Notes under the pieces: generated by a model
Told to the model about the DNA's origin: nothing
Seen by the model: the letters and a program-made list of their open reading frames with translations, nothing else
Databases searched by the model: none
NCBI GenBank assembly: GCA_022703625.1
Contig: JAKLDH010000007.1
Coordinates: 1-46,735, forward strand
DNA length: 46,735 nt
Source: Cyanobacteriota bacterium
Lineage (GTDB): Bacteria; Cyanobacteriota; Vampirovibrionia; Gastranaerophilales; UBA9971
Direction: 5' to 3'
Part shown: piece by piece, positions 1 to 46,735 of the stretch
Layout: every line of letters starts with the position of its first letter
Position numbering within the stretch: position 1 is the first letter of the stretch
Program-made: the position numbers and the translations under genes

Positions 1-1
1 A

Positions 2-973
2 AAATGCGCCGACGCCGAGCACTTAAATCAGATATACGCCGGAGCCTTTGACACGCCGGTAAGATATTTGTTCACGACGGAAGACGATAGCAGCTCAAGT
101 ATAGCCTGGAACGACGGATCAAGCAATTGGCTGGTAACAGGAGCTGTTGACAACAACAGAGGCGAAATTAACCATAACGCGCTTAAAGGACTTTTGACTC
201 CTTCTCCTGCTCCTTATAGAGCAGTACAGGTATGCGAAGCGTTAAATACATCAGCCCATTTAGGAAAAACCGACTGGTATTTGCCTTCAAAAAACGAGCT
301 AAACATTTTTAACACTAATAAAACAACCATAGGTTATTTTTCAGCCGCCTACTATTGGTCGTCCACAGAGTACAGTAGCTACGACGCGTGGTTCCAGAAT
401 TTCAGCGATGGCGGACAGAACCTCACCAACAAGCACAACACATACCGTGTCCGCTGCCTCCGTGATGATTCAATTATTCCGGCGTGCACTAGCGCGCCGG
501 GTTCCACCTGCGCGGACGGGACAAAGTTTGCGGGGGATTATCTTGGGCACAACTACTTCGCCACGCCGGCGGATCTTACCGGCACATATACATGGAATAA
601 CGGGTCAGCGAACTGGACGGTTACCGGCGCTGTTAATGCGAACGAAGGAGAGCCTAACGTAAGTATCCTGTTGGGGCTTGCGGACGCCGGAGCGCCTTAT
701 TACGCGGCGGTGGCATGTCAGGGGTTGAACAATACGACAACCTACTCTCCAAGCGGATATTTAGGACATAACGACTGGTTCCTGCCGGCGAGGAGCGAGC
801 TAAACCTCCTTTATGTTAATAAAACAACCATAGGCGGCTTCGCCGCCGCCTACTATTGGTCGTCCACAGAGTACGTTAGCTACAACGCGTGGTACCAGAA
901 TTTCAGCAATGGCGTACAGTACGACAACGGCAAGGGCAACACATACCGTGTCCGCTGCCTCAGGAAAGATTAA
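2..973 (+). CDS. DGR target protein with two tandem lectin-like domains (5' partial)
   Basis: The frame is open from base 2, so the gene begins before the window; a TTG at 68 lies inside it and is not the likely start. The visible product has two homologous domains of about 150 residues. Each contains a DW(Y/F)LP motif, an NKTTIG motif, a YYWSSTEY motif and an ending in TYRVRCLR. This is the DUF1566/formylglycine-enzyme-like C-type lectin fold used by DGR targets. The last ~38 residues of each domain are a variable repeat matching the template at 1747-1866. In this family the variable residues form a ligand-binding face, so the protein is probably a surface or secreted binding protein. Its localisation signal would lie upstream. 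Two diversifiable domains in one chain is the notable feature. Confidence 0.9.
   Translation, partial: KCADAEHLNQIYAGAFDTPVRYLFTTEDDSSSSIAWNDGSSNWLVTGAVDNNRGEINHNALKGLLTPSPAPYRAVQVCEALNTSAHLGKTDWYLPSKNELNIFNTNKTTIGYFSAAYYWSSTEYSSYDAWFQNFSDGGQNLTNKHNTYRVRCLRDDSIIPACTSAPGSTCADGTKFAGDYLGHNYFATPADLTGTYTWNNGSANWTVTGAVNANEGEPNVSILLGLADAGAPYYAAVACQGLNNTTTYSPSGYLGHNDWFLPARSELNLLYVNKTTIGGFAAAYYWSSTEYVSYNAWYQNFSNGVQYDNGKGNTYRVRCLRKD
347..460 (+). repeat. DGR variable repeat 1 (VR1)
   Basis: It aligns without gaps to template bases 1747-1860. I count 12 differences, at 350, 371, 375, 378, 380, 383, 392, 393, 422, 423, 426 and 434. Every one falls at a template adenine, which is the signature of adenine-specific mutagenic retrohoming. 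The GC-rich end CGTGTCCGCTGCCTC is unchanged and fits an initiation-of-mutagenic-homology site. Identity stops right after it. VR1 is internal to the gene rather than at its 3' end. Confidence 0.92.
848..967 (+). repeat. DGR variable repeat 2 (VR2)
   Basis: It aligns without gaps to template bases 1747-1866. I count 13 differences at template adenines and two at template guanines (G to A at 908, G to T at 915). Identity continues six bases past the end of VR1 identity. The template has an extra TGG codon just before its GATTAA end that VR2 lacks. VR2 ends at the 3' end of the target gene, the usual DGR position. Confidence 0.92.
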
Positions 974-988
974 ATTATTTAATTATTT

Positions 989-1001
989 GCGCCGAAGGCG
1001 C
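989..1001 (+). other. Hairpin downstream of VR2
   Basis: GCGCC-GAA-GGCGC forms a perfect 5-bp stem with a 3-base loop, 16 bases after the target stop codon. Hairpin or cruciform structures just 3' of the VR are known to promote target recognition in some DGRs. There is no T-run, so it is not a standard terminator. It could instead be a remnant of the palindromic repeats common in this genome. Confidence 0.4.
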
Positions 1002-1112
1002 TCGCCGTAAAAAAATATCAGCTTATAGGCATCATAACCCTTTCAGATCAACTATTTACAAGTAAAATTATACCACAACATCAATAATAATACAATTATT
1101 AAGGAGAAAAAT

Positions 1113-1208
1113 ATGGAAAATACAATAACAGAAAAGAATTGTCATTGCGAGGAGGAGCAAAGCGACGACGCGGCAATCTATCCAGCGAACAAAGGAGAAA
1201 AAATTTAA
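1113..1208 (+). CDS. 31-codon ORF ahead of avd, partly made of a dispersed repeat
   Basis: ATG at 1113 follows AAGGAG at a good distance and the frame closes at TAA 1206-1208, two bases before the avd start. From base 1138 the coding sequence is a copy of the dispersed GTCATTGCGAGGAG repeat. It may be a leader peptide coupling translation into avd. It may equally be an original gene start interrupted by the repeat. No function can be assigned. Confidence 0.3.
   Translation: MENTITEKNCHCEEEQSDDAAIYPANKGEKI
1138..1182 (+). repeat. Dispersed repeat, GTCATTGCGAGGAG family
   Basis: It begins ATTGTCATTGCGAGGAGG and ends CGGCAATCT. Relatives lie at 5781-5885 (as an inverted pair) and 7641-7677. 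Here it sits between a ribosome-binding site and the avd gene inside the DGR. Confidence 0.7.
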
Positions 1209-1210
1209 TT

Positions 1211-1639
1211 ATGGCGCAATATAAACACCTGAAAATCTATAAAGCATCCTATGACCTGCTTTTACGCATTACGCAGGCAATAAAAGGGTTTGCCCGTGAA
1301 TACAAATATACGCTCGGCGAAAAACTGCAAAACGAAGCAATTGAGCTTGTTATTTGTATTTACAAAGCTAACAGCGCTCATAATAAAACCGAATATATAA
1401 AATCTATCCTTGAACATGTACAGTTTATAGAGCTATTCCTGCGTATAAGCCATGATTTGCAAATTTTATCGAGAGAACATTATGCGCAAATTGTGGAAAT
1501 GACACAAGGAGTGGCAAAACAAGCTCAAGCCTGGTTAAATTCATTTGACGGGAAGGGTTCAGAGTCTGCTTCAGTTACGGCTAAGCAGAGAGGACTTTCC
1601 CATTTCGTCGGGGACGGTTGTCATGAACAACCAACGTAG
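1211..1639 (+). CDS. avd: DGR accessory variability determinant (four-helix-bundle Avd)
   Basis: The 142-residue product starts MAQYKHLKIYKASYDLLLRI and is almost all helical. It shows the pattern of Avd/four-helix-bundle proteins: an N-terminal K-x-Y-x-x-x-x-DL segment, a central helix with an LGEKLQNEAIELV core, and a later helix near HVQFIELFLRIS. Avd forms a basic barrel that binds the DGR reverse transcriptase and template RNA and is needed for mutagenic cDNA synthesis. I chose ATG 1211 because AAAGGAG lies just upstream and because the longer frame from TTG 1139 would translate the dispersed repeat. The last ~30 residues (from about FDGKGSES) look non-conserved. It lies between target and TR, a common DGR order. 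Confidence 0.85.
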   Translation: MAQYKHLKIYKASYDLLLRITQAIKGFAREYKYTLGEKLQNEAIELVICIYKANSAHNKTEYIKSILEHVQFIELFLRISHDLQILSREHYAQIVEMTQGVAKQAQAWLNSFDGKGSESASVTAKQRGLSHFVGDGCHEQPT

Positions 1640-1746
1640 AAGCTCAATACTTCGTCATTCTGAGCTCATACAAGGATGACGAAAGAGAGCGGAAGTTGCC
1701 GAAAGTGAAAGCTCGCTGTCGGCAGTCACACAGCTCCCCACAGTAC

Positions 1747-1866
1747 GCCAACTATTGGTCGTCCACAGAGAACAATAACAACAACGCGTGGAACCAGAAT
1801 TTCAGCGATGGCGGACAGAACAACAACAACAAGAACAACACATACCGTGTCCGCTGCCTCAGGAAA
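1747..1866 (+). repeat. DGR template repeat (TR)
   Basis: This non-coding copy lies between avd and the RT and is dense in AAC/AAT codons at the positions that vary in VR1 and VR2. Read in the VR frame it gives a run of asparagines, then AW, Q, N and the invariant TYRVRCLR. Mutating the first two adenines of AAY codons gives wide amino-acid variety without stop codons, the usual DGR design. The TR extends into a TGGGATTAA that resembles the end of the target gene with one extra codon. Confidence 0.93.
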
Positions 1867-1929
1867 TGGGATTAACTTCCCGCCAACTGAATTTAACAGC
1901 TTAAAATCAAACACAAAGAAAGTAAAATT

Positions 1930-3054
1930 ATGAACCTTTTAAATCTATTTAACGCATATTTTGATTGCAGGCGCAATAAACGCAATACTATAAATGCTCT
2001 TGCGTTTGAATTTGAGCTGGAAAAAAACCTTATGGAACTTTATGAACAGTTAAAAAACGGAACATACAAAATAGGACGCAGTATCAGCTTTGTGGTTACA
2101 AAACCCAGACCCCGCGAAGTATGGGCAGCCGATTTTAGGGACAGGATAGTTCATCACCTTGTCTATAACGCAATTAAAGAACGGTTTTATAAACGTTTTA
2201 TTTATGACTCCTATAGCTGTATCCCCGAAAAAGGAACTCTTGCGGCTTGCAAACGTTTACAGCGCTTCGCCCGTAGCGCAACTCAAAACTACACTAAAAA
2301 AGCGTATTATCTCAAGGCAGATATAGCTAATTTCTTTATGAGCATTGACAAATCCATACTTTTCGGGGAATTAAAGCGTTATGTCCACGAAGACTGGGTT
2401 CTTAATCTTCTCGAACAAATAATTTACCACGACCCTAGAAAAAACGTGTTCCTTAAATCTCCGCCGCAATTATTCAGGCTTATCCCTTATAATAAAAGCT
2501 TATGGAACACCCCGTCTTCATACGGCTTACCTATAGGCAATCTGACAAGCCAGTTTTTCAGCAATGTTTATTTAAATATACTTGACCAGTTTGTTAAACA
2601 TGAACTTAAATGCAGGCATTATTGCCGATATGTCGATGATTTCGTTCTCCTGCACGACTCCCCGCAACAATTGAATGAATGGTACAATAAAATAAACGAA
2701 TTTACAAAAAACCGCCTTAAATTAAAACTACATCCTTATAAAAAGGCTATAAACACTGTTTTTTCAGGAATTGATTTTGTCGGGTTTATAGTTAAACCTA
2801 ACCGCATTTATTTACGCAAATTAACAATTAAGCGGGCTTTTCGTTCTGTAAAAGATTGGCAAAGCAACTCTGCCAGATTCAATACGGACACTTTAAAGAG
2901 TTTTCGATCCACTATAAATAGTTATCTTGGAATGTTGCGTCAGGCGAAGGGGTATAAAATCCGCATAGATTTATGCAATCTGGTTAATAATCTTTTTATT
3001 CAACCTGATATTAATTTTTCCAAGCTTGTTTTGGTGAATTATGGAGTTTTTTGA
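1930..3054 (+). CDS. DGR reverse transcriptase
   Basis: The 374-residue RT has the catalytic motifs in order: an Asp at about residue 131 in KADIANFF, IGNLTSQFF at about 202-210, and YVDD at about 234-237. IGNLTSQ in place of the QGxxxSP of retroviral and group II RTs is the hallmark of DGR RTs. It reverse-transcribes the TR RNA with errors at adenines, and the cDNA replaces the VRs. Length is typical of the family. The start at ATG 1930 has only a weak ribosome-binding site (AAAGAAAG). It lies 63 bases past the TR, so TR and RT are probably on one transcript. No maturase or endonuclease domain is present. Confidence 0.95.
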   Translation: MNLLNLFNAYFDCRRNKRNTINALAFEFELEKNLMELYEQLKNGTYKIGRSISFVVTKPRPREVWAADFRDRIVHHLVYNAIKERFYKRFIYDSYSCIPEKGTLAACKRLQRFARSATQNYTKKAYYLKADIANFFMSIDKSILFGELKRYVHEDWVLNLLEQIIYHDPRKNVFLKSPPQLFRLIPYNKSLWNTPSSYGLPIGNLTSQFFSNVYLNILDQFVKHELKCRHYCRYVDDFVLLHDSPQQLNEWYNKINEFTKNRLKLKLHPYKKAINTVFSGIDFVGFIVKPNRIYLRKLTIKRAFRSVKDWQSNSARFNTDTLKSFRSTINSYLGMLRQAKGYKIRIDLCNLVNNLFIQPDINFSKLVLVNYGVF

Positions 3055-3122
3055 CAGAAACAAAAAACGTTATCCTGAGCGAAGCGAAGGATCTCATGGC
3101 AATAATACAAAAGGAGATAACA

Positions 3123-3680
3123 ATGAACTTTACGGAAATAATTGAAAAAATAAAGATAAAAAACGCGCTGTCGAAGCGTAAAAACCTGCTAATCCTCATC
3201 GGCTCAATACTCCTCTGCGTAACAGCAGGGATTATTGCGTTCATAACAAGCAAGTTGGCAATAAACGATTTCTCCCTTATGTGGTACCAATTCCTTTTCA
3301 AGCCCGCATTAATGCCGCCGGATTGGCTGTTTATTGCCGGATGGGGCATGATGTACCTGTTTATGGGTATCGCTTTATTTTTTGCAGTCATTGAAAAAAC
3401 CGAAAAAAGCAAAATGCCGGCATTAATCATTTTTGGCGCCGCGCTTGTTTTAAGCCTCTTTATTTTGCCGATATTTTTCCGGTTCGAATCTCTTTTTGGC
3501 GCGTTTGTAATATCCCTGCTGTGCTGGCTCTCCATCTTTATATGCGGATACAAGTTTTACCGAATTACAATGCCTGCGGCAATGTTGCTGGTAATTCCCA
3601 ATTTTTGGTCAGTATACATTATGGGATTAAGTTTAACTTTCTGGCTTTTAAACAATACGTCTTTAATTATCAAATTTTAA
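3123..3680 (+). CDS. tspO: TspO/MBR family membrane protein
   Basis: The 185-residue product has about five hydrophobic segments and the family signatures: KPALMPPDWLFIAGWG, then YLFMGIALFF, and a C-terminal NFWSVYIMG segment. TspO proteins bind porphyrins and related ligands in the outer or cytoplasmic membrane and are linked to stress responses. ATG 3123 follows AAGGAG at normal spacing. The longer frame from TTG 3051 overlaps the RT stop and translates a dispersed repeat (3069-3100), so I rejected it. An N-terminal extension of about 25 polar residues precedes the first membrane helix. It follows the DGR RT but need not belong to the DGR. Confidence 0.85.
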   Translation: MNFTEIIEKIKIKNALSKRKNLLILIGSILLCVTAGIIAFITSKLAINDFSLMWYQFLFKPALMPPDWLFIAGWGMMYLFMGIALFFAVIEKTEKSKMPALIIFGAALVLSLFILPIFFRFESLFGAFVISLLCWLSIFICGYKFYRITMPAAMLLVIPNFWSVYIMGLSLTFWLLNNTSLIIKF

Positions 3681-3728
3681 ATAAGCGTGTCGATGACCTT
3701 TTCAGGTATTGACACTTCTTCCTTTAAT

Positions 3729-3754
3729 GCCCGGCTTCACACACCGGGCTTTTT
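3729..3754 (+). terminator. Rho-independent terminator after tspO
   Basis: GCCCGG (3729-3734) pairs with CCGGGC (3744-3749) around a 9-base loop, followed by TTTTT. It probably ends the DGR/tspO transcript. Confidence 0.85.
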
Positions 3755-3760
3755 ATATAA

Positions 3761-3896
3761 AAACGTCATCCTGAGCGTAAAAAACGTCATGTTGAGCGAA
3801 GCGAAACATCTCATGGCTTATATACAACAAGATTCTTCGGGCTAAAGCCCTCAGAATGACGCATAATGCTAAAGCCCTCAGAATGACGCTTAAAAA
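3761..3896 (+). repeat. Composite of dispersed short repeats
   Basis: It contains GTCATCCTGAGCG, then GTCATGTTGAGCGAAGCG, then two copies of GCTAAAGCCCTCAGAATGAC. Nearly the same order of modules recurs at 22240-22440, including the flanking words ATGGCTTATATACAA and AAAAAAAATAATT. No coding potential. Confidence 0.7.
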
Positions 3897-3925
3897 AAAT
3901 AATTAGCAACTCAAGTTAACTATTA

Positions 3926-4028
3926 TTGCGGAAATAGTATAAACAAGATATTATAAAAAGCGGGGCAAGCCCCTGATTACTTCCTCTTCGGACACGCTCT
4001 AAACGTGGGATAGTCGAAGAAAGGAGGT
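3926..4028 (+). promoter_or_regulatory. Promoter and SD-sequestering leader RNA, copy A
   Basis: A possible sigma-70 promoter is TTGCGG (3926-3931), a 17-base spacer and TATTAT (3949-3954), giving a start near 3961. The predicted RNA would open with a GGGG-CAAG-CCCC hairpin (3962-3973). Next, ACTTCCTCTTCG (3979-3990) can pair over 12 bp with CGAAGA-(AA)-GGAGGT (4015-4028), burying the Shine-Dalgarno sequence. A small CACG/CGTG hairpin (3993-4007) caps this stem. Of the four differences from copy B, one is in the 4-base hairpin loop and none is in the SD-sequestering helix. Confidence 0.6.
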
Positions 4029-4036
4029 GGTGCCGG

Positions 4037-4153
4037 ATGAAGGTTAAGTTTACTTTCAAGGAAAGGGAGCTAATAATATTTATTATTTTGCTTCTTCTTC
4101 TGCTAAGTAGAAAAGACCTAGTAGAAATACTAAGTCTTTTACACCTAATCTAA
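4037..4153 (+). CDS. Small hydrophobic membrane peptide A (38 aa)
   Basis: ATG 4037 lies nine bases after the perfect SD AAAGGAGG. The product has a charged N-terminus (MKVKFTFKERE), a membrane-spanning stretch of isoleucines and leucines at residues 12-23, and an amphipathic tail SRKDLVEILSLLHLI. Copy B shares the layout and the (K/R)(D/E)LV(D/E)IL tail motif. Size, layout and the hidden SD are those of type I toxin peptides, but I recognise no named family. It is too short to be certain from sequence alone; the duplicated, structured context is the main support. Confidence 0.65.
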   Translation: MKVKFTFKERELIIFIILLLLLLSRKDLVEILSLLHLI

Positions 4154-4156
4154 ATG

Positions 4157-4205
4157 GGGCTTTTAATGGGGATGTCTTAGCAGGGCATCCCCGCCCTTTA
4201 GTTTT
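4157..4205 (+). terminator. Nested hairpin terminator, copy A
   Basis: GGGGATG (4168-4174) pairs with CATCCCC (4186-4192). GGGC (4157-4160) can close outside it with GCCC (4193-4196). A T-rich tract follows. The sequence is identical in copy B. Confidence 0.7.
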
Positions 4206-4326
4206 ATTATAACAAATATTTTTGGAATTTAAACCCTTGTTTTTAAATTACGCAATGTCGCCCTTTTCGTCATGCTGAATCCTTAAACAAGTTCACGGTA
4301 ACAGTTCTTCTTTATATTAACTATCA

Positions 4327-4429
4327 TTGCGGAAATAGTATAAATAAGATATCATAAAAAGCGGGGTAAGCCCCTGATTACTTCCTCTTCGGACACGCTC
4401 TAAACGTGGGATAGTCGAAGAAAGGAGGT
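4327..4429 (+). promoter_or_regulatory. Promoter and SD-sequestering leader RNA, copy B
   Basis: Same architecture as copy A, shifted by 401 bases: TTGCGG, 17 bases, TATCAT, a GGGG-TAAG-CCCC hairpin, and the 12-bp helix with a 2-base bulge that covers GGAGGT. All paired positions match copy A. Confidence 0.6.
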
Positions 4430-4436
4430 GATGCTA

Positions 4437-4550
4437 ATGAGAGTAGCAGTCAATAAAACTGACTGGTTTGCGATAATAGTAATTCTTTTGCTATTAACTG
4501 CAACTAAAAAAGAGCTAGTAGATATACTAACTCTTTTCCTACAAAAATAA
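4437..4550 (+). CDS. Small hydrophobic membrane peptide B (37 aa)
   Basis: ATG 4437 is eight bases after AAAGGAGG; an in-frame ATG at 4431 is too close to the SD. The product starts MRVAVNKTDW, continues with one hydrophobic span (FAIIVILLLLTA) and ends with KKELVDILTLFLQK. The tail aligns with peptide A while the N-terminal third is unrelated. No family recognised. Its divergence beside near-identical flanks suggests either relaxed or diversifying selection on the peptide. Confidence 0.65.
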   Translation: MRVAVNKTDWFAIIVILLLLTATKKELVDILTLFLQK

Positions 4551-4553
4551 ATG

Positions 4554-4602
4554 GGGCTTTTAATGGGGATGTCTTAGCAGGGCATCCCCGCCCTTTAGTT
4601 TT
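4554..4602 (+). terminator. Nested hairpin terminator, copy B
   Basis: Identical to the copy A terminator: GGGGATG and CATCCCC arms inside GGGC and GCCC, then a T-rich run. Confidence 0.7.
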
Positions 4603-4697
4603 ATTATAACAAATATTTTTGGAATTTAAACCCTTGTTTTTAAATTACGTTATGCCGAATCCTTAAATAAGTTCAGGACAGGCTTTGTTTCAGCATA

Positions 4698-5639
4698 TTA
4701 GCGCTTTTTTTCTTTTGAAGAATCTATTAGTTTTTGCATTTTTTGAGTCGTGGATTTAACTGAATCATTAAATTCATTTATATAACCAAGTTCTTTATTT
4801 TTAATTTTATTAATTCCCGTGTTTAATTCCTTAACTTTTTTGTCTAAATTATCAACATTAGCGCTTATTTCATTGATTTTTTCCTGCGCTTTTCCTTCTT
4901 TTACAAATTCTGAAAAATTTTCTGTAGAGTTTTTTATTTTAACAATATTGTTTTTAATATCGCCTTCCATTACAAATGCGCTTATTGTTTGCTGAACATT
5001 GCCAATTTTCTCGCCGCTTGCCGTTACTGTTTTTTTCAATTCTTTTGCTTTTTCAATTGTTTGTTTTTTTGTGTTTTTAAACTGTTCTCCTGAATCTTCA
5101 AGTAAAATAACTTTTTCTTTAAGATATTCAGTTGTATTTTTTAAATTATTGCCAATTTTTTTTTCGTTTTGGTTAATAACTGAATAAATTGAATTGGAAA
5201 AATTAAGCGTAGATTCAGAAAGTATAGTGAAAATATCCATCAAAGAATTAACTCTTAAAGGATTAATAGGATAAATTTTGCTTCCGCCAGCCCATTTTTC
5301 ACTTGGCGGTTTTATTTCAAGAGATTTTGAGCCTACTAATCCTGTAAATTCGATCTTTACGGTAGACCCGTCGGGAATTGTTATATCTCTATTGATAATT
5401 TTAAAAGTAATATAAAGTTGATGATCTTTTAATTCCTGTTTAACGATATGTCCGACATGAAGCCCCGCGAACCTTACAGGCGCGCCGACGCTGAGTCCGT
5501 CTATATCATTAAATTTTACCGCATATTGCGGAAATTCATTAAACATAGCGTTATATTTATTAATGCCAAGAAAGACTAATATTGTTATAAGACAAATAAT
5601 TAGCAGGCTTTCCAATAGTAAAAAACGTAATTTTTTCAT
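4698..5639 (-). CDS. MCE/MlaD-family lipid-transport protein
   Basis: The 313-residue product has one N-terminal membrane helix (about residues 5-26). An MCE domain follows (about 35-115) with the family phrases GLSVGAPVRFAGLHVG, DITIPDGSTVKI and GLVGSKSLEI. The remaining ~190 residues are lysine- and glutamate-rich coiled coil. MCE proteins form hexameric rings or tubes on the periplasmic side of the inner membrane and carry phospholipids between membranes with an ABC transporter. No permease or ATPase (MlaE/MlaF) is adjacent, so the partners must lie elsewhere. The gene is monocistronic and convergent with the small-peptide loci. Confidence 0.88.
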   Translation of the reverse strand: MKKLRFLLLESLLIICLITILVFLGINKYNAMFNEFPQYAVKFNDIDGLSVGAPVRFAGLHVGHIVKQELKDHQLYITFKIINRDITIPDGSTVKIEFTGLVGSKSLEIKPPSEKWAGGSKIYPINPLRVNSLMDIFTILSESTLNFSNSIYSVINQNEKKIGNNLKNTTEYLKEKVILLEDSGEQFKNTKKQTIEKAKELKKTVTASGEKIGNVQQTISAFVMEGDIKNNIVKIKNSTENFSEFVKEGKAQEKINEISANVDNLDKKVKELNTGINKIKNKELGYINEFNDSVKSTTQKMQKLIDSSKEKKR

Positions 5640-5744
5640 AATCTAAAAATTCTAATATAATTTATTTAAATTGTATTTTAATAATATCAGTTTAATAATT
5701 ATATTAACATTATTTTATTTATAAAAAATTCAAAAAATATGCTT

Positions 5745-5922
5745 TATACCAAGTCGCAATTATAACTGCAATTTTGTGGCTGTCATTGCGAGGAGGGGCG
5801 AAGCCCCGACGCGGCAATCTAACCCTTTTGGATAAAATGTTTATGTTGTTAGCCGGCTAGATTGCCACGCTCGCTCGCAATGACAATTTAGGCTCTTTTA
5901 CATGATGAATTGCAAGTTGATA
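5745..5922. mobile_element. MITE-like element, TATACCAAGT family, with nested inverted-repeat core
   Basis: The ends are TATACCAAGTCGCAATT and, inverted, AATTGCAAGTTGATA. Inside, 5781-5885 is itself an imperfect palindrome bounded by TGTCATTGCGAG and CTCGCAATGACA and containing CGGCAATCTA/TAGATTGCC. There is no transposase. The 3' end runs up to the CPBP protease gene. Confidence 0.6.
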
Positions 5923-5951
5923 TTATTATTAAAGAAAAGAATGAATATAAA

Positions 5952-6665
5952 ATGGAAAAACCGGAATACGCATATTATGAAGACATAAAAAGCAACTCCT
6001 CCGCTCCATGGAAAATATCTGACGTTATTTTTATTTATTTTTGCATTTTTATTTTATCGATGATTTTTATGGGATCAATGCTTTATGCAAACATTAACAT
6101 TAATGCAAATACTTATTCCATTATTTTTCAGGCTTTATTGTCTTTGTCCATTCTTGTTTTGATTTATTTAATAGTTACTCAAAAATATAATATGTCTTTT
6201 AAAGACGCTTTTGGAATTTATTTTGAGAAAATGCCGATTTTTATGCGTCAGGGTATTATTGTAACGGCAATAATGGTAGGAACAACGACGCTTATAGGGT
6301 TAGCTTTTTCTTTATTTACAGGAATTGAAAGCGGTAATCCTTATTCGGAAATGCCGATAGAAAAATTCAGGTGGCTGACTTTTCTGGCGCTTTTTTTTGC
6401 TCCCATCGTCGAGGAGTTCTTTTTCAGAGGATTTATGCAGCCTGCTATAATAAAAAAAACAGGCGTATTTTCAGGAATTCTTATAACCGCATTAATTTTT
6501 GGTCTTTCTCATTTTCAATATATGGATTATACTGCCGCAATTATTTCAGTTACCGCAATTGGTCTGATTTTGGGAATTGTCAGATATAAAACAGGTTCGG
6601 TAATGCCCGGAATTTTTGCTCATTTCTTTAATAATTTATTGGCGATTGCGCATATTTTATATTAA
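5952..6665 (+). CDS. CPBP-family intramembrane metalloprotease (CAAX protease/Rce1-like)
   Basis: The product (237 residues from ATG 5952) has multiple membrane helices and the three family motifs: EEFFFRG (about residues 154-160), FGLSHFQY, and FAHFFNN near the C-terminus. The glutamates and histidines form the active site inside the membrane. Bacterial members act in peptide maturation, bacteriocin self-immunity or protein sorting; the substrate here is unknown. The frame is open back to TTG 5910, but that stretch is the end of a MITE-like repeat, so ATG 5952 is more likely despite a weak SD. Confidence 0.85.
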   Translation: MEKPEYAYYEDIKSNSSAPWKISDVIFIYFCIFILSMIFMGSMLYANININANTYSIIFQALLSLSILVLIYLIVTQKYNMSFKDAFGIYFEKMPIFMRQGIIVTAIMVGTTTLIGLAFSLFTGIESGNPYSEMPIEKFRWLTFLALFFAPIVEEFFFRGFMQPAIIKKTGVFSGILITALIFGLSHFQYMDYTAAIISVTAIGLILGIVRYKTGSVMPGIFAHFFNNLLAIAHILY

Positions 6666-6812
6666 TGCCAAGTTGCAATCAATGTAGTATTAAATCTCCC
6701 TCCCCCTGCCCCCTCCCCAAGGGAGGGGAAGAAGAGTTGATAAGGTTTTTGCCGGCTACGCCGGCAAAAACCTTATCAAAAAATAATACTCTTTTAATTG
6801 CAACTTGGTATA
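6665..6812. mobile_element. MITE-like element, TATACCAAGT family
   Basis: It begins ATGCCAAGTTGCAATC directly at the CPBP stop codon and ends ATTGCAACTTGGTATA. Inside is a perfect palindrome with 20-base arms (TTGATAAGGTTTTTGCCGGC and its complement, 3-base spacer) and a CCCCTCCC/GGGAGGGG hairpin. The ends match the element at 5745-5922 but the core is different. Confidence 0.65.
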
Positions 6813-6862
6813 AGAAGCGTAGAAAATTAAATTTATTTAATTAAAATGTCGATATAATAAAC

Positions 6863-7057
6863 ATGTTAAAATTTTCAAGAAAAAAAGGGGCGGCTTTGCC
6901 CGAATATGCTTTAATTGCTGTACTTTTCGCGGTTACACTCGGCATTGCGGTTTTTCAATTAAGTCCAGGTGTTTTGAAAACGTTTTTTATAAAATCTGTT
7001 AGCGAAAAAGCAACAACTTCAAACGGAAATTTTGAAATGAAAACATTAGGCGAATAA
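6863..7057 (+). CDS. Flp/Tad-type class III pilin-like protein
   Basis: The 64-residue product begins MLKFSRKKGAALPEYALIAV. KKG followed by AALPEY matches a prepilin peptidase site with Glu at +5 and Tyr at +6, as in Flp pilins, and a hydrophobic helix follows directly. The short polar tail has no further motif. No Tad assembly genes are adjacent, so export must rely on genes elsewhere. No clear SD is visible ahead of ATG 6863. A Flp pilin or a pseudopilin are both possible. Confidence 0.7.
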   Translation: MLKFSRKKGAALPEYALIAVLFAVTLGIAVFQLSPGVLKTFFIKSVSEKATTSNGNFEMKTLGE

Positions 7058-7118
7058 TATTTTTATACTAAGCTGTCTTGTTAAAAAGCTGATATTTGCA
7101 AAAACTGTCTTCTTTATT

Positions 7119-7457
7119 TCAAGCTATGCTTTCAAGCGCAAGCTTATCATAGCCTACAAAAATTTCTATATTGCTAAAACTTAAATTTTCAATGGATTTT
7201 TTAACTTCTTCGTTATTTACCAATAAATAAATTCTTTTTCCGCTAAATTCCAGAAAATGGTAAGTCCCGATTATAGCCCCAATTTTAATGCTATCAAGAA
7301 AATTTATTTTTCTTAAATCCAAAACAATTCTTTGTTCAGGATTTTCTAAAACAATCAATTTTACTCTGCCAATAATACTTTCAATGCTTCTTTCAGCGGA
7401 AATAATGGGTTGCAATATAAAAACATTTTTATCAAGGTTTTTAATTAACAAATTCAT
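7119..7457 (-). CDS. STAS-domain protein (anti-sigma factor antagonist-like)
   Basis: The 112-residue product fits the STAS fold: a strand with NVFILQP, the segment RIVLDLRKINFLDSIKIGAI that carries the usual phosphorylatable serine (DS), and a later strand KRIYLLVNNEEV. STAS proteins control anti-sigma factors or partner-switching kinases by phosphorylation of that serine. The SD is weak (AAAGGCG). A second STAS gene lies at 21409-21777, and no RsbW-like kinase is near either. The serine is followed by IKIGA, close to the usual SxGxG pattern. Confidence 0.72.
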   Translation of the reverse strand: MNLLIKNLDKNVFILQPIISAERSIESIIGRVKLIVLENPEQRIVLDLRKINFLDSIKIGAIIGTYHFLEFSGKRIYLLVNNEEVKKSIENLSFSNIEIFVGYDKLALESIA

Positions 7458-7946
7458 AAATTCACGCCTTTTTTTGTTCTAAACTAAATTAAACAGCAGG
7501 ATTTCAAATAAATTTATTTTGTATTCAAAAAAGAATTATTATTTGTATTAATATAATCGGTATTACGTTAACAAAATTTAATATTTCGTAATGTTTTTTA
7601 ATAAATTCATTCAGATAATGTATGAGGGGTAATTATAGTGATTGTCATTCCGAGGAGCGAAGCGACGTGGGAATCTATTTTTCGCAGTGAAAACTAATTA
7701 AGAATTATTACTTTTTGCTTAAAAATTTTATCTAAAACGCAATTTTGTTTATTTATTGGTTTTTATAAAAATAAGGAAGTTTATGGTTAGGAAAGTATAA
7801 TTTCGCAGGGGAAAAAGATTTGGTTAGAATTTAAAACAAATTTGTAAAACTTATTAAAGTTTTAATCTTGATGTTTTTAAAAATTTAAATAATTATAATT
7901 AACTTTTAATTTAACGGGAAGCAGAGAATTTAAAGGGAGGTTTTTT
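7458..7946. other. Intergenic stretch, AT-rich
   Basis: Between divergent genes. It holds one dispersed repeat (7641-7677) and otherwise AT-rich sequence with no ORF of substance. The SD AAAGGGAGG of the next gene lies at its right end. Confidence 0.6.
7641..7677 (+). repeat. Dispersed repeat, GTCATTCCGAGGAG variant
   Basis: ATTGTCATTCCGAGGAGCGA followed by AGCGACGTGGGAATCT is a half-element related to those at 1138 and 5781. No inverted partner is visible. Confidence 0.65.
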
Positions 7947-8717
7947 ATGCAACAAGTAAGTTTTCCGGGAATGGAACCCCGCATAATAGATTATGTAAAG
8001 ACAGGCTTAGAAAATGGGAAAACAGCTGCAAAGACGAGCGGAGCATTTATAAATAATACAATTACAGGATTTAAAAATTACGGAACTTTTGGAGATATTA
8101 GTTTTAAAGGACTTAATGTTGGAAATGGAATAACTAATACGTCAACTTATTTGCTGGAAGTAGCAACAAAACCGGGAGCGTCTAGTTTTACAACTAAAAT
8201 TGCAACTGCGGGAAATGCTCTTTTAACAGGAATGGCTGGTGTCCCAAAAGTCGTTCCCGGCGTTGCGGCGGGCTTGGAAGCTTTAATGCAAATACCTACA
8301 GTTTATAATACATATAAGGACGAAGGCTTTACGAGAGGTACGGCTCAATTGGCAGACTCTTCCGTTACAGTCGCCGGCGCGGCGGTAGGAGCTACAGCCG
8401 GCTGGGCAGCCGGAGGAATTATAGCGGCAGCTTGTTTAACAAATCCTATAGGCTGGGCAGGCTTAGCTATCGGAGCTGTTGCAATGGGAGTAGGCACTTT
8501 GGTTGGCACAAAAGCCGGAGATATTCTCGGTGATGGCGTAAAAGGCTTTGTTAACGGTATTTTCGGAACAAATGAAAAGCCAAAACAGGAAATTCAAGCG
8601 CAAACTCAACAACAGGTTTCTACGCCTGCAAATAATCCGTATCAAGGATTTGATCTATCTAAAGTCGATCCTGAAATGCTTAAATTATATGGGCATTATT
8701 TTCCTGCGCAAAATTAA
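7947..8717 (+). CDS. Unknown glycine-zipper protein (256 aa)
   Basis: No family is recognised. The N-terminal half is rich in Gly, Thr and Ala. Residues of about 125-190 form two hydrophobic glycine-zipper-like segments (AGAAVGATAGWAAGGIIAA and IGWAGLAIGAVAMGVGTLVG), typical of membrane-inserting or pore-like helices. The C-terminus is Gln/Pro-rich and ends in DLSKVDPEMLKLYG. A strong SD (AAAGGGAGG) precedes ATG 7947, suggesting good expression. There is no signal peptide. It resembles in style, but not clearly in sequence, the genes at 12469 and 24233, which also place glycine-rich hydrophobic helices within polar sequence. Confidence 0.6.
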   Translation: MQQVSFPGMEPRIIDYVKTGLENGKTAAKTSGAFINNTITGFKNYGTFGDISFKGLNVGNGITNTSTYLLEVATKPGASSFTTKIATAGNALLTGMAGVPKVVPGVAAGLEALMQIPTVYNTYKDEGFTRGTAQLADSSVTVAGAAVGATAGWAAGGIIAAACLTNPIGWAGLAIGAVAMGVGTLVGTKAGDILGDGVKGFVNGIFGTNEKPKQEIQAQTQQQVSTPANNPYQGFDLSKVDPEMLKLYGHYFPAQN

Positions 8718-8772
8718 TAAACTTGAATTATCCTTAACTGAGGCAGTTTAACTGTTTTAGTTGAATTCAAAA

Positions 8773-8806
8773 GGGTATTGCTCCACATAGGCAATACCCT
8801 TTATTT
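8773..8806. terminator. Terminator between convergent genes
   Basis: GGGTATTGC (8773-8781) pairs with GCAATACCC (8791-8799), then TTTATTTTAT. An A-rich run upstream means it could also work for the opposite strand. Confidence 0.85.
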
Positions 8807-8824
8807 TATATAAAAGCAGACGGT

Positions 8825-9244
8825 TTATGCCGCTTTATAGAACTCTCTTAATTCTCCCGGAAGCATTAAAGCTATTTCATCGCTTTCACCGATGCTTATA
8901 AGCTCCTTTAAAGCATGGAATACGGCTTTTGTAATTGATTCAGCATGAATAGGCAGGTTCTCTCTTTTTATTTCATTGTCTACAAGACTCATAAGTTCTA
9001 TTTTATGTCTGTATTTCAGACGTTTTCCCGACAATCCAAAGAAATTCGGAGCCCATACCTTGTTATTCCATAATCTTTTTAGGTCTTCAGGAAGTTGAGC
9101 CGCAACATCAGACTGTTCCTGTTCTGTAAGCCTATAGCTTAACAGGCTAAATACGATCTGAACTCCTCGTTCGGCGGCATTTTTATCTTCTATGCCGGCA
9201 TAATTCATGACTTTCTTTATAAAAAGGTCTTTATTCATACTCAT
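8825..9244 (-). CDS. DUF2267-family protein
   Basis: The 139-residue helical protein shows two DUF2267 repeats: an ERGVQIVFSLLSYRLTEQE segment followed by DVAAQLPEDLKRLW, then a second half with ITKAVFHALKELI and ALMLPGELREFY. DUF2267 proteins are small cytosolic helical proteins of unknown function, often linked to stress. ATG 9244 follows GAGG; an in-frame ATG two codons on is an alternative. It ends at a shared terminator with the gene at 7947. Confidence 0.8.
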   Translation of the reverse strand: MSMNKDLFIKKVMNYAGIEDKNAAERGVQIVFSLLSYRLTEQEQSDVAAQLPEDLKRLWNNKVWAPNFFGLSGKRLKYRHKIELMSLVDNEIKRENLPIHAESITKAVFHALKELISIGESDEIALMLPGELREFYKAA

Positions 9245-9403
9245 AATTCATACCTCAATTAACATACTTTAAATAATAAACTGCTTGCAAAATTAATTTT
9301 GAGTTTTAAGTATAGTATAGCCAGTCAACCAGTCTACTTACATTCACTAAAGGTAGAATTTTTATGTGATTTTAAATTGCAATCAATAAGCGTTTTAAAG
9401 TTT

Positions 9404-9589
9404 TATACCAATCCAAATAAGTTTTCGTTAATTTCTGAAAAGTTTAATATCTATAGCCCGCGCCGCCCTGCGGGCGGCGCGGGCTAGGTAAGGGCATAGC
9501 GGGCGTTTTGGCTTCGCCAAAACGCCCGCCAATTAAGAATTTACAAAAATAATCTTTTTCATTTGCCGATTTTTTTAATGATTGGTATA
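9404..9589. mobile_element. MITE-like element, TATACCAATC family
   Basis: Terminal inverted repeats are TATACCAATC and GATTGGTATA. The left arm continues AATAAGTTTTCGTTAATT; the right arm carries TTTGCCGATTTTTTTAATG. The core has two perfect hairpins with triplet loops: 9454-9486 (15-base arms, TAGCCCGCGCCGCCC) and 9499-9529 (14-base arms, GCGGGCGTTTTGGC). No coding capacity. Confidence 0.75.
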
Positions 9590-9612
9590 AAAAAGGTTTC
9601 CGTCCTGATTTA

Positions 9613-10698
9613 TTAGAATAGAGGAATTTCGGATTTTTCAGAAGCTAACCTGTATTTAGGCAAGCTTTCAGGATAATTTTTCTGTAAAAAGTTTATAAGA
9701 TGCTCTCTTAAATAACATTTTAAATCCCACAATTTGGCTGAATCGTCAGCGCTGAAAAGAAATCTGATCTCCTGCGTTTTTTCATTTGAATTTGTAACCT
9801 GAACGTTTGCGTCTTTCCCGTTCCATAATTCTGTATGAGCAATAAGTCGCTGAAATTCATCTCTTAAAGACACTAAAGGGACTGTATAATCAGCGTAAAT
9901 ATAAATATAACCGATGATTTCCGTGTCATGCCTCGTCCAGTTCTGGAACGGATTTTCAAGAAGGTATGTAATAGGCACTATTAAACGTCTTTTGTCCCAT
10001 ATCCTAATTACCACATAAGTAAGCGAAATTTCTTCTATCCAACCCCATTCTTTATCAACTACAACAACGTCATCAATTCTGAAAGGCTGTGTGAATGCGA
10101 TCTGAAAACCTGCAATAAGGCTTGAAATCGTCTTTTGAGCGGCAAAACCGATGATAATACCGGCTAAACCGGCGGAAGCAATTAAACTTGCCCCAATCTT
10201 TTTTGCTCCTTCAAAATTCAGAAGAATTGCGCTAAATCCAAGCACAAAAAGAATTATAACGATAATCCTTTCCATAAAATCAAGCTGCGTAATGATTTTT
10301 CTTTGTTTTAAATTGTCTTTAACAGAGCTATTAAATTTTTTAGCGATAATTCTTTTTAAAAAATCGACCAAATTAACAAAAAACACGACAGAAACCACGA
10401 TAAAAGCGATCTGCCAAGCTTTTTCAATAACAGCAAGAGGCGTTGCGGGCATTTCTATAAGGGATTGAAAAATTTTAAATCCGATTAAGAAAAACAGGGA
10501 GTTTAATGTAGAGAAAAATTTGTTCTTAAGAGAATAATTTTCAGGGAAAATGTCAATTTTTATAAAATAATTTTGCAAAATCCAAGTGGAAATAATTGTA
10601 AAAAAGTATGCTATTATAATCAAAATAGATATTAAAATAATCAAACCTGTTATATGGTGCTGAAAAACACTTTTTATTACGCTAAAAACATCTATCAT
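9613..10698 (-). CDS. MscS-family mechanosensitive ion channel
   Basis: The product (361 residues from ATG 10698) has several N-terminal membrane helices. The pore-lining TM3 follows, rich in Gly and Ala (LIASAGLAGIIIGFAAQKT), and then the beta domain with PFRIDDVVVV and GWIEEISLTYVVIRIWD, diagnostic of MscS. Such channels release solutes on hypo-osmotic shock. ATG 10698 has AGGA at good spacing; the longer frame starts at TTG 10722 with no clear SD. The gene is divergent from leuA. A C-terminal cytosolic alpha/beta region of usual size is present. Confidence 0.9.
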   Translation of the reverse strand: MIDVFSVIKSVFQHHITGLIILISILIIIAYFFTIISTWILQNYFIKIDIFPENYSLKNKFFSTLNSLFFLIGFKIFQSLIEMPATPLAVIEKAWQIAFIVVSVVFFVNLVDFLKRIIAKKFNSSVKDNLKQRKIITQLDFMERIIVIILFVLGFSAILLNFEGAKKIGASLIASAGLAGIIIGFAAQKTISSLIAGFQIAFTQPFRIDDVVVVDKEWGWIEEISLTYVVIRIWDKRRLIVPITYLLENPFQNWTRHDTEIIGYIYIYADYTVPLVSLRDEFQRLIAHTELWNGKDANVQVTNSNEKTQEIRFLFSADDSAKLWDLKCYLREHLINFLQKNYPESLPKYRLASEKSEIPLF

Positions 10699-10740
10699 TA
10701 AAGCTATTCCTATAATTTGCAAACTACTTTACTAAATCGG

Positions 10741-10769
10741 TTGACTTAACTCATAATTATAATTATACT
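10741..10769 (+). promoter_or_regulatory. Sigma-70-type promoter of leuA
   Basis: TTGACT (10741-10746), a 17-base spacer and TATACT (10764-10769) are close to consensus. The start point would be near 10776, giving a leader of about 28 bases. That is too short for a leader-peptide attenuator or T-box. Confidence 0.7.
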
Positions 10770-10803
10770 CGAGCAAAAAATTTTAAGGGAGTAATAAAAA
10801 ACT

Positions 10804-12342
10804 ATGGATTACAATTCTCAAAGAAAACCTTTTTTCTATGATATAACTCTGCGGGACGGAAATCAAGCTCTTAAAAAGCCTTGGAACACCGATCAAAAGG
10901 AAATAATTTTCAAAGAACTTGTAAAATTAGGGGTTCAAGCTGTAGAAGTCGGATTTTCAGGCTCAAGCGATATGGATTTTGAGGCATGCCAGCGCCTTGC
11001 CTCAATTGCTCCGGATAATATTGTGATCGCAGGGCTTGCAAGAGCCGTAGAGAAAGATATTATAAAAGTTGCGGAAGCTATAAAATCAGCGAATAAGCCA
11101 AGAATTCATACATTTATAGCCATGAGCCCTTTTAATATGAAATATGTTCTTAAAAAAGACCCTATGGATGTTAGAAAAACAGCCGTTGAGGCTATAAAAT
11201 ACGCTAAATCGCTTATGGGAGAGAAAGGAGAAGTTCAGTTTTCCGTTGAACACTTTGGAGATTGCGCTGATAATCTGAATTTTGTCATAGATTCCCTTCA
11301 TGAATGCATAGAAGCGGGGGCAACAACTATCAATCTTCCTAATACAGTAGAAAGAAACAGACCTTTTGAGCTTATAAGGCTTGTGGAAAAGGTTAAAATG
11401 GCTCTTCCGGATAATATTATTATTTCTGCGCATAATCATAACGATCTTGGAATGGCAACCGCAACTACTGTAGAAAGCTATTTTGTCGGGGCAACACAGC
11501 TTGAATGCAGCTTAAACGGGCTTGGCGAAAGAGCAGGCAATACAAATATGTACGAAGTCGCCATCGCTCTTCATAACAGCGGCGTAGAAGTTCCTCTTAA
11601 TCTTTCACAGATTTATGAAACAGCAATTTTGACAGCAGAAATGGCAAATGTTCCTATTTGCGAAAAAGCTCCTCTCATCGGCGAAGATGCCCTTGCCCAC
11701 AGAAGCGGGATTCATCAGGACGGCGCTGTTAAAACACAGAATATGAAAAAAGGCGCATACAGACCAATTCATCCTTCTCTTATCGGACGGGATGATGCGG
11801 AGAAGTATGGTTTTACAAGCCAGTCAGGAAAAACCGCTCTTTATGAGATCATAAAAAGCAAGGGTTACCCGATTACAGTTGAAGAAACGATCAGACTTGT
11901 TCCTATTGCTAAAGAACAAGCTGAAAAATACGGAGAATTGCCTGTTGAATCCATAGAAGACATTTATATTAAAGAAATCTTCGAAGTGGACGGACCTTTC
12001 AAATTTATTTCCTTCAAAAAAGCCGATAATACTGATAATGACATTTTTAACCTTAAATTTAGCTATAAAGGGCAAGAATATAATGAAACAGCGGAAGGCG
12101 ACGGTCCGCTGGAAACCTGTCTTAACGCTTTAGAGAAAGCCGGATTCCGGCAAAAACTTGTTCACTATGAACAAGCGGCTTTTGGAGAAGAAACAAAAGG
12201 CGCCCAAGCTGATGCGATGACCGTTATCCAGTTTGAAACCCAGGATGGTAAAGTTATAACGTGCAGAGGCAAAGACCCAAGCACTCAAAAAGCTAATGTC
12301 AAAGCAATATTTAACGGTTTAAATCTTATTTATACTGAATAG
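10804..12342 (+). CDS. leuA: 2-isopropylmalate synthase
   Basis: The 512-residue enzyme joins acetyl-CoA and 2-ketoisovalerate, the first committed step of leucine synthesis. The TIM-barrel start carries ITLRDGNQ (residues 14-21) with the catalytic Arg and metal-binding Asp. The metal-binding HNHND motif is at about 210-214, and GLGERAGNTN follows. The segment GIHQDGAVK is typical of the linker, and the last ~130 residues form the leucine-sensing regulatory domain. The opening RKPFFYDITLRDGNQALKKP resembles the LeuA2 branch rather than the E. coli form. GGGAG precedes ATG 10804. It stands alone, without leuB/C/D. Confidence 0.9.
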   Translation: MDYNSQRKPFFYDITLRDGNQALKKPWNTDQKEIIFKELVKLGVQAVEVGFSGSSDMDFEACQRLASIAPDNIVIAGLARAVEKDIIKVAEAIKSANKPRIHTFIAMSPFNMKYVLKKDPMDVRKTAVEAIKYAKSLMGEKGEVQFSVEHFGDCADNLNFVIDSLHECIEAGATTINLPNTVERNRPFELIRLVEKVKMALPDNIIISAHNHNDLGMATATTVESYFVGATQLECSLNGLGERAGNTNMYEVAIALHNSGVEVPLNLSQIYETAILTAEMANVPICEKAPLIGEDALAHRSGIHQDGAVKTQNMKKGAYRPIHPSLIGRDDAEKYGFTSQSGKTALYEIIKSKGYPITVEETIRLVPIAKEQAEKYGELPVESIEDIYIKEIFEVDGPFKFISFKKADNTDNDIFNLKFSYKGQEYNETAEGDGPLETCLNALEKAGFRQKLVHYEQAAFGEETKGAQADAMTVIQFETQDGKVITCRGKDPSTQKANVKAIFNGLNLIYTE

Positions 12343-12468
12343 AACGGTTATTATTATAATTAATTTTAATGAATATATATTGGATTGATTGTCAACTTTT
12401 TTTATTTCCGGTTTTAATATTTTTAATGACTTATATTATAATATTAATTTTCAGGAAGGTTATATAAA

Positions 12469-13422
12469 ATGATGTTAGCGCCCAGTATTATTCCTCAACC
12501 GGCTTCTGTTAAACAAGAAAATAACGGAACAAATATAATTTCGATTACAAAACCGAGTACAAATCTTGGCATGACTTCATCTTTTGTTTCTAAACAAGCC
12601 GATAGCGGGTTAAGAACGATTGTTTTTTCAAGTTTAGGCACAAATGAGACTAAGGATTTAACGCAACTAAAGAAGGAGTTGAAATATATTAACAAAGTAA
12701 AAAAGCTTTTTGATCCAGAATGTAATGATTCCTCTATTGCCAAATTAAGAAAAGAATTAAAACAAAATCCTTTATCACCAAAAGAATTAAAACAAAATAA
12801 TTTAATTTTATCTAATGTAATGAAAGTTGCCACAGAAAATATAAATAGGGATATTGTAGCCTTAGAAAGAGTTGGTGTTGAAAAAGAAAAAATTGAAGAA
12901 CTAAAAGAAATCAAAAATGCTTTTAAAATATTTGAAAATAATTTAAAAGAAGATAAATCTATTTCATTTACAGGTTCAAAAGAAAATAGAATGATCAAAA
13001 ATCATTTCATAATACACTCTGCAGCTTGTTCGGCTGCTGCATCCGCATTTGCTTTAGCACAAGTTCCAGGAGGTGATGAAGCCGCTCTAACTGCTATAAC
13101 ATTAGGTATGGCAACAGCAATTTGTAAAAATTATTCAGATGTGAATTCTTGGGCACCTTCTGCAGTGCTTTCTGTTGTTGCTGGTAAAATGGTAGGAGAA
13201 AGATTAGCAGCTCAAATTTATAAATATATTCCAGGGCTTGGCAATATAGCAAATGCTTTATCTACTAGTATCTGTCATGAATCCACTGGTTGGATGATAG
13301 TTGCAATGTTAGAACATATGTCTAAAAATAATATTAGTGACCCTGAAAAACTTACTAAAGAAGAAATAAAAATTCTTAAGAAAGAAGCTAAAGTGTTAAA
13401 AAATAAGTATGCTAATGACTAA
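12469..13422 (+). CDS. Unknown protein with a C-terminal DUF697-like helical domain
   Basis: The 317-residue product has a polar N-terminal half (Ser/Thr-rich, then Lys/Glu coiled-coil at about 60-170). The C-terminal half is hydrophobic and alanine-rich: a segment with HSAACSAAASAFALAQVPGG, then ITLGMATAICK, AGKMVGERLA, KYIPGLGNIANAL and a last helix. This order, including an IPGLGN-type turn between helices, resembles DUF697/YcjF-like domains that accompany GTPases or act in membranes. No GTPase motif is present. AGGAAGG precedes ATG 12469. It forms a likely operon with the 101-codon gene 23 bases downstream. Confidence 0.55.
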   Translation: MMLAPSIIPQPASVKQENNGTNIISITKPSTNLGMTSSFVSKQADSGLRTIVFSSLGTNETKDLTQLKKELKYINKVKKLFDPECNDSSIAKLRKELKQNPLSPKELKQNNLILSNVMKVATENINRDIVALERVGVEKEKIEELKEIKNAFKIFENNLKEDKSISFTGSKENRMIKNHFIIHSAACSAAASAFALAQVPGGDEAALTAITLGMATAICKNYSDVNSWAPSAVLSVVAGKMVGERLAAQIYKYIPGLGNIANALSTSICHESTGWMIVAMLEHMSKNNISDPEKLTKEEIKILKKEAKVLKNKYAND

Positions 13423-13445
13423 AATACTAAAAAAGGAGCTTTAAG

Positions 13446-13751
13446 ATGGAAATTAATTTTTTGCAGAATAAACCCTCAATATCTGAAAATAGTAATATTA
13501 ACGAAAAAATAACCTCAAATGCAATATCAAATGGAATTGTAGCCGGATTGACAGGTATTGTTGCGCAGGAAACTTTTTTAAATAAAAAAATAGTTGATAC
13601 TTTTAAAAAGCAGGGTTCTTCTCCTGAAGAAGCTAAAAAATTTATTAAAGAGATACCTAAACAAAGAATGCTGGGATATATGGCTGCCACAGCTTTAGGG
13701 TTAGCTGTAGGCGTTTTTAAATATGTATTTGATCAAAAAACAAAACGTTAA
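13446..13751 (+). CDS. Unknown small membrane-associated protein (101 aa)
   Basis: No family recognised. AAAGGAGCT gives a strong SD ahead of ATG 13446. The product has two weakly hydrophobic glycine/alanine helices (GIVAGLTGIVAQ at about 33-44 and MLGYMAATALGLAVGVFKYV near the C-terminus) separated by a Lys/Glu-rich helix containing SSPEEAKKFIKEIP. Together with the gene just upstream it may encode a two-part membrane assembly; that is inference from spacing and composition only. Confidence 0.55.
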   Translation: MEINFLQNKPSISENSNINEKITSNAISNGIVAGLTGIVAQETFLNKKIVDTFKKQGSSPEEAKKFIKEIPKQRMLGYMAATALGLAVGVFKYVFDQKTKR

Positions 13752-13765
13752 TTATTTTATAAAAA

Positions 13766-13799
13766 GCGCTTCTGAAGTATAATGACCTAGAAGAAGCGC
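13766..13799. other. Inverted repeat before the acyltransferase gene
   Basis: GCGCTTCT (13766-13773) and AGAAGCGC (13792-13799) pair around an 18-base loop. On the plus strand no T-run follows; on the minus strand the stem is followed by TTTTT. It may be a minus-strand terminator or an operator in the acyltransferase leader. Confidence 0.45.
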
Positions 13800-13810
13800 C
13801 GGAATATTAT

Positions 13811-14968
13811 ATGTGTATTAAATCGAGAAATACAGGGCTGGACGTTGTTAGAAGTATTGCAATACTGCTGGTTCTTGTTTGTCATATAACTATGTGGTTA
13901 TCTACCCTGTATACTCAATTGTATGGGGAGTTTAAGATTCCTTTCAAGTTTTTTTCATCTTTCGGTTGGCTCGGAGTTGAAATATTCTTTGTTCTAAGCG
14001 GGTTTTTAATCGGAAAAATATTTATAGAAGACTTTATTACCGGTTTCAACGGCAGTAATAAGCGAACCTTGTTGAAATTTTACTCAAGAAGATGGTTTAG
14101 AACTCTGCCAATGTATTATTTGATGCTTATAATCAATATAATCCTCTTAATTACGGCTTTTCCAACGCATGATACGCAAATTTTTCTACAAAAAGCTTCT
14201 AATTATTTTCTTTTCCTGCAAAATTTCTATGGCAGGGCTGAGCTTGGAGGACTTGATCTTATGGCTGTTTCATGGAGTCTGGTTTTAGAAGAATGGTTTT
14301 ATCTTTTATTCCCGATTTTTATAATTATTTTAAGAAAAACATCGAAAAACTTTACTCATCAGACATTTCTTAAATTTTTAATTGTTTTTATCCTGTCCAT
14401 AAGTATTTCAAGAATATGGCATGTCTTTTTTCAGGATATAAGGTTCGGTTCAGTTACATCGGCAGTTTTTTTGAGGCTTGACACTTTTGCTATCGGAATT
14501 TTATTCGCTTATTTGCAGGTTTTTTTACCTGATTTATACAATGTTTTTATTAAAAAGCGGTATTTTATTTTAAGCGTTTTTTTTATAATTTTAACCTATT
14601 TTTTAGCTATTTATTTTAACGCCGGTTTGATTGCAAGAACAGTTTTATTTACAGCTTTGCCTTTTGCAATTGCTGTTTTTATGGTTTTTCTGGAACGAAA
14701 AATGAATGGAGAAAACAAAATCGTTGAATTTACGAGCAAGATTTCTTATTCGCTGTATTTAATTCATGTGCCGTTGCTTTCAAATTTTCTTGCGCCTTGC
14801 GCTTATATTTTATATGTGAACACAATAAAAATACCTTTGTTTGTAACGTTTGCGATATTTTTTATATTAATATACGCAGTAGCTGCGGTATTTTACAGAT
14901 ATTATGAAAAACCTATGATGAATTTGCGGGATAAACGTTTTATTAAAAATTTATTTCAGCTTAATTAA
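13811..14968 (+). CDS. Acyltransferase 3 family membrane protein (OafA/YrhL-like)
   Basis: The 385-residue protein has about ten membrane helices and the family start GLDVVRSIAILLVLVCHITM, with the conserved Arg and His of the first helix. The phrase GWLGVEIFFVLSGFLIG and the segment YSRRWFRTLPMYY follow, then SWSLVLEEWFYLLFP. AT3 enzymes transfer acetyl or other acyl groups to surface sugars such as O-antigen or peptidoglycan. There is no SGNH domain fused. No good SD is seen. The stop codon TAA (14966-14968) lies within the terminal inverted repeat of the next MITE-like element, so the C-terminus may have been trimmed by insertion. Confidence 0.88.
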   Translation: MCIKSRNTGLDVVRSIAILLVLVCHITMWLSTLYTQLYGEFKIPFKFFSSFGWLGVEIFFVLSGFLIGKIFIEDFITGFNGSNKRTLLKFYSRRWFRTLPMYYLMLIINIILLITAFPTHDTQIFLQKASNYFLFLQNFYGRAELGGLDLMAVSWSLVLEEWFYLLFPIFIIILRKTSKNFTHQTFLKFLIVFILSISISRIWHVFFQDIRFGSVTSAVFLRLDTFAIGILFAYLQVFLPDLYNVFIKKRYFILSVFFIILTYFLAIYFNAGLIARTVLFTALPFAIAVFMVFLERKMNGENKIVEFTSKISYSLYLIHVPLLSNFLAPCAYILYVNTIKIPLFVTFAIFFILIYAVAAVFYRYYEKPMMNLRDKRFIKNLFQLN

Positions 14969-15137
14969 CTCGAATTGCTAATTAGTTGAAACGCTGAAAT
15001 AGATTGAAATTTTATTTTAATTTTTTATGCGGCTCGCAGGCAAAGCCTACGAGCCGCATGCCTTAAGAAGGCGTAGCGGCTGGCTTCGCCAGCCGCTACG
15101 CCAAATATAAAATTATTTATTTAGCAATTCAAGTTAA
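14965..15137. mobile_element. MITE-like element, TTAACTTGAATTGC family, copy 1
   Basis: Ends are TTAACTCGAATTGCTAA and TTAGCAATTCAAGTTAA. The core has two hairpins with triplet loops, GCGGCTCGCAGGC and GGCGTAGCGGCTGGC being their first arms. The reverse complement matches 15580-15753 over nearly all of its length. Confidence 0.75.
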
Positions 15138-15359
15138 TTAAAAGAACCAGCCTTCTTTTACTCTGTCTTTTGCCACTTTAACCATATCTCGATAGCCTTG
15201 ATTTCCTGAATCATACAAATCCCGCATAACTTGACAACCTGTTGCCCCATTTTTTTCTGCCGCTTTTAATTCTCGTGGAATAAAGGTTTTCATATTTGCA
15301 ACGCCTCTATTCATGTTGCATCTTGATAAATGATCCATAATTGAAATAGGCTTTATCAT
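15138..15359 (-). CDS. Unknown small protein (73 aa) between inverted MITE copies
   Basis: The product begins MIKPISIMDHLSRCNMNRG and contains KTFIPRELKAAEKNGATG and DSGNQGYRDMVKVAKDRV; it is basic and soluble. No family recognised. ATG 15359 has GGAAGG upstream (in CGGAAGGAAGGCGC), a good SD. Its stop codon abuts the end of one element copy, and the other copy lies 220 bases behind its start. Confidence 0.5.
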   Translation of the reverse strand: MIKPISIMDHLSRCNMNRGVANMKTFIPRELKAAEKNGATGCQVMRDLYDSGNQGYRDMVKVAKDRVKEGWFF

Positions 15360-15462
15360 AATTACAGCGCCTTCCTTCCGTTTTTTAAGTAAAATTGTTT
15401 AATATCTTGGAACATATACTATAAAACAGCTAAAAAAAATAATTGCTATAATGATCTTAAAA

Positions 15463-15570
15463 AGAAATCGTTAAATAAAAAAGGCTGTTTTTATAAAGTC
15501 TTAATTAGCCCGAAGAATTTCCTGATTTTGGCAATTGGTTGCGATCCTTCGCTTTGCTCAGGATGACGAA
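15463..15570. repeat. MITE arm plus dispersed repeat
   Basis: AAATCGTTAAATAAAAAAGG and CTGTTTTTATAAAGTCTTAATT match the left arm of the TATACCAATC family. It is followed by GCCCGAAGAATTTC and GATCCTTCGCTTTGCTCAGG, the dispersed module seen at 3069 and 22300 in the opposite orientation. The rest of 15360-15843 has no genes. Confidence 0.6.
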
Positions 15571-15579
15571 TTCGATTAA

Positions 15580-15753
15580 TTAACCTGAATTGCTAAATAA
15601 ATAATTTTATATTTGGCGTAGCGGCTGGCGAAGCCAGCCGCTACGCCTTCTTAAGGACATGCGGCTCGCAGGCTTTGCCTGCGAGCCGCATAAAAAATTA
15701 AAATAAAATTTCAAGCTATTTCAGCGTTTCGGCTAATTAGCAATGCGCGTTAA
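15580..15753. mobile_element. MITE-like element, TTAACTTGAATTGC family, copy 2 (inverted)
   Basis: Ends are TTAACCTGAATTGCTAA and TTAGCAATGCGCGTTAA. By eye it is well over 90 % identical to the reverse complement of 14965-15137. Bases 15754-15786 then carry another partial arm, AATAAGTTTTCGTTTG with GATTTTTTTTAATGATTG. Confidence 0.75.
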
Positions 15754-15843
15754 ATAAGTTTTCGTTTGTCGATTTTTTTTAATGATTGATATAGTATAAT
15801 TATTTTTATAAAATATATAAAAATAATTACCTTCTTGTGAAAT

Positions 15844-17259
15844 ATGCAAAATCAATTTTTAAAAACCATATTATCTTTGCCCGGAATTAAAGTTCTTGTT
15901 TTTTATGTTCAAAAATTTTTTAAAAAATTGAAAAATAATTTTAAGCCTGAACTTATTGAACTTGATGAAGAATTAACAACCTATATTAATAAAATTTTTG
16001 AACAGCAGGAAAAAGAACGAATTGTAAGATGGCTTGTTAATAGTATTAGAGATTCTTTGGATATTGATAAGGTTCTTGAAACAATTGTTGAAAAAATAGG
16101 CAGGCTGTTAAATGTTGACCGTTGTTTAATTGCATTATTTGAAAAAGAAAAACAGGAATTTTATTTTCGCAGTAAATATCTAAAAAATAGCGGCATTCAA
16201 TCTATTGTTAATGACGAAAAATTTGTTTGCGAACTTCCATCTAAATGGAAAAATCTTTTGATAAAAAATTTTAATGCCATAATTATCAATGATTACAATG
16301 AAAACAACCTTCAGTCAAAAGAAATTGATTATCTCAAAGAAAATAACATTAAATCTTTAATAATTATTCCTGTTGTTCATAAAGAAGAAATATTCGGGAT
16401 TATTATGGTTCATCAGGTTGAGTATTCAAGAAAATGGGAAGATGCGCATTTTGAGATTTTGAAAGATACGGAAAGTCAAATTGCTGTCGCAATAAATCAG
16501 GCAATTTTGTATTCAAAAATTCAGGAAGCGACAAAATTGAAAAGTGAATTCTTAGCCAGTATGTCGCATGAATTAAGAACGCCTTTAAATGCGATAATCG
16601 GCTTTTCAGAAATGCTCATTAGTCAGGATTATGGGGCTTTAAACGAAAAACAAAGAAAATTTCTGACAAATATTTCTGTAAGCGGCGAACACTTGTTAAG
16701 ACTTGTTAATGACGCGCTTGATCTTTCCCGGATCGAGTCAGGAAATATGGAAGTCTGTTATGAGCTCTTTAAAATCCAGCCTGTAATTAATGAAACAGTT
16801 TCTATTCTTAACGCAATAGCGATTAAAAAAAATGTTCAAATAAAATTGAATATAAATTGTGAAATTGCGATTAACGCTGATTTAAGGAAATTTAAGCAAA
16901 TAATGTATAATTTGCTTAGTAATGCGATAAAATTTACCGGCGAAAATAGCGAAGTTATTATAAATGCTTTTGAGGAGGACAGAAATCTTAAAGTGGAAAT
17001 TAGTGATAATGGTATTGGAATTTCTGCTAAAGACAGGGAAAAGTTATTCAAAAAATTTAGCCAACTGGATTCTTCTTTAACAAGAAAGCAGGAAGGTACA
17101 GGATTAGGGCTTACTTTAACAAAAAAACTTGTTGAACTTCATAAAGGCGCGATTGATTTTGAATCTGAAGAAGGTAAGGGTTCAAAATTCTGGTTTATAC
17201 TTCCATTTGTAAAAATAGATAATACGCAGGCAGGTCAGTTGAAACATCAGGTTGTATAA
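15844..17259 (+). CDS. GAF-domain sensor histidine kinase
   Basis: The 471-residue kinase has a GAF domain at about 64-225 (a VDRCLIALFE strand and a later IIIPVVHKEEIFGIIMVHQ strand). A HisKA dimerisation domain follows with SHELRTPLNAIIGF (phospho-His about 242). The HATPase domain shows NLLSNAIKFT (N box), ISDNGIGIS (G1) and GTGLGLTL (G2). There is no membrane helix of note, so it senses a cytosolic ligand or partner. No response regulator is adjacent (orphan). No clear SD lies before ATG 15844. A MITE arm begins about 30 bases after its stop. Confidence 0.92.
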   Translation: MQNQFLKTILSLPGIKVLVFYVQKFFKKLKNNFKPELIELDEELTTYINKIFEQQEKERIVRWLVNSIRDSLDIDKVLETIVEKIGRLLNVDRCLIALFEKEKQEFYFRSKYLKNSGIQSIVNDEKFVCELPSKWKNLLIKNFNAIIINDYNENNLQSKEIDYLKENNIKSLIIIPVVHKEEIFGIIMVHQVEYSRKWEDAHFEILKDTESQIAVAINQAILYSKIQEATKLKSEFLASMSHELRTPLNAIIGFSEMLISQDYGALNEKQRKFLTNISVSGEHLLRLVNDALDLSRIESGNMEVCYELFKIQPVINETVSILNAIAIKKNVQIKLNINCEIAINADLRKFKQIMYNLLSNAIKFTGENSEVIINAFEEDRNLKVEISDNGIGISAKDREKLFKKFSQLDSSLTRKQEGTGLGLTLTKKLVELHKGAIDFESEEGKGSKFWFILPFVKIDNTQAGQLKHQVV

Positions 17260-17287
17260 GCATGCAAGACTTATTTTAATTGGCATG

Positions 17288-17332
17288 ACAGCTTTTTAAA
17301 CAATTAACGAAAACTTATTTTGATTGATATAT
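17288..17332 (+). repeat. Solo arm of the TATACCAATC MITE family
   Basis: ACAGCTTTTTAAACAATTAA then CGAAAACTTATTTTGATTGATATA matches the right arm of the elements at 9404 (inverted), 18359, 19662 and 19847. Its partner arm is absent. Confidence 0.6.
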
Positions 17333-17367
17333 TATAGAAAGAAGTATTTGTATAATAAAAAAAAATA

Positions 17368-18378
17368 ATGCATACAAAATTTGAAAATCAAAAAAGATTA
17401 AAAAAATTAACGATTGAAAATATAAATTTTGACAGTTGCGTTATATTAGCGCCAATGGCGGGGATTACAGATACTGTTCTTCGTCAGGTTGTAAGGCTTT
17501 TTAGCGCTAAATGCCTGCTGATGAGTGAAATGATCAGCTCTGAATCGCTTAAACATAATAATGAAAAATATCTTCTGGATCATGAAAAACTGGAATTTCC
17601 TCTGGCATTTCAGATTTCAGGACATAAACCTGAATTTATGGCGGAAGCGGCTCAAAAACTTGAAAGAATTTCTACCTTTATAGACATAAATATGGGGTGT
17701 CCGGCTCCTAAAATAATAAAAAACTTTGATGGCGCAAGATTAATGACAGATTTGAAGCTTGCGTCAAAAATTATAACAACAGTTAAAAATGCGGTTAAAG
17801 TTCCTGTAACGGTTAAATGCAGGCTGGGCTGGGATCATGATTCAAAAAACCATGTTGAATTTGCTAAAATGGCGGAAACTTCAGGAGCAAACGCCATTAT
17901 TGTTCATGGAAGGACTCGCTCTCAGATGTATGCGGGAAAATCTGACTGGCATGCTATTGGGGAAGTTAAGAACGCTGTAAATATTCCTGTAATTGGAAAT
18001 GGAGATATAATTTCTCCTGAAACAGCCGTTGAATATCTTGACATATCAGGTTGCGACGGCATTGCCGTTGGAAGAGGGATTTTAGGCGATCCCGGGCTTA
18101 TCGGCAGAATTGAAAATTATATTGATTTTGGAAAGCTTGAACCTTCTCCTGATATTAAAACAAGGCTTGAAATAGCTTTAATCCATTGTAAAAAGCAGGT
18201 TGAGCACAGGGGAGAAGATGCGGGAGTAAAGTATATGAGAAAATTCTTTGCTCATTATGTAAAAAACATTAAAAATGCAGGGAAATACAGATTTGATCTG
18301 GTAACAAGCGAAAGTCTGTCTGAAGTTGAGAGTATTTTTGAAAAAATATTAAAGGATATCAGCTTTTTAACAAATTAA
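17368..18378 (+). CDS. dusB: tRNA-dihydrouridine synthase
   Basis: The 336-residue flavoenzyme reduces uridines in the tRNA D-loop with FMN and NADPH. The barrel carries APMAGITDTVLRQV at the start, INMGCPAPKI with the catalytic Cys, VTVKCRLGW, VHGRTRSQMY, IGNGDI and DGIAVGRGILGDP, which is the DusB-type order. A helical tRNA-binding domain ends the protein. The last codons (DISFLTN and the stop) coincide with the conserved end of a MITE family, GATATCAGCTTTTTAACAAATTAAC, so the natural C-terminus may have been replaced. ATG 17368 has no strong SD. Confidence 0.9.
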   Translation: MHTKFENQKRLKKLTIENINFDSCVILAPMAGITDTVLRQVVRLFSAKCLLMSEMISSESLKHNNEKYLLDHEKLEFPLAFQISGHKPEFMAEAAQKLERISTFIDINMGCPAPKIIKNFDGARLMTDLKLASKIITTVKNAVKVPVTVKCRLGWDHDSKNHVEFAKMAETSGANAIIVHGRTRSQMYAGKSDWHAIGEVKNAVNIPVIGNGDIISPETAVEYLDISGCDGIAVGRGILGDPGLIGRIENYIDFGKLEPSPDIKTRLEIALIHCKKQVEHRGEDAGVKYMRKFFAHYVKNIKNAGKYRFDLVTSESLSEVESIFEKILKDISFLTN

Positions 18379-18474
18379 CGAAAACTTATTTTGATTGGTA
18401 TAGGAGCGCGGCGCAAAGCGCCGCGCTCCCTCTCTAAAGAAGGGGCGGCTGCGGCTCTGTCGCAGCCGCCCCTT
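18359..18474. mobile_element. MITE arm of the TATACCAATC family with two GC-rich hairpins
   Basis: The arm (18359-18402) overlaps the 3' end of dusB and ends TTGATTGGTATA. Next come a perfect hairpin GGAGCGCGGCGC-AAA-GCGCCGCGCTCC (18403-18429) and a second with 14-base arms (18440-18474). No second terminal repeat is obvious. The rest of the gap to 18602 is AT-rich with a repeated AATATAATTARATA motif. Confidence 0.6.
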
Positions 18475-18602
18475 TATAAGTTATAATTAAATTTAGTTAC
18501 TTTTCCTCTACCCTGGGTATATTTTATCTCCGTTGATTTATTAAATACAATTAGATATTATTAAATATAATTAAATATAATTAGATATAACATGAGGTTG
18601 TC

Positions 18603-19658
18603 TTGATAAATATTAATAACATAAAATTAACTTCAGATATGCTTCTTATCATTAGCGAAATAGACGAATTTAAGGGTTCTTGGAAAGCTATTGGAAAATT
18701 ATCGCCGGAAAGATTAAAAGCACTTAAAAAAGTTGCAACAATCGAAAGTATAGGCTCTTCAAACAGAATTGAAGGAAACAGACTTTCCGATAAAGAAGTA
18801 GAGGGTTTATTATCTCAAATTGACAGAAAATCTTTTGCCTCAAGAGATGAAGAAGAAGTTGCAGGCTACGCTAATCTTATGGACACAATTTTTCAAGACT
18901 GGGAAGTTATTCCATTCAATGAAAATTATATAAAACAGCTTCATAAGATACTTTTACAATATTCAACAAAAGATGAAAAACACAGAGGCGAGTATAAAAA
19001 ACTTTCAAACAGCGTTGCGGCTTATGATGCAAATGGCAATCAGTTGGGCATAGTCTTTGAAACCGCAACTCCATTCGAAACCCCTCAAATGATGAAAGCT
19101 TTGGTTGATTGGACAAAATCAGTTATTGAGGATAAAGCATTGCATCCCCTGATAACTATTGGAATATTTGTTGTTTCCTTTCTTGCAATTCATCCTTTTC
19201 AAGACGGCAACGGCAGAATTTCAAGGGCATTAACCGCCCTGCTGTTATTAAAATCAGGTTATGCTTATACCCCATATTGCTCCATAGAATCTATTGTGGA
19301 AGATAACAAGGAAGGTTATTACAGAGCCTTGCGCTCAACCCAGTCAACTCTTCGAGGCGAGCAAAACTTTGAACCTTGGCTTATGTTTTTTTTAAGAACC
19401 CTTCAAAAGCATAAAATCAGGCTGGAAAATAAAATCGGCAAGGATATTACTTATATGACCGAGCTACCTGAGCTTTCAGCAAAGATTATGGAAATAATTG
19501 AAAGCAAAGAACGCATTACAGTTTCTGAAGTTATAGAAAAAACCGGAGCCAATCAAAATACAATTAAAAAACATTTAGCAGAATTGGTTTTAAAAGGATA
19601 TTTAATCAAGCATGGTAAAACACGTGGAGCTTGGTACACAAAAGCTAAAGAAAATTGA
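18603..19658 (+). CDS. Fic-family protein (AMP-transferase type, class II) with C-terminal winged helix
   Basis: The 351-residue protein has the canonical active-site loop HPFQDGNGR at about 197-205. Its N-terminal inhibitory helix (SNRIEG, Ser53 to Glu57-Gly58) fits the [S/T]xxxE[G/N] rule of class II Fic proteins, in which the glutamate blocks ATP binding. The last ~65 residues are a winged-helix domain (ITVSEVIEKTGANQNTIKKH), suggesting DNA binding or autoregulation. Fic enzymes transfer AMP from ATP to protein hydroxyls. The start is TTG 18603 with GAGG six bases upstream; the next ATG would drop 12 residues. Composition resembles its neighbours. Confidence 0.9.
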   Translation: MININNIKLTSDMLLIISEIDEFKGSWKAIGKLSPERLKALKKVATIESIGSSNRIEGNRLSDKEVEGLLSQIDRKSFASRDEEEVAGYANLMDTIFQDWEVIPFNENYIKQLHKILLQYSTKDEKHRGEYKKLSNSVAAYDANGNQLGIVFETATPFETPQMMKALVDWTKSVIEDKALHPLITIGIFVVSFLAIHPFQDGNGRISRALTALLLLKSGYAYTPYCSIESIVEDNKEGYYRALRSTQSTLRGEQNFEPWLMFFLRTLQKHKIRLENKIGKDITYMTELPELSAKIMEIIESKERITVSEVIEKTGANQNTIKKHLAELVLKGYLIKHGKTRGAWYTKAKEN

Positions 19659-19661
19659 TGT

Positions 19662-19848
19662 TATACCAATCAATTTAAAAAACCGTTAAATAAAAAAGAT
19701 GGTTTTTGTAAATCCTTAATTAGCAGGTGTTTTGCCGAAGGCAAAACACCTGCTCTACTCTTACTCAGCCCGCGCCACCCGCAGGGTGGCGCGGGCTGTA
19801 GGTATCAGCTTTTTAAGCAATTAACGAAAACTTATTTGGATTAGTATA
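19662..19848. mobile_element. MITE-like element, TATACCAATC family
   Basis: It runs from TATACCAATC, three bases past the fic stop, to GATTAGTATA. The core has hairpins GCAGGTGTTTTGCC-GAA-GGCAAAACACCTGC and CAGCCCGCGCCACCC-GCA-GGGTGGCGCGGGCTG. The arms match 9404-9589; the hairpins are different sequences of the same design. Confidence 0.75.
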
Positions 19849-19964
19849 TACCAATTATTAAAAAAATCGGCAAATAAAAAAGATGATTTTGGTAAAGCCT
19901 TAATTGACGGGCTGTAGATATTAGCTTTTTAACAAATTAACGAAAACTTATTTGGTTTGGTATA
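19847..19964. mobile_element. MITE-like element abutting the previous one, core nearly lost
   Basis: It starts TATACCAATTATT in the TATA shared with the previous element and ends TTTGGTATA. Both arms are complete, but the core is only GACGGGCTGTAGATATTAG, apparently a deletion or an empty form. The remaining bases to 20115 are AT-rich with a TATAAT at 20051. Confidence 0.7.
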
Positions 19965-20115
19965 AAATTAATAAATTAATCCTATCTAAATTTAAATTTA
20001 TTAATGATAATATAGCAATTAATAAATAATTTAAATTACTTTTGTTGTGTTATAATTTCAGACATTAAAGTAAAAAAATATTTGAATTCTGGTTATTGAA
20101 GGAGAAAAAAAGTAT

Positions 20116-21132
20116 ATGAACAAAAATCTGTTTGAGCTTGCAAAACTTAAACTTGCTCCTCAATTGCCTGAAATTAAACCTATTGTTCAAGGTGGCATGG
20201 CTATAAAAATAAGCACGGCAAAACTTGCCGCATCTGTGGCAAATTGCGGAGGACTTGGCATAATAGCCGCATCGGGACTTACAAAAGAAGAATTGCAGGA
20301 TCAAATAAGACAGGCAAGAGAGCTTCAACTAAATAAAAAAGGTTTAATTGGCATAAATATAATGTATGCGGCAAGCGATTTCAACATGCTCGTTAAAACT
20401 GCTATGGAAGAAGGAATTGATGTTGTTATTTTCGGAGCAGGCTTTTCAAGAGATGTCTTTTCCATGGGAGAAGAGTCTAACACGCCAATAATCCCTATTG
20501 TAAGTTCAGCAAAACTCGCCAAAATCTCAAGAAAACTGGGAGCGACTTCTGTAATCGTAGAAAGCGGAGAAGCTGGAGGTCATTTAGGAACCTGCGAAAA
20601 CACCGATACATTATTAGTGGAAGTAAAACAGGCTCTTGATGAAGAAGAAGCTCAGGACGGCAGGCATGTCCCTATTGTTGCCGCCGGTGGAGCTGTTAAC
20701 GGTTTTGATATCGCAAAATTATTTAAATTGGGAGCGGAAGGCGTTCAAATGGGCACTCGTTTTGTTTTAAGCAAGGAATGTGAGGTTTCCGCCGCTTTTA
20801 AACAACTTTATTTGAGTATAAAAGAATCTGACGTTATTACAATTTTAAGCCCTGTCGGACTTTCGGCAAGAGCAATCTTAAACGATTTCAGCAAAAAAAT
20901 TCTTGACGGCGCTGTGGAAAAACCGCTTTCATGCGAAAGATGCTTAAAAAAATGCTCAAGAGCTTTTTGTCTGATGAAATCTTTAAAAGTGGCTGAGAGC
21001 GGCAATGTACAAGACGGTCTTATTTTTGTCGGCAAAAATGTTTGTAAAATAAAAGAAATTCTTTCTGTAGAAGAGATATTTGAAAAAATAGAAAAAGAGT
21101 TTAATCTTGCCTTCGCCGAAAGCCTTTGTTAA
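20116..21132 (+). CDS. Nitronate monooxygenase/FabK-like flavoprotein
   Basis: The 338-residue TIM barrel has the family start PIVQGGMAIKIS, then GGLGIIAASG, a GATSVIVESGEAGGHLG segment with the conserved His, PIVAAGGAVNG and EGVQMGTRFV, the FMN phosphate site. NMO/FabK-type enzymes oxidise nitronates or reduce enoyl-ACP with FMN; which one cannot be told here. Unusually, the C-terminal region carries a cysteine cluster (CERCLKKCSRAFC at about 276-288), more like a metal or Fe-S site than a standard NMO tail. GGAG lies ahead of ATG 20116. Confidence 0.82.
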   Translation: MNKNLFELAKLKLAPQLPEIKPIVQGGMAIKISTAKLAASVANCGGLGIIAASGLTKEELQDQIRQARELQLNKKGLIGINIMYAASDFNMLVKTAMEEGIDVVIFGAGFSRDVFSMGEESNTPIIPIVSSAKLAKISRKLGATSVIVESGEAGGHLGTCENTDTLLVEVKQALDEEEAQDGRHVPIVAAGGAVNGFDIAKLFKLGAEGVQMGTRFVLSKECEVSAAFKQLYLSIKESDVITILSPVGLSARAILNDFSKKILDGAVEKPLSCERCLKKCSRAFCLMKSLKVAESGNVQDGLIFVGKNVCKIKEILSVEEIFEKIEKEFNLAFAESLC

Positions 21133-21286
21133 CAAATATTTTAACGTTAGCTTCACCTCTTTTGTAAACCTATAGCAAACTTTATTAGCAAAAGTTAACT
21201 ATTTTGTGTTATTCAACAAAACTTGATAACATAATTTTGTTGGGCATTTGTTTATCTGTCTATACTGCTCCTAAAATGAAGTTTGG

Positions 21287-21325
21287 TTTTTGTTGCGCGG
21301 CGGTTTTGTCGTCAAGCAACAAAAA
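21287..21325. other. Long inverted repeat between NMO and STAS genes
   Basis: TTTTTGTTGC (21287-21296) pairs with GCAACAAAAA (21316-21325). The loop is GC-rich and holds GGCGGTTTTGTCGTC, which may pair further. There is no T-run on the plus strand after it. A regulatory RNA hairpin or protein-binding palindrome is possible. Confidence 0.45.
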
Positions 21326-21408
21326 TAATTTAACAAAAATCCGAAATTTATTTTTAGTTTGAGTATATTTTAATGTCAAAATTATTTAATAAGGAACAAT
21401 TTTAAACT

Positions 21409-21777
21409 ATGGACTGGTCTTTTAAAAAATTTGAAAACGACTGTATTATAGAAGTGCCGGGAAACATTTTTAACGATGTGGTGACAGAATCGTTAAAAGA
21501 GTTTATAAAAGACTTGTCAGACAATGATTATAAAGTTTTTTTTCTGGATATGAGCCAAATCTCAAAGGTTAATTCAAAAAGCTTAGCTTCTATTATAAAC
21601 ATTTATCAGTTTGCGAACTGTTATGATATAGAGATAAAGCTTTTTAACCTGCATCCGTATGTATCACAATTAATATATCAAACAAGACTGAATCAAATCT
21701 TTGATATTTGTGATCCCAGCCATGAAATTTATTCAAAAAACTCGGTAATTTCAATAAATTCTCGCAAAACTGCTTAA
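21409..21777 (+). CDS. STAS-domain protein (anti-sigma factor antagonist-like)
   Basis: The 122-residue product follows the STAS pattern: CIIEVPGNIF, then YKVFFLDMSQISKVNSKSLASI with the loop serine (NSKS), then a helix and IEIKLFNLHPYVSQLI. It probably works in phosphorylation-controlled partner switching. The sequence is diverged from the STAS gene at 7119, and neither has a kinase next to it. AAGGA lies 12 bases before ATG 21409, a rather long spacing. Confidence 0.7.
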   Translation: MDWSFKKFENDCIIEVPGNIFNDVVTESLKEFIKDLSDNDYKVFFLDMSQISKVNSKSLASIINIYQFANCYDIEIKLFNLHPYVSQLIYQTRLNQIFDICDPSHEIYSKNSVISINSRKTA

Positions 21778-21830
21778 TGCAACAAGGAATACCCTGTTAA
21801 ATCAAGGTAATACTTGATCTTTCTATACCA

Positions 21831-22109
21831 CTATTCTTCATTGTCCTGAATTATTTTTACTTCAGGCTCATCGCTCATTTTGTTAATAAAATGGCTATAT
21901 CTTTCCATTCGTAGTTTTAACCAGCTAATCATTGTTTCTGAACCATAAATTTCAATTATTCTGGTTCTTTGATAATTTTTATAGGTTTTATTGTGTATTT
22001 CTTCAAGATAAGTATTGCACCTGCAATTAAGTTCCTCAACAAGGTCATAGAGGGTTTTTAACCAGGCGGCTTCTACTGTATTTTCGTTTACTTTGTATTC
22101 AATAATCAT
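21831..22109 (-). CDS. Unknown protein (92 aa)
   Basis: No family recognised. The product begins MIIEYKVNENTVEAAWLKTL and has LYDLVEELNCRCNTYLEEIH, a basic KTYKNYQRTRIIEIYGSETM segment and an acidic C-terminal tail. It is soluble and mostly helical. The gene is convergent with the STAS gene. The frame and length look real but the SD is poor. Confidence 0.45.
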   Translation of the reverse strand: MIIEYKVNENTVEAAWLKTLYDLVEELNCRCNTYLEEIHNKTYKNYQRTRIIEIYGSETMISWLKLRMERYSHFINKMSDEPEVKIIQDNEE

Positions 22110-22239
22110 TGTTTTCTCGAAAAAATTATAATTTAAAAAACTAAATCATATCCTATTGCTATACAATTTATATTATAGCAAATTTTTTTTAAAAATTAAA
22201 GTTGTTATTATAGTCAGGGCAGTTCAATTTTAAAAACAA

Positions 22240-22508
22240 AAAAGACGTCATGCTGAATTTATTGAGTGAAGCAGGCGTTGCAATCCGCTAATTAGCCGAA
22301 ACAGTCATCCTGAGCAGAGCGAAGGATCTCATGGAAAGAATGCGTCATGTTGAGCGAAGCGAAACATCTCATGGCTTATATACAATAAGATTCTTCGGGC
22401 TAAAGCCCTCAGAATGACGATTAAAAAAAATAATTGGCGACCCAAGTTAATTGAGGTTTTACAAAACCCATCGTTTTTATTTGCCGATTTTTTTTAATGA
22501 TTGGTATA
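22240..22508. repeat. Composite dispersed repeats and a MITE arm
   Basis: The order is GTCATGCTGAA, GTCATCCTGAGCAGAGCGAA, GTCATGTTGAGCGAAGCG, CTAAAGCCCTCAGAATGACG, then an arm TTTGCCGATTTTTTTTAATG and TTGGTATA. This is the same module order as 3761-3896. It fills most of the gap between 22110 and 22576. Confidence 0.65.
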
Positions 22509-22576
22509 ATTAAAATCGCTTTGTTATAAAATGTATTTAAATAAACTAAATTTTAACGAGATTATAGGGGTTAAAA

Positions 22577-24046
22577 ATGCAGGAAGAAAATAGATTTGAA
22601 TATACTGTCAGAACATGCGATTGCGATGATACCCAAGCCCTTGAAAATATTCTTAACGAAATGTCCATAGAGGGATGGGACCTTTATTCGCTTAATGAGG
22701 TGGAAAACGATGAGGGCGAATACCAATATTTATGCATTTTTAGCCGTGAAGCAGAAAATATTCACGAGTTTGAAGACGAATATATTGTTGATTCCGGCGA
22801 TTTTAAATCAAGAATGAAAAAACTTCTGCATAAAAAAGAAGACCTTTACGAAGAATGCCGATTTTTACAACGCCATATTAAAGAAAAAAATCAAAAAATC
22901 AAAGATATTAAAAACTCTCTGGATTTAAACCCTGAAGCAGAAGACAGAGAGCTCCTGAATAAAGAAATTTCCGAAAAAATAAATGAACTGAATCTTTTAA
23001 AATCAAAATTTTCAGAGCTTCTTTCGCCCTCCGGCATGTATAAAAGAATAAGCCAGGACATTCTTACAATCGTTGTAAGTTATGAACTTTCCGAGCTTAT
23101 AGATAACGAAAAGGACGGCGACCTTATAGCAGAAAGCGTAAGGCTTAGACAAAAGCTTACAGACAAGTTGGGTTATATTATCCCGGGAATCCATTTTGTC
23201 ATATCCGATGAAATGAATGAAAATGAATATAATATCAAGGTCAGAAACCTAAAAACGCTTTCAGGTGTTGTATATCCAAAACACAGAAGATTTTTTATCG
23301 GGCAATCAAATCTTCAGACACCGCCGGAAGGCGCAATAGAAGATATTGACGAGCTTAACGAGCAAAGGGTTTTTTGGGTTGAAGAAGAAAAAACAAAAGA
23401 TTTTTGGGAAGGCGGCATGACTCCATCTCAGGTTATAACCAGTCATTTGGAAATTATAGTCAGAAAATATGTCGAAGATATTATCAGCTATGAAGATATT
23501 TTAAATTATATTTCCCTTCTCGAGCAAGAAAAGTCATTTTTGGCGGATAATTTGACTAATGAAGGCATTTCTCTAGGCGATCTGAGATATATTTTTGCAA
23601 ATTTAATAAGGGAAAAAGTTTCTGTTAAAGATATTGTCTTTATTTTTGAACGGTTGAACGATCTTTCTGAATATGGGCATGACAATGAAAAACTGCTTAA
23701 AGAACTGAGGTTGCTCCTGAAAAAGCATATTTGCAGTGATATTGCCGATATTAATAATACAATATACGCTGTAATAGCGCCTAAACAGTACAAAAAAGTT
23801 CTTTGCGATTTATTAAAAGCAAGTATTGAGAAAAAATGCATTGAAGAAAGCGTTGAGCTTGAAAAATTCGTTAAATATATTACTAATACCTTGCAAAATC
23901 AGGAATATGACGCATCCAGCACTGCCGTTATCTGCGAATCTGAATACAGAAAACCCTTGTTTAATTTCCTTGACCGAATAATACCAGGCATTAATGTTCT
24001 TTCAGAAGAAGAAATCGCAGAAGAATTTACTGTTCATGAAATTTAA
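22577..24046 (+). CDS. Soluble FlhA/SctV cytoplasmic-domain-like protein with N-terminal DUF4177-like domain
   Basis: Of 489 residues, about 5-56 form a small alpha/beta domain of DUF4177 style (FEYTVRTCD, EGWDLYSLNEV, YLCIFSR). Residues ~76-148 are coiled coil. From ~160 to the end the order follows the cytoplasmic domain of FlhA/SctV export gates: VVSYELSELID and GDLIAESVRLRQKLTDKLGY, IIPGIHFVISDEMNENEYNI, VVYPKHRRFFIG, MTPSQVITSHLEIIVRKY, ISLGDLRYIFANLIREKVSV, KDIVFIFERLNDLSEYG. The ~330-residue multi-helix membrane domain of real FlhA is absent, and no flagellar or type III gene is nearby. It would be cytosolic and may bind chaperone-like or secretory partners. AGGGG precedes ATG 22577. 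Confidence 0.75.
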   Translation: MQEENRFEYTVRTCDCDDTQALENILNEMSIEGWDLYSLNEVENDEGEYQYLCIFSREAENIHEFEDEYIVDSGDFKSRMKKLLHKKEDLYEECRFLQRHIKEKNQKIKDIKNSLDLNPEAEDRELLNKEISEKINELNLLKSKFSELLSPSGMYKRISQDILTIVVSYELSELIDNEKDGDLIAESVRLRQKLTDKLGYIIPGIHFVISDEMNENEYNIKVRNLKTLSGVVYPKHRRFFIGQSNLQTPPEGAIEDIDELNEQRVFWVEEEKTKDFWEGGMTPSQVITSHLEIIVRKYVEDIISYEDILNYISLLEQEKSFLADNLTNEGISLGDLRYIFANLIREKVSVKDIVFIFERLNDLSEYGHDNEKLLKELRLLLKKHICSDIADINNTIYAVIAPKQYKKVLCDLLKASIEKKCIEESVELEKFVKYITNTLQNQEYDASSTAVICESEYRKPLFNFLDRIIPGINVLSEEEIAEEFTVHEI

Positions 24047-24232
24047 TAATGTAAAGATTATAAAAAAATCACCTTGTGGCTATTGAAAATTTTATAAATA
24101 CTTGCTAAGATTTTAATTCTGACTTAAGAATATAAAAAAATAAATCTTTAAAAAAGGGGAACTCTTGTTCTTTGATTTTAATAAAATTAAAGTTCTTTTT
24201 TAGTATCGCTTAATATAAAACAGGGTGAAAAA

Positions 24233-25156
24233 ATGGATGTAGCAAAACAAAATCAATCTTGCCCCCAAAAACAACAATCTATTTTAATTGAACGCAAATA
24301 TGTAAGATACAGACCTGAAAACCATTCTCAAAAGGCTGTAGAGAAGAAAGACTACCTAAACGCAATGATGCCGGATCAATACATTAAAAACAAGGCGTTA
24401 AGTGAAGCAGTAAAAAAACATAACGATTCAACCGCAAATAAAATAGAAAACGGCATGATATTATTAGGCGTCCCTGTTGCCGCAAGCATTGCAACCGGAG
24501 CGACCACTGCGGCTCAAACAGTTGCTGAAAAAGTCAAAAACACCCTGACGGAAGGGAAAAAATGGGGAGTTGCTTTAACAGGCGCAATAGGCGGCTATCA
24601 ACTCATCAATTCTGCCGCTAATAATATTTCAGGCTTGAAAGAATTTAAAGAAAATCATCAAGGACTTACAACTACAGGCTCTTTTGTAGGAGCTGTCGCA
24701 ACCGGATATGCGGCGAACAGCGTTGTTGACTCATTAACCAATAAAATTGCAGGTTCTTCAATAAATAAACAAACTGTCGGAATCAGCATGCAAAAATTTG
24801 CAACCGGTCTTGGCGAAAGTTTAAATAAGTCTAAAACAGGAGAACTTTTAAATAATAAAATTTTCAAACCAACAGAAAAATTCTTGAAAGAAACCCGCCC
24901 CGGTAAGTTTATTGATAATTTTGGGGCGTTTTTATTACTTGGAGGTCTTGCTCTTAAGTTTATAAATGATAATGATAAAATCAATAAAGACAGTAAAAAA
25001 ATCAAACAAAACCTTGAAAATCAAAGAAGAGAAAGTATACAAAAAATTGTGGCAAATCCGTTCAGTCAAGCTCCTGTTCAAGCCGTAAAAAGTGAAGAAA
25101 GCAGTAAAATCTTTATACTTCCGGCTGAAGCGAAGCAGGCATTAGCGGATAGTTAA
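24233..25156 (+). CDS. Unknown protein with glycine/alanine-rich hydrophobic segments (307 aa)
   Basis: No family recognised. The polar N-terminus (~70 residues, with ERKYVRYRPENHSQK) is followed by several weakly hydrophobic Ala/Gly/Thr-rich helices: MILLGVPVAASIATGATTAA, WGVALTGAIGGYQLI, SFVGAVATGYAANSVV, FGAFLLLGGLALKFI. The tail is charged. This layout parallels the genes at 7947 and 12469, so the three may be lineage-specific membrane-associated proteins. GGGTG precedes ATG 24233. It is followed after 22 bases by the C_GCAxxG gene, possibly one transcript. Confidence 0.55.
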   Translation: MDVAKQNQSCPQKQQSILIERKYVRYRPENHSQKAVEKKDYLNAMMPDQYIKNKALSEAVKKHNDSTANKIENGMILLGVPVAASIATGATTAAQTVAEKVKNTLTEGKKWGVALTGAIGGYQLINSAANNISGLKEFKENHQGLTTTGSFVGAVATGYAANSVVDSLTNKIAGSSINKQTVGISMQKFATGLGESLNKSKTGELLNNKIFKPTEKFLKETRPGKFIDNFGAFLLLGGLALKFINDNDKINKDSKKIKQNLENQRRESIQKIVANPFSQAPVQAVKSEESSKIFILPAEAKQALADS

Positions 25157-25178
25157 ATTTTAGCGATAAGATATTTTT

Positions 25179-25643
25179 ATGGAAAATAAAATCTGTTTTA
25201 AACAAAAAGCTGTTGAATTATTTACAAAAGGGCATTCCTGCTCTGAATCTATCATAAGATCAGCTTATGATTGCGGAATTATTGACAATAACGCTGATTT
25301 AGAACTTCTTTATCAGATAGCGTCTCCTTTTTCAGGCGAAGCCAAAGCCACAGGCTGTATATGCGGCTCACTTGTTGGAGCGCAAATGATTGTAGGATGT
25401 TTAATCGGTCGAAAAGACATTACTTATCCAAATGACCGACTAAAACAGGTTTCACAGAGAATTGTACAGGAATTTAAAGAAAAAGGGCATGTAACTTGTT
25501 GCAGGGCATATTTAGAAAATTACAACGAAACTTCTGACGAAAAATATGAAAAATGCGTCCAAACTATTGGAGATGTAATAGAGATTTTATATGAAAATCT
25601 TTTAAAAGATATAAAATTCAAGACTGATGCGATTTTAAAATAA
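25179..25643 (+). CDS. C_GCAxxG_C_C family protein
   Basis: The 154-residue protein has the family signature: an N-terminal HSCSES with Cys, the central GCICGSLVGAQMIVGCLIG, and a late CC pair in HVTCCRAYL followed by KYEKCVQTIGD. The conserved cysteines suggest metal or redox chemistry; the biochemical role is not known. The start ATG 25179 has a weak SD, and the short gap to the gene before suggests co-transcription. Confidence 0.85.
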   Translation: MENKICFKQKAVELFTKGHSCSESIIRSAYDCGIIDNNADLELLYQIASPFSGEAKATGCICGSLVGAQMIVGCLIGRKDITYPNDRLKQVSQRIVQEFKEKGHVTCCRAYLENYNETSDEKYEKCVQTIGDVIEILYENLLKDIKFKTDAILK

Positions 25644-25663
25644 AGTAATGTTCAAGTTGCGCC

Positions 25664-25702
25664 AATCAAAATAAGTTTTCGTTAATTGGTTAAAAAGCTG
25701 AT
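25664..25702. repeat. Solo arm of the TATACCAATC MITE family
   Basis: CCAATCAAAATAAGTTTTCG then TTAATTGGTTAAAAAGCTGATAT is the reversed arm seen at the end of dusB. The partner arm is absent, though a matching left-type arm lies at 26872 beyond the next gene. Confidence 0.6.
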
Positions 25703-25729
25703 ATTTATAGCTTAAGATCGCTATAAAAT

Positions 25730-26785
25730 TTATTTTTGTCTTGCTTCTTTAAGCTCTTTATACCTTCTGAATTTTGCAAGACGGGAAAAAGCAAGCATAA
25801 ATAAAAGTATAAAGAGCATTATACACAGGTAAATTTTATGAGCGTCAATTAAAAACGTTGCCACAGCTCCTCCTGCGATTCCAAAGGTGTATAAAATCGC
25901 AACAGTCCTGTTTTGAGAGAATCCCGACTTTAAAAGTTTATGGTGAATATGCTCATTATCAGCGCTCATAGGATTACTCCCTTTTAATAGCCTTCTAAAA
26001 ACAGAAAAAGACATGTCCATAATAGGAACGGTAAATATTAATAACGGCAAAAGCACTGATACCGCAATAGTTTTAACTACGCCCGCAACAGAAAGCCCCG
26101 CAAGTATGAATCCTGAAAAAAGAGCTCCGGAATCTCCCATAAAGATTTTTGCCGGATAAAAATTGAATATAAGGAATCCAAGTATTGCGCCGGCAAGAAG
26201 AATTGCCACAAGCGCGCTTGCAGGCTGATTTGAATAAACGGCAACGATCCCAAGAGTTAATGAAATAATCGCAATAACTCCTCCGGCAAGACCATCTACG
26301 CCATCAATAAAATTAACCGCATTTGTTATTCCTGTAAGCCAGAAAATAGTGATTGGAAGGCTGAATAATCCAAGCATTATCGGGTCCCCAAAAGGATTTG
26401 ACAAAATATCTATTTTTACACCCAGAAGAAACGCTATAACAGCGGCGCCTACCTGAATAAAAAGCTTGAATTTAGGGTTTAAATCATAAAGATCATCGAT
26501 TAATCCAAGAAGAAATATGATACTTCCTCCTAAAAATATTCCGGAAAGCCCATTGCCATGAGGATAATCAGAATTAATTAAAACCAGAAACACAAATGAA
26601 AAAAGAACGCTTAACCATATTGCCACACCGCCAAGTCTTGGGATCGGTCTTTTATGAACTTTCCTTTTATTTGGAAGGTCAACATAACCCTTTTTAAGAC
26701 AATAGGTTCTTACAAGTGGAACCGTTATCACAGCTATAAAAAATGCTGTTAAAAAGCCTATAATTTGAGCGTTAAGTGATAAAAT
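25730..26785 (-). CDS. Undecaprenyl-phosphate sugar-1-phosphate transferase (WecA/TagO/MraY family)
   Basis: The membrane enzyme transfers GlcNAc-1-phosphate (or a similar sugar) to undecaprenyl phosphate, starting O-antigen, teichoic or capsule-type glycans. Signatures are HKRPIPRLGG, GLIDDLYDL with the catalytic Asp pair, NAVNFIDGVDGLAGG, and FMGDSGALFSG; about ten helices. GTG 26731 would delete the first membrane helix. The frame extends upstream through LSLNAQIIGFLTAFFIAV to an ATT codon at 26785, six bases after a perfect AGGAGG (26792-26797); no ATG/GTG/TTG is in frame there. I therefore place the start at ATT, or else there is a frameshift. Confidence 0.85.
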   Translation of the reverse strand: MLSLNAQIIGFLTAFFIAVITVPLVRTYCLKKGYVDLPNKRKVHKRPIPRLGGVAIWLSVLFSFVFLVLINSDYPHGNGLSGIFLGGSIIFLLGLIDDLYDLNPKFKLFIQVGAAVIAFLLGVKIDILSNPFGDPIMLGLFSLPITIFWLTGITNAVNFIDGVDGLAGGVIAIISLTLGIVAVYSNQPASALVAILLAGAILGFLIFNFYPAKIFMGDSGALFSGFILAGLSVAGVVKTIAVSVLLPLLIFTVPIMDMSFSVFRRLLKGSNPMSADNEHIHHKLLKSGFSQNRTVAILYTFGIAGGAVATFLIDAHKIYLCIMLFILLFMLAFSRLAKFRRYKELKEARQK

Positions 26786-26871
26786 AACAAACCTCCTTTA
26801 GTTTGCCAATTTTTCTATTATTATATACTTAACATACGTAATTGTTAAATAATTAACGTCAAAAGTTATTT

Positions 26872-26935
26872 TATACCAATCGTTGAAAGAAACCGACAAA
26901 TAAAAAAGGCGGTTTTTGTAAAGTCTTAATCAAAT
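26872..26935. repeat. Solo left arm of the TATACCAATC MITE family
   Basis: TATACCAATCGTTGAAAG, then CCGACAAATAAAAAAGGCGG and TTTTTGTAAAGTCTTAATC, matches the left arm at 19662 and 19847. The remaining ~130 bases before glyQ hold a hairpin-capable stretch (ATGTG/CGCAT within CCA/TGG around 26973-26999), but no T-box consensus. Confidence 0.6.
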
Positions 26936-27065
26936 TTTATAAAAATTTCGAAAAATTGAGTTTTTATAGGCGACCATGTGTTTTTCGGCGCATCTTGGCA
27001 TTAGAGGCGTCCTTATGATATATTTAAGAAAATTAATATAATTTTAAAAAAAGATAGGCGCAAGC

Positions 27066-27953
27066 ATGGTAATAACTTTTCAGGAAATAATTCATAAATT
27101 AAATAAATACTGGTCAGACTATGGTTGTATAATTCAACAGCCTTATGATATCGAAAAAGGCGCAAGCACTATGAATCCCGCGACTTTTTTAAGAGTAATT
27201 GGTCCTGAGCCTTGGAATGTGGCGATGGTTGAACCTTGCAGAAGACCTACTGACGGAAGATACGGAGAAAACCCCAACAGGCTTCAACATTATTTTCAAT
27301 ATCAGGTAATTTTAAAACCTTCGCCGGATGACGCGCAGGATATTTATTTAAAAAGCCTTGAATGTCTTGGAATAAACCTGAAAAACCATGATATAAGATT
27401 TGTGGAGGATAACTGGGAATCTCCCACATTAGGAGCATGGGGAGTAGGCTGGGAATTCTGGCTTGATGGAATGGAAGTTACCCAGTTTACCTATTTTCAA
27501 CAGGCAGGCGGGATTGACGTTAAGCCTGTAGCCCTTGAGCTTACTTATGGACTTGAACGAATCTGCATGTATCTTCAGGATGTTAAAAGCGTTTTTGATA
27601 TTCAATGGAATGAAAACATTAAATACGGCGAAATTTATCTTCAAAACGAGATAGAACAGTCAAAATACAATTTTGAAGTTTCGACGCCTGAAGTTTTATT
27701 TAATCTTTTTGATCTTTATTTTCAGGAAGCAAATAAAGCCCTGGATGCTGAACTTGTACTTCCGGCGTATGATTATGTTCTGAAATGTTCACATTCTTTT
27801 AACCTGCTTGATGCAAGAGGAGTTATCAGTAAAGATGAGAGAACAAATTTTATAAACCGGATAAGAAGAATGGCTGAAAAAACAGCCGGATTATACTATT
27901 CACAGCGTGAAGCCGCAGGATTTCCTCTATTAAGAGGCGCCCATAAATTTTAG
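27066..27953 (+). CDS. glyQ: Glycyl-tRNA synthetase alpha subunit
   Basis: The 295-residue catalytic subunit of the tetrameric bacterial GlyRS. It matches the family closely: [77 protein letters not shown] and [12 protein letters not shown]. It makes glycyl-adenylate and charges tRNA-Gly with GlyS. The beta subunit gene glyS, usually next in line, is not here; ompH follows instead. AGGCG precedes ATG 27066. Confidence 0.97.
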
Positions 27954-28085
27954 CGCCGCGCTTATTTGTAAATTATAATTGAACTGTAGCTATTTCCCTT
28001 TATCCTGCCAATTAATGAAAACTTTTTTATTTGATATTAAGTTAGTGTATAATTATTTTTTATGTAGATATTTGGGAGAAATAAA

Positions 28086-28595
28086 ATGAAAAAAATAAAA
28101 CTACTTTTTTCAACATTAATTTGTTTAATTATGTTTGTTTCCTGCTCAATGACAGCAAGCGCAAAATCCCCCGGTGTTGTGGATTTAACTAAAGTTATTG
28201 AAAATTATACTAAAGCTCAGGAAGTTAGCGCTGATCTTAAAGTTAAAGAAACCGAACTGCAAAAATTTATAGCAGATGCCCAGAAAAAAATAAATGATGC
28301 TAAAACTCCTCTGGAAAAGAAAAACATTGAAGAAAAACTTAGCGAAGAATTTAATATAAAAAGAAATGTTTTTGCAAAAGAGCAAGCAGAGAAATGGCAA
28401 CAAATAGAAGAAGAAATTATTGTTAAAATAAATGAAGTTTCTAAAGAAAAAAATCTTGAATTGATTTTAAATAAACAGGCTGTGATTATTGGAGGAGAAG
28501 AGATAACCGAGGAGGTTATAAAAAGGCTTAATGAATCTGTTAAAAAGCCGATAACTCAACCTACTCCGCCTAAAAGTTCCAAAAAAGAAAAATAA
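28086..28595 (+). CDS. OmpH/Skp-like periplasmic chaperone
   Basis: The 169-residue product has a signal peptide (basic MKKIK, hydrophobic core, AxA cleavage at ASA before KS; an alternative lipobox VSC lies at about residue 20). A VVDLTKVIENY strand follows, then long Lys/Glu coiled coil, and a final strand LELILNKQAVIIGGEEIT. This is the Skp/OmpH trimer layout; these proteins hold unfolded outer-membrane proteins. It implies a diderm cell. GGGAG precedes ATG 28086, and a TATAAT lies ~35 bases farther up. Confidence 0.85.
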   Translation: MKKIKLLFSTLICLIMFVSCSMTASAKSPGVVDLTKVIENYTKAQEVSADLKVKETELQKFIADAQKKINDAKTPLEKKNIEEKLSEEFNIKRNVFAKEQAEKWQQIEEEIIVKINEVSKEKNLELILNKQAVIIGGEEITEEVIKRLNESVKKPITQPTPPKSSKKEK

Positions 28596-28627
28596 TTCAA
28601 AAAAGATAAAAATAAAACAGCAACGAT

Positions 28628-28655
28628 TTGACTTAAACAATGATTGTAGTATTAT
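28628..28655 (+). promoter_or_regulatory. Promoter of tRNA-Phe
   Basis: TTGACT (28628-28633), a 16-base spacer and TATTAT (28650-28655) place transcription start about 27 bases before the tRNA. Confidence 0.6.
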
Positions 28656-28688
28656 TTAAGAGAATAATGCAGTATATGCATTAATTCT

Positions 28689-28761
<73 letters not shown>

Positions 28762-28876
28762 TTTTTTATTGCAAGGGTTTCGGCGTTTTTATAAAATTCG
28801 GTTTTTAAGGGTCTTGTGTAAATCTTGTGTAATGGATTGTTTTGTGGAGGCTGTCAAAGATGGTCAATTATTAGTT

Positions 28877-30532
28877 TCACGAGGTTTTAGCATTAAATTC
28901 GTCATCAGTCGTTGCTTTCTGTTTTAAAAGCAAATTGCATAATTTTTCCATTTCACTATCAGCGATAGTAAGCATTTCTTCGAGCCTTTCAAAATGATGT
29001 TTAATTTGTTTTTTAATTATTTTATTGTCAGGTTCTACGAAAGCTCTGTAAGCATAAGAAATAAAGTTTCTTTTGCCGAGGTGGGTGTATCTGGAATATA
29101 GAGTTTTCCTGTATAGTTTTTTGTGTTTTTCCTGTATTTGAATACCTGAGCCGTGCATTTTTCTGAGCTTAACTTTTGCATTCTCTTTAGCTGCTGTAAT
29201 AGCTCGTTTGGACTTTCTTAAATACCTTGCCAGACTGCTACCCCTTATTTCTATATTTTCTCCGTCAAATGAAAAGCCCAGGTATTGTAAGGGTCGCTGC
29301 TTTATAGTTTTGTCCATAAAGTTATAACACTGACTTTTTGAATATTTGTTTCCTTCTTCAATGGGGTGTATTTCTAAGGATTCGCCACGTTCTTTAATTG
29401 CTTCATGAACAGCCGTAATAACTTTATCTTTATTTTCATAATCACATATAAATAAAATATCATCTGAATAACGCCTATACAGAGCACCTATCGAGTTAGC
29501 CAATTCCTTCATTTTACCGTCAAACGGCATCATATAAATATTTGATAATAATGCTGACATAGCAGAGCCTTGTGGAATACCGAAAGGACGTTTTAATTGC
29601 TTTCCGTTTTTATCAACTAAACCGGGGTTTTTATAAAATTTATGATTATACTGAATTTTATACCAGTCCCGGAATGCTCTAAAATCTTCAGTTTTTTTAA
29701 ATAGAACTTTCGGGAAGCCCCTAGTCTCTGGATTGGTACATTTTTCGCAGTTTTTATTACAAATATTTTGGTTTTCTCTATTAAAAAAATAGCAGATTTC
29801 TTTTATATCAATAAAAGAGTAATTTGTTAATGACTTGAATAAATTATAATGGTCAAGCGGTAATTGTTCTTTGCCTAAAAGGCTAGCCCATTCTATCTTT
29901 AAATTTTTATGGTCAATGTGGTCATAAAAACTTGCTATATCAAATGCTAACGCTATACATTTGCCATTCCTGCGTTTTATTTCATCAAAAACATTTTTTG
30001 CCATTGTACAATTATTTTTACGGTGGCTATCTTCATCAGGAGGAGCTACCCTATAAGCTAAAACCTCATCATCCAGCCCCAAACTTTTTATTTTCTCTTC
30101 ATAAAGCGGTGTAAGTATTTCTTTAGCGTAATATGAATAAATATACCCGTCCATATGCGCTGCATATCTAATAGGGCGAGGTTTTTTAATGCTTTTTCGT
30201 TCAAGCGATTCTTCCAGCTTTCTTTGAAGTTCTTTCTTTTCTTCCTCTGTTGAAGCTGTTTTTAACTCTTTTTGCAGCCTTTCTGTTTCATAAATAAAAC
30301 TATTTATCTTTCCCGCTCTTCTTTCAACTATATCGAAGCCAATGAACGGATAAAACATATATTTAGCGACTTTTTCGGGGTCTTCAACATAATTTTTTAC
30401 ATAAGAGAAAGCATTTTTATCGATTTTATTTTGTACAACAAGCCTTCTTGGTCTATCGAGGTGCGAATAGCCTTTAATTTCAAGCCATCTTGCTATTTTT
30501 CTTAGTTTCCTTGGTCTTTTTATCTTTGCCAA
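28877..30532 (-). CDS. Defence-type reverse transcriptase (unclassified, UG/DRT-like)
   Basis: The 551-residue RT has catalytic motifs in order: FDIASFYD at about 197-204, GIPQGSAMS at 318-326 and YRRYSDD at 352-358. Between the first two, a cysteine group CNKNCEKC (258-265) suggests a zinc-binding insert. The start is TTG 30532 with GGGAGG at eight bases; the N-terminal ~115 residues are basic and partly coiled coil. There is no maturase or endonuclease domain, no DGR signature and no obvious msr-msd RNA. It lies next to a restriction operon and a tRNA, so a phage-defence RT of the unknown-group/DRT type is the best reading. A subfamily cannot be given from sequence alone. Confidence 0.75.
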   Translation of the reverse strand: MAKIKRPRKLRKIARWLEIKGYSHLDRPRRLVVQNKIDKNAFSYVKNYVEDPEKVAKYMFYPFIGFDIVERRAGKINSFIYETERLQKELKTASTEEEKKELQRKLEESLERKSIKKPRPIRYAAHMDGYIYSYYAKEILTPLYEEKIKSLGLDDEVLAYRVAPPDEDSHRKNNCTMAKNVFDEIKRRNGKCIALAFDIASFYDHIDHKNLKIEWASLLGKEQLPLDHYNLFKSLTNYSFIDIKEICYFFNRENQNICNKNCEKCTNPETRGFPKVLFKKTEDFRAFRDWYKIQYNHKFYKNPGLVDKNGKQLKRPFGIPQGSAMSALLSNIYMMPFDGKMKELANSIGALYRRYSDDILFICDYENKDKVITAVHEAIKERGESLEIHPIEEGNKYSKSQCYNFMDKTIKQRPLQYLGFSFDGENIEIRGSSLARYLRKSKRAITAAKENAKVKLRKMHGSGIQIQEKHKKLYRKTLYSRYTHLGKRNFISYAYRAFVEPDNKIIKKQIKHHFERLEEMLTIADSEMEKLCNLLLKQKATTDDEFNAKTS

Positions 30533-30958
30533 AGAACATACCTCCCTAAAATCACAGAAGACACCCTCAATATATAGCCATCTTTCACCGGGTGCCCTCT
30601 AATGCTAGCTGTAATTCTGTTAAGGTGCTAATATTGTTTTATAGTCTTCTTGCAACTTCTATAAAACGCTAAAAGTCCCATCGCTGCTATAGATTAACGA
30701 AATATGTTATAATAAGTATAACAGGAAGGAAGTTTATCTTATGTCTTCACTCTTATTGTTCCTAATGGAATTAATTGTTCAGAACACAGGAGTTACTTCA
30801 TGTCTTCTTGCAAGCATAGAAATACTTGCAGTGTTTAACCTATTACCCACTGCATCTACACATAAGTGCAACACAATGGCATGATAATATTACCATAAAG
30901 ATATAAATTATAAGCCAAATATTAATTATCTTTTACATTATTGTTAACGATTAAAGGA
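30533..30958. other. 426-bp intergenic region upstream of the defence RT
   Basis: Several structures are visible. GTTTTATAG/CTATAAAAC pairs at 30636-30644 and 30659-30667. TGCAAG/CTTGCA pairs near 30806-30827, and a GCACCC/GGGTGT pair on the minus strand lies near 30560-30600. GTCTTCTTGCAA occurs twice, in the first hairpin loop and at 30799. A TATAAT at 30708 serves the plus strand. An RT-associated non-coding RNA could lie here on the minus strand. Confidence 0.4.
30741..30884 (+). CDS. Possible small hydrophobic peptide (47 aa) opposite the RT leader
   Basis: ATG 30741 follows AGGAAGGAAG at about eight bases, and TATAAT at 30708-30713 lies upstream. The product opens MSSLLLFLMELIVQNTG and continues with a second hydrophobic run (CLLASIEILAVFNLL) before a short polar end. 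It is the only plus-strand candidate between two minus-strand operons. It may be a real small protein, a toxin-like peptide or chance; the good SD is the main support. Confidence 0.35.
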   Translation: MSSLLLFLMELIVQNTGVTSCLLASIEILAVFNLLPTASTHKCNTMA

Positions 30959-32926
30959 CTATAATAAATTTAATTGTTTTTGTGTAATCGTTTTATCCCC
31001 TTTGCCACAAGGAATTAACTTTTTTGACCTCATCCAGCATAAATAATCCCTTAAATCAGCGGGGTTAAATCTTTTTTTAGATTCGTCCCAGTTATTTCTG
31101 AACTCCTTAATTATATCCTCATCATTAAATGCTTTTTTATCTATAAGGAAATCGTTCCAGACAGCATATAACGTTGCTATAGCTTCACAATAGTTAGTGT
31201 CTTTTTCTTTAAGTAAAGTAATAATTTCCATGATTTTTGATGATTCTTCCTTGAAACAAGTATCAAAAAGGGTTTTGACTTCATTAACGTTTGTTGCTGG
31301 CTTATAAACTGTTTTTCCAGCATTACCGGAGGTTTCTTTTAACACGGAAAACCATTGTTTTTCTTCAAATATTTCTTCAACTTTATATCGAGATTCATAA
31401 TCATGCGGACCTGCCGGCATTTTTATATATCTTCCACCTAAAGGCAAACCCAAATGTTTTTCACATAGATATAGTATTTTTTCATGCTTTACTACGCCAA
31501 ATTTTTTCAGTTTATATAACTGTAAGACAATGCCTCCACTGCAAATTGCCCTTTTTTCTATGGCTGTATTTATGCAAACTACATTAGTGTTTTCATTTTC
31601 TGTTATTTCATCAGGCTTAAAAGCTTCTTGCAACACCGCTTGTATTAGCTGCTCGCTGTGGGTTTTGGATTTTATTATTTGATGTTCCAGCTCATTACAA
31701 TACTGCATCAGCTTATCCACTTTTTCTACTATACGATTTTGTTCAGCGAGTGGAGGAATGGGGATTAGAAAATTTCGTAAAATATTAAGATTAAGTCCTT
31801 TATATGCAATTCCTCTCAGATTATTAAATGTTGTTTGTTGTATATAAGGTGAAGTAAGAACGTTAAGTATAAATTTATTACAAATAAAATCATTTATTGG
31901 AATTAAAGCTATTTCACGAGCAATATTAAACCCTTTTAATTCTGAAGGTACAATGGCACAACCACCTAATGTTCCTCGAATATTCATTAAAAGTTCTCCG
32001 CCTTGAAGTATTGTACGAATGTATTGATTTGAAATTTCTTCAGTTACTTTTCTGGTATTAAATGTATCAATATATCTAAACTTAACATCGCTACATCTAA
32101 GCGCAAAAATCCCTTTTTGGGGTTCAATTCCCATTTTTACAATACCGTATGTTATATCTTTAGAAGGATTTAACAAATTACCAAGTTTTTCCCATTCCCA
32201 GCCCAACGGTAGTTTATAGGGCTTTTCTTCGCCTTTTATTGGGGGTAATGGCTTTTCATTCTTGAGCTTACCTTCTTTAACCAGTCGGTCTTTTTCTGCC
32301 TTTATTTTCTGTAATAAAACAGATGCTGGCTCATCACTTGGGTCTTGCGAAACCAGCTTGCCTTGTATAGCGTCTTGAAGGATTGACTGTCTAAGTTGGT
32401 TTAGCAGAATTTCATTATTTTTATCATTTTGTACTAATTCTTCAATTTCATTTGCAAGGTTATTAATTTTATTAGCAATGTTTCTTTGTTCTTCTATATC
32501 AGGCAAATAAATTTGCAAAGGCAAAAACTGTTTGGGTTTAATTTCTGTTTTAATACCGCCTTTTACCTGCTGTTTAAGAACATTTTTAAAAGCATTGCTT
32601 TTTAAAAACCATTTTAAGTATTCAATATCAATCTTGTTTTTATCATATTCGTAAGATGAATAGTGAATTGTAGCTAAAATATTATCTTCACCTTCATAAA
32701 CAGCCAGCGCACCTTTTTCAACGTTAATACCGGAAATAACTAAATCTCCATTTTTAACGGTAATCATATCTGTTTTAGTGGGTTTATTTTCAACAATGTA
32801 CATATTGCCTGAAAAATCAATCTTTTCCAGCCTTTTTAAACCCATTTCATTAGCTACGACAGGCTTTATCCTTCCGTTTCTTTCTTTCAGGAAATCACCT
32901 ATTTTTACTTTATTCCACTCGCCCAT
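30959..32926 (-). CDS. hsdS: Type I restriction specificity subunit HsdS with extra C-terminal domain
   Basis: The 655-residue protein recognises the two halves of the target site. It has two target-recognition domains (about 1-165 and 235-430), each followed by a helical spacer. The family phrases LPDIEEQRNIANKINNL and IPPLAEQNRIVEKVDKLM sit at the domain ends. Residues ~470-655 are not part of normal HsdS; they include GRYIKMPAGPHDYESRY and DLRDYLCWMRSKKLIPCG. I start at ATG 32926, one base after the hsdM stop (TAG-T-ATG), so the genes are translationally coupled. The longer frame to 32968 overlaps hsdM. Confidence 0.92.
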   Translation of the reverse strand: MGEWNKVKIGDFLKERNGRIKPVVANEMGLKRLEKIDFSGNMYIVENKPTKTDMITVKNGDLVISGINVEKGALAVYEGEDNILATIHYSSYEYDKNKIDIEYLKWFLKSNAFKNVLKQQVKGGIKTEIKPKQFLPLQIYLPDIEEQRNIANKINNLANEIEELVQNDKNNEILLNQLRQSILQDAIQGKLVSQDPSDEPASVLLQKIKAEKDRLVKEGKLKNEKPLPPIKGEEKPYKLPLGWEWEKLGNLLNPSKDITYGIVKMGIEPQKGIFALRCSDVKFRYIDTFNTRKVTEEISNQYIRTILQGGELLMNIRGTLGGCAIVPSELKGFNIAREIALIPINDFICNKFILNVLTSPYIQQTTFNNLRGIAYKGLNLNILRNFLIPIPPLAEQNRIVEKVDKLMQYCNELEHQIIKSKTHSEQLIQAVLQEAFKPDEITENENTNVVCINTAIEKRAICSGGIVLQLYKLKKFGVVKHEKILYLCEKHLGLPLGGRYIKMPAGPHDYESRYKVEEIFEEKQWFSVLKETSGNAGKTVYKPATNVNEVKTLFDTCFKEESSKIMEIITLLKEKDTNYCEAIATLYAVWNDFLIDKKAFNDEDIIKEFRNNWDESKKRFNPADLRDYLCWMRSKKLIPCGKGDKTITQKQLNLL

Positions 32927-32927
32927 A

Positions 32928-34367
32928 CTATCCTGCAACCTCTGCTTTGATTTTTTCCAGCAATGCAAGGCTATTGTTCATTGATTTAGTTAGTTTTTTT
33001 ATTATTTCTTCAGTGCTGTGCAGTTGTTCTTCCTCTGCTGAGTTGGGATTTTTTATATCAAGGTTAAAATTCCTGTCCCTGACTTCATCAGCGGAAACCT
33101 TCCAAGCATATTCGCTTTCTACTCGATTATTCCACCATTGCTTTTCCAGTTCAAATTCTTCTATCCTTATTGGATTAGTGCGAGAATAATTTTTTATGCC
33201 CTGGGGTAAGGGATGTTCAAAAAACCATATATCCTTTGTCTGTTCACCTTTTGTGAAGAATAACAAGTTTGTTTTAATGGCTGTATATGGGTTAAATACC
33301 CCGTTAGGCAGCCTTACAATAGTGTGCAGGTTGCAATCCTGCAATAATTTTTCTTTAATTCTTGTTTTTACGCCTTCCCCGAACAGCGAACCGTCAGGAA
33401 GTACCATGCCTGCTCTGCCTTGATGTTTTAATATGTGCATAATAAAAACAAGGAATAAATCAGCAGTTTCACGTGTCCTGTAAGTGGCAGGATAGTTATT
33501 TTCAATGCCTGGCTCTTCTGTGCCACCAAAAGGCGGGTTTGTAATAACTATATCAACCCTGTCCGCCGGGGAATAATTTATTAGGGGCTTTGCTAGTGTG
33601 TTATCACGTCTAATATTGGTTGGTGTATCAATTCCGTGCAGTATCATATTTGTAACGCATAACTGGTGAGGTAATGGCTTTTTTTCTACTCCTGATATGG
33701 AATTTTGTAGCAATGTTTCTTGCTCTGGGTTTTGTACCTGCTTTCTTAAATGGTCAATTGCGCAGGTAAGGAATCCGCCCGTACCGCACGCCGGGTCAAA
33801 CACCTTTTCGCCGAGCTGTGGGTTTGTCATATCAACAAGGAACTGTGTTACCGCCCTGGGGGTGTAGTATTCTCCGGCATTGCCCGCCGCCTGTAAGTCC
33901 TTTAACAACTGCTCATAAATATCATTAAACAGGTGTCTGTCCTCTGTGGAATTGAAATCCACTTCATTAATCTTGTTTATCACCTGCCGGATGAGCGTGC
34001 CGGACTTCATATAGTTGTAAGTATCCTCGAATATTTCCCTTACAATCAGGGCTTTGTCATCGCCATCTACAGGCAATTCTTTTAGGGTTTTAAATAGCTT
34101 TTCGTTAATAAAGTCAAGCAGTTCATCCCCTGTCATTCCTTCCGGGTCGGCTGCCCAGTTTCTCCAGCGCAGGTTTTCAGGCATGGGGGATTTATATTTT
34201 TTGCCTAACAACTGGCAATTCATTTCAAATTGTAATTCTTTATCATCAAATATCTTTAAAAATAACATCCAAACAAGCTGCGACAGCCTCTGCGCATCCC
34301 CGTCAACACCCGTGTCCTGCCGCATTATGTCCTGTATTGATTTTATTACTGCTGATATGTTTGGCAT
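32928..34367 (-). CDS. hsdM: Type I N6-adenine methyltransferase subunit HsdM
   Basis: The 479-residue enzyme has the N-terminal helical domain (IQDIMRQDTGVDGDAQRLSQ). The SAM-binding motif FDPACGTGGF is at about 190-199 and the catalytic NPPF at 277-280. It methylates adenine in the site chosen by HsdS and protects host DNA. Length is normal. It is flanked in the same operon by the unknown gene at 34379 (11-base gap) and by hsdS (coupled). Confidence 0.96.
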   Translation of the reverse strand: MPNISAVIKSIQDIMRQDTGVDGDAQRLSQLVWMLFLKIFDDKELQFEMNCQLLGKKYKSPMPENLRWRNWAADPEGMTGDELLDFINEKLFKTLKELPVDGDDKALIVREIFEDTYNYMKSGTLIRQVINKINEVDFNSTEDRHLFNDIYEQLLKDLQAAGNAGEYYTPRAVTQFLVDMTNPQLGEKVFDPACGTGGFLTCAIDHLRKQVQNPEQETLLQNSISGVEKKPLPHQLCVTNMILHGIDTPTNIRRDNTLAKPLINYSPADRVDIVITNPPFGGTEEPGIENNYPATYRTRETADLFLVFIMHILKHQGRAGMVLPDGSLFGEGVKTRIKEKLLQDCNLHTIVRLPNGVFNPYTAIKTNLLFFTKGEQTKDIWFFEHPLPQGIKNYSRTNPIRIEEFELEKQWWNNRVESEYAWKVSADEVRDRNFNLDIKNPNSAEEEQLHSTEEIIKKLTKSMNNSLALLEKIKAEVAG

Positions 34368-34378
34368 TTAGGTTTCCT

Positions 34379-34975
34379 TTATTTATTATAAAATTCATCA
34401 AATTGTTTTTTGCAAAATTCTTTAGCAGTAGACAATTTTTCATTATAACTTTCAGAAAATTTAATATGTTCAATTTTATGGCTTATTTTTATCAAGGCAA
34501 TTATATTAAATAAGGTTTCATCATCTTTAACTAATCCAAATAATCCCTGATTAGATGTAAAAATATCAGGAATTTCTTTTTCTAAATCAATATTAAAAGA
34601 TTTATACTGTATCATAATATTTTGAAGAGCTCTATATGCCGATTTCATATTCTTTTTAGATTCATTAAGTATTTCAACTTGATTACTAGTAAAAGAATCA
34701 CGCAGAAGGTTACTTTGCTTATTACCACTATTTATTACTTGAACAGTATCCCTAGTCAAATCGCCCAAATCATTTGAGTTAAATATGTTATCAATATCTA
34801 TTATGAATCCATAAAGTTTTTCTGCTAATTCCAATTTCTTTTTAGCTTTAATTTCATTTTTCCAAGTATTCTTTGCTTGCCAAGCAATAACAGCGATAAC
34901 TATGGTTACTATTGTGTAAATCACTGATGATATTGCTGTTATCCAGTCGGTGGTAGTTGGTTCTAAGTTAAACAT
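34379..34975 (-). CDS. Unknown membrane-anchored protein inside the hsd operon (198 aa)
   Basis: One N-terminal membrane helix (WITAISSVIYTIVTIVIAVI, about residues 11-30) is followed by ~165 soluble, helical residues rich in Lys, Asn and Ile. No family or catalytic motif is seen. With its neighbour at 34994 it separates hsdR from hsdM, and the gaps (18 and 11 bases) show co-transcription. A membrane-tethered accessory to the restriction system, or a separate two-gene defence unit captured in the operon, are both possible. Confidence 0.65.
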   Translation of the reverse strand: MFNLEPTTTDWITAISSVIYTIVTIVIAVIAWQAKNTWKNEIKAKKKLELAEKLYGFIIDIDNIFNSNDLGDLTRDTVQVINSGNKQSNLLRDSFTSNQVEILNESKKNMKSAYRALQNIMIQYKSFNIDLEKEIPDIFTSNQGLFGLVKDDETLFNIIALIKISHKIEHIKFSESYNEKLSTAKEFCKKQFDEFYNK

Positions 34976-34993
34976 TTGGGTTTCCTTTTGAAA

Positions 34994-35686
34994 TTATATT
35001 TCTAATTCTTTCTTCAATAGTCCTTTTAATTCATTAATTATATTTTTTGCTTCATCTCTTATTTCGTCCCTCTTTTGGTTTTCTTCCTTTCCTAGAGGAA
35101 ACTCAACCGATGGAGGGTTAGCATAGAAACTTATTATTTTACAAAGTTTTTTATCAAGTTGATTCATTTTTTCACTTATTTCTTCATTGTTTATCAATAT
35201 TTCGTTTAAATAAAAAAATTTTCTTATGTCGATTAACCAACTTTGTTTTTGATTGTCTATATAAATTAATTTTCTCTCAGCAATTCGTCTTTCTGCTTCA
35301 TTTTTATCCCCTGAGTTCCATATTTGTATTATTTCTTCAATATTTCCGCTAGATGTATTTATTGAATTTAAGTATTGCCTCATGTCGTTTGTGTTGTCAA
35401 AAGAAGTAGAAGATATTGCCCAAGTTGGATATATGCCATCTTTTACCATGATTAGCTTTTCATATAAAGATGAAATTACATTTAATTTTTTTTCAAATAA
35501 AAAATTATGTTTTTGCTTTTTAAGGTCAAATTCTTTATTTATTTTTAACCTTTCATTTTCCTTGTTCTGTGTCCACCATATAGTAAAAATTGGAACCAAA
35601 ATACCAACTAAACTAGGTACTATTATCTTTCCCCATTCCATTAATTGGTTCGGTTTATTAATATAATTTGTTGTAAATAATTCCAT
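34994..35686 (-). CDS. Unknown membrane-anchored coiled-coil protein inside the hsd operon (230 aa)
   Basis: It begins directly at the hsdR stop (TAG followed at once by ATG), so translation is coupled. One membrane helix (IIVPSLVGILVPIFTIWW, about residues 21-38) is followed by a Lys/Glu/Asn-rich helical region (ENERLKINKEFDLKKQKHNF) and a long helical domain. No family is recognised. Its layout is parallel to the next gene: short N-terminus, one helix, soluble helical body. They may act as a pair at the membrane. Confidence 0.65.
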   Translation of the reverse strand: MELFTTNYINKPNQLMEWGKIIVPSLVGILVPIFTIWWTQNKENERLKINKEFDLKKQKHNFLFEKKLNVISSLYEKLIMVKDGIYPTWAISSTSFDNTNDMRQYLNSINTSSGNIEEIIQIWNSGDKNEAERRIAERKLIYIDNQKQSWLIDIRKFFYLNEILINNEEISEKMNQLDKKLCKIISFYANPPSVEFPLGKEENQKRDEIRDEAKNIINELKGLLKKELEI

Positions 35687-38062
35687 CTAGCCTACCCCGT
35701 AAAGTTGCTGCTCAAGCTCCAGCAGGGCTTCTTTGAATTTATCCAGTCCGCCAAAAGTGTTGATGATCTCAAGAGGTGTACCAAATCCATTAAATGGTTG
35801 TATGGATAATATTTTCGGGTCTTCTATGCTTTCTATGCCCTCGTTTGTGTACTTATCCAGCAGAGCCTCCAGCACCAGCCGGGCTTTGTTTTTGTACTTT
35901 CCGAAATAATTCCTTTTCTTGACGTTATTTGCCCGCTCCTGCCGTGTCAGTGGCGGCATATCAAAAGCAACATGGCATATTAAATCAAAAGAATCCAGCT
36001 CCATACCAAGCTTTTTACTGACTTCTTCCTTTAACTCCTCGAACATAACCCCGTGCTCTGCCAGTTCCTCAATAATAGCTTGCTTTCTATCTGTTGAGTT
36101 CCACTTTTTAATAAAATAATCCAGCGAAGCATACTCTTTTTGTACATTTTCCTTTGTAAAATCAATCAATGATTCTGTAATTAGCTTGCCATCCTTGCCA
36201 TAATACATTTTGCGCTCGCCTATTTGCACTACTTCTATGTCATTTACATAATATTTTCTTTGTGGTTCTTTAGGGTCGCCGGATATTTGTTCAGGGGGTA
36301 TCGGCTCAGAAATTCCGGCTTCCGACTGGATAGTTGTTTCATCTTCTCCTATTTCAATGTCTATAGGGTCATTTTGTTCCGGTTCATATATTTGTACCGG
36401 CTCGCCATCAAATTCCGGGTCTTCAAATAACTTTGTAGCGTTCCTAAAATCCATAATAGTAAAAAACATTTTATTATAGTCTTCGCTTAAACGAGTTCCC
36501 CTGCCTATAATTTGTTTAAATTCAGTCATTGAGTTTATATTTGAATCTAAAACAATTAATTTACAGGTTTTAGTGTCTACACCTGTAGTTAATAACTTTG
36601 AGGTCGTAGCTATAACTGGATAAATAGCTTCTGGGTCTTTAAAATTATCAAATTCAAGTTTTCCTTCCTCGTCATTTCCAGTTATTCGCATAACATACTT
36701 TGAGCATTGATTTACAAGGTCAGTATTTTCATTAATTAATGCCTGCCTCATCCGTGCTGCATGCTCTGTATCTATACAAAATACAATGGTTTTAGCAAAC
36801 CTATCATTTGTTTTTAGGAATTCGGTAACTCTTTTAGCTACAAGCTGAGTTCTTGGCTCAATAACCAAATTTTTATCAAAATCTTTTGTGTTATATTCCC
36901 TCTGCTCAATAGAGTTCCCATATTTATCTAGTTTGCCTTCTTCTGGCGTGTATCCGTCAATGTCAACATTTATAATAGGTCTTATAACCTTATACGGAGC
37001 AAGGAAACCATCTTCAATGCCCTGTTTTAGCGAGTATGTATATATTGGCTTGCCGAAATAATGAATATTTGAAACGTACTTAGTTTCTTTTGGGGTGGCT
37101 GTTAAGCCTATTTGTGTTGCTGATGAAAAATATTCAAGAATTTCTCGCCAAGCTGAATCGTCTGCTGCGCTGCCACGATGGCATTCATCAACAACTATAA
37201 GGTCAAAAAAGTCCTTAGAAAATTGTTTATAAACATTTTTTATTTCTTCCGTTCCTGATACTCCCTGATAAAGGGCTAAATATATTTCATAGGCTTTATC
37301 TATCTTTCTATTACTTATTTTTGTCATTATGTCCCCAAAGGGAGCAAAATCATTATTTTTAGTCTGATCTACAAGCATATTTCTATCAGCTAGGAAAAGA
37401 ATTCTTTTTTTAATTCTTGCTTTCCAAAGCCTCCATATAATTTGAAATGCAGTATATGTTTTGCCTGTACCTGTAGCCATTACAAGCAATATTCTATTTT
37501 GACCTTTTGCAATGGCTTCTATAGTGCGGTTTATGGCAATTCTTTGATAATATCTAGGCTCTTTACCACTTGTATCAATATGGTATTCTTGTGTAACTAT
37601 TCTTTCAGCTTCTTCTATTGTTATTCCCTTATAGGCTTTATATTTTTGCCATAGTTCATCAGGAGAAGGGAAGCTGTTAATGTTCAGTTCTTTTTCAATT
37701 GTGCCTTCTGTTATTGTTTTGTCGTGAAACTGGAAAGCCTCACCATTGGATGAAAATACAAATGGAATGTCCAATATTTCAGAGTATTCAAGAGCTTGCT
37801 GCATTCCATCACCTACCGCACGTGTATTGTCTTTAGCCTCAATAATAGCAATAGGAATATTTGATTTATAAAATAATACGTAGTCTGCCCTTTTCTTTTT
37901 ACCTCTTGTTACAAGGTTTTTCCCTCTAACGATAACCCTGCCATCAGTAAAGGTATATTCTTCTCTAATCTGACGTTTTATATCCCAACCAGCCTGCTCT
38001 ATAGCAGGTGTAATAAATTTTGTACAAATATCACGCTCAGAAAGCTGTTTTTTATTAAGCAT
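35687..38062 (-). CDS. hsdR: Type I restriction endonuclease subunit HsdR
   Basis: The 791-residue motor/nuclease has the N-terminal PD-(D/E)XK site (Asp60, then IIEAK with Glu75 and Lys77). The SF2 translocase follows: Walker A GTGKT at 198-202, DECH at 292-295, a TATP motif, and a second RecA-like half. The end resembles the EcoEI-type C-terminal domain. It cuts unmodified DNA after translocation. First gene of the operon hsdR-unknown-unknown-hsdM-hsdS. ATG 38062 has no clear SD. A ~90-bp repeat element lies about 145 bases upstream. Confidence 0.95.
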   Translation of the reverse strand: MLNKKQLSERDICTKFITPAIEQAGWDIKRQIREEYTFTDGRVIVRGKNLVTRGKKKRADYVLFYKSNIPIAIIEAKDNTRAVGDGMQQALEYSEILDIPFVFSSNGEAFQFHDKTITEGTIEKELNINSFPSPDELWQKYKAYKGITIEEAERIVTQEYHIDTSGKEPRYYQRIAINRTIEAIAKGQNRILLVMATGTGKTYTAFQIIWRLWKARIKKRILFLADRNMLVDQTKNNDFAPFGDIMTKISNRKIDKAYEIYLALYQGVSGTEEIKNVYKQFSKDFFDLIVVDECHRGSAADDSAWREILEYFSSATQIGLTATPKETKYVSNIHYFGKPIYTYSLKQGIEDGFLAPYKVIRPIINVDIDGYTPEEGKLDKYGNSIEQREYNTKDFDKNLVIEPRTQLVAKRVTEFLKTNDRFAKTIVFCIDTEHAARMRQALINENTDLVNQCSKYVMRITGNDEEGKLEFDNFKDPEAIYPVIATTSKLLTTGVDTKTCKLIVLDSNINSMTEFKQIIGRGTRLSEDYNKMFFTIMDFRNATKLFEDPEFDGEPVQIYEPEQNDPIDIEIGEDETTIQSEAGISEPIPPEQISGDPKEPQRKYYVNDIEVVQIGERKMYYGKDGKLITESLIDFTKENVQKEYASLDYFIKKWNSTDRKQAIIEELAEHGVMFEELKEEVSKKLGMELDSFDLICHVAFDMPPLTRQERANNVKKRNYFGKYKNKARLVLEALLDKYTNEGIESIEDPKILSIQPFNGFGTPLEIINTFGGLDKFKEALLELEQQLYGVG

Positions 38063-38207
38063 TCATGCAATCCGAATAAAAAAAAATTACATGATTATTT
38101 ATAGCATAAATACAATGAAGCATTGAATTTTTTAAGAAAAATCAGGTTTTAACTCTACAAATTTTTTAATTTCATGTAAACCTTTATTCATTTGATACAA
38201 ACACATT

Positions 38208-38300
38208 CACTGGTCATAGAAGAGGATTTTTACATGCTCTAGGGGTTTTTGGCTTTGAATTTTATGTAATAGCCTAGATTTTTATACAGTTTAGCTAATT
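38208..38300 (-). repeat. Conserved non-coding element upstream of hsdR
   Basis: It shares ATAGAAGA, GGGTTTTTGGCT, and a TACAGTTTA-CTAA end with 46519-46607 in the same orientation. On the minus strand it lies directly after the stop of one gene and ahead of a nuclease gene in both cases. Between it and hsdR is AT-rich sequence with a 19-codon ORF (MNKGLHEIKKFVELKPDFS). Confidence 0.55.
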
Positions 38301-38787
38301 AAAATAATTTTGTGGGCGTTATGGATTCATGAAGACTAAAAGGTTTTAAAATGCCATTATTAGAAATAATGCCGTTAAAACTCTTTTCCTGCCAAGCTGA
38401 AACAAAGTAAGGACGGATATAATTGCCTTCTTTATCAAGATGATAAGACGTTCCTCTATATTCTTTTCCGCAATATTCCTGTTCTTTGACCAATTCGCCT
38501 TTTTTATTGAAATATCTTTTGATATAAAAAGTTTGTTTTCCATCAGGACTATAATTGTATTCTTTTTCCACCATTTTTACTTTATCAATCCTGAAAACCC
38601 TTTTAGTAACTTCTTTTAAGCCAGCCTGCTTGCAAGTTTCGGTTACAATAATTACATTTTTGCCAATATATTTATATCTATATTTCAGTATATAAAGAAA
38701 ACCGCCCTTGCTATCATATACATTCTTTGTATATTTTGTTTTAGGCGGATTTTCTTCGATTTTGTTATTGAAAAAATACTTATACAT
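38299..38787 (-). CDS. Unknown protein (162 aa)
   Basis: No family recognised. The product is strongly basic and rich in Tyr and Lys, with beta-strand-like repeats of the form YxYxGKNVIIVTET, KEYNYSPDGKQTFYIKRYFN, KKGELVKEQEYCGKEYRG and YHLDKEGNYIRPYF. The Y-x-x-K-G pattern recalls MORN- or Rhs-like beta hairpins (weak). There is no signal peptide. It lies 11 bases downstream of the integrase gene on the same strand, so it may be cotranscribed. Confidence 0.5.
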   Translation of the reverse strand: MYKYFFNNKIEENPPKTKYTKNVYDSKGGFLYILKYRYKYIGKNVIIVTETCKQAGLKEVTKRVFRIDKVKMVEKEYNYSPDGKQTFYIKRYFNKKGELVKEQEYCGKEYRGTSYHLDKEGNYIRPYFVSAWQEKSFNGIISNNGILKPFSLHESITPTKLF

Positions 38788-38798
38788 TCATTTACCAC

Positions 38799-39827
38799 TT
38801 AAAATTTTGCCAGTGCTTCTATTGCCATTTTCTTACGCTCCGGCACAGGGTGAGCATACCTCATTGTGGTTGTAATGTTTGCATGCCCTAATATGTCTTG
38901 CACAATGACTAATTCCACTCCTAAAGCCACCATTCTTGTTGCTGCTGTATGTCTTAAATCATGAAACCTTAAATTCTTAATGCCTGCTTTTTTACATAAA
39001 AGCTCAAAGCCTTTTCTTATTGTATTATAAGGTTTTCCGGTAATAGGACTAGGGAAAACATACTCATTTACTTGCTTTTTAATGAGTTCTTCAAAATAAC
39101 TTTTTAAAGTTGAGCTTATAGGGATTTTCCTGTCTTTACCGCTCTTTGTCTTTGTTACCGTTATAAACCCTTCCTGTAGATTGACATTGCCCCACTTTAA
39201 ATTAAAGATTTCTCCCCTGCGCATGCCAGTATGCAGTGCGCATACAAGGATAGGCTTCATATATTCCTGTGTGCCAGTGCAAAAATAAAGCAATTTTTCT
39301 TCTTCCTCTCGCTGGAGGAATCGTTCCATCTTGGTATCTTCCCTTAATTTCTTAATGCACCTACAGGGATTTATAGCTAACCAGCCATTTTTCACTGCAA
39401 TACTCAACATTTTGCTTAAAATAGCAATTTCCCTGTTAATTGTTGCATTAGATAAAGGTTTTGAGTTTTTCTTCGGAGTATTCTTACGGCTTGCCCTGTA
39501 TTTTTCTATCAGGCTTGGGGAAATGTCGCCTATTTTATATCCCTGAAAGAATTCTGTTAGCTTGTTAATTTTACCTGCTTCTTTCTTCCAAGATAATTTG
39601 GCTGTTTGGGCATACTCATTGTACACTTCCAGCAATTTCATAAACGGCATTTCCCCGATTCCTTCAACAAGATTATATTTTCCCTGCAAAAGTTCAGCTT
39701 TAATAATGGTTTCTGCCTTTTCTGCATCCTTGCGGGAGGTAGCTTCAGGAACTGCCCTGTGATAGCGTTTCCCACGAACCATTAGGCTTATATACCATTT
39801 CCCAGTTTTACTTTGATATACTGGCAT
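38799..39827 (-). CDS. int: Tyrosine-type site-specific integrase
   Basis: The 342-residue recombinase has the N-terminal arm-binding region (YISLMVRGKRYHRAVPEATS), a SAM-like core-binding domain, and the catalytic set. The set is Arg203 in HTGMRRGE, His289 and Arg292 in FHDLRHT, His315 in LGHANITTT, and Tyr324 in MRYAH. It integrates and excises the element, probably at the tRNA-Phe 3' end. ATG 39827 lies two bases after the stop of the excisionase-like gene; the TTG at 39836 overlaps it. All catalytic residues are intact, so it may be active. Confidence 0.93.
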   Translation of the reverse strand: MPVYQSKTGKWYISLMVRGKRYHRAVPEATSRKDAEKAETIIKAELLQGKYNLVEGIGEMPFMKLLEVYNEYAQTAKLSWKKEAGKINKLTEFFQGYKIGDISPSLIEKYRASRKNTPKKNSKPLSNATINREIAILSKMLSIAVKNGWLAINPCRCIKKLREDTKMERFLQREEEEKLLYFCTGTQEYMKPILVCALHTGMRRGEIFNLKWGNVNLQEGFITVTKTKSGKDRKIPISSTLKSYFEELIKKQVNEYVFPSPITGKPYNTIRKGFELLCKKAGIKNLRFHDLRHTAATRMVALGVELVIVQDILGHANITTTMRYAHPVPERKKMAIEALAKF

Positions 39828-39829
39828 AA

Positions 39830-40069
39830 TTAACAAGCCTCTTTTACCTTTGTTTTTTCCATCTTAGCCCCTGCAAGTATCCATTCAACCAGCTTAGGCT
39901 TAATAAACAAAATTTTCCTGCCTATTTTTCTATACAGGTGGGAGGGGAATTTGTTTCTAGGCTTGCTTCCTGCCCCGCTCAAATAAGTATGAATACTTTT
40001 AGGCGTGCTTTTAAGGATTTCTGCAACTTCTTTTACTGTTAATAATTCAAGTGTTTCAAGCTCGTTCAT
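39830..40069 (-). CDS. Excisionase-family helix-turn-helix protein
   Basis: The 79-residue product contains LLTVKEVAEILKSTPKSIHT, a MerR/Xis-type helix-turn-helix, and the wing-like YRKIGRKILFIKPKLVEWI. Such proteins bend attachment-site DNA and steer the integrase toward excision, or repress the operon. It ends two bases before int. The binding domain fits the HTH_17 group. Confidence 0.82.
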   Translation of the reverse strand: MNELETLELLTVKEVAEILKSTPKSIHTYLSGAGSKPRNKFPSHLYRKIGRKILFIKPKLVEWILAGAKMEKTKVKEAC

Positions 40070-40136
40070 AGTTTTCTCCTATTATTTCTTACAAGTTTAT
40101 GTACGTAACTCTTGATTTTTTATATCCGAGCTTGAT

Positions 40137-40307
40137 TTATTCCAAATTTATATTTTTGTCTTTATTATTTGTTATACTTGATTTCAAGATATTATTTATC
40201 TTTTCTTCAACGATAGAGAGCCTTTCCTGAATATTTTTAATCTCATGCCCCAAGTCCTCAAAGCTTTCCTTTAAGTCAAATACTATTGCGCCAATCTTGC
40301 TTTTCAT
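40137..40307 (-). CDS. Small coiled-coil protein (56 aa)
   Basis: The product begins MKSKIGAIVFDLKESFEDLG and continues HEIKNIQERLSIVEEKINNI, a heptad-like helix, then a polar tail. AAAGGAGG lies seven bases before ATG 40307, a strong SD. It sits 11 bases after the ArdC-like gene on the same strand. No family recognised; a small helical plasmid-type protein. Confidence 0.6.
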   Translation of the reverse strand: MKSKIGAIVFDLKESFEDLGHEIKNIQERLSIVEEKINNILKSSITNNKDKNINLE

Positions 40308-40318
40308 AAAATCCTCCT

Positions 40319-41131
40319 TTATATCCCTTGAATGTAATTTATAGCTTCACTTGCCTTGCCTGAAGCCTTAAAAATAAAGTTTTTATCCTGCTTTAGGCAT
40401 TCGAGCCAGCTTTCTACGTAGCTGGCAGTGTTTTCTATATCAACAGAAATCCCGTATTCAGCACACAGAAAACTTGAACCTATTTCAGCAATAAGCTCCT
40501 CAAAAGCCCTGTCTGATTTATCTTTGCTGTTAATCCTGTCAAGCCTGTTTTTATGTCCTGTCCAGTGGATAAGTTCATGGAAAAGCGTCGGGTAATACTT
40601 TTGTTCATCCTTGAACTTGCTTTTTAATGGCATATTTATGAAATCATTCTCGAGGTTAAAATACGCCCTTTCCCCTTGATGCCTGATATTAGCACCTGTT
40701 TTAGACACCAACAGGTCAATTTCTTCAACAGGCTTTACATAAGGGTTTTCTTCCTGAGCCTCCAGCCCGTCAATCTGGTCAGCGTTAAAAACATAGTCAG
40801 TTTTAAAAAAGCGGGATATTACCTCTTCATCATTTCCGCCTTCCTCAACTTTTTTCCTGCTTGTCTGGCATACAATTATTGGAGTTCCTTTTTCTCCTTT
40901 TCTGACCCTGCCCCCAATATCTCTTGCCTGTGCAAAACCAAGCCAGTAATTGCTTGTATATCCACTAAACAAAGAAGTTAGCCACAGGCTAATGGTGTTA
41001 ACACCACTATATTTATGCTTTGTTTTTAAATTTGTGGGTAGGGTTGTCTTCTCAAAAGGGCATTTCCAAGGGGTTACGCCCTTTTCCAGAGCAAGAATAA
41101 TTTTGTCAGTTAAATTTTGCCTTATATCCAT
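40319..41131 (-). CDS. ArdC-like antirestriction protein with zincin metallopeptidase domain
   Basis: The 270-residue protein has the ArdC N-terminal ssDNA-binding domain (KIILALEKGVTPWKCPF, NTISLWLTS, GGRVRKGEKGTPI) and a C-terminal metallopeptidase domain with HELIHWTGH at about 185-193, plus a later ELIAEIGSSFLC with the third ligand. ArdC proteins are made early after plasmid or phage entry, cover single-stranded DNA and help evade host restriction. This supports a conjugative or phage-like origin of the region. GGAGG precedes ATG 41131. Confidence 0.9.
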   Translation of the reverse strand: MDIRQNLTDKIILALEKGVTPWKCPFEKTTLPTNLKTKHKYSGVNTISLWLTSLFSGYTSNYWLGFAQARDIGGRVRKGEKGTPIIVCQTSRKKVEEGGNDEEVISRFFKTDYVFNADQIDGLEAQEENPYVKPVEEIDLLVSKTGANIRHQGERAYFNLENDFINMPLKSKFKDEQKYYPTLFHELIHWTGHKNRLDRINSKDKSDRAFEELIAEIGSSFLCAEYGISVDIENTASYVESWLECLKQDKNFIFKASGKASEAINYIQGI

Positions 41132-41155
41132 AGTTAAACCTCCTGAGCCTGTTGC

Positions 41156-41581
41156 CTAAACGTTTCTTATAGACTGTAAGAATATTGTGGTTGTTATAGA
41201 CCGCAGGCTTTCTTCGGTTTTATATTCTTTTACAGTCTTTCTAACAAGGGCATCACAGGACTCATAAAAGGTTATAAGGTCTGTAGCTTTAGCTGTTAAC
41301 CTGTTTTTAACATCATTATCCCAATTTTCAGGCTTGTAACTACTGGTTTTAGCTGGTTCAGGAGTTACTGAATCCATCAGTGTAAATTTATTTTTATCGT
41401 CTTTTACCAGGGTAACTTTTTGGTTACGCTTTAAGGCATAGAGTTTGGCATCATCAGGATTGCCCCATTGTGTTATCTGCTCCCCTGAATCAGTAACTAA
41501 TACCACGTTTACCCTTTTACCAAAACGTGTTTCCACTTCCTTGCAGGGGTATTTAACCGTAGCGTTTAATGTTGCGCTCAT
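41156..41581 (-). CDS. Unknown mobile-element protein (141 aa)
   Basis: The N-terminal ~70 residues look like a small beta barrel (LNATVKYPCKEVETRFGKRV, NVVLVTDSGEQITQWG, NQKVTLVKDDKNKFTLMD), in the style of an OB-fold ssDNA-binding protein. The C-terminal ~60 residues are helical. No named family can be assigned. Its start codon overlaps the stop of the 48-codon gene upstream (TAATG), and it precedes the ArdC-like gene by 24 bases, so the three form an operon. Confidence 0.6.
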   Translation of the reverse strand: MSATLNATVKYPCKEVETRFGKRVNVVLVTDSGEQITQWGNPDDAKLYALKRNQKVTLVKDDKNKFTLMDSVTPEPAKTSSYKPENWDNDVKNRLTAKATDLITFYESCDALVRKTVKEYKTEESLRSITTTIFLQSIRNV

Positions 41582-41727
41582 TAATTACTTCCTTTCCCAT
41601 AAGTGGATTCATAGTAAAAAATGTTGTGGGCAAGCTCTTCCATTCTGTTCTTTTCGTAGTCAGAGAGATGGTTTTTCTCGCTTAATTCGTCATATTCGTT
41701 GTAATCACCTTGAATAATCCAGTTCAT
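41581..41727 (-). CDS. Small acidic protein (48 aa)
   Basis: ATG 41727 lies after GGAGG, and an in-frame ATG at 41742 precedes that SD and is less likely. The product begins MNWIIQGDYNEYDELSEKNH and contains DYEKNRMEELAHNIFYYEST. Its TAA stop shares a base with the start of the next gene. No family recognised. The coupling and strong SD support it as real. Confidence 0.6.
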   Translation of the reverse strand: MNWIIQGDYNEYDELSEKNHLSDYEKNRMEELAHNIFYYESTYGKGSN

Positions 41728-41885
41728 ACGGCTGTCCTCCATTTCGATTTTATTTATATAATATTTATATGCCTTATATTAATAATAGAAGCCGTATAAA
41801 TGGGAGGTGTAAATAAAAAATTGCCAAATATTGCACATTTGTAACTATTTAGCAAGGCTAAAGCCTAAATTGGCGTGTGGATTTA

Positions 41886-41913
41886 GAAAAAAATTCCTGA
41901 TATTGCAGGAATT
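41886..41913 (-). terminator. Rho-independent terminator of the 449-codon gene
   Basis: AATTCCTG (41892-41899) and CAGGAATT (41906-41913) pair around six bases; on the minus strand a run of T follows. It ends transcription about 30 bases after the stop at 41945. Confidence 0.8.
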
Positions 41914-41944
41914 AAGTGTTATATTTCAGCTTTTATTTTAATTT

Positions 41945-43294
41945 TCAATAATTGTTGCACCATACTATCTTTGCAGCTATATCTTCGGTTTTCGAATTCT
42001 TCTCATCAGTTAAAAAAATAATATCTTCATTATTATTTATGTAATTCCAGCCATATTCATTTTTAAAAATCTTAATAAATTTTAAAAAAATTATGTATTG
42101 TTTCCTGCAAAATGTTCTATTGACATTAAATTTAGAATTCTCTCTTATTTGAGTATGGACTTCTTTTTTAGAGGTCGTAGCCATTTTTAAGCACAATTGT
42201 TTATCCTCATTAATGATTTCCGCCTGTTTTAAAAATGGATGAATGTTTGTAAGGTTTAACCTTTTAAACATAATTTCTGGGCTTACATCCGAACTTTCAT
42301 TTAAAGTAACATCCCTGATTTTCATCTTTATGGGTTCTAAATCTACGTTATCCACATACTCAAGAGGTAAGATAATTGTAAAAAATTTTGCGTCAAAAAT
42401 AATTTTATCTTTATCAGGTATGAAATAACTGATTGAAAACTCCTCTTTTCTTTTGTCCATTTTTTTATAATATTTCTCAATTTTGTTTAATGCTTCTAAC
42501 AAATTTTTCAAAAGAAGAAGGGACTCCATAGAAAGAGATATTTTTTCCTTGACTTCAGCGTTACTTATTTCGGCAAATATTATATTTTCCATTATTTCCA
42601 CATAAGCTTTTTTATCTTCAATGATTAAACCTGTCTTTAATTTTGCTTGTTTTAATACAGACAGAGCTTTCCAAGTTTTACTGCAAAATTCGGAAAATTT
42701 AACTCTATCAATTTTTATAAAATTTTCCTTAAAATCTCTTCTACAGTCCGAAATATCAGTGTAAATTTCATTATACAGTTCGTGCTCTATATAATAATTA
42801 TCTATAGGCAAGTCATCTATTCCACCTATATCTAGGGTAATACTAAAACCCTTATGTTCTTTAAAGGTAAGTTCGGGACAACAGGATGTTCTTAAAAGAT
42901 ACAAAAAAAATTGTATATTTATTATTAAATTTTCCCTAATAATTTCATTATTTAAACAGTTCTTTGTAGGTAATCTAAATTCTAATTTAAACTTTTTATC
43001 CGGGTAAATAAAGCGAACAATTCCATCAACAGCCTTTATATATAAAGTTTTATTATCTTCAAAGTACAAAGGAGCTCTCTTGATATTGTTTAGACACAAA
43101 ATGAAAGTCTTAACTATATTTGCATCAAATGATAAATGATTAACATTAGGGCATTGACATAATTCTGCCTTGTCATTATCTGTTCTTAAAAGGCGAAACT
43201 CTTCATCTATTTCCTCCATCTCTTTTTCGTAGTCTTCTTCATATAAAACTGGTTCATTTGAGTTTGAAATTATATTTTCATTTAAATTTTCCAT
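41945..43294 (-). CDS. Unknown element protein (449 aa), possibly clamp-like
   Basis: No family is recognised with confidence. The N-terminus is acidic (EEDYEKEMEEIDEEF). The body alternates beta-rich stretches such as PLYFEDNKTLYIKAVDGIVR, GFSITLDIGG, KAYVEIMENIIFAEI, KDKIIFDAKFFTIILPLEYV and a final EDIIFLTDEKN with helices. Such threefold beta-helix alternation, beside a primase/helicase, could fit a sliding-clamp-like fold; that is weak inference. The gene is downstream of the primase gene on the same strand with its own AGGAG SD and terminator. Confidence 0.5.
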   Translation of the reverse strand: MENLNENIISNSNEPVLYEEDYEKEMEEIDEEFRLLRTDNDKAELCQCPNVNHLSFDANIVKTFILCLNNIKRAPLYFEDNKTLYIKAVDGIVRFIYPDKKFKLEFRLPTKNCLNNEIIRENLIINIQFFLYLLRTSCCPELTFKEHKGFSITLDIGGIDDLPIDNYYIEHELYNEIYTDISDCRRDFKENFIKIDRVKFSEFCSKTWKALSVLKQAKLKTGLIIEDKKAYVEIMENIIFAEISNAEVKEKISLSMESLLLLKNLLEALNKIEKYYKKMDKRKEEFSISYFIPDKDKIIFDAKFFTIILPLEYVDNVDLEPIKMKIRDVTLNESSDVSPEIMFKRLNLTNIHPFLKQAEIINEDKQLCLKMATTSKKEVHTQIRENSKFNVNRTFCRKQYIIFLKFIKIFKNEYGWNYINNNEDIIFLTDEKNSKTEDIAAKIVWCNNY

Positions 43295-43341
43295 ATTACA
43301 TCTCCTTTTTTATTAAATTTGCCTAAAATTTGAAATAAATG

Positions 43342-43369
43342 TGGCAGACTCGGCAAAGCTGGCAAACCT
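43342..43369 (+). repeat. Iteron-like triple GGCA repeat
   Basis: GGCA occurs at 43343, 43352 and 43361, exactly nine bases apart, in TGGCAGACTCGGCAAAGC followed by TGGCAAACC. It lies just past the stop of the primase/helicase gene. A matching triple is at 44963-44989 before that gene. Confidence 0.5.
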
Positions 43370-43386
43370 GCTACGTAGAATAACGG

Positions 43387-44721
43387 TTAAACATTGTGGG
43401 ACTTTTTAGTAAGTATAATGCCCTGTATTGCCCGTTCATTACCTATTCGAGTTTTCGCATAACCCATTCTTTTGAGGGTTTCAACAAATTTTATTTGAGA
43501 TAAAAGCCTTAAATCGTGCTCTTCACAAAATTCTTTATAAAAGCAATAAAGAATTCTTGTTTGGATATTTTTATTTTTGTCTTCAGTGCTGCAACGTTCT
43601 TCTATAAAAGCTGAAATACTATTATTTTCCTGTTCATATTTTTTTACTTCCTCTTTTATGAATGAAGGCGGCTGTAAACCTTCGTCTTTTTCTCTCCAAA
43701 CCTTAAATCCTTTAATTGCCCAGTTTAAGATACCCGGAAGTTCATTTTCTTTTAACTTCTCGATAAGCTTTATATTTCTTTCTTCATAAGGTATTTCTGC
43801 TTCAAAAGGTAATAGATGTATTCTTCTCCATATTGCATCATCGTTTTCAGTAACGATTGGCTTTGCGTTAGTAATAATAAAGATTTTAGCTTTATTTACA
43901 TACTCAAAGTGTTCTTTACCGATTTTAAAAGTACAAGTGTCGCTGCCAGCTAATAACTTCAAAAACTTCTCATTCAAAGTGCTTTTTTCTTCTGTTTCTG
44001 ACAGAATGGCAAGCCTCGATGTTATAAAAACTTCTGTTCGATTATCCATAGAACTTTCAGTTTCTTTTAGAATAAATGAACGGTGGGCATTACAGGCATA
44101 TTCTCCTAAAAGAGCCCTTATAGTTTCAACAAATACTGTTTTACCATTCATTCCATATCCATGCAGTATAAAAAGGCACTGGTCATTGGAAAGCCCACTT
44201 AAGCAAGAACCGACTACTTCCTGAAGAAAATCTATATATTCCTTATTGTTATTCGTAATTTTTTTAAGAAACTCTAGCCATAAAATGCATTCCGCATCTT
44301 TTTGAAATTCCACGCCTGATATTTTGGTTATTAAATCATCCTTGTTATGAGGAAGAAGTATGCCCTCGTTTAGGTTAACTGTCCCATTAGCACAGTTAAA
44401 AAGGTTATCATTTGTGTTTAATTGCTTCAAATTCGTTGTAAGTTTAGGCTTTATAAGCTCAAGGGAATTTTTTATCTTCTGCTGGCTTGTTAGCCTTTGA
44501 TAGATGCAGTTATTGGGCATATTCTCCTGCTTGCTATTATTGTTAAGTTTCTGTAGAATAAGGTCAGCACACATGCTGATAACCGCTGTTTCTTCAGTTA
44601 ATGCCCACCTTTTGTCAGCCCATATCAACCATTTACCAGTGATAGAATCAAATTTAATCTTTTCTTTGAGTTCCCCATAAAGCTCATCAGCTACTTGTAA
44701 GTCTGAAATTTTTGATTTCAT
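43387..44721 (-). CDS. P4-type phage/plasmid primase-helicase (SF3)
   Basis: The 444-residue protein has a D5-like N-terminal domain (LFNCANGTVNLNEGILLPHN is the hallmark) and an SF3 helicase core with Walker A GYGMNGKT at 188-195. An acidic Walker B segment (AILSETEE), the sensor-like IFIITNAKPI and an arginine segment WRRIHLLPFEA follow. The catalytic primase (AEP) domain usually found in front is missing, so it is a helicase/origin-opening subunit or works with another primase. It implies the element can replicate. AGGAG precedes ATG 44721. Confidence 0.88.
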   Translation of the reverse strand: MKSKISDLQVADELYGELKEKIKFDSITGKWLIWADKRWALTEETAVISMCADLILQKLNNNSKQENMPNNCIYQRLTSQQKIKNSLELIKPKLTTNLKQLNTNDNLFNCANGTVNLNEGILLPHNKDDLITKISGVEFQKDAECILWLEFLKKITNNNKEYIDFLQEVVGSCLSGLSNDQCLFILHGYGMNGKTVFVETIRALLGEYACNAHRSFILKETESSMDNRTEVFITSRLAILSETEEKSTLNEKFLKLLAGSDTCTFKIGKEHFEYVNKAKIFIITNAKPIVTENDDAIWRRIHLLPFEAEIPYEERNIKLIEKLKENELPGILNWAIKGFKVWREKDEGLQPPSFIKEEVKKYEQENNSISAFIEERCSTEDKNKNIQTRILYCFYKEFCEEHDLRLLSQIKFVETLKRMGYAKTRIGNERAIQGIILTKKSHNV

Positions 44722-44903
44722 AATTTTCTCCTTTTTTTACTTTTTAAACTTCACTTTAAAAAAAGTGACATATTTATATACGTAAAAATTGGGAAAATTC
44801 AGACGAAAGGTAGGCTAGAAATAACTATTTTGTATTTTAATTCAGACGCAAATTCTTATCTAAAGAGGATTTTAAGTTTTATAAATTTTTATTAAGACAG
44901 ACT

Positions 44904-44943
44904 AAAATGGGAAAGAAATAATACTTTTTCTGTCCCATTTTTT
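44904..44943. terminator. Hairpin terminator
   Basis: AAAATGGGA (44904-44912) pairs with TCCCATTTT (44933-44941), followed by TT. It has A and T runs on both sides, so it could end transcripts from either direction. Confidence 0.6.
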
Positions 44944-44962
44944 GTATTCTCAACAAAAAAGT

Positions 44963-44989
44963 TGGCAAAATTGGCAGGGCTGGCAGAGC
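44963..44989 (+). repeat. Iteron-like triple GGCA repeat
   Basis: GGCA at 44964, 44973 and 44982, nine bases apart, within TTGGCAAAATTGGCAGGG and CTGGCAGAG. Same spacing as at 43342-43369. Confidence 0.5.
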
Positions 44990-45127
44990 CCATAACCACT
45001 TGAAAAAACAGTAGTGTTCTGCCTAAAAACCAGACACATTTTGTATTTAGCTATAGATAAAACACGTACCGTTATTTCAACAGGCACTTTATATAATTCC
45101 TTGCAAGAATAATAGTTTATTTAATAG

Positions 45128-45179
45128 GGTTTTTCGCTTCCCTCAGCATCTTTTAGTAGGTTTTTCGCTCCACAGCATC
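45128..45179 (+). repeat. Direct repeat pair GGTTTTTCGCT...CAGCATC
   Basis: Copy one is at 45128-45150 and copy two at 45159-45179; they differ only in the short spacer between the two conserved words. Confidence 0.6.
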
Positions 45180-45430
45180 GTTTCTTTAATTTATTTTGAT
45201 TTTTAATTTTACAATTCTTCTTATGTATTTTTTTATTAGCAATATTTATATATAACTATAATTATACTTATTACTTTAATTATTAATAATATAATTATAT
45301 ATATATAGGCGGAATTTCAAATATGGATTCCAAACGCTATATATATTCCAGCTCCCATGTATATAACTTAAAAGCTCGCCAGTCTTATAAGTGCTTAACT
45401 ATATACATTTAAATAAATATACGGATTTTT

Positions 45431-46396
45431 TCAAGCTGATATTTTTACATGTTCAGGCGTTCCTACATATCTTTCAGAGATGTAATCACCCCAACAGTTT
45501 AATTCAGGAGGGATTTTATACTTTTGAAAACATAAGTCCCAGTATTCACCTATGAATTTATTTTTATGACCGTTACTTAATAAGCCATGCCAGATTTCAT
45601 GAATTTCCCTGCCGACGTGCTTAGCCAGCCCTTTGGAATACTCTGCCTGATTCTCTGTAAGTATATTCAGCTTGTGGTTTTGACTGTGGCTAAGGTGCAT
45701 AATTATGTAGTCTTCTATGTAGTAATCCCCAAACCTCCTGCCTAAAGTTTCCTGAGCAAGTAAGTGCTGTCTTAATAGCTGGTAAAATGGTTCATAGCAA
45801 ATATCATATAATCCCCAATAATCAATTTCATCAAGGTTAAAAAGGATTTCTTTTCCCCATTCCCTGTATTTAGCTATTATTGGGGCATAACGAGCTAGCC
45901 TTTCAATGCCTTTAGCTCCTAAAAACTTGCCTGTATTGTGCCTTGAAGAGTAGGATTCCGTAAACTTCCACTCTATAAGTATTTGAGTAACCCTGTTATT
46001 AATTTTAGCGAGTATATAAGCATCAATACTTGTCCTCTGGTGTCCTCTCATATAGCCGTCATTTTCCCCGATTGGTGAGCGAATTGGACCTATCCACTCG
46101 AATAAAACATTACCGCTATCAGGATAAATACAATCGTAAAAAGTGGAGTTGGGCTTAAAAGTAAGGATTTTCTGGGCTTTTATCCCAAAAACCTCAAGAA
46201 AATCCCTCAAGTTTTCTTTCTGCTCCTCTGTTATAAAGGGATACCAGAAATTCATACAGCAAGCCTGGCTGCTTATTGGGTTATTAATGCCATTGTGGGC
46301 TTTTATCCTGTTTTTCCTGAATAATTCCCACATCTTAGGAGTTAATAAATTATTCCCCTGCCATTTTTGCTGGTAATCCTTTGATAATACGTTCAT
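45431..46396 (-). CDS. Putative PD-(D/E)XK restriction-like endonuclease
   Basis: The 321-residue product has a plausible nuclease core: Asp125 in RTSIDAYILA, then ILIEWKFTE with Glu142 and Lys144. An ISSQACCMNFWYPF segment lies near residue 41-54, and HEIWHGLLSNGHKNKF is later. The SSQ-x-x-C-x-NF start and EWK(F/Y)TE core resemble the PGN_0703-type putative restriction endonucleases. No methyltransferase is adjacent. ATG 46396 follows AAAGGAGG at four bases; the frame runs back to 46417 through the SD, so I chose the later start. It shares an upstream repeat with hsdR. Confidence 0.65.
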   Translation of the reverse strand: MNVLSKDYQQKWQGNNLLTPKMWELFRKNRIKAHNGINNPISSQACCMNFWYPFITEEQKENLRDFLEVFGIKAQKILTFKPNSTFYDCIYPDSGNVLFEWIGPIRSPIGENDGYMRGHQRTSIDAYILAKINNRVTQILIEWKFTESYSSRHNTGKFLGAKGIERLARYAPIIAKYREWGKEILFNLDEIDYWGLYDICYEPFYQLLRQHLLAQETLGRRFGDYYIEDYIIMHLSHSQNHKLNILTENQAEYSKGLAKHVGREIHEIWHGLLSNGHKNKFIGEYWDLCFQKYKIPPELNCWGDYISERYVGTPEHVKISA

Positions 46397-46518
46397 AGAA
46401 CCTCCTTTTTTCAACACAAACTTCCCTTTGCACCAAGTACAAAGCGATATAACTACTATTTATTTTTTGGAATAAATTTTTATAAAATTATCTGAGCGTT
46501 CCAAATGAGGCTATTTGA

Positions 46519-46607
46519 TGACCATAGAAGAAGAGTTTTATACCCCTCATGGGTTTTTGGCTGCCGGTTTTAGCTAGTGGGCTGGATTTGCGTACAGTTT
46601 AACTAAC
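46519..46607 (-). repeat. Conserved non-coding element upstream of the nuclease gene
   Basis: Related to 38208-38300 in sequence, orientation and placement: right after a stop codon on the minus strand and about 125 bases ahead of the next start. The minus strand here also has ACCC-ATGA-GGGGT, a short hairpin not kept in the other copy. Confidence 0.55.
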
Positions 46608-46735
46608 TTTTTAATTTGTCCTTATCATCGAATGATTTTTGTTTTGAGAAAAATATGAGGATAAATATTGCCAGTACAAACGTTCCTGCAATCGTAAGTT
46701 TTGAAATCATTGATAAAATGGTATTGTAAGCACTG
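46603..46735 (-). CDS. C-terminal part of an unknown single-helix membrane protein (partial)
   Basis: The frame is open to the window edge and ends at TAG (46605-46603). The visible part has one hydrophobic helix (LTIAGTFVLAIFILIFF) and a charged tail KQKSFDDKDKLKS. An internal ATG (MISKLTIAG) near 46701 could be its start, giving a 33-residue peptide; the true start cannot be decided. Confidence 0.4.
   Translation of the reverse strand, partial: SAYNTILSMISKLTIAGTFVLAIFILIFFSKQKSFDDKDKLKS

Follow-up and report, generated by a model that had tools for sequence, protein, structure and literature searches.

Closest described systems

The Gastranaerophilales are non-photosynthetic gut relatives of cyanobacteria. 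The rings formed by FlhA in flagella and by its homologue SctV are regarded as homo-nonamers made of the membrane gate itself. A soluble relative of another export-gate protein is reportedly present in Helicobacter: FlhX (HP1575) is described as a soluble homologue of the C-terminal domain of FlhB and a "spare part" (Wand et al. 2006, cited in PMC3040844). Like the protein described here, FlhX would be a soluble paralogue of a gate cytoplasmic domain existing beside the full-length protein; unlike it, FlhX derives from FlhB and not from FlhA, and the two are not homologous. FlhX is not known to have a DUF4177 module.

In Salmonella FlhA, glycine G368 of the GYXLI motif has been proposed as the switch of the open–close motion, and the G368C replacement stabilises the closed state (PMC9431611). 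Chaperones dock on FlhA at D456, which forms a hydrogen bond with a tyrosine of the chaperone, and at the hydrophobic cleft between subdomains D1 and D2, while SctV, which has no flagellar dimple, still binds chaperones (PMC5932034).

A soluble FlhA cytoplasmic domain

The window is a stretch of 46,735 nucleotides that makes up one whole contig (C134) of a 2.5 Mb Gastranaerophilales genome. One of its genes codes for a 489-amino-acid protein that is a soluble paralogue of the FlhA/SctV cytoplasmic domain (FlhA-C, SctV-C) and lacks the membrane half. The boundaries of D1–D4 listed below are approximate and were carried over from Salmonella FlhA.

22481..22510, + strand: putative promoter-like site TTGCCG-18-TATAAT with extended TG (10/12, consensus scan alone)
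22566..22570, + strand: probable ribosome-binding site AGGGG, 6 nt 5' of the ATG
22577..24046, + strand: stand-alone FlhA-C gene (P0001), 489 aa, ATG start, FHIPEP match
22589..22750, + strand: N-terminal DUF4177/Sp36-like beta-alpha-beta-beta module, residues 5–58 (profile matches, model)
22793..23017, + strand: helical hairpin or coiled coil, residues 73–147 (AF2 helices 73–116 and 121–147)
23060..23281, + strand: first part of D1, residues 162–235 (structure and sequence alignment; approximate)
23078..23080, + strand: codon of S168, in the first part of D1, which replaces the conserved GYXLI glycine (alignment)
23282..23425, + strand: D2, residues 236–283 (alignment; approximate)
23348..23350, + strand: codon of D258 in D2, equivalent to D456 and kept (alignment)
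23357..23359, + strand: codon of N261 in D2, which replaces F459 (alignment)
23426..23482, + strand: second part of D1, residues 284–302, in which S289 is equivalent to T490 (alignment; approximate)
23483..23722, + strand: D3, residues 303–382, the best conserved FlhA-C subdomain (mean major-residue frequency 0.70)
23723..24016, + strand: D4, residues 383–480, the least conserved subdomain (mean major-residue frequency 0.50)

The initial annotation had recognised the order of FlhA-C motifs from about residue 160 to the end of the protein, and named the lack of a FHIPEP match, or a fold unlike that of FlhA-C, as grounds for abandoning this assignment. The Pfam FHIPEP profile matches the protein with E=9.3e-48 and 163.6 bits, well above the curated cut-off of 29.1, and residues 139–483 align with positions 321–655 of the 657 positions of the profile, positions 1–320 being unmatched. 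The NCBIfam FlhA (E=8.8e-46) and SctV (E=4.4e-26) models likewise cover the cytoplasmic half alone; the FlhA score is 156 bits vs a cut-off of 772 for the full gate, and the SctV score is also far below its cut-off. A phmmer search of the PDB returns FlhA-C of B. subtilis (3mix, E=5.6e-26) and other gate domains. When the AF2 model of the whole protein (pLDDT 71, pTM 0.60) is compared with the PDB using Foldseek, the best 50 matches are all FlhA-C or SctV-C, with E values down to 9e-20 and target TM scores of 0.65–0.81; the predicted fold is thus that of the four-subdomain FlhA-C. These matches include chains of the nonameric SctV rings YscV (7alw) and CdsV (6wa6), with E about 1e-16 to 8e-19, and the ring domain is kept; SctV itself is a full membrane protein, and the stand-alone protein scores nearer to FlhA.

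In place of the transmembrane domain of a full FlhA gate, residues 1–148 form a soluble module and a helical hairpin, and here the profiles and the model agree with the DUF4177-like module and coiled coil that had been read from the sequence. The DUF4177 match of the window protein is weak (E=0.03, 15–17 bits, vs a Pfam cut-off of 25 bits); DUF4177 is detected at E<=1 in 17 of 18 members of the family, with a best value of 7.5e-5, and NCBIfam Sp36 matches the window protein at 5e-5 and 16 of 19 members. The model of residues 1–148 consists of a beta-alpha-beta-beta module at residues 7–58 (pLDDT about 90) followed by helices 73–116 and 121–147, and the fold of the module resembles that of small phage DUF4177/DUF1737 proteins. 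Relatives of this N-terminal part in the PDB were just coiled-coil or sub-threshold matches, which are not informative.

Residues lost and kept

Residues were mapped in Salmonella numbering from phmmer and family alignments of 52 distinct stand-alone homologues and 41 full-length proteins. Stand-alone proteins, FlhA1 (the flagellar FlhA) and FlhA2 (a second full-length class, described below) have the same order of D1–D4 and the same major residue at 18 positions. The hinge glycine G368, present in 41/41 full-length proteins (FlhA1, FlhA2 and other FlhA of the class), is replaced by serine in 52/52 stand-alone homologues. The hydrophobic chaperone dimple formed by F459, L461 and T490 with D456 is replaced as well: F459 has become T, S, N or L, L461 mostly K or R, T490 mostly R or K and the neighbouring H491 mostly A or I, while D456 is kept in 51 of the 52. 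The loss of the hinge glycine and of the aromatic dimple makes chaperone docking unlikely. Since D3 is the best conserved subdomain and D4 the least, and the dimple is replaced, we infer that ring assembly is more likely to be the surviving function than canonical docking. The scaffold or chaperone-docking role suggested in the initial annotation therefore stands in its first half, a scaffold or ring being compatible with the kept D3, and is disfavoured in its second.

Distribution, selection and kinship

The full stand-alone architecture is found in 144 of 146 sampled Gastranaerophilales genomes with the family profile A1. The scores of these proteins range from 490 to 835 bits, and the next match, at 267 bits, is a full-length FlhA2. 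With this profile no stand-alone form is found in G026, which is 83% complete, nor in G134. Among 240 genomes of the class, none is seen outside the order, where the best matches have E values of 1e-74 or weaker; those examined in detail are full-length FlhA, apart from a 289-aa fragment in G171. The genomes searched outside the order include orders in which both FlhA1 and FlhA2 are present in full length. The dN/dS ratio of the gene is 0.02–0.12 (0.11–0.12 vs the nearest relatives): the gene is under purifying selection. It is also fixed in the order. A limited search of the literature returned no description of a stand-alone FlhA-C.

The stand-alone proteins form a clade with 100/100 support, and the best tree joins this clade to FlhA2 (87/82). 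This grouping is not decisive, since neither the topology that joins the clade to flagellar FlhA (p=0.36) nor that which joins it to other FlhA of the class (p=0.41) is rejected; for an origin from within the FlhA2 of the order, after the order split, p=0.0515. M154, D258, K351 and F357 are common to stand-alone proteins and FlhA2 and not to flagellar FlhA, while L340 is common to stand-alone proteins and flagellar FlhA and not to FlhA2. Stand-alone proteins and the FlhA2 of Gastranaerophilales also have in common a linker motif (SP..MY / NPN.MYE). FlhA2, by contrast, is a full-length membrane gate that keeps the hinge glycine and an aromatic residue at F459.

A second, non-flagellar type III apparatus

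The protein had been described as occurring without its membrane export gate and without any flagellar or type III gene in the window. The latter agrees with our searches: the profile search finds no second FHIPEP match in the window, and no FliP, rod or flagellin is on this contig among the matches listed for the source genome. The former is true of the gene and wrong for the cell, as a survey of the genome for flagellar and type III genes, which the annotation had called for, reveals two full-length FlhA. One (contig C108, 885 bits) has FlhB and FliP nearby and is flagellar; the other, FlhA2 (contig C111, 715 bits), is preceded by FliE, FliF, a FliG-like protein and FliH, and belongs to a second apparatus.

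FHIPEP matches occur in 146/146 genomes of the order and FliP in 145/146, and FlhA and FliP each split by score into a flagellar class (about 51 genomes) and a second class. The second class is found in the remaining genomes and also alongside the flagellar one, most genomes with the flagellar class carrying both; its counts are to be read as "at least" except where tallied. Flagellin is present in 54 of the 146 genomes, and the 92 that are flagellin-free also include carriers of second-type genes (FlhA2, FliP2, FliF and rods). The second apparatus of flagellin-free G018, for instance, comprises FliE, FliF, FliH, FlhA2, a FliM/N-type protein, FliO, FliP, FliQ, FliR and rods, and a protein without Pfam match sits between FliF and FliH. 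In G007, an ATPase adjoins FlhA2.

Throughout the order, with or without a flagellum, the genes of the second apparatus are scattered over several loci (L026 9746–16310; L078–L080). Incomplete flagellar sets have been reported for part of the order (PMC4040986), and flhA is listed twice among the conserved flagellar genes in Di Rienzi 2013 (PMC3787301); we found no literature that treats the second apparatus as a separate system.

In G171, some proteins are encoded near the second-apparatus operon (L123 2287–5807), two of them with a possible stretch like a glycine-rich nucleotide-binding loop; these proteins could be exported substrates. A short run of polar residues and "SF[KG][GK]" stand at the start of several open reading frames near L078, L080, L008 and L010. 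As a secretion signal, an N-terminal "SF[KGN]" motif was rejected: its 24 occurrences near these loci, vs 13 and 14 in control windows, make too weak a case.

Further proteins derived from FlhA-C

The stand-alone form is not the only soluble or membrane-tethered protein derived from FlhA-C. Mini paralogues of about 213–335 aa, in which D1 and D3 are present and D2 and D4 absent, are carried by G044, G072, G083, G016, G096 (three copies), G113 and G127. The form of G040 (593 aa) has membrane segments, that of G122 is 418 aa long, and the 289-aa form of G171, which belongs to another order, lies immediately 3' of FlhA2. The loci of these further proteins are:

L124, 8146–9036
L127, 5042–6823
L128, 4107–5363
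L129–L136
L123, 8998–9867

The domain has thus been repeatedly released from the membrane gate, which strengthens the case for a soluble FlhA-C having a use in these bacteria.

Possible functions

We tentatively propose, with a probability of about 0.45, that the stand-alone protein serves the order's second type III apparatus, that of FlhA2/FliP2 type, as an accessory and soluble ring subunit. The accessory role, the ring, the partnership with FlhA2 and the function as an adaptor are all inferred. The D1 and D3 surfaces would assemble the protein into a ring where the gate opens to the cytosol; this ring would either lie under that of FlhA2 as a separate one or include cytoplasmic domains of FlhA2 as well. 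Chaperones would not bind it through the usual dimple of hydrophobic residues, and the parts that take the place of membrane domain and linker, namely the helical hairpin and the DUF4177-like module, may link it, as a soluble adaptor, to some other component of the cytosol. A near-universal copy alongside a non-flagellar machine, even in species without flagella, suggests an extra and unusual part of that machine. Both the gene and the apparatus are, however, near-universal, so that their co-occurrence is little evidence, and G134, in which FlhA2 is present and the stand-alone copy was not found, indicates that the apparatus may not need it. It is conceivable, although we would not count on it, that the soluble paralogues (the universal DUF4177 form and, in the genomes that have them, the mini D1–D3 forms) make up an additional ring or a mixed one; gating and substrate choice of this apparatus would then depend on two or more kinds of ring subunit.

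With a soluble paralogue fixed throughout an order of gut bacteria, there would be a natural case in which ring docking and gating are separated. The paralogue also suggests that a type III apparatus other than the flagellum exists in bacteria whose flagellum-like genes have been interpreted as an incomplete flagellum (PMC4040986, PMC3787301). Both this apparatus and its substrates could be relevant to the interaction of these human- and animal-gut bacteria with their hosts.

The main rival to the accessory ring subunit is a use outside secretion, in which the soluble FlhA-C ring has become a cytosolic scaffold or regulator; we consider it unlikely. It would account for the loss of the hinge and dimple, and for a divergence larger than that of FlhA2 (mean identity 46% vs 69%, the FlhA2 set being smaller and partly from other orders). 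It would also account for the genomic context: the gene is not linked to type III operons and lies outside those of the second apparatus, FlhA2 and FliP2 being themselves dispersed. Conserved neighbours had been sought in relatives, and those of the window are not conserved; depending on the lineage the gene is next to a PSP1-domain gene, BamA-OmpH-nucleoside phosphorylase-amylomaltase, or ribosomal genes. FliP2 lies no more than 15 kb away from it in 7 of 98 genomes, which represent three lineages at most, and FlhA2 no more than 30 kb away in 4 of 101, about chance level; proximity to second-apparatus genes, being weak and correlated with lineage, was discarded as a clue. The confinement of the protein to an order with near-universal components of the second apparatus, and the best tree, which joins it to FlhA2, speak against a use outside secretion.

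Still less probable is a decoy or negative regulator, which would insert into the FlhA2 ring and, having neither hinge glycine nor membrane domain, might lock or titrate the gate. The kept ring domain, the lost glycine and the closed state stabilised by G368C in Salmonella (PMC9431611) would suit such a regulator, but no regulatory linkage is seen. We give little credit to a platform free in the cytosol for docking chaperone–substrate complexes, the first suggestion made for this protein: the FlhA-C fold is there, the residue that contacts the chaperone tyrosine (D456) is nearly always kept, and SctV binds chaperones without the flagellar dimple (PMC5932034), but almost every copy has polar, charged or otherwise altered residues at the equivalents of F459, L461, T490 and H491.

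An accessory factor of flagellar hook export is very improbable. In G007 the gene does lie upstream of a flagellar-looking fliJ-fliK-flgD-flgE cluster, and the gene is 16 kb from FlhA2. The gene is nevertheless present in nearly all of the 92 flagellin-free genomes, which largely refutes a flagellar role, and in 50 genomes the flagellar FlhA and FliP are always on other contigs. Last, the missing membrane half, and a copy in the relative G251 that also lacks the N-terminal part, might suggest that a duplicated flhA has left a fragment in decay, but the occurrence in 144/146 genomes, the uniform architecture and the dN/dS values dispose of decay, as they do of an assembly artefact.

Other features of the window

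A dispersed repeat, GAGCGAAGCGAARNATCTCATG, occurs at 3077, 3794, 22312 and 22352 (4 copies with <=3 mismatches vs 0 expected), the last two copies being just upstream of the stand-alone gene. Downstream of the gene, 24233–25156 encodes a Gly/Ala/Thr-rich protein with hydrophobic stretches, which has no Pfam match and is weakly conserved (28–32% identity in close relatives). The gene at 18603–19658 codes for a protein of the Fic/DOC family whose C-terminal part is a winged helix. A probable integrated island (28688–41131) adjoins tRNA-Phe. It encodes a defence reverse transcriptase of the DRT2 type (PADLOC Drt2, 1.7e-124), the type I restriction proteins of hsdS, hsdM and hsdR, a phage integrase and an anti-restriction protein resembling ArdC.
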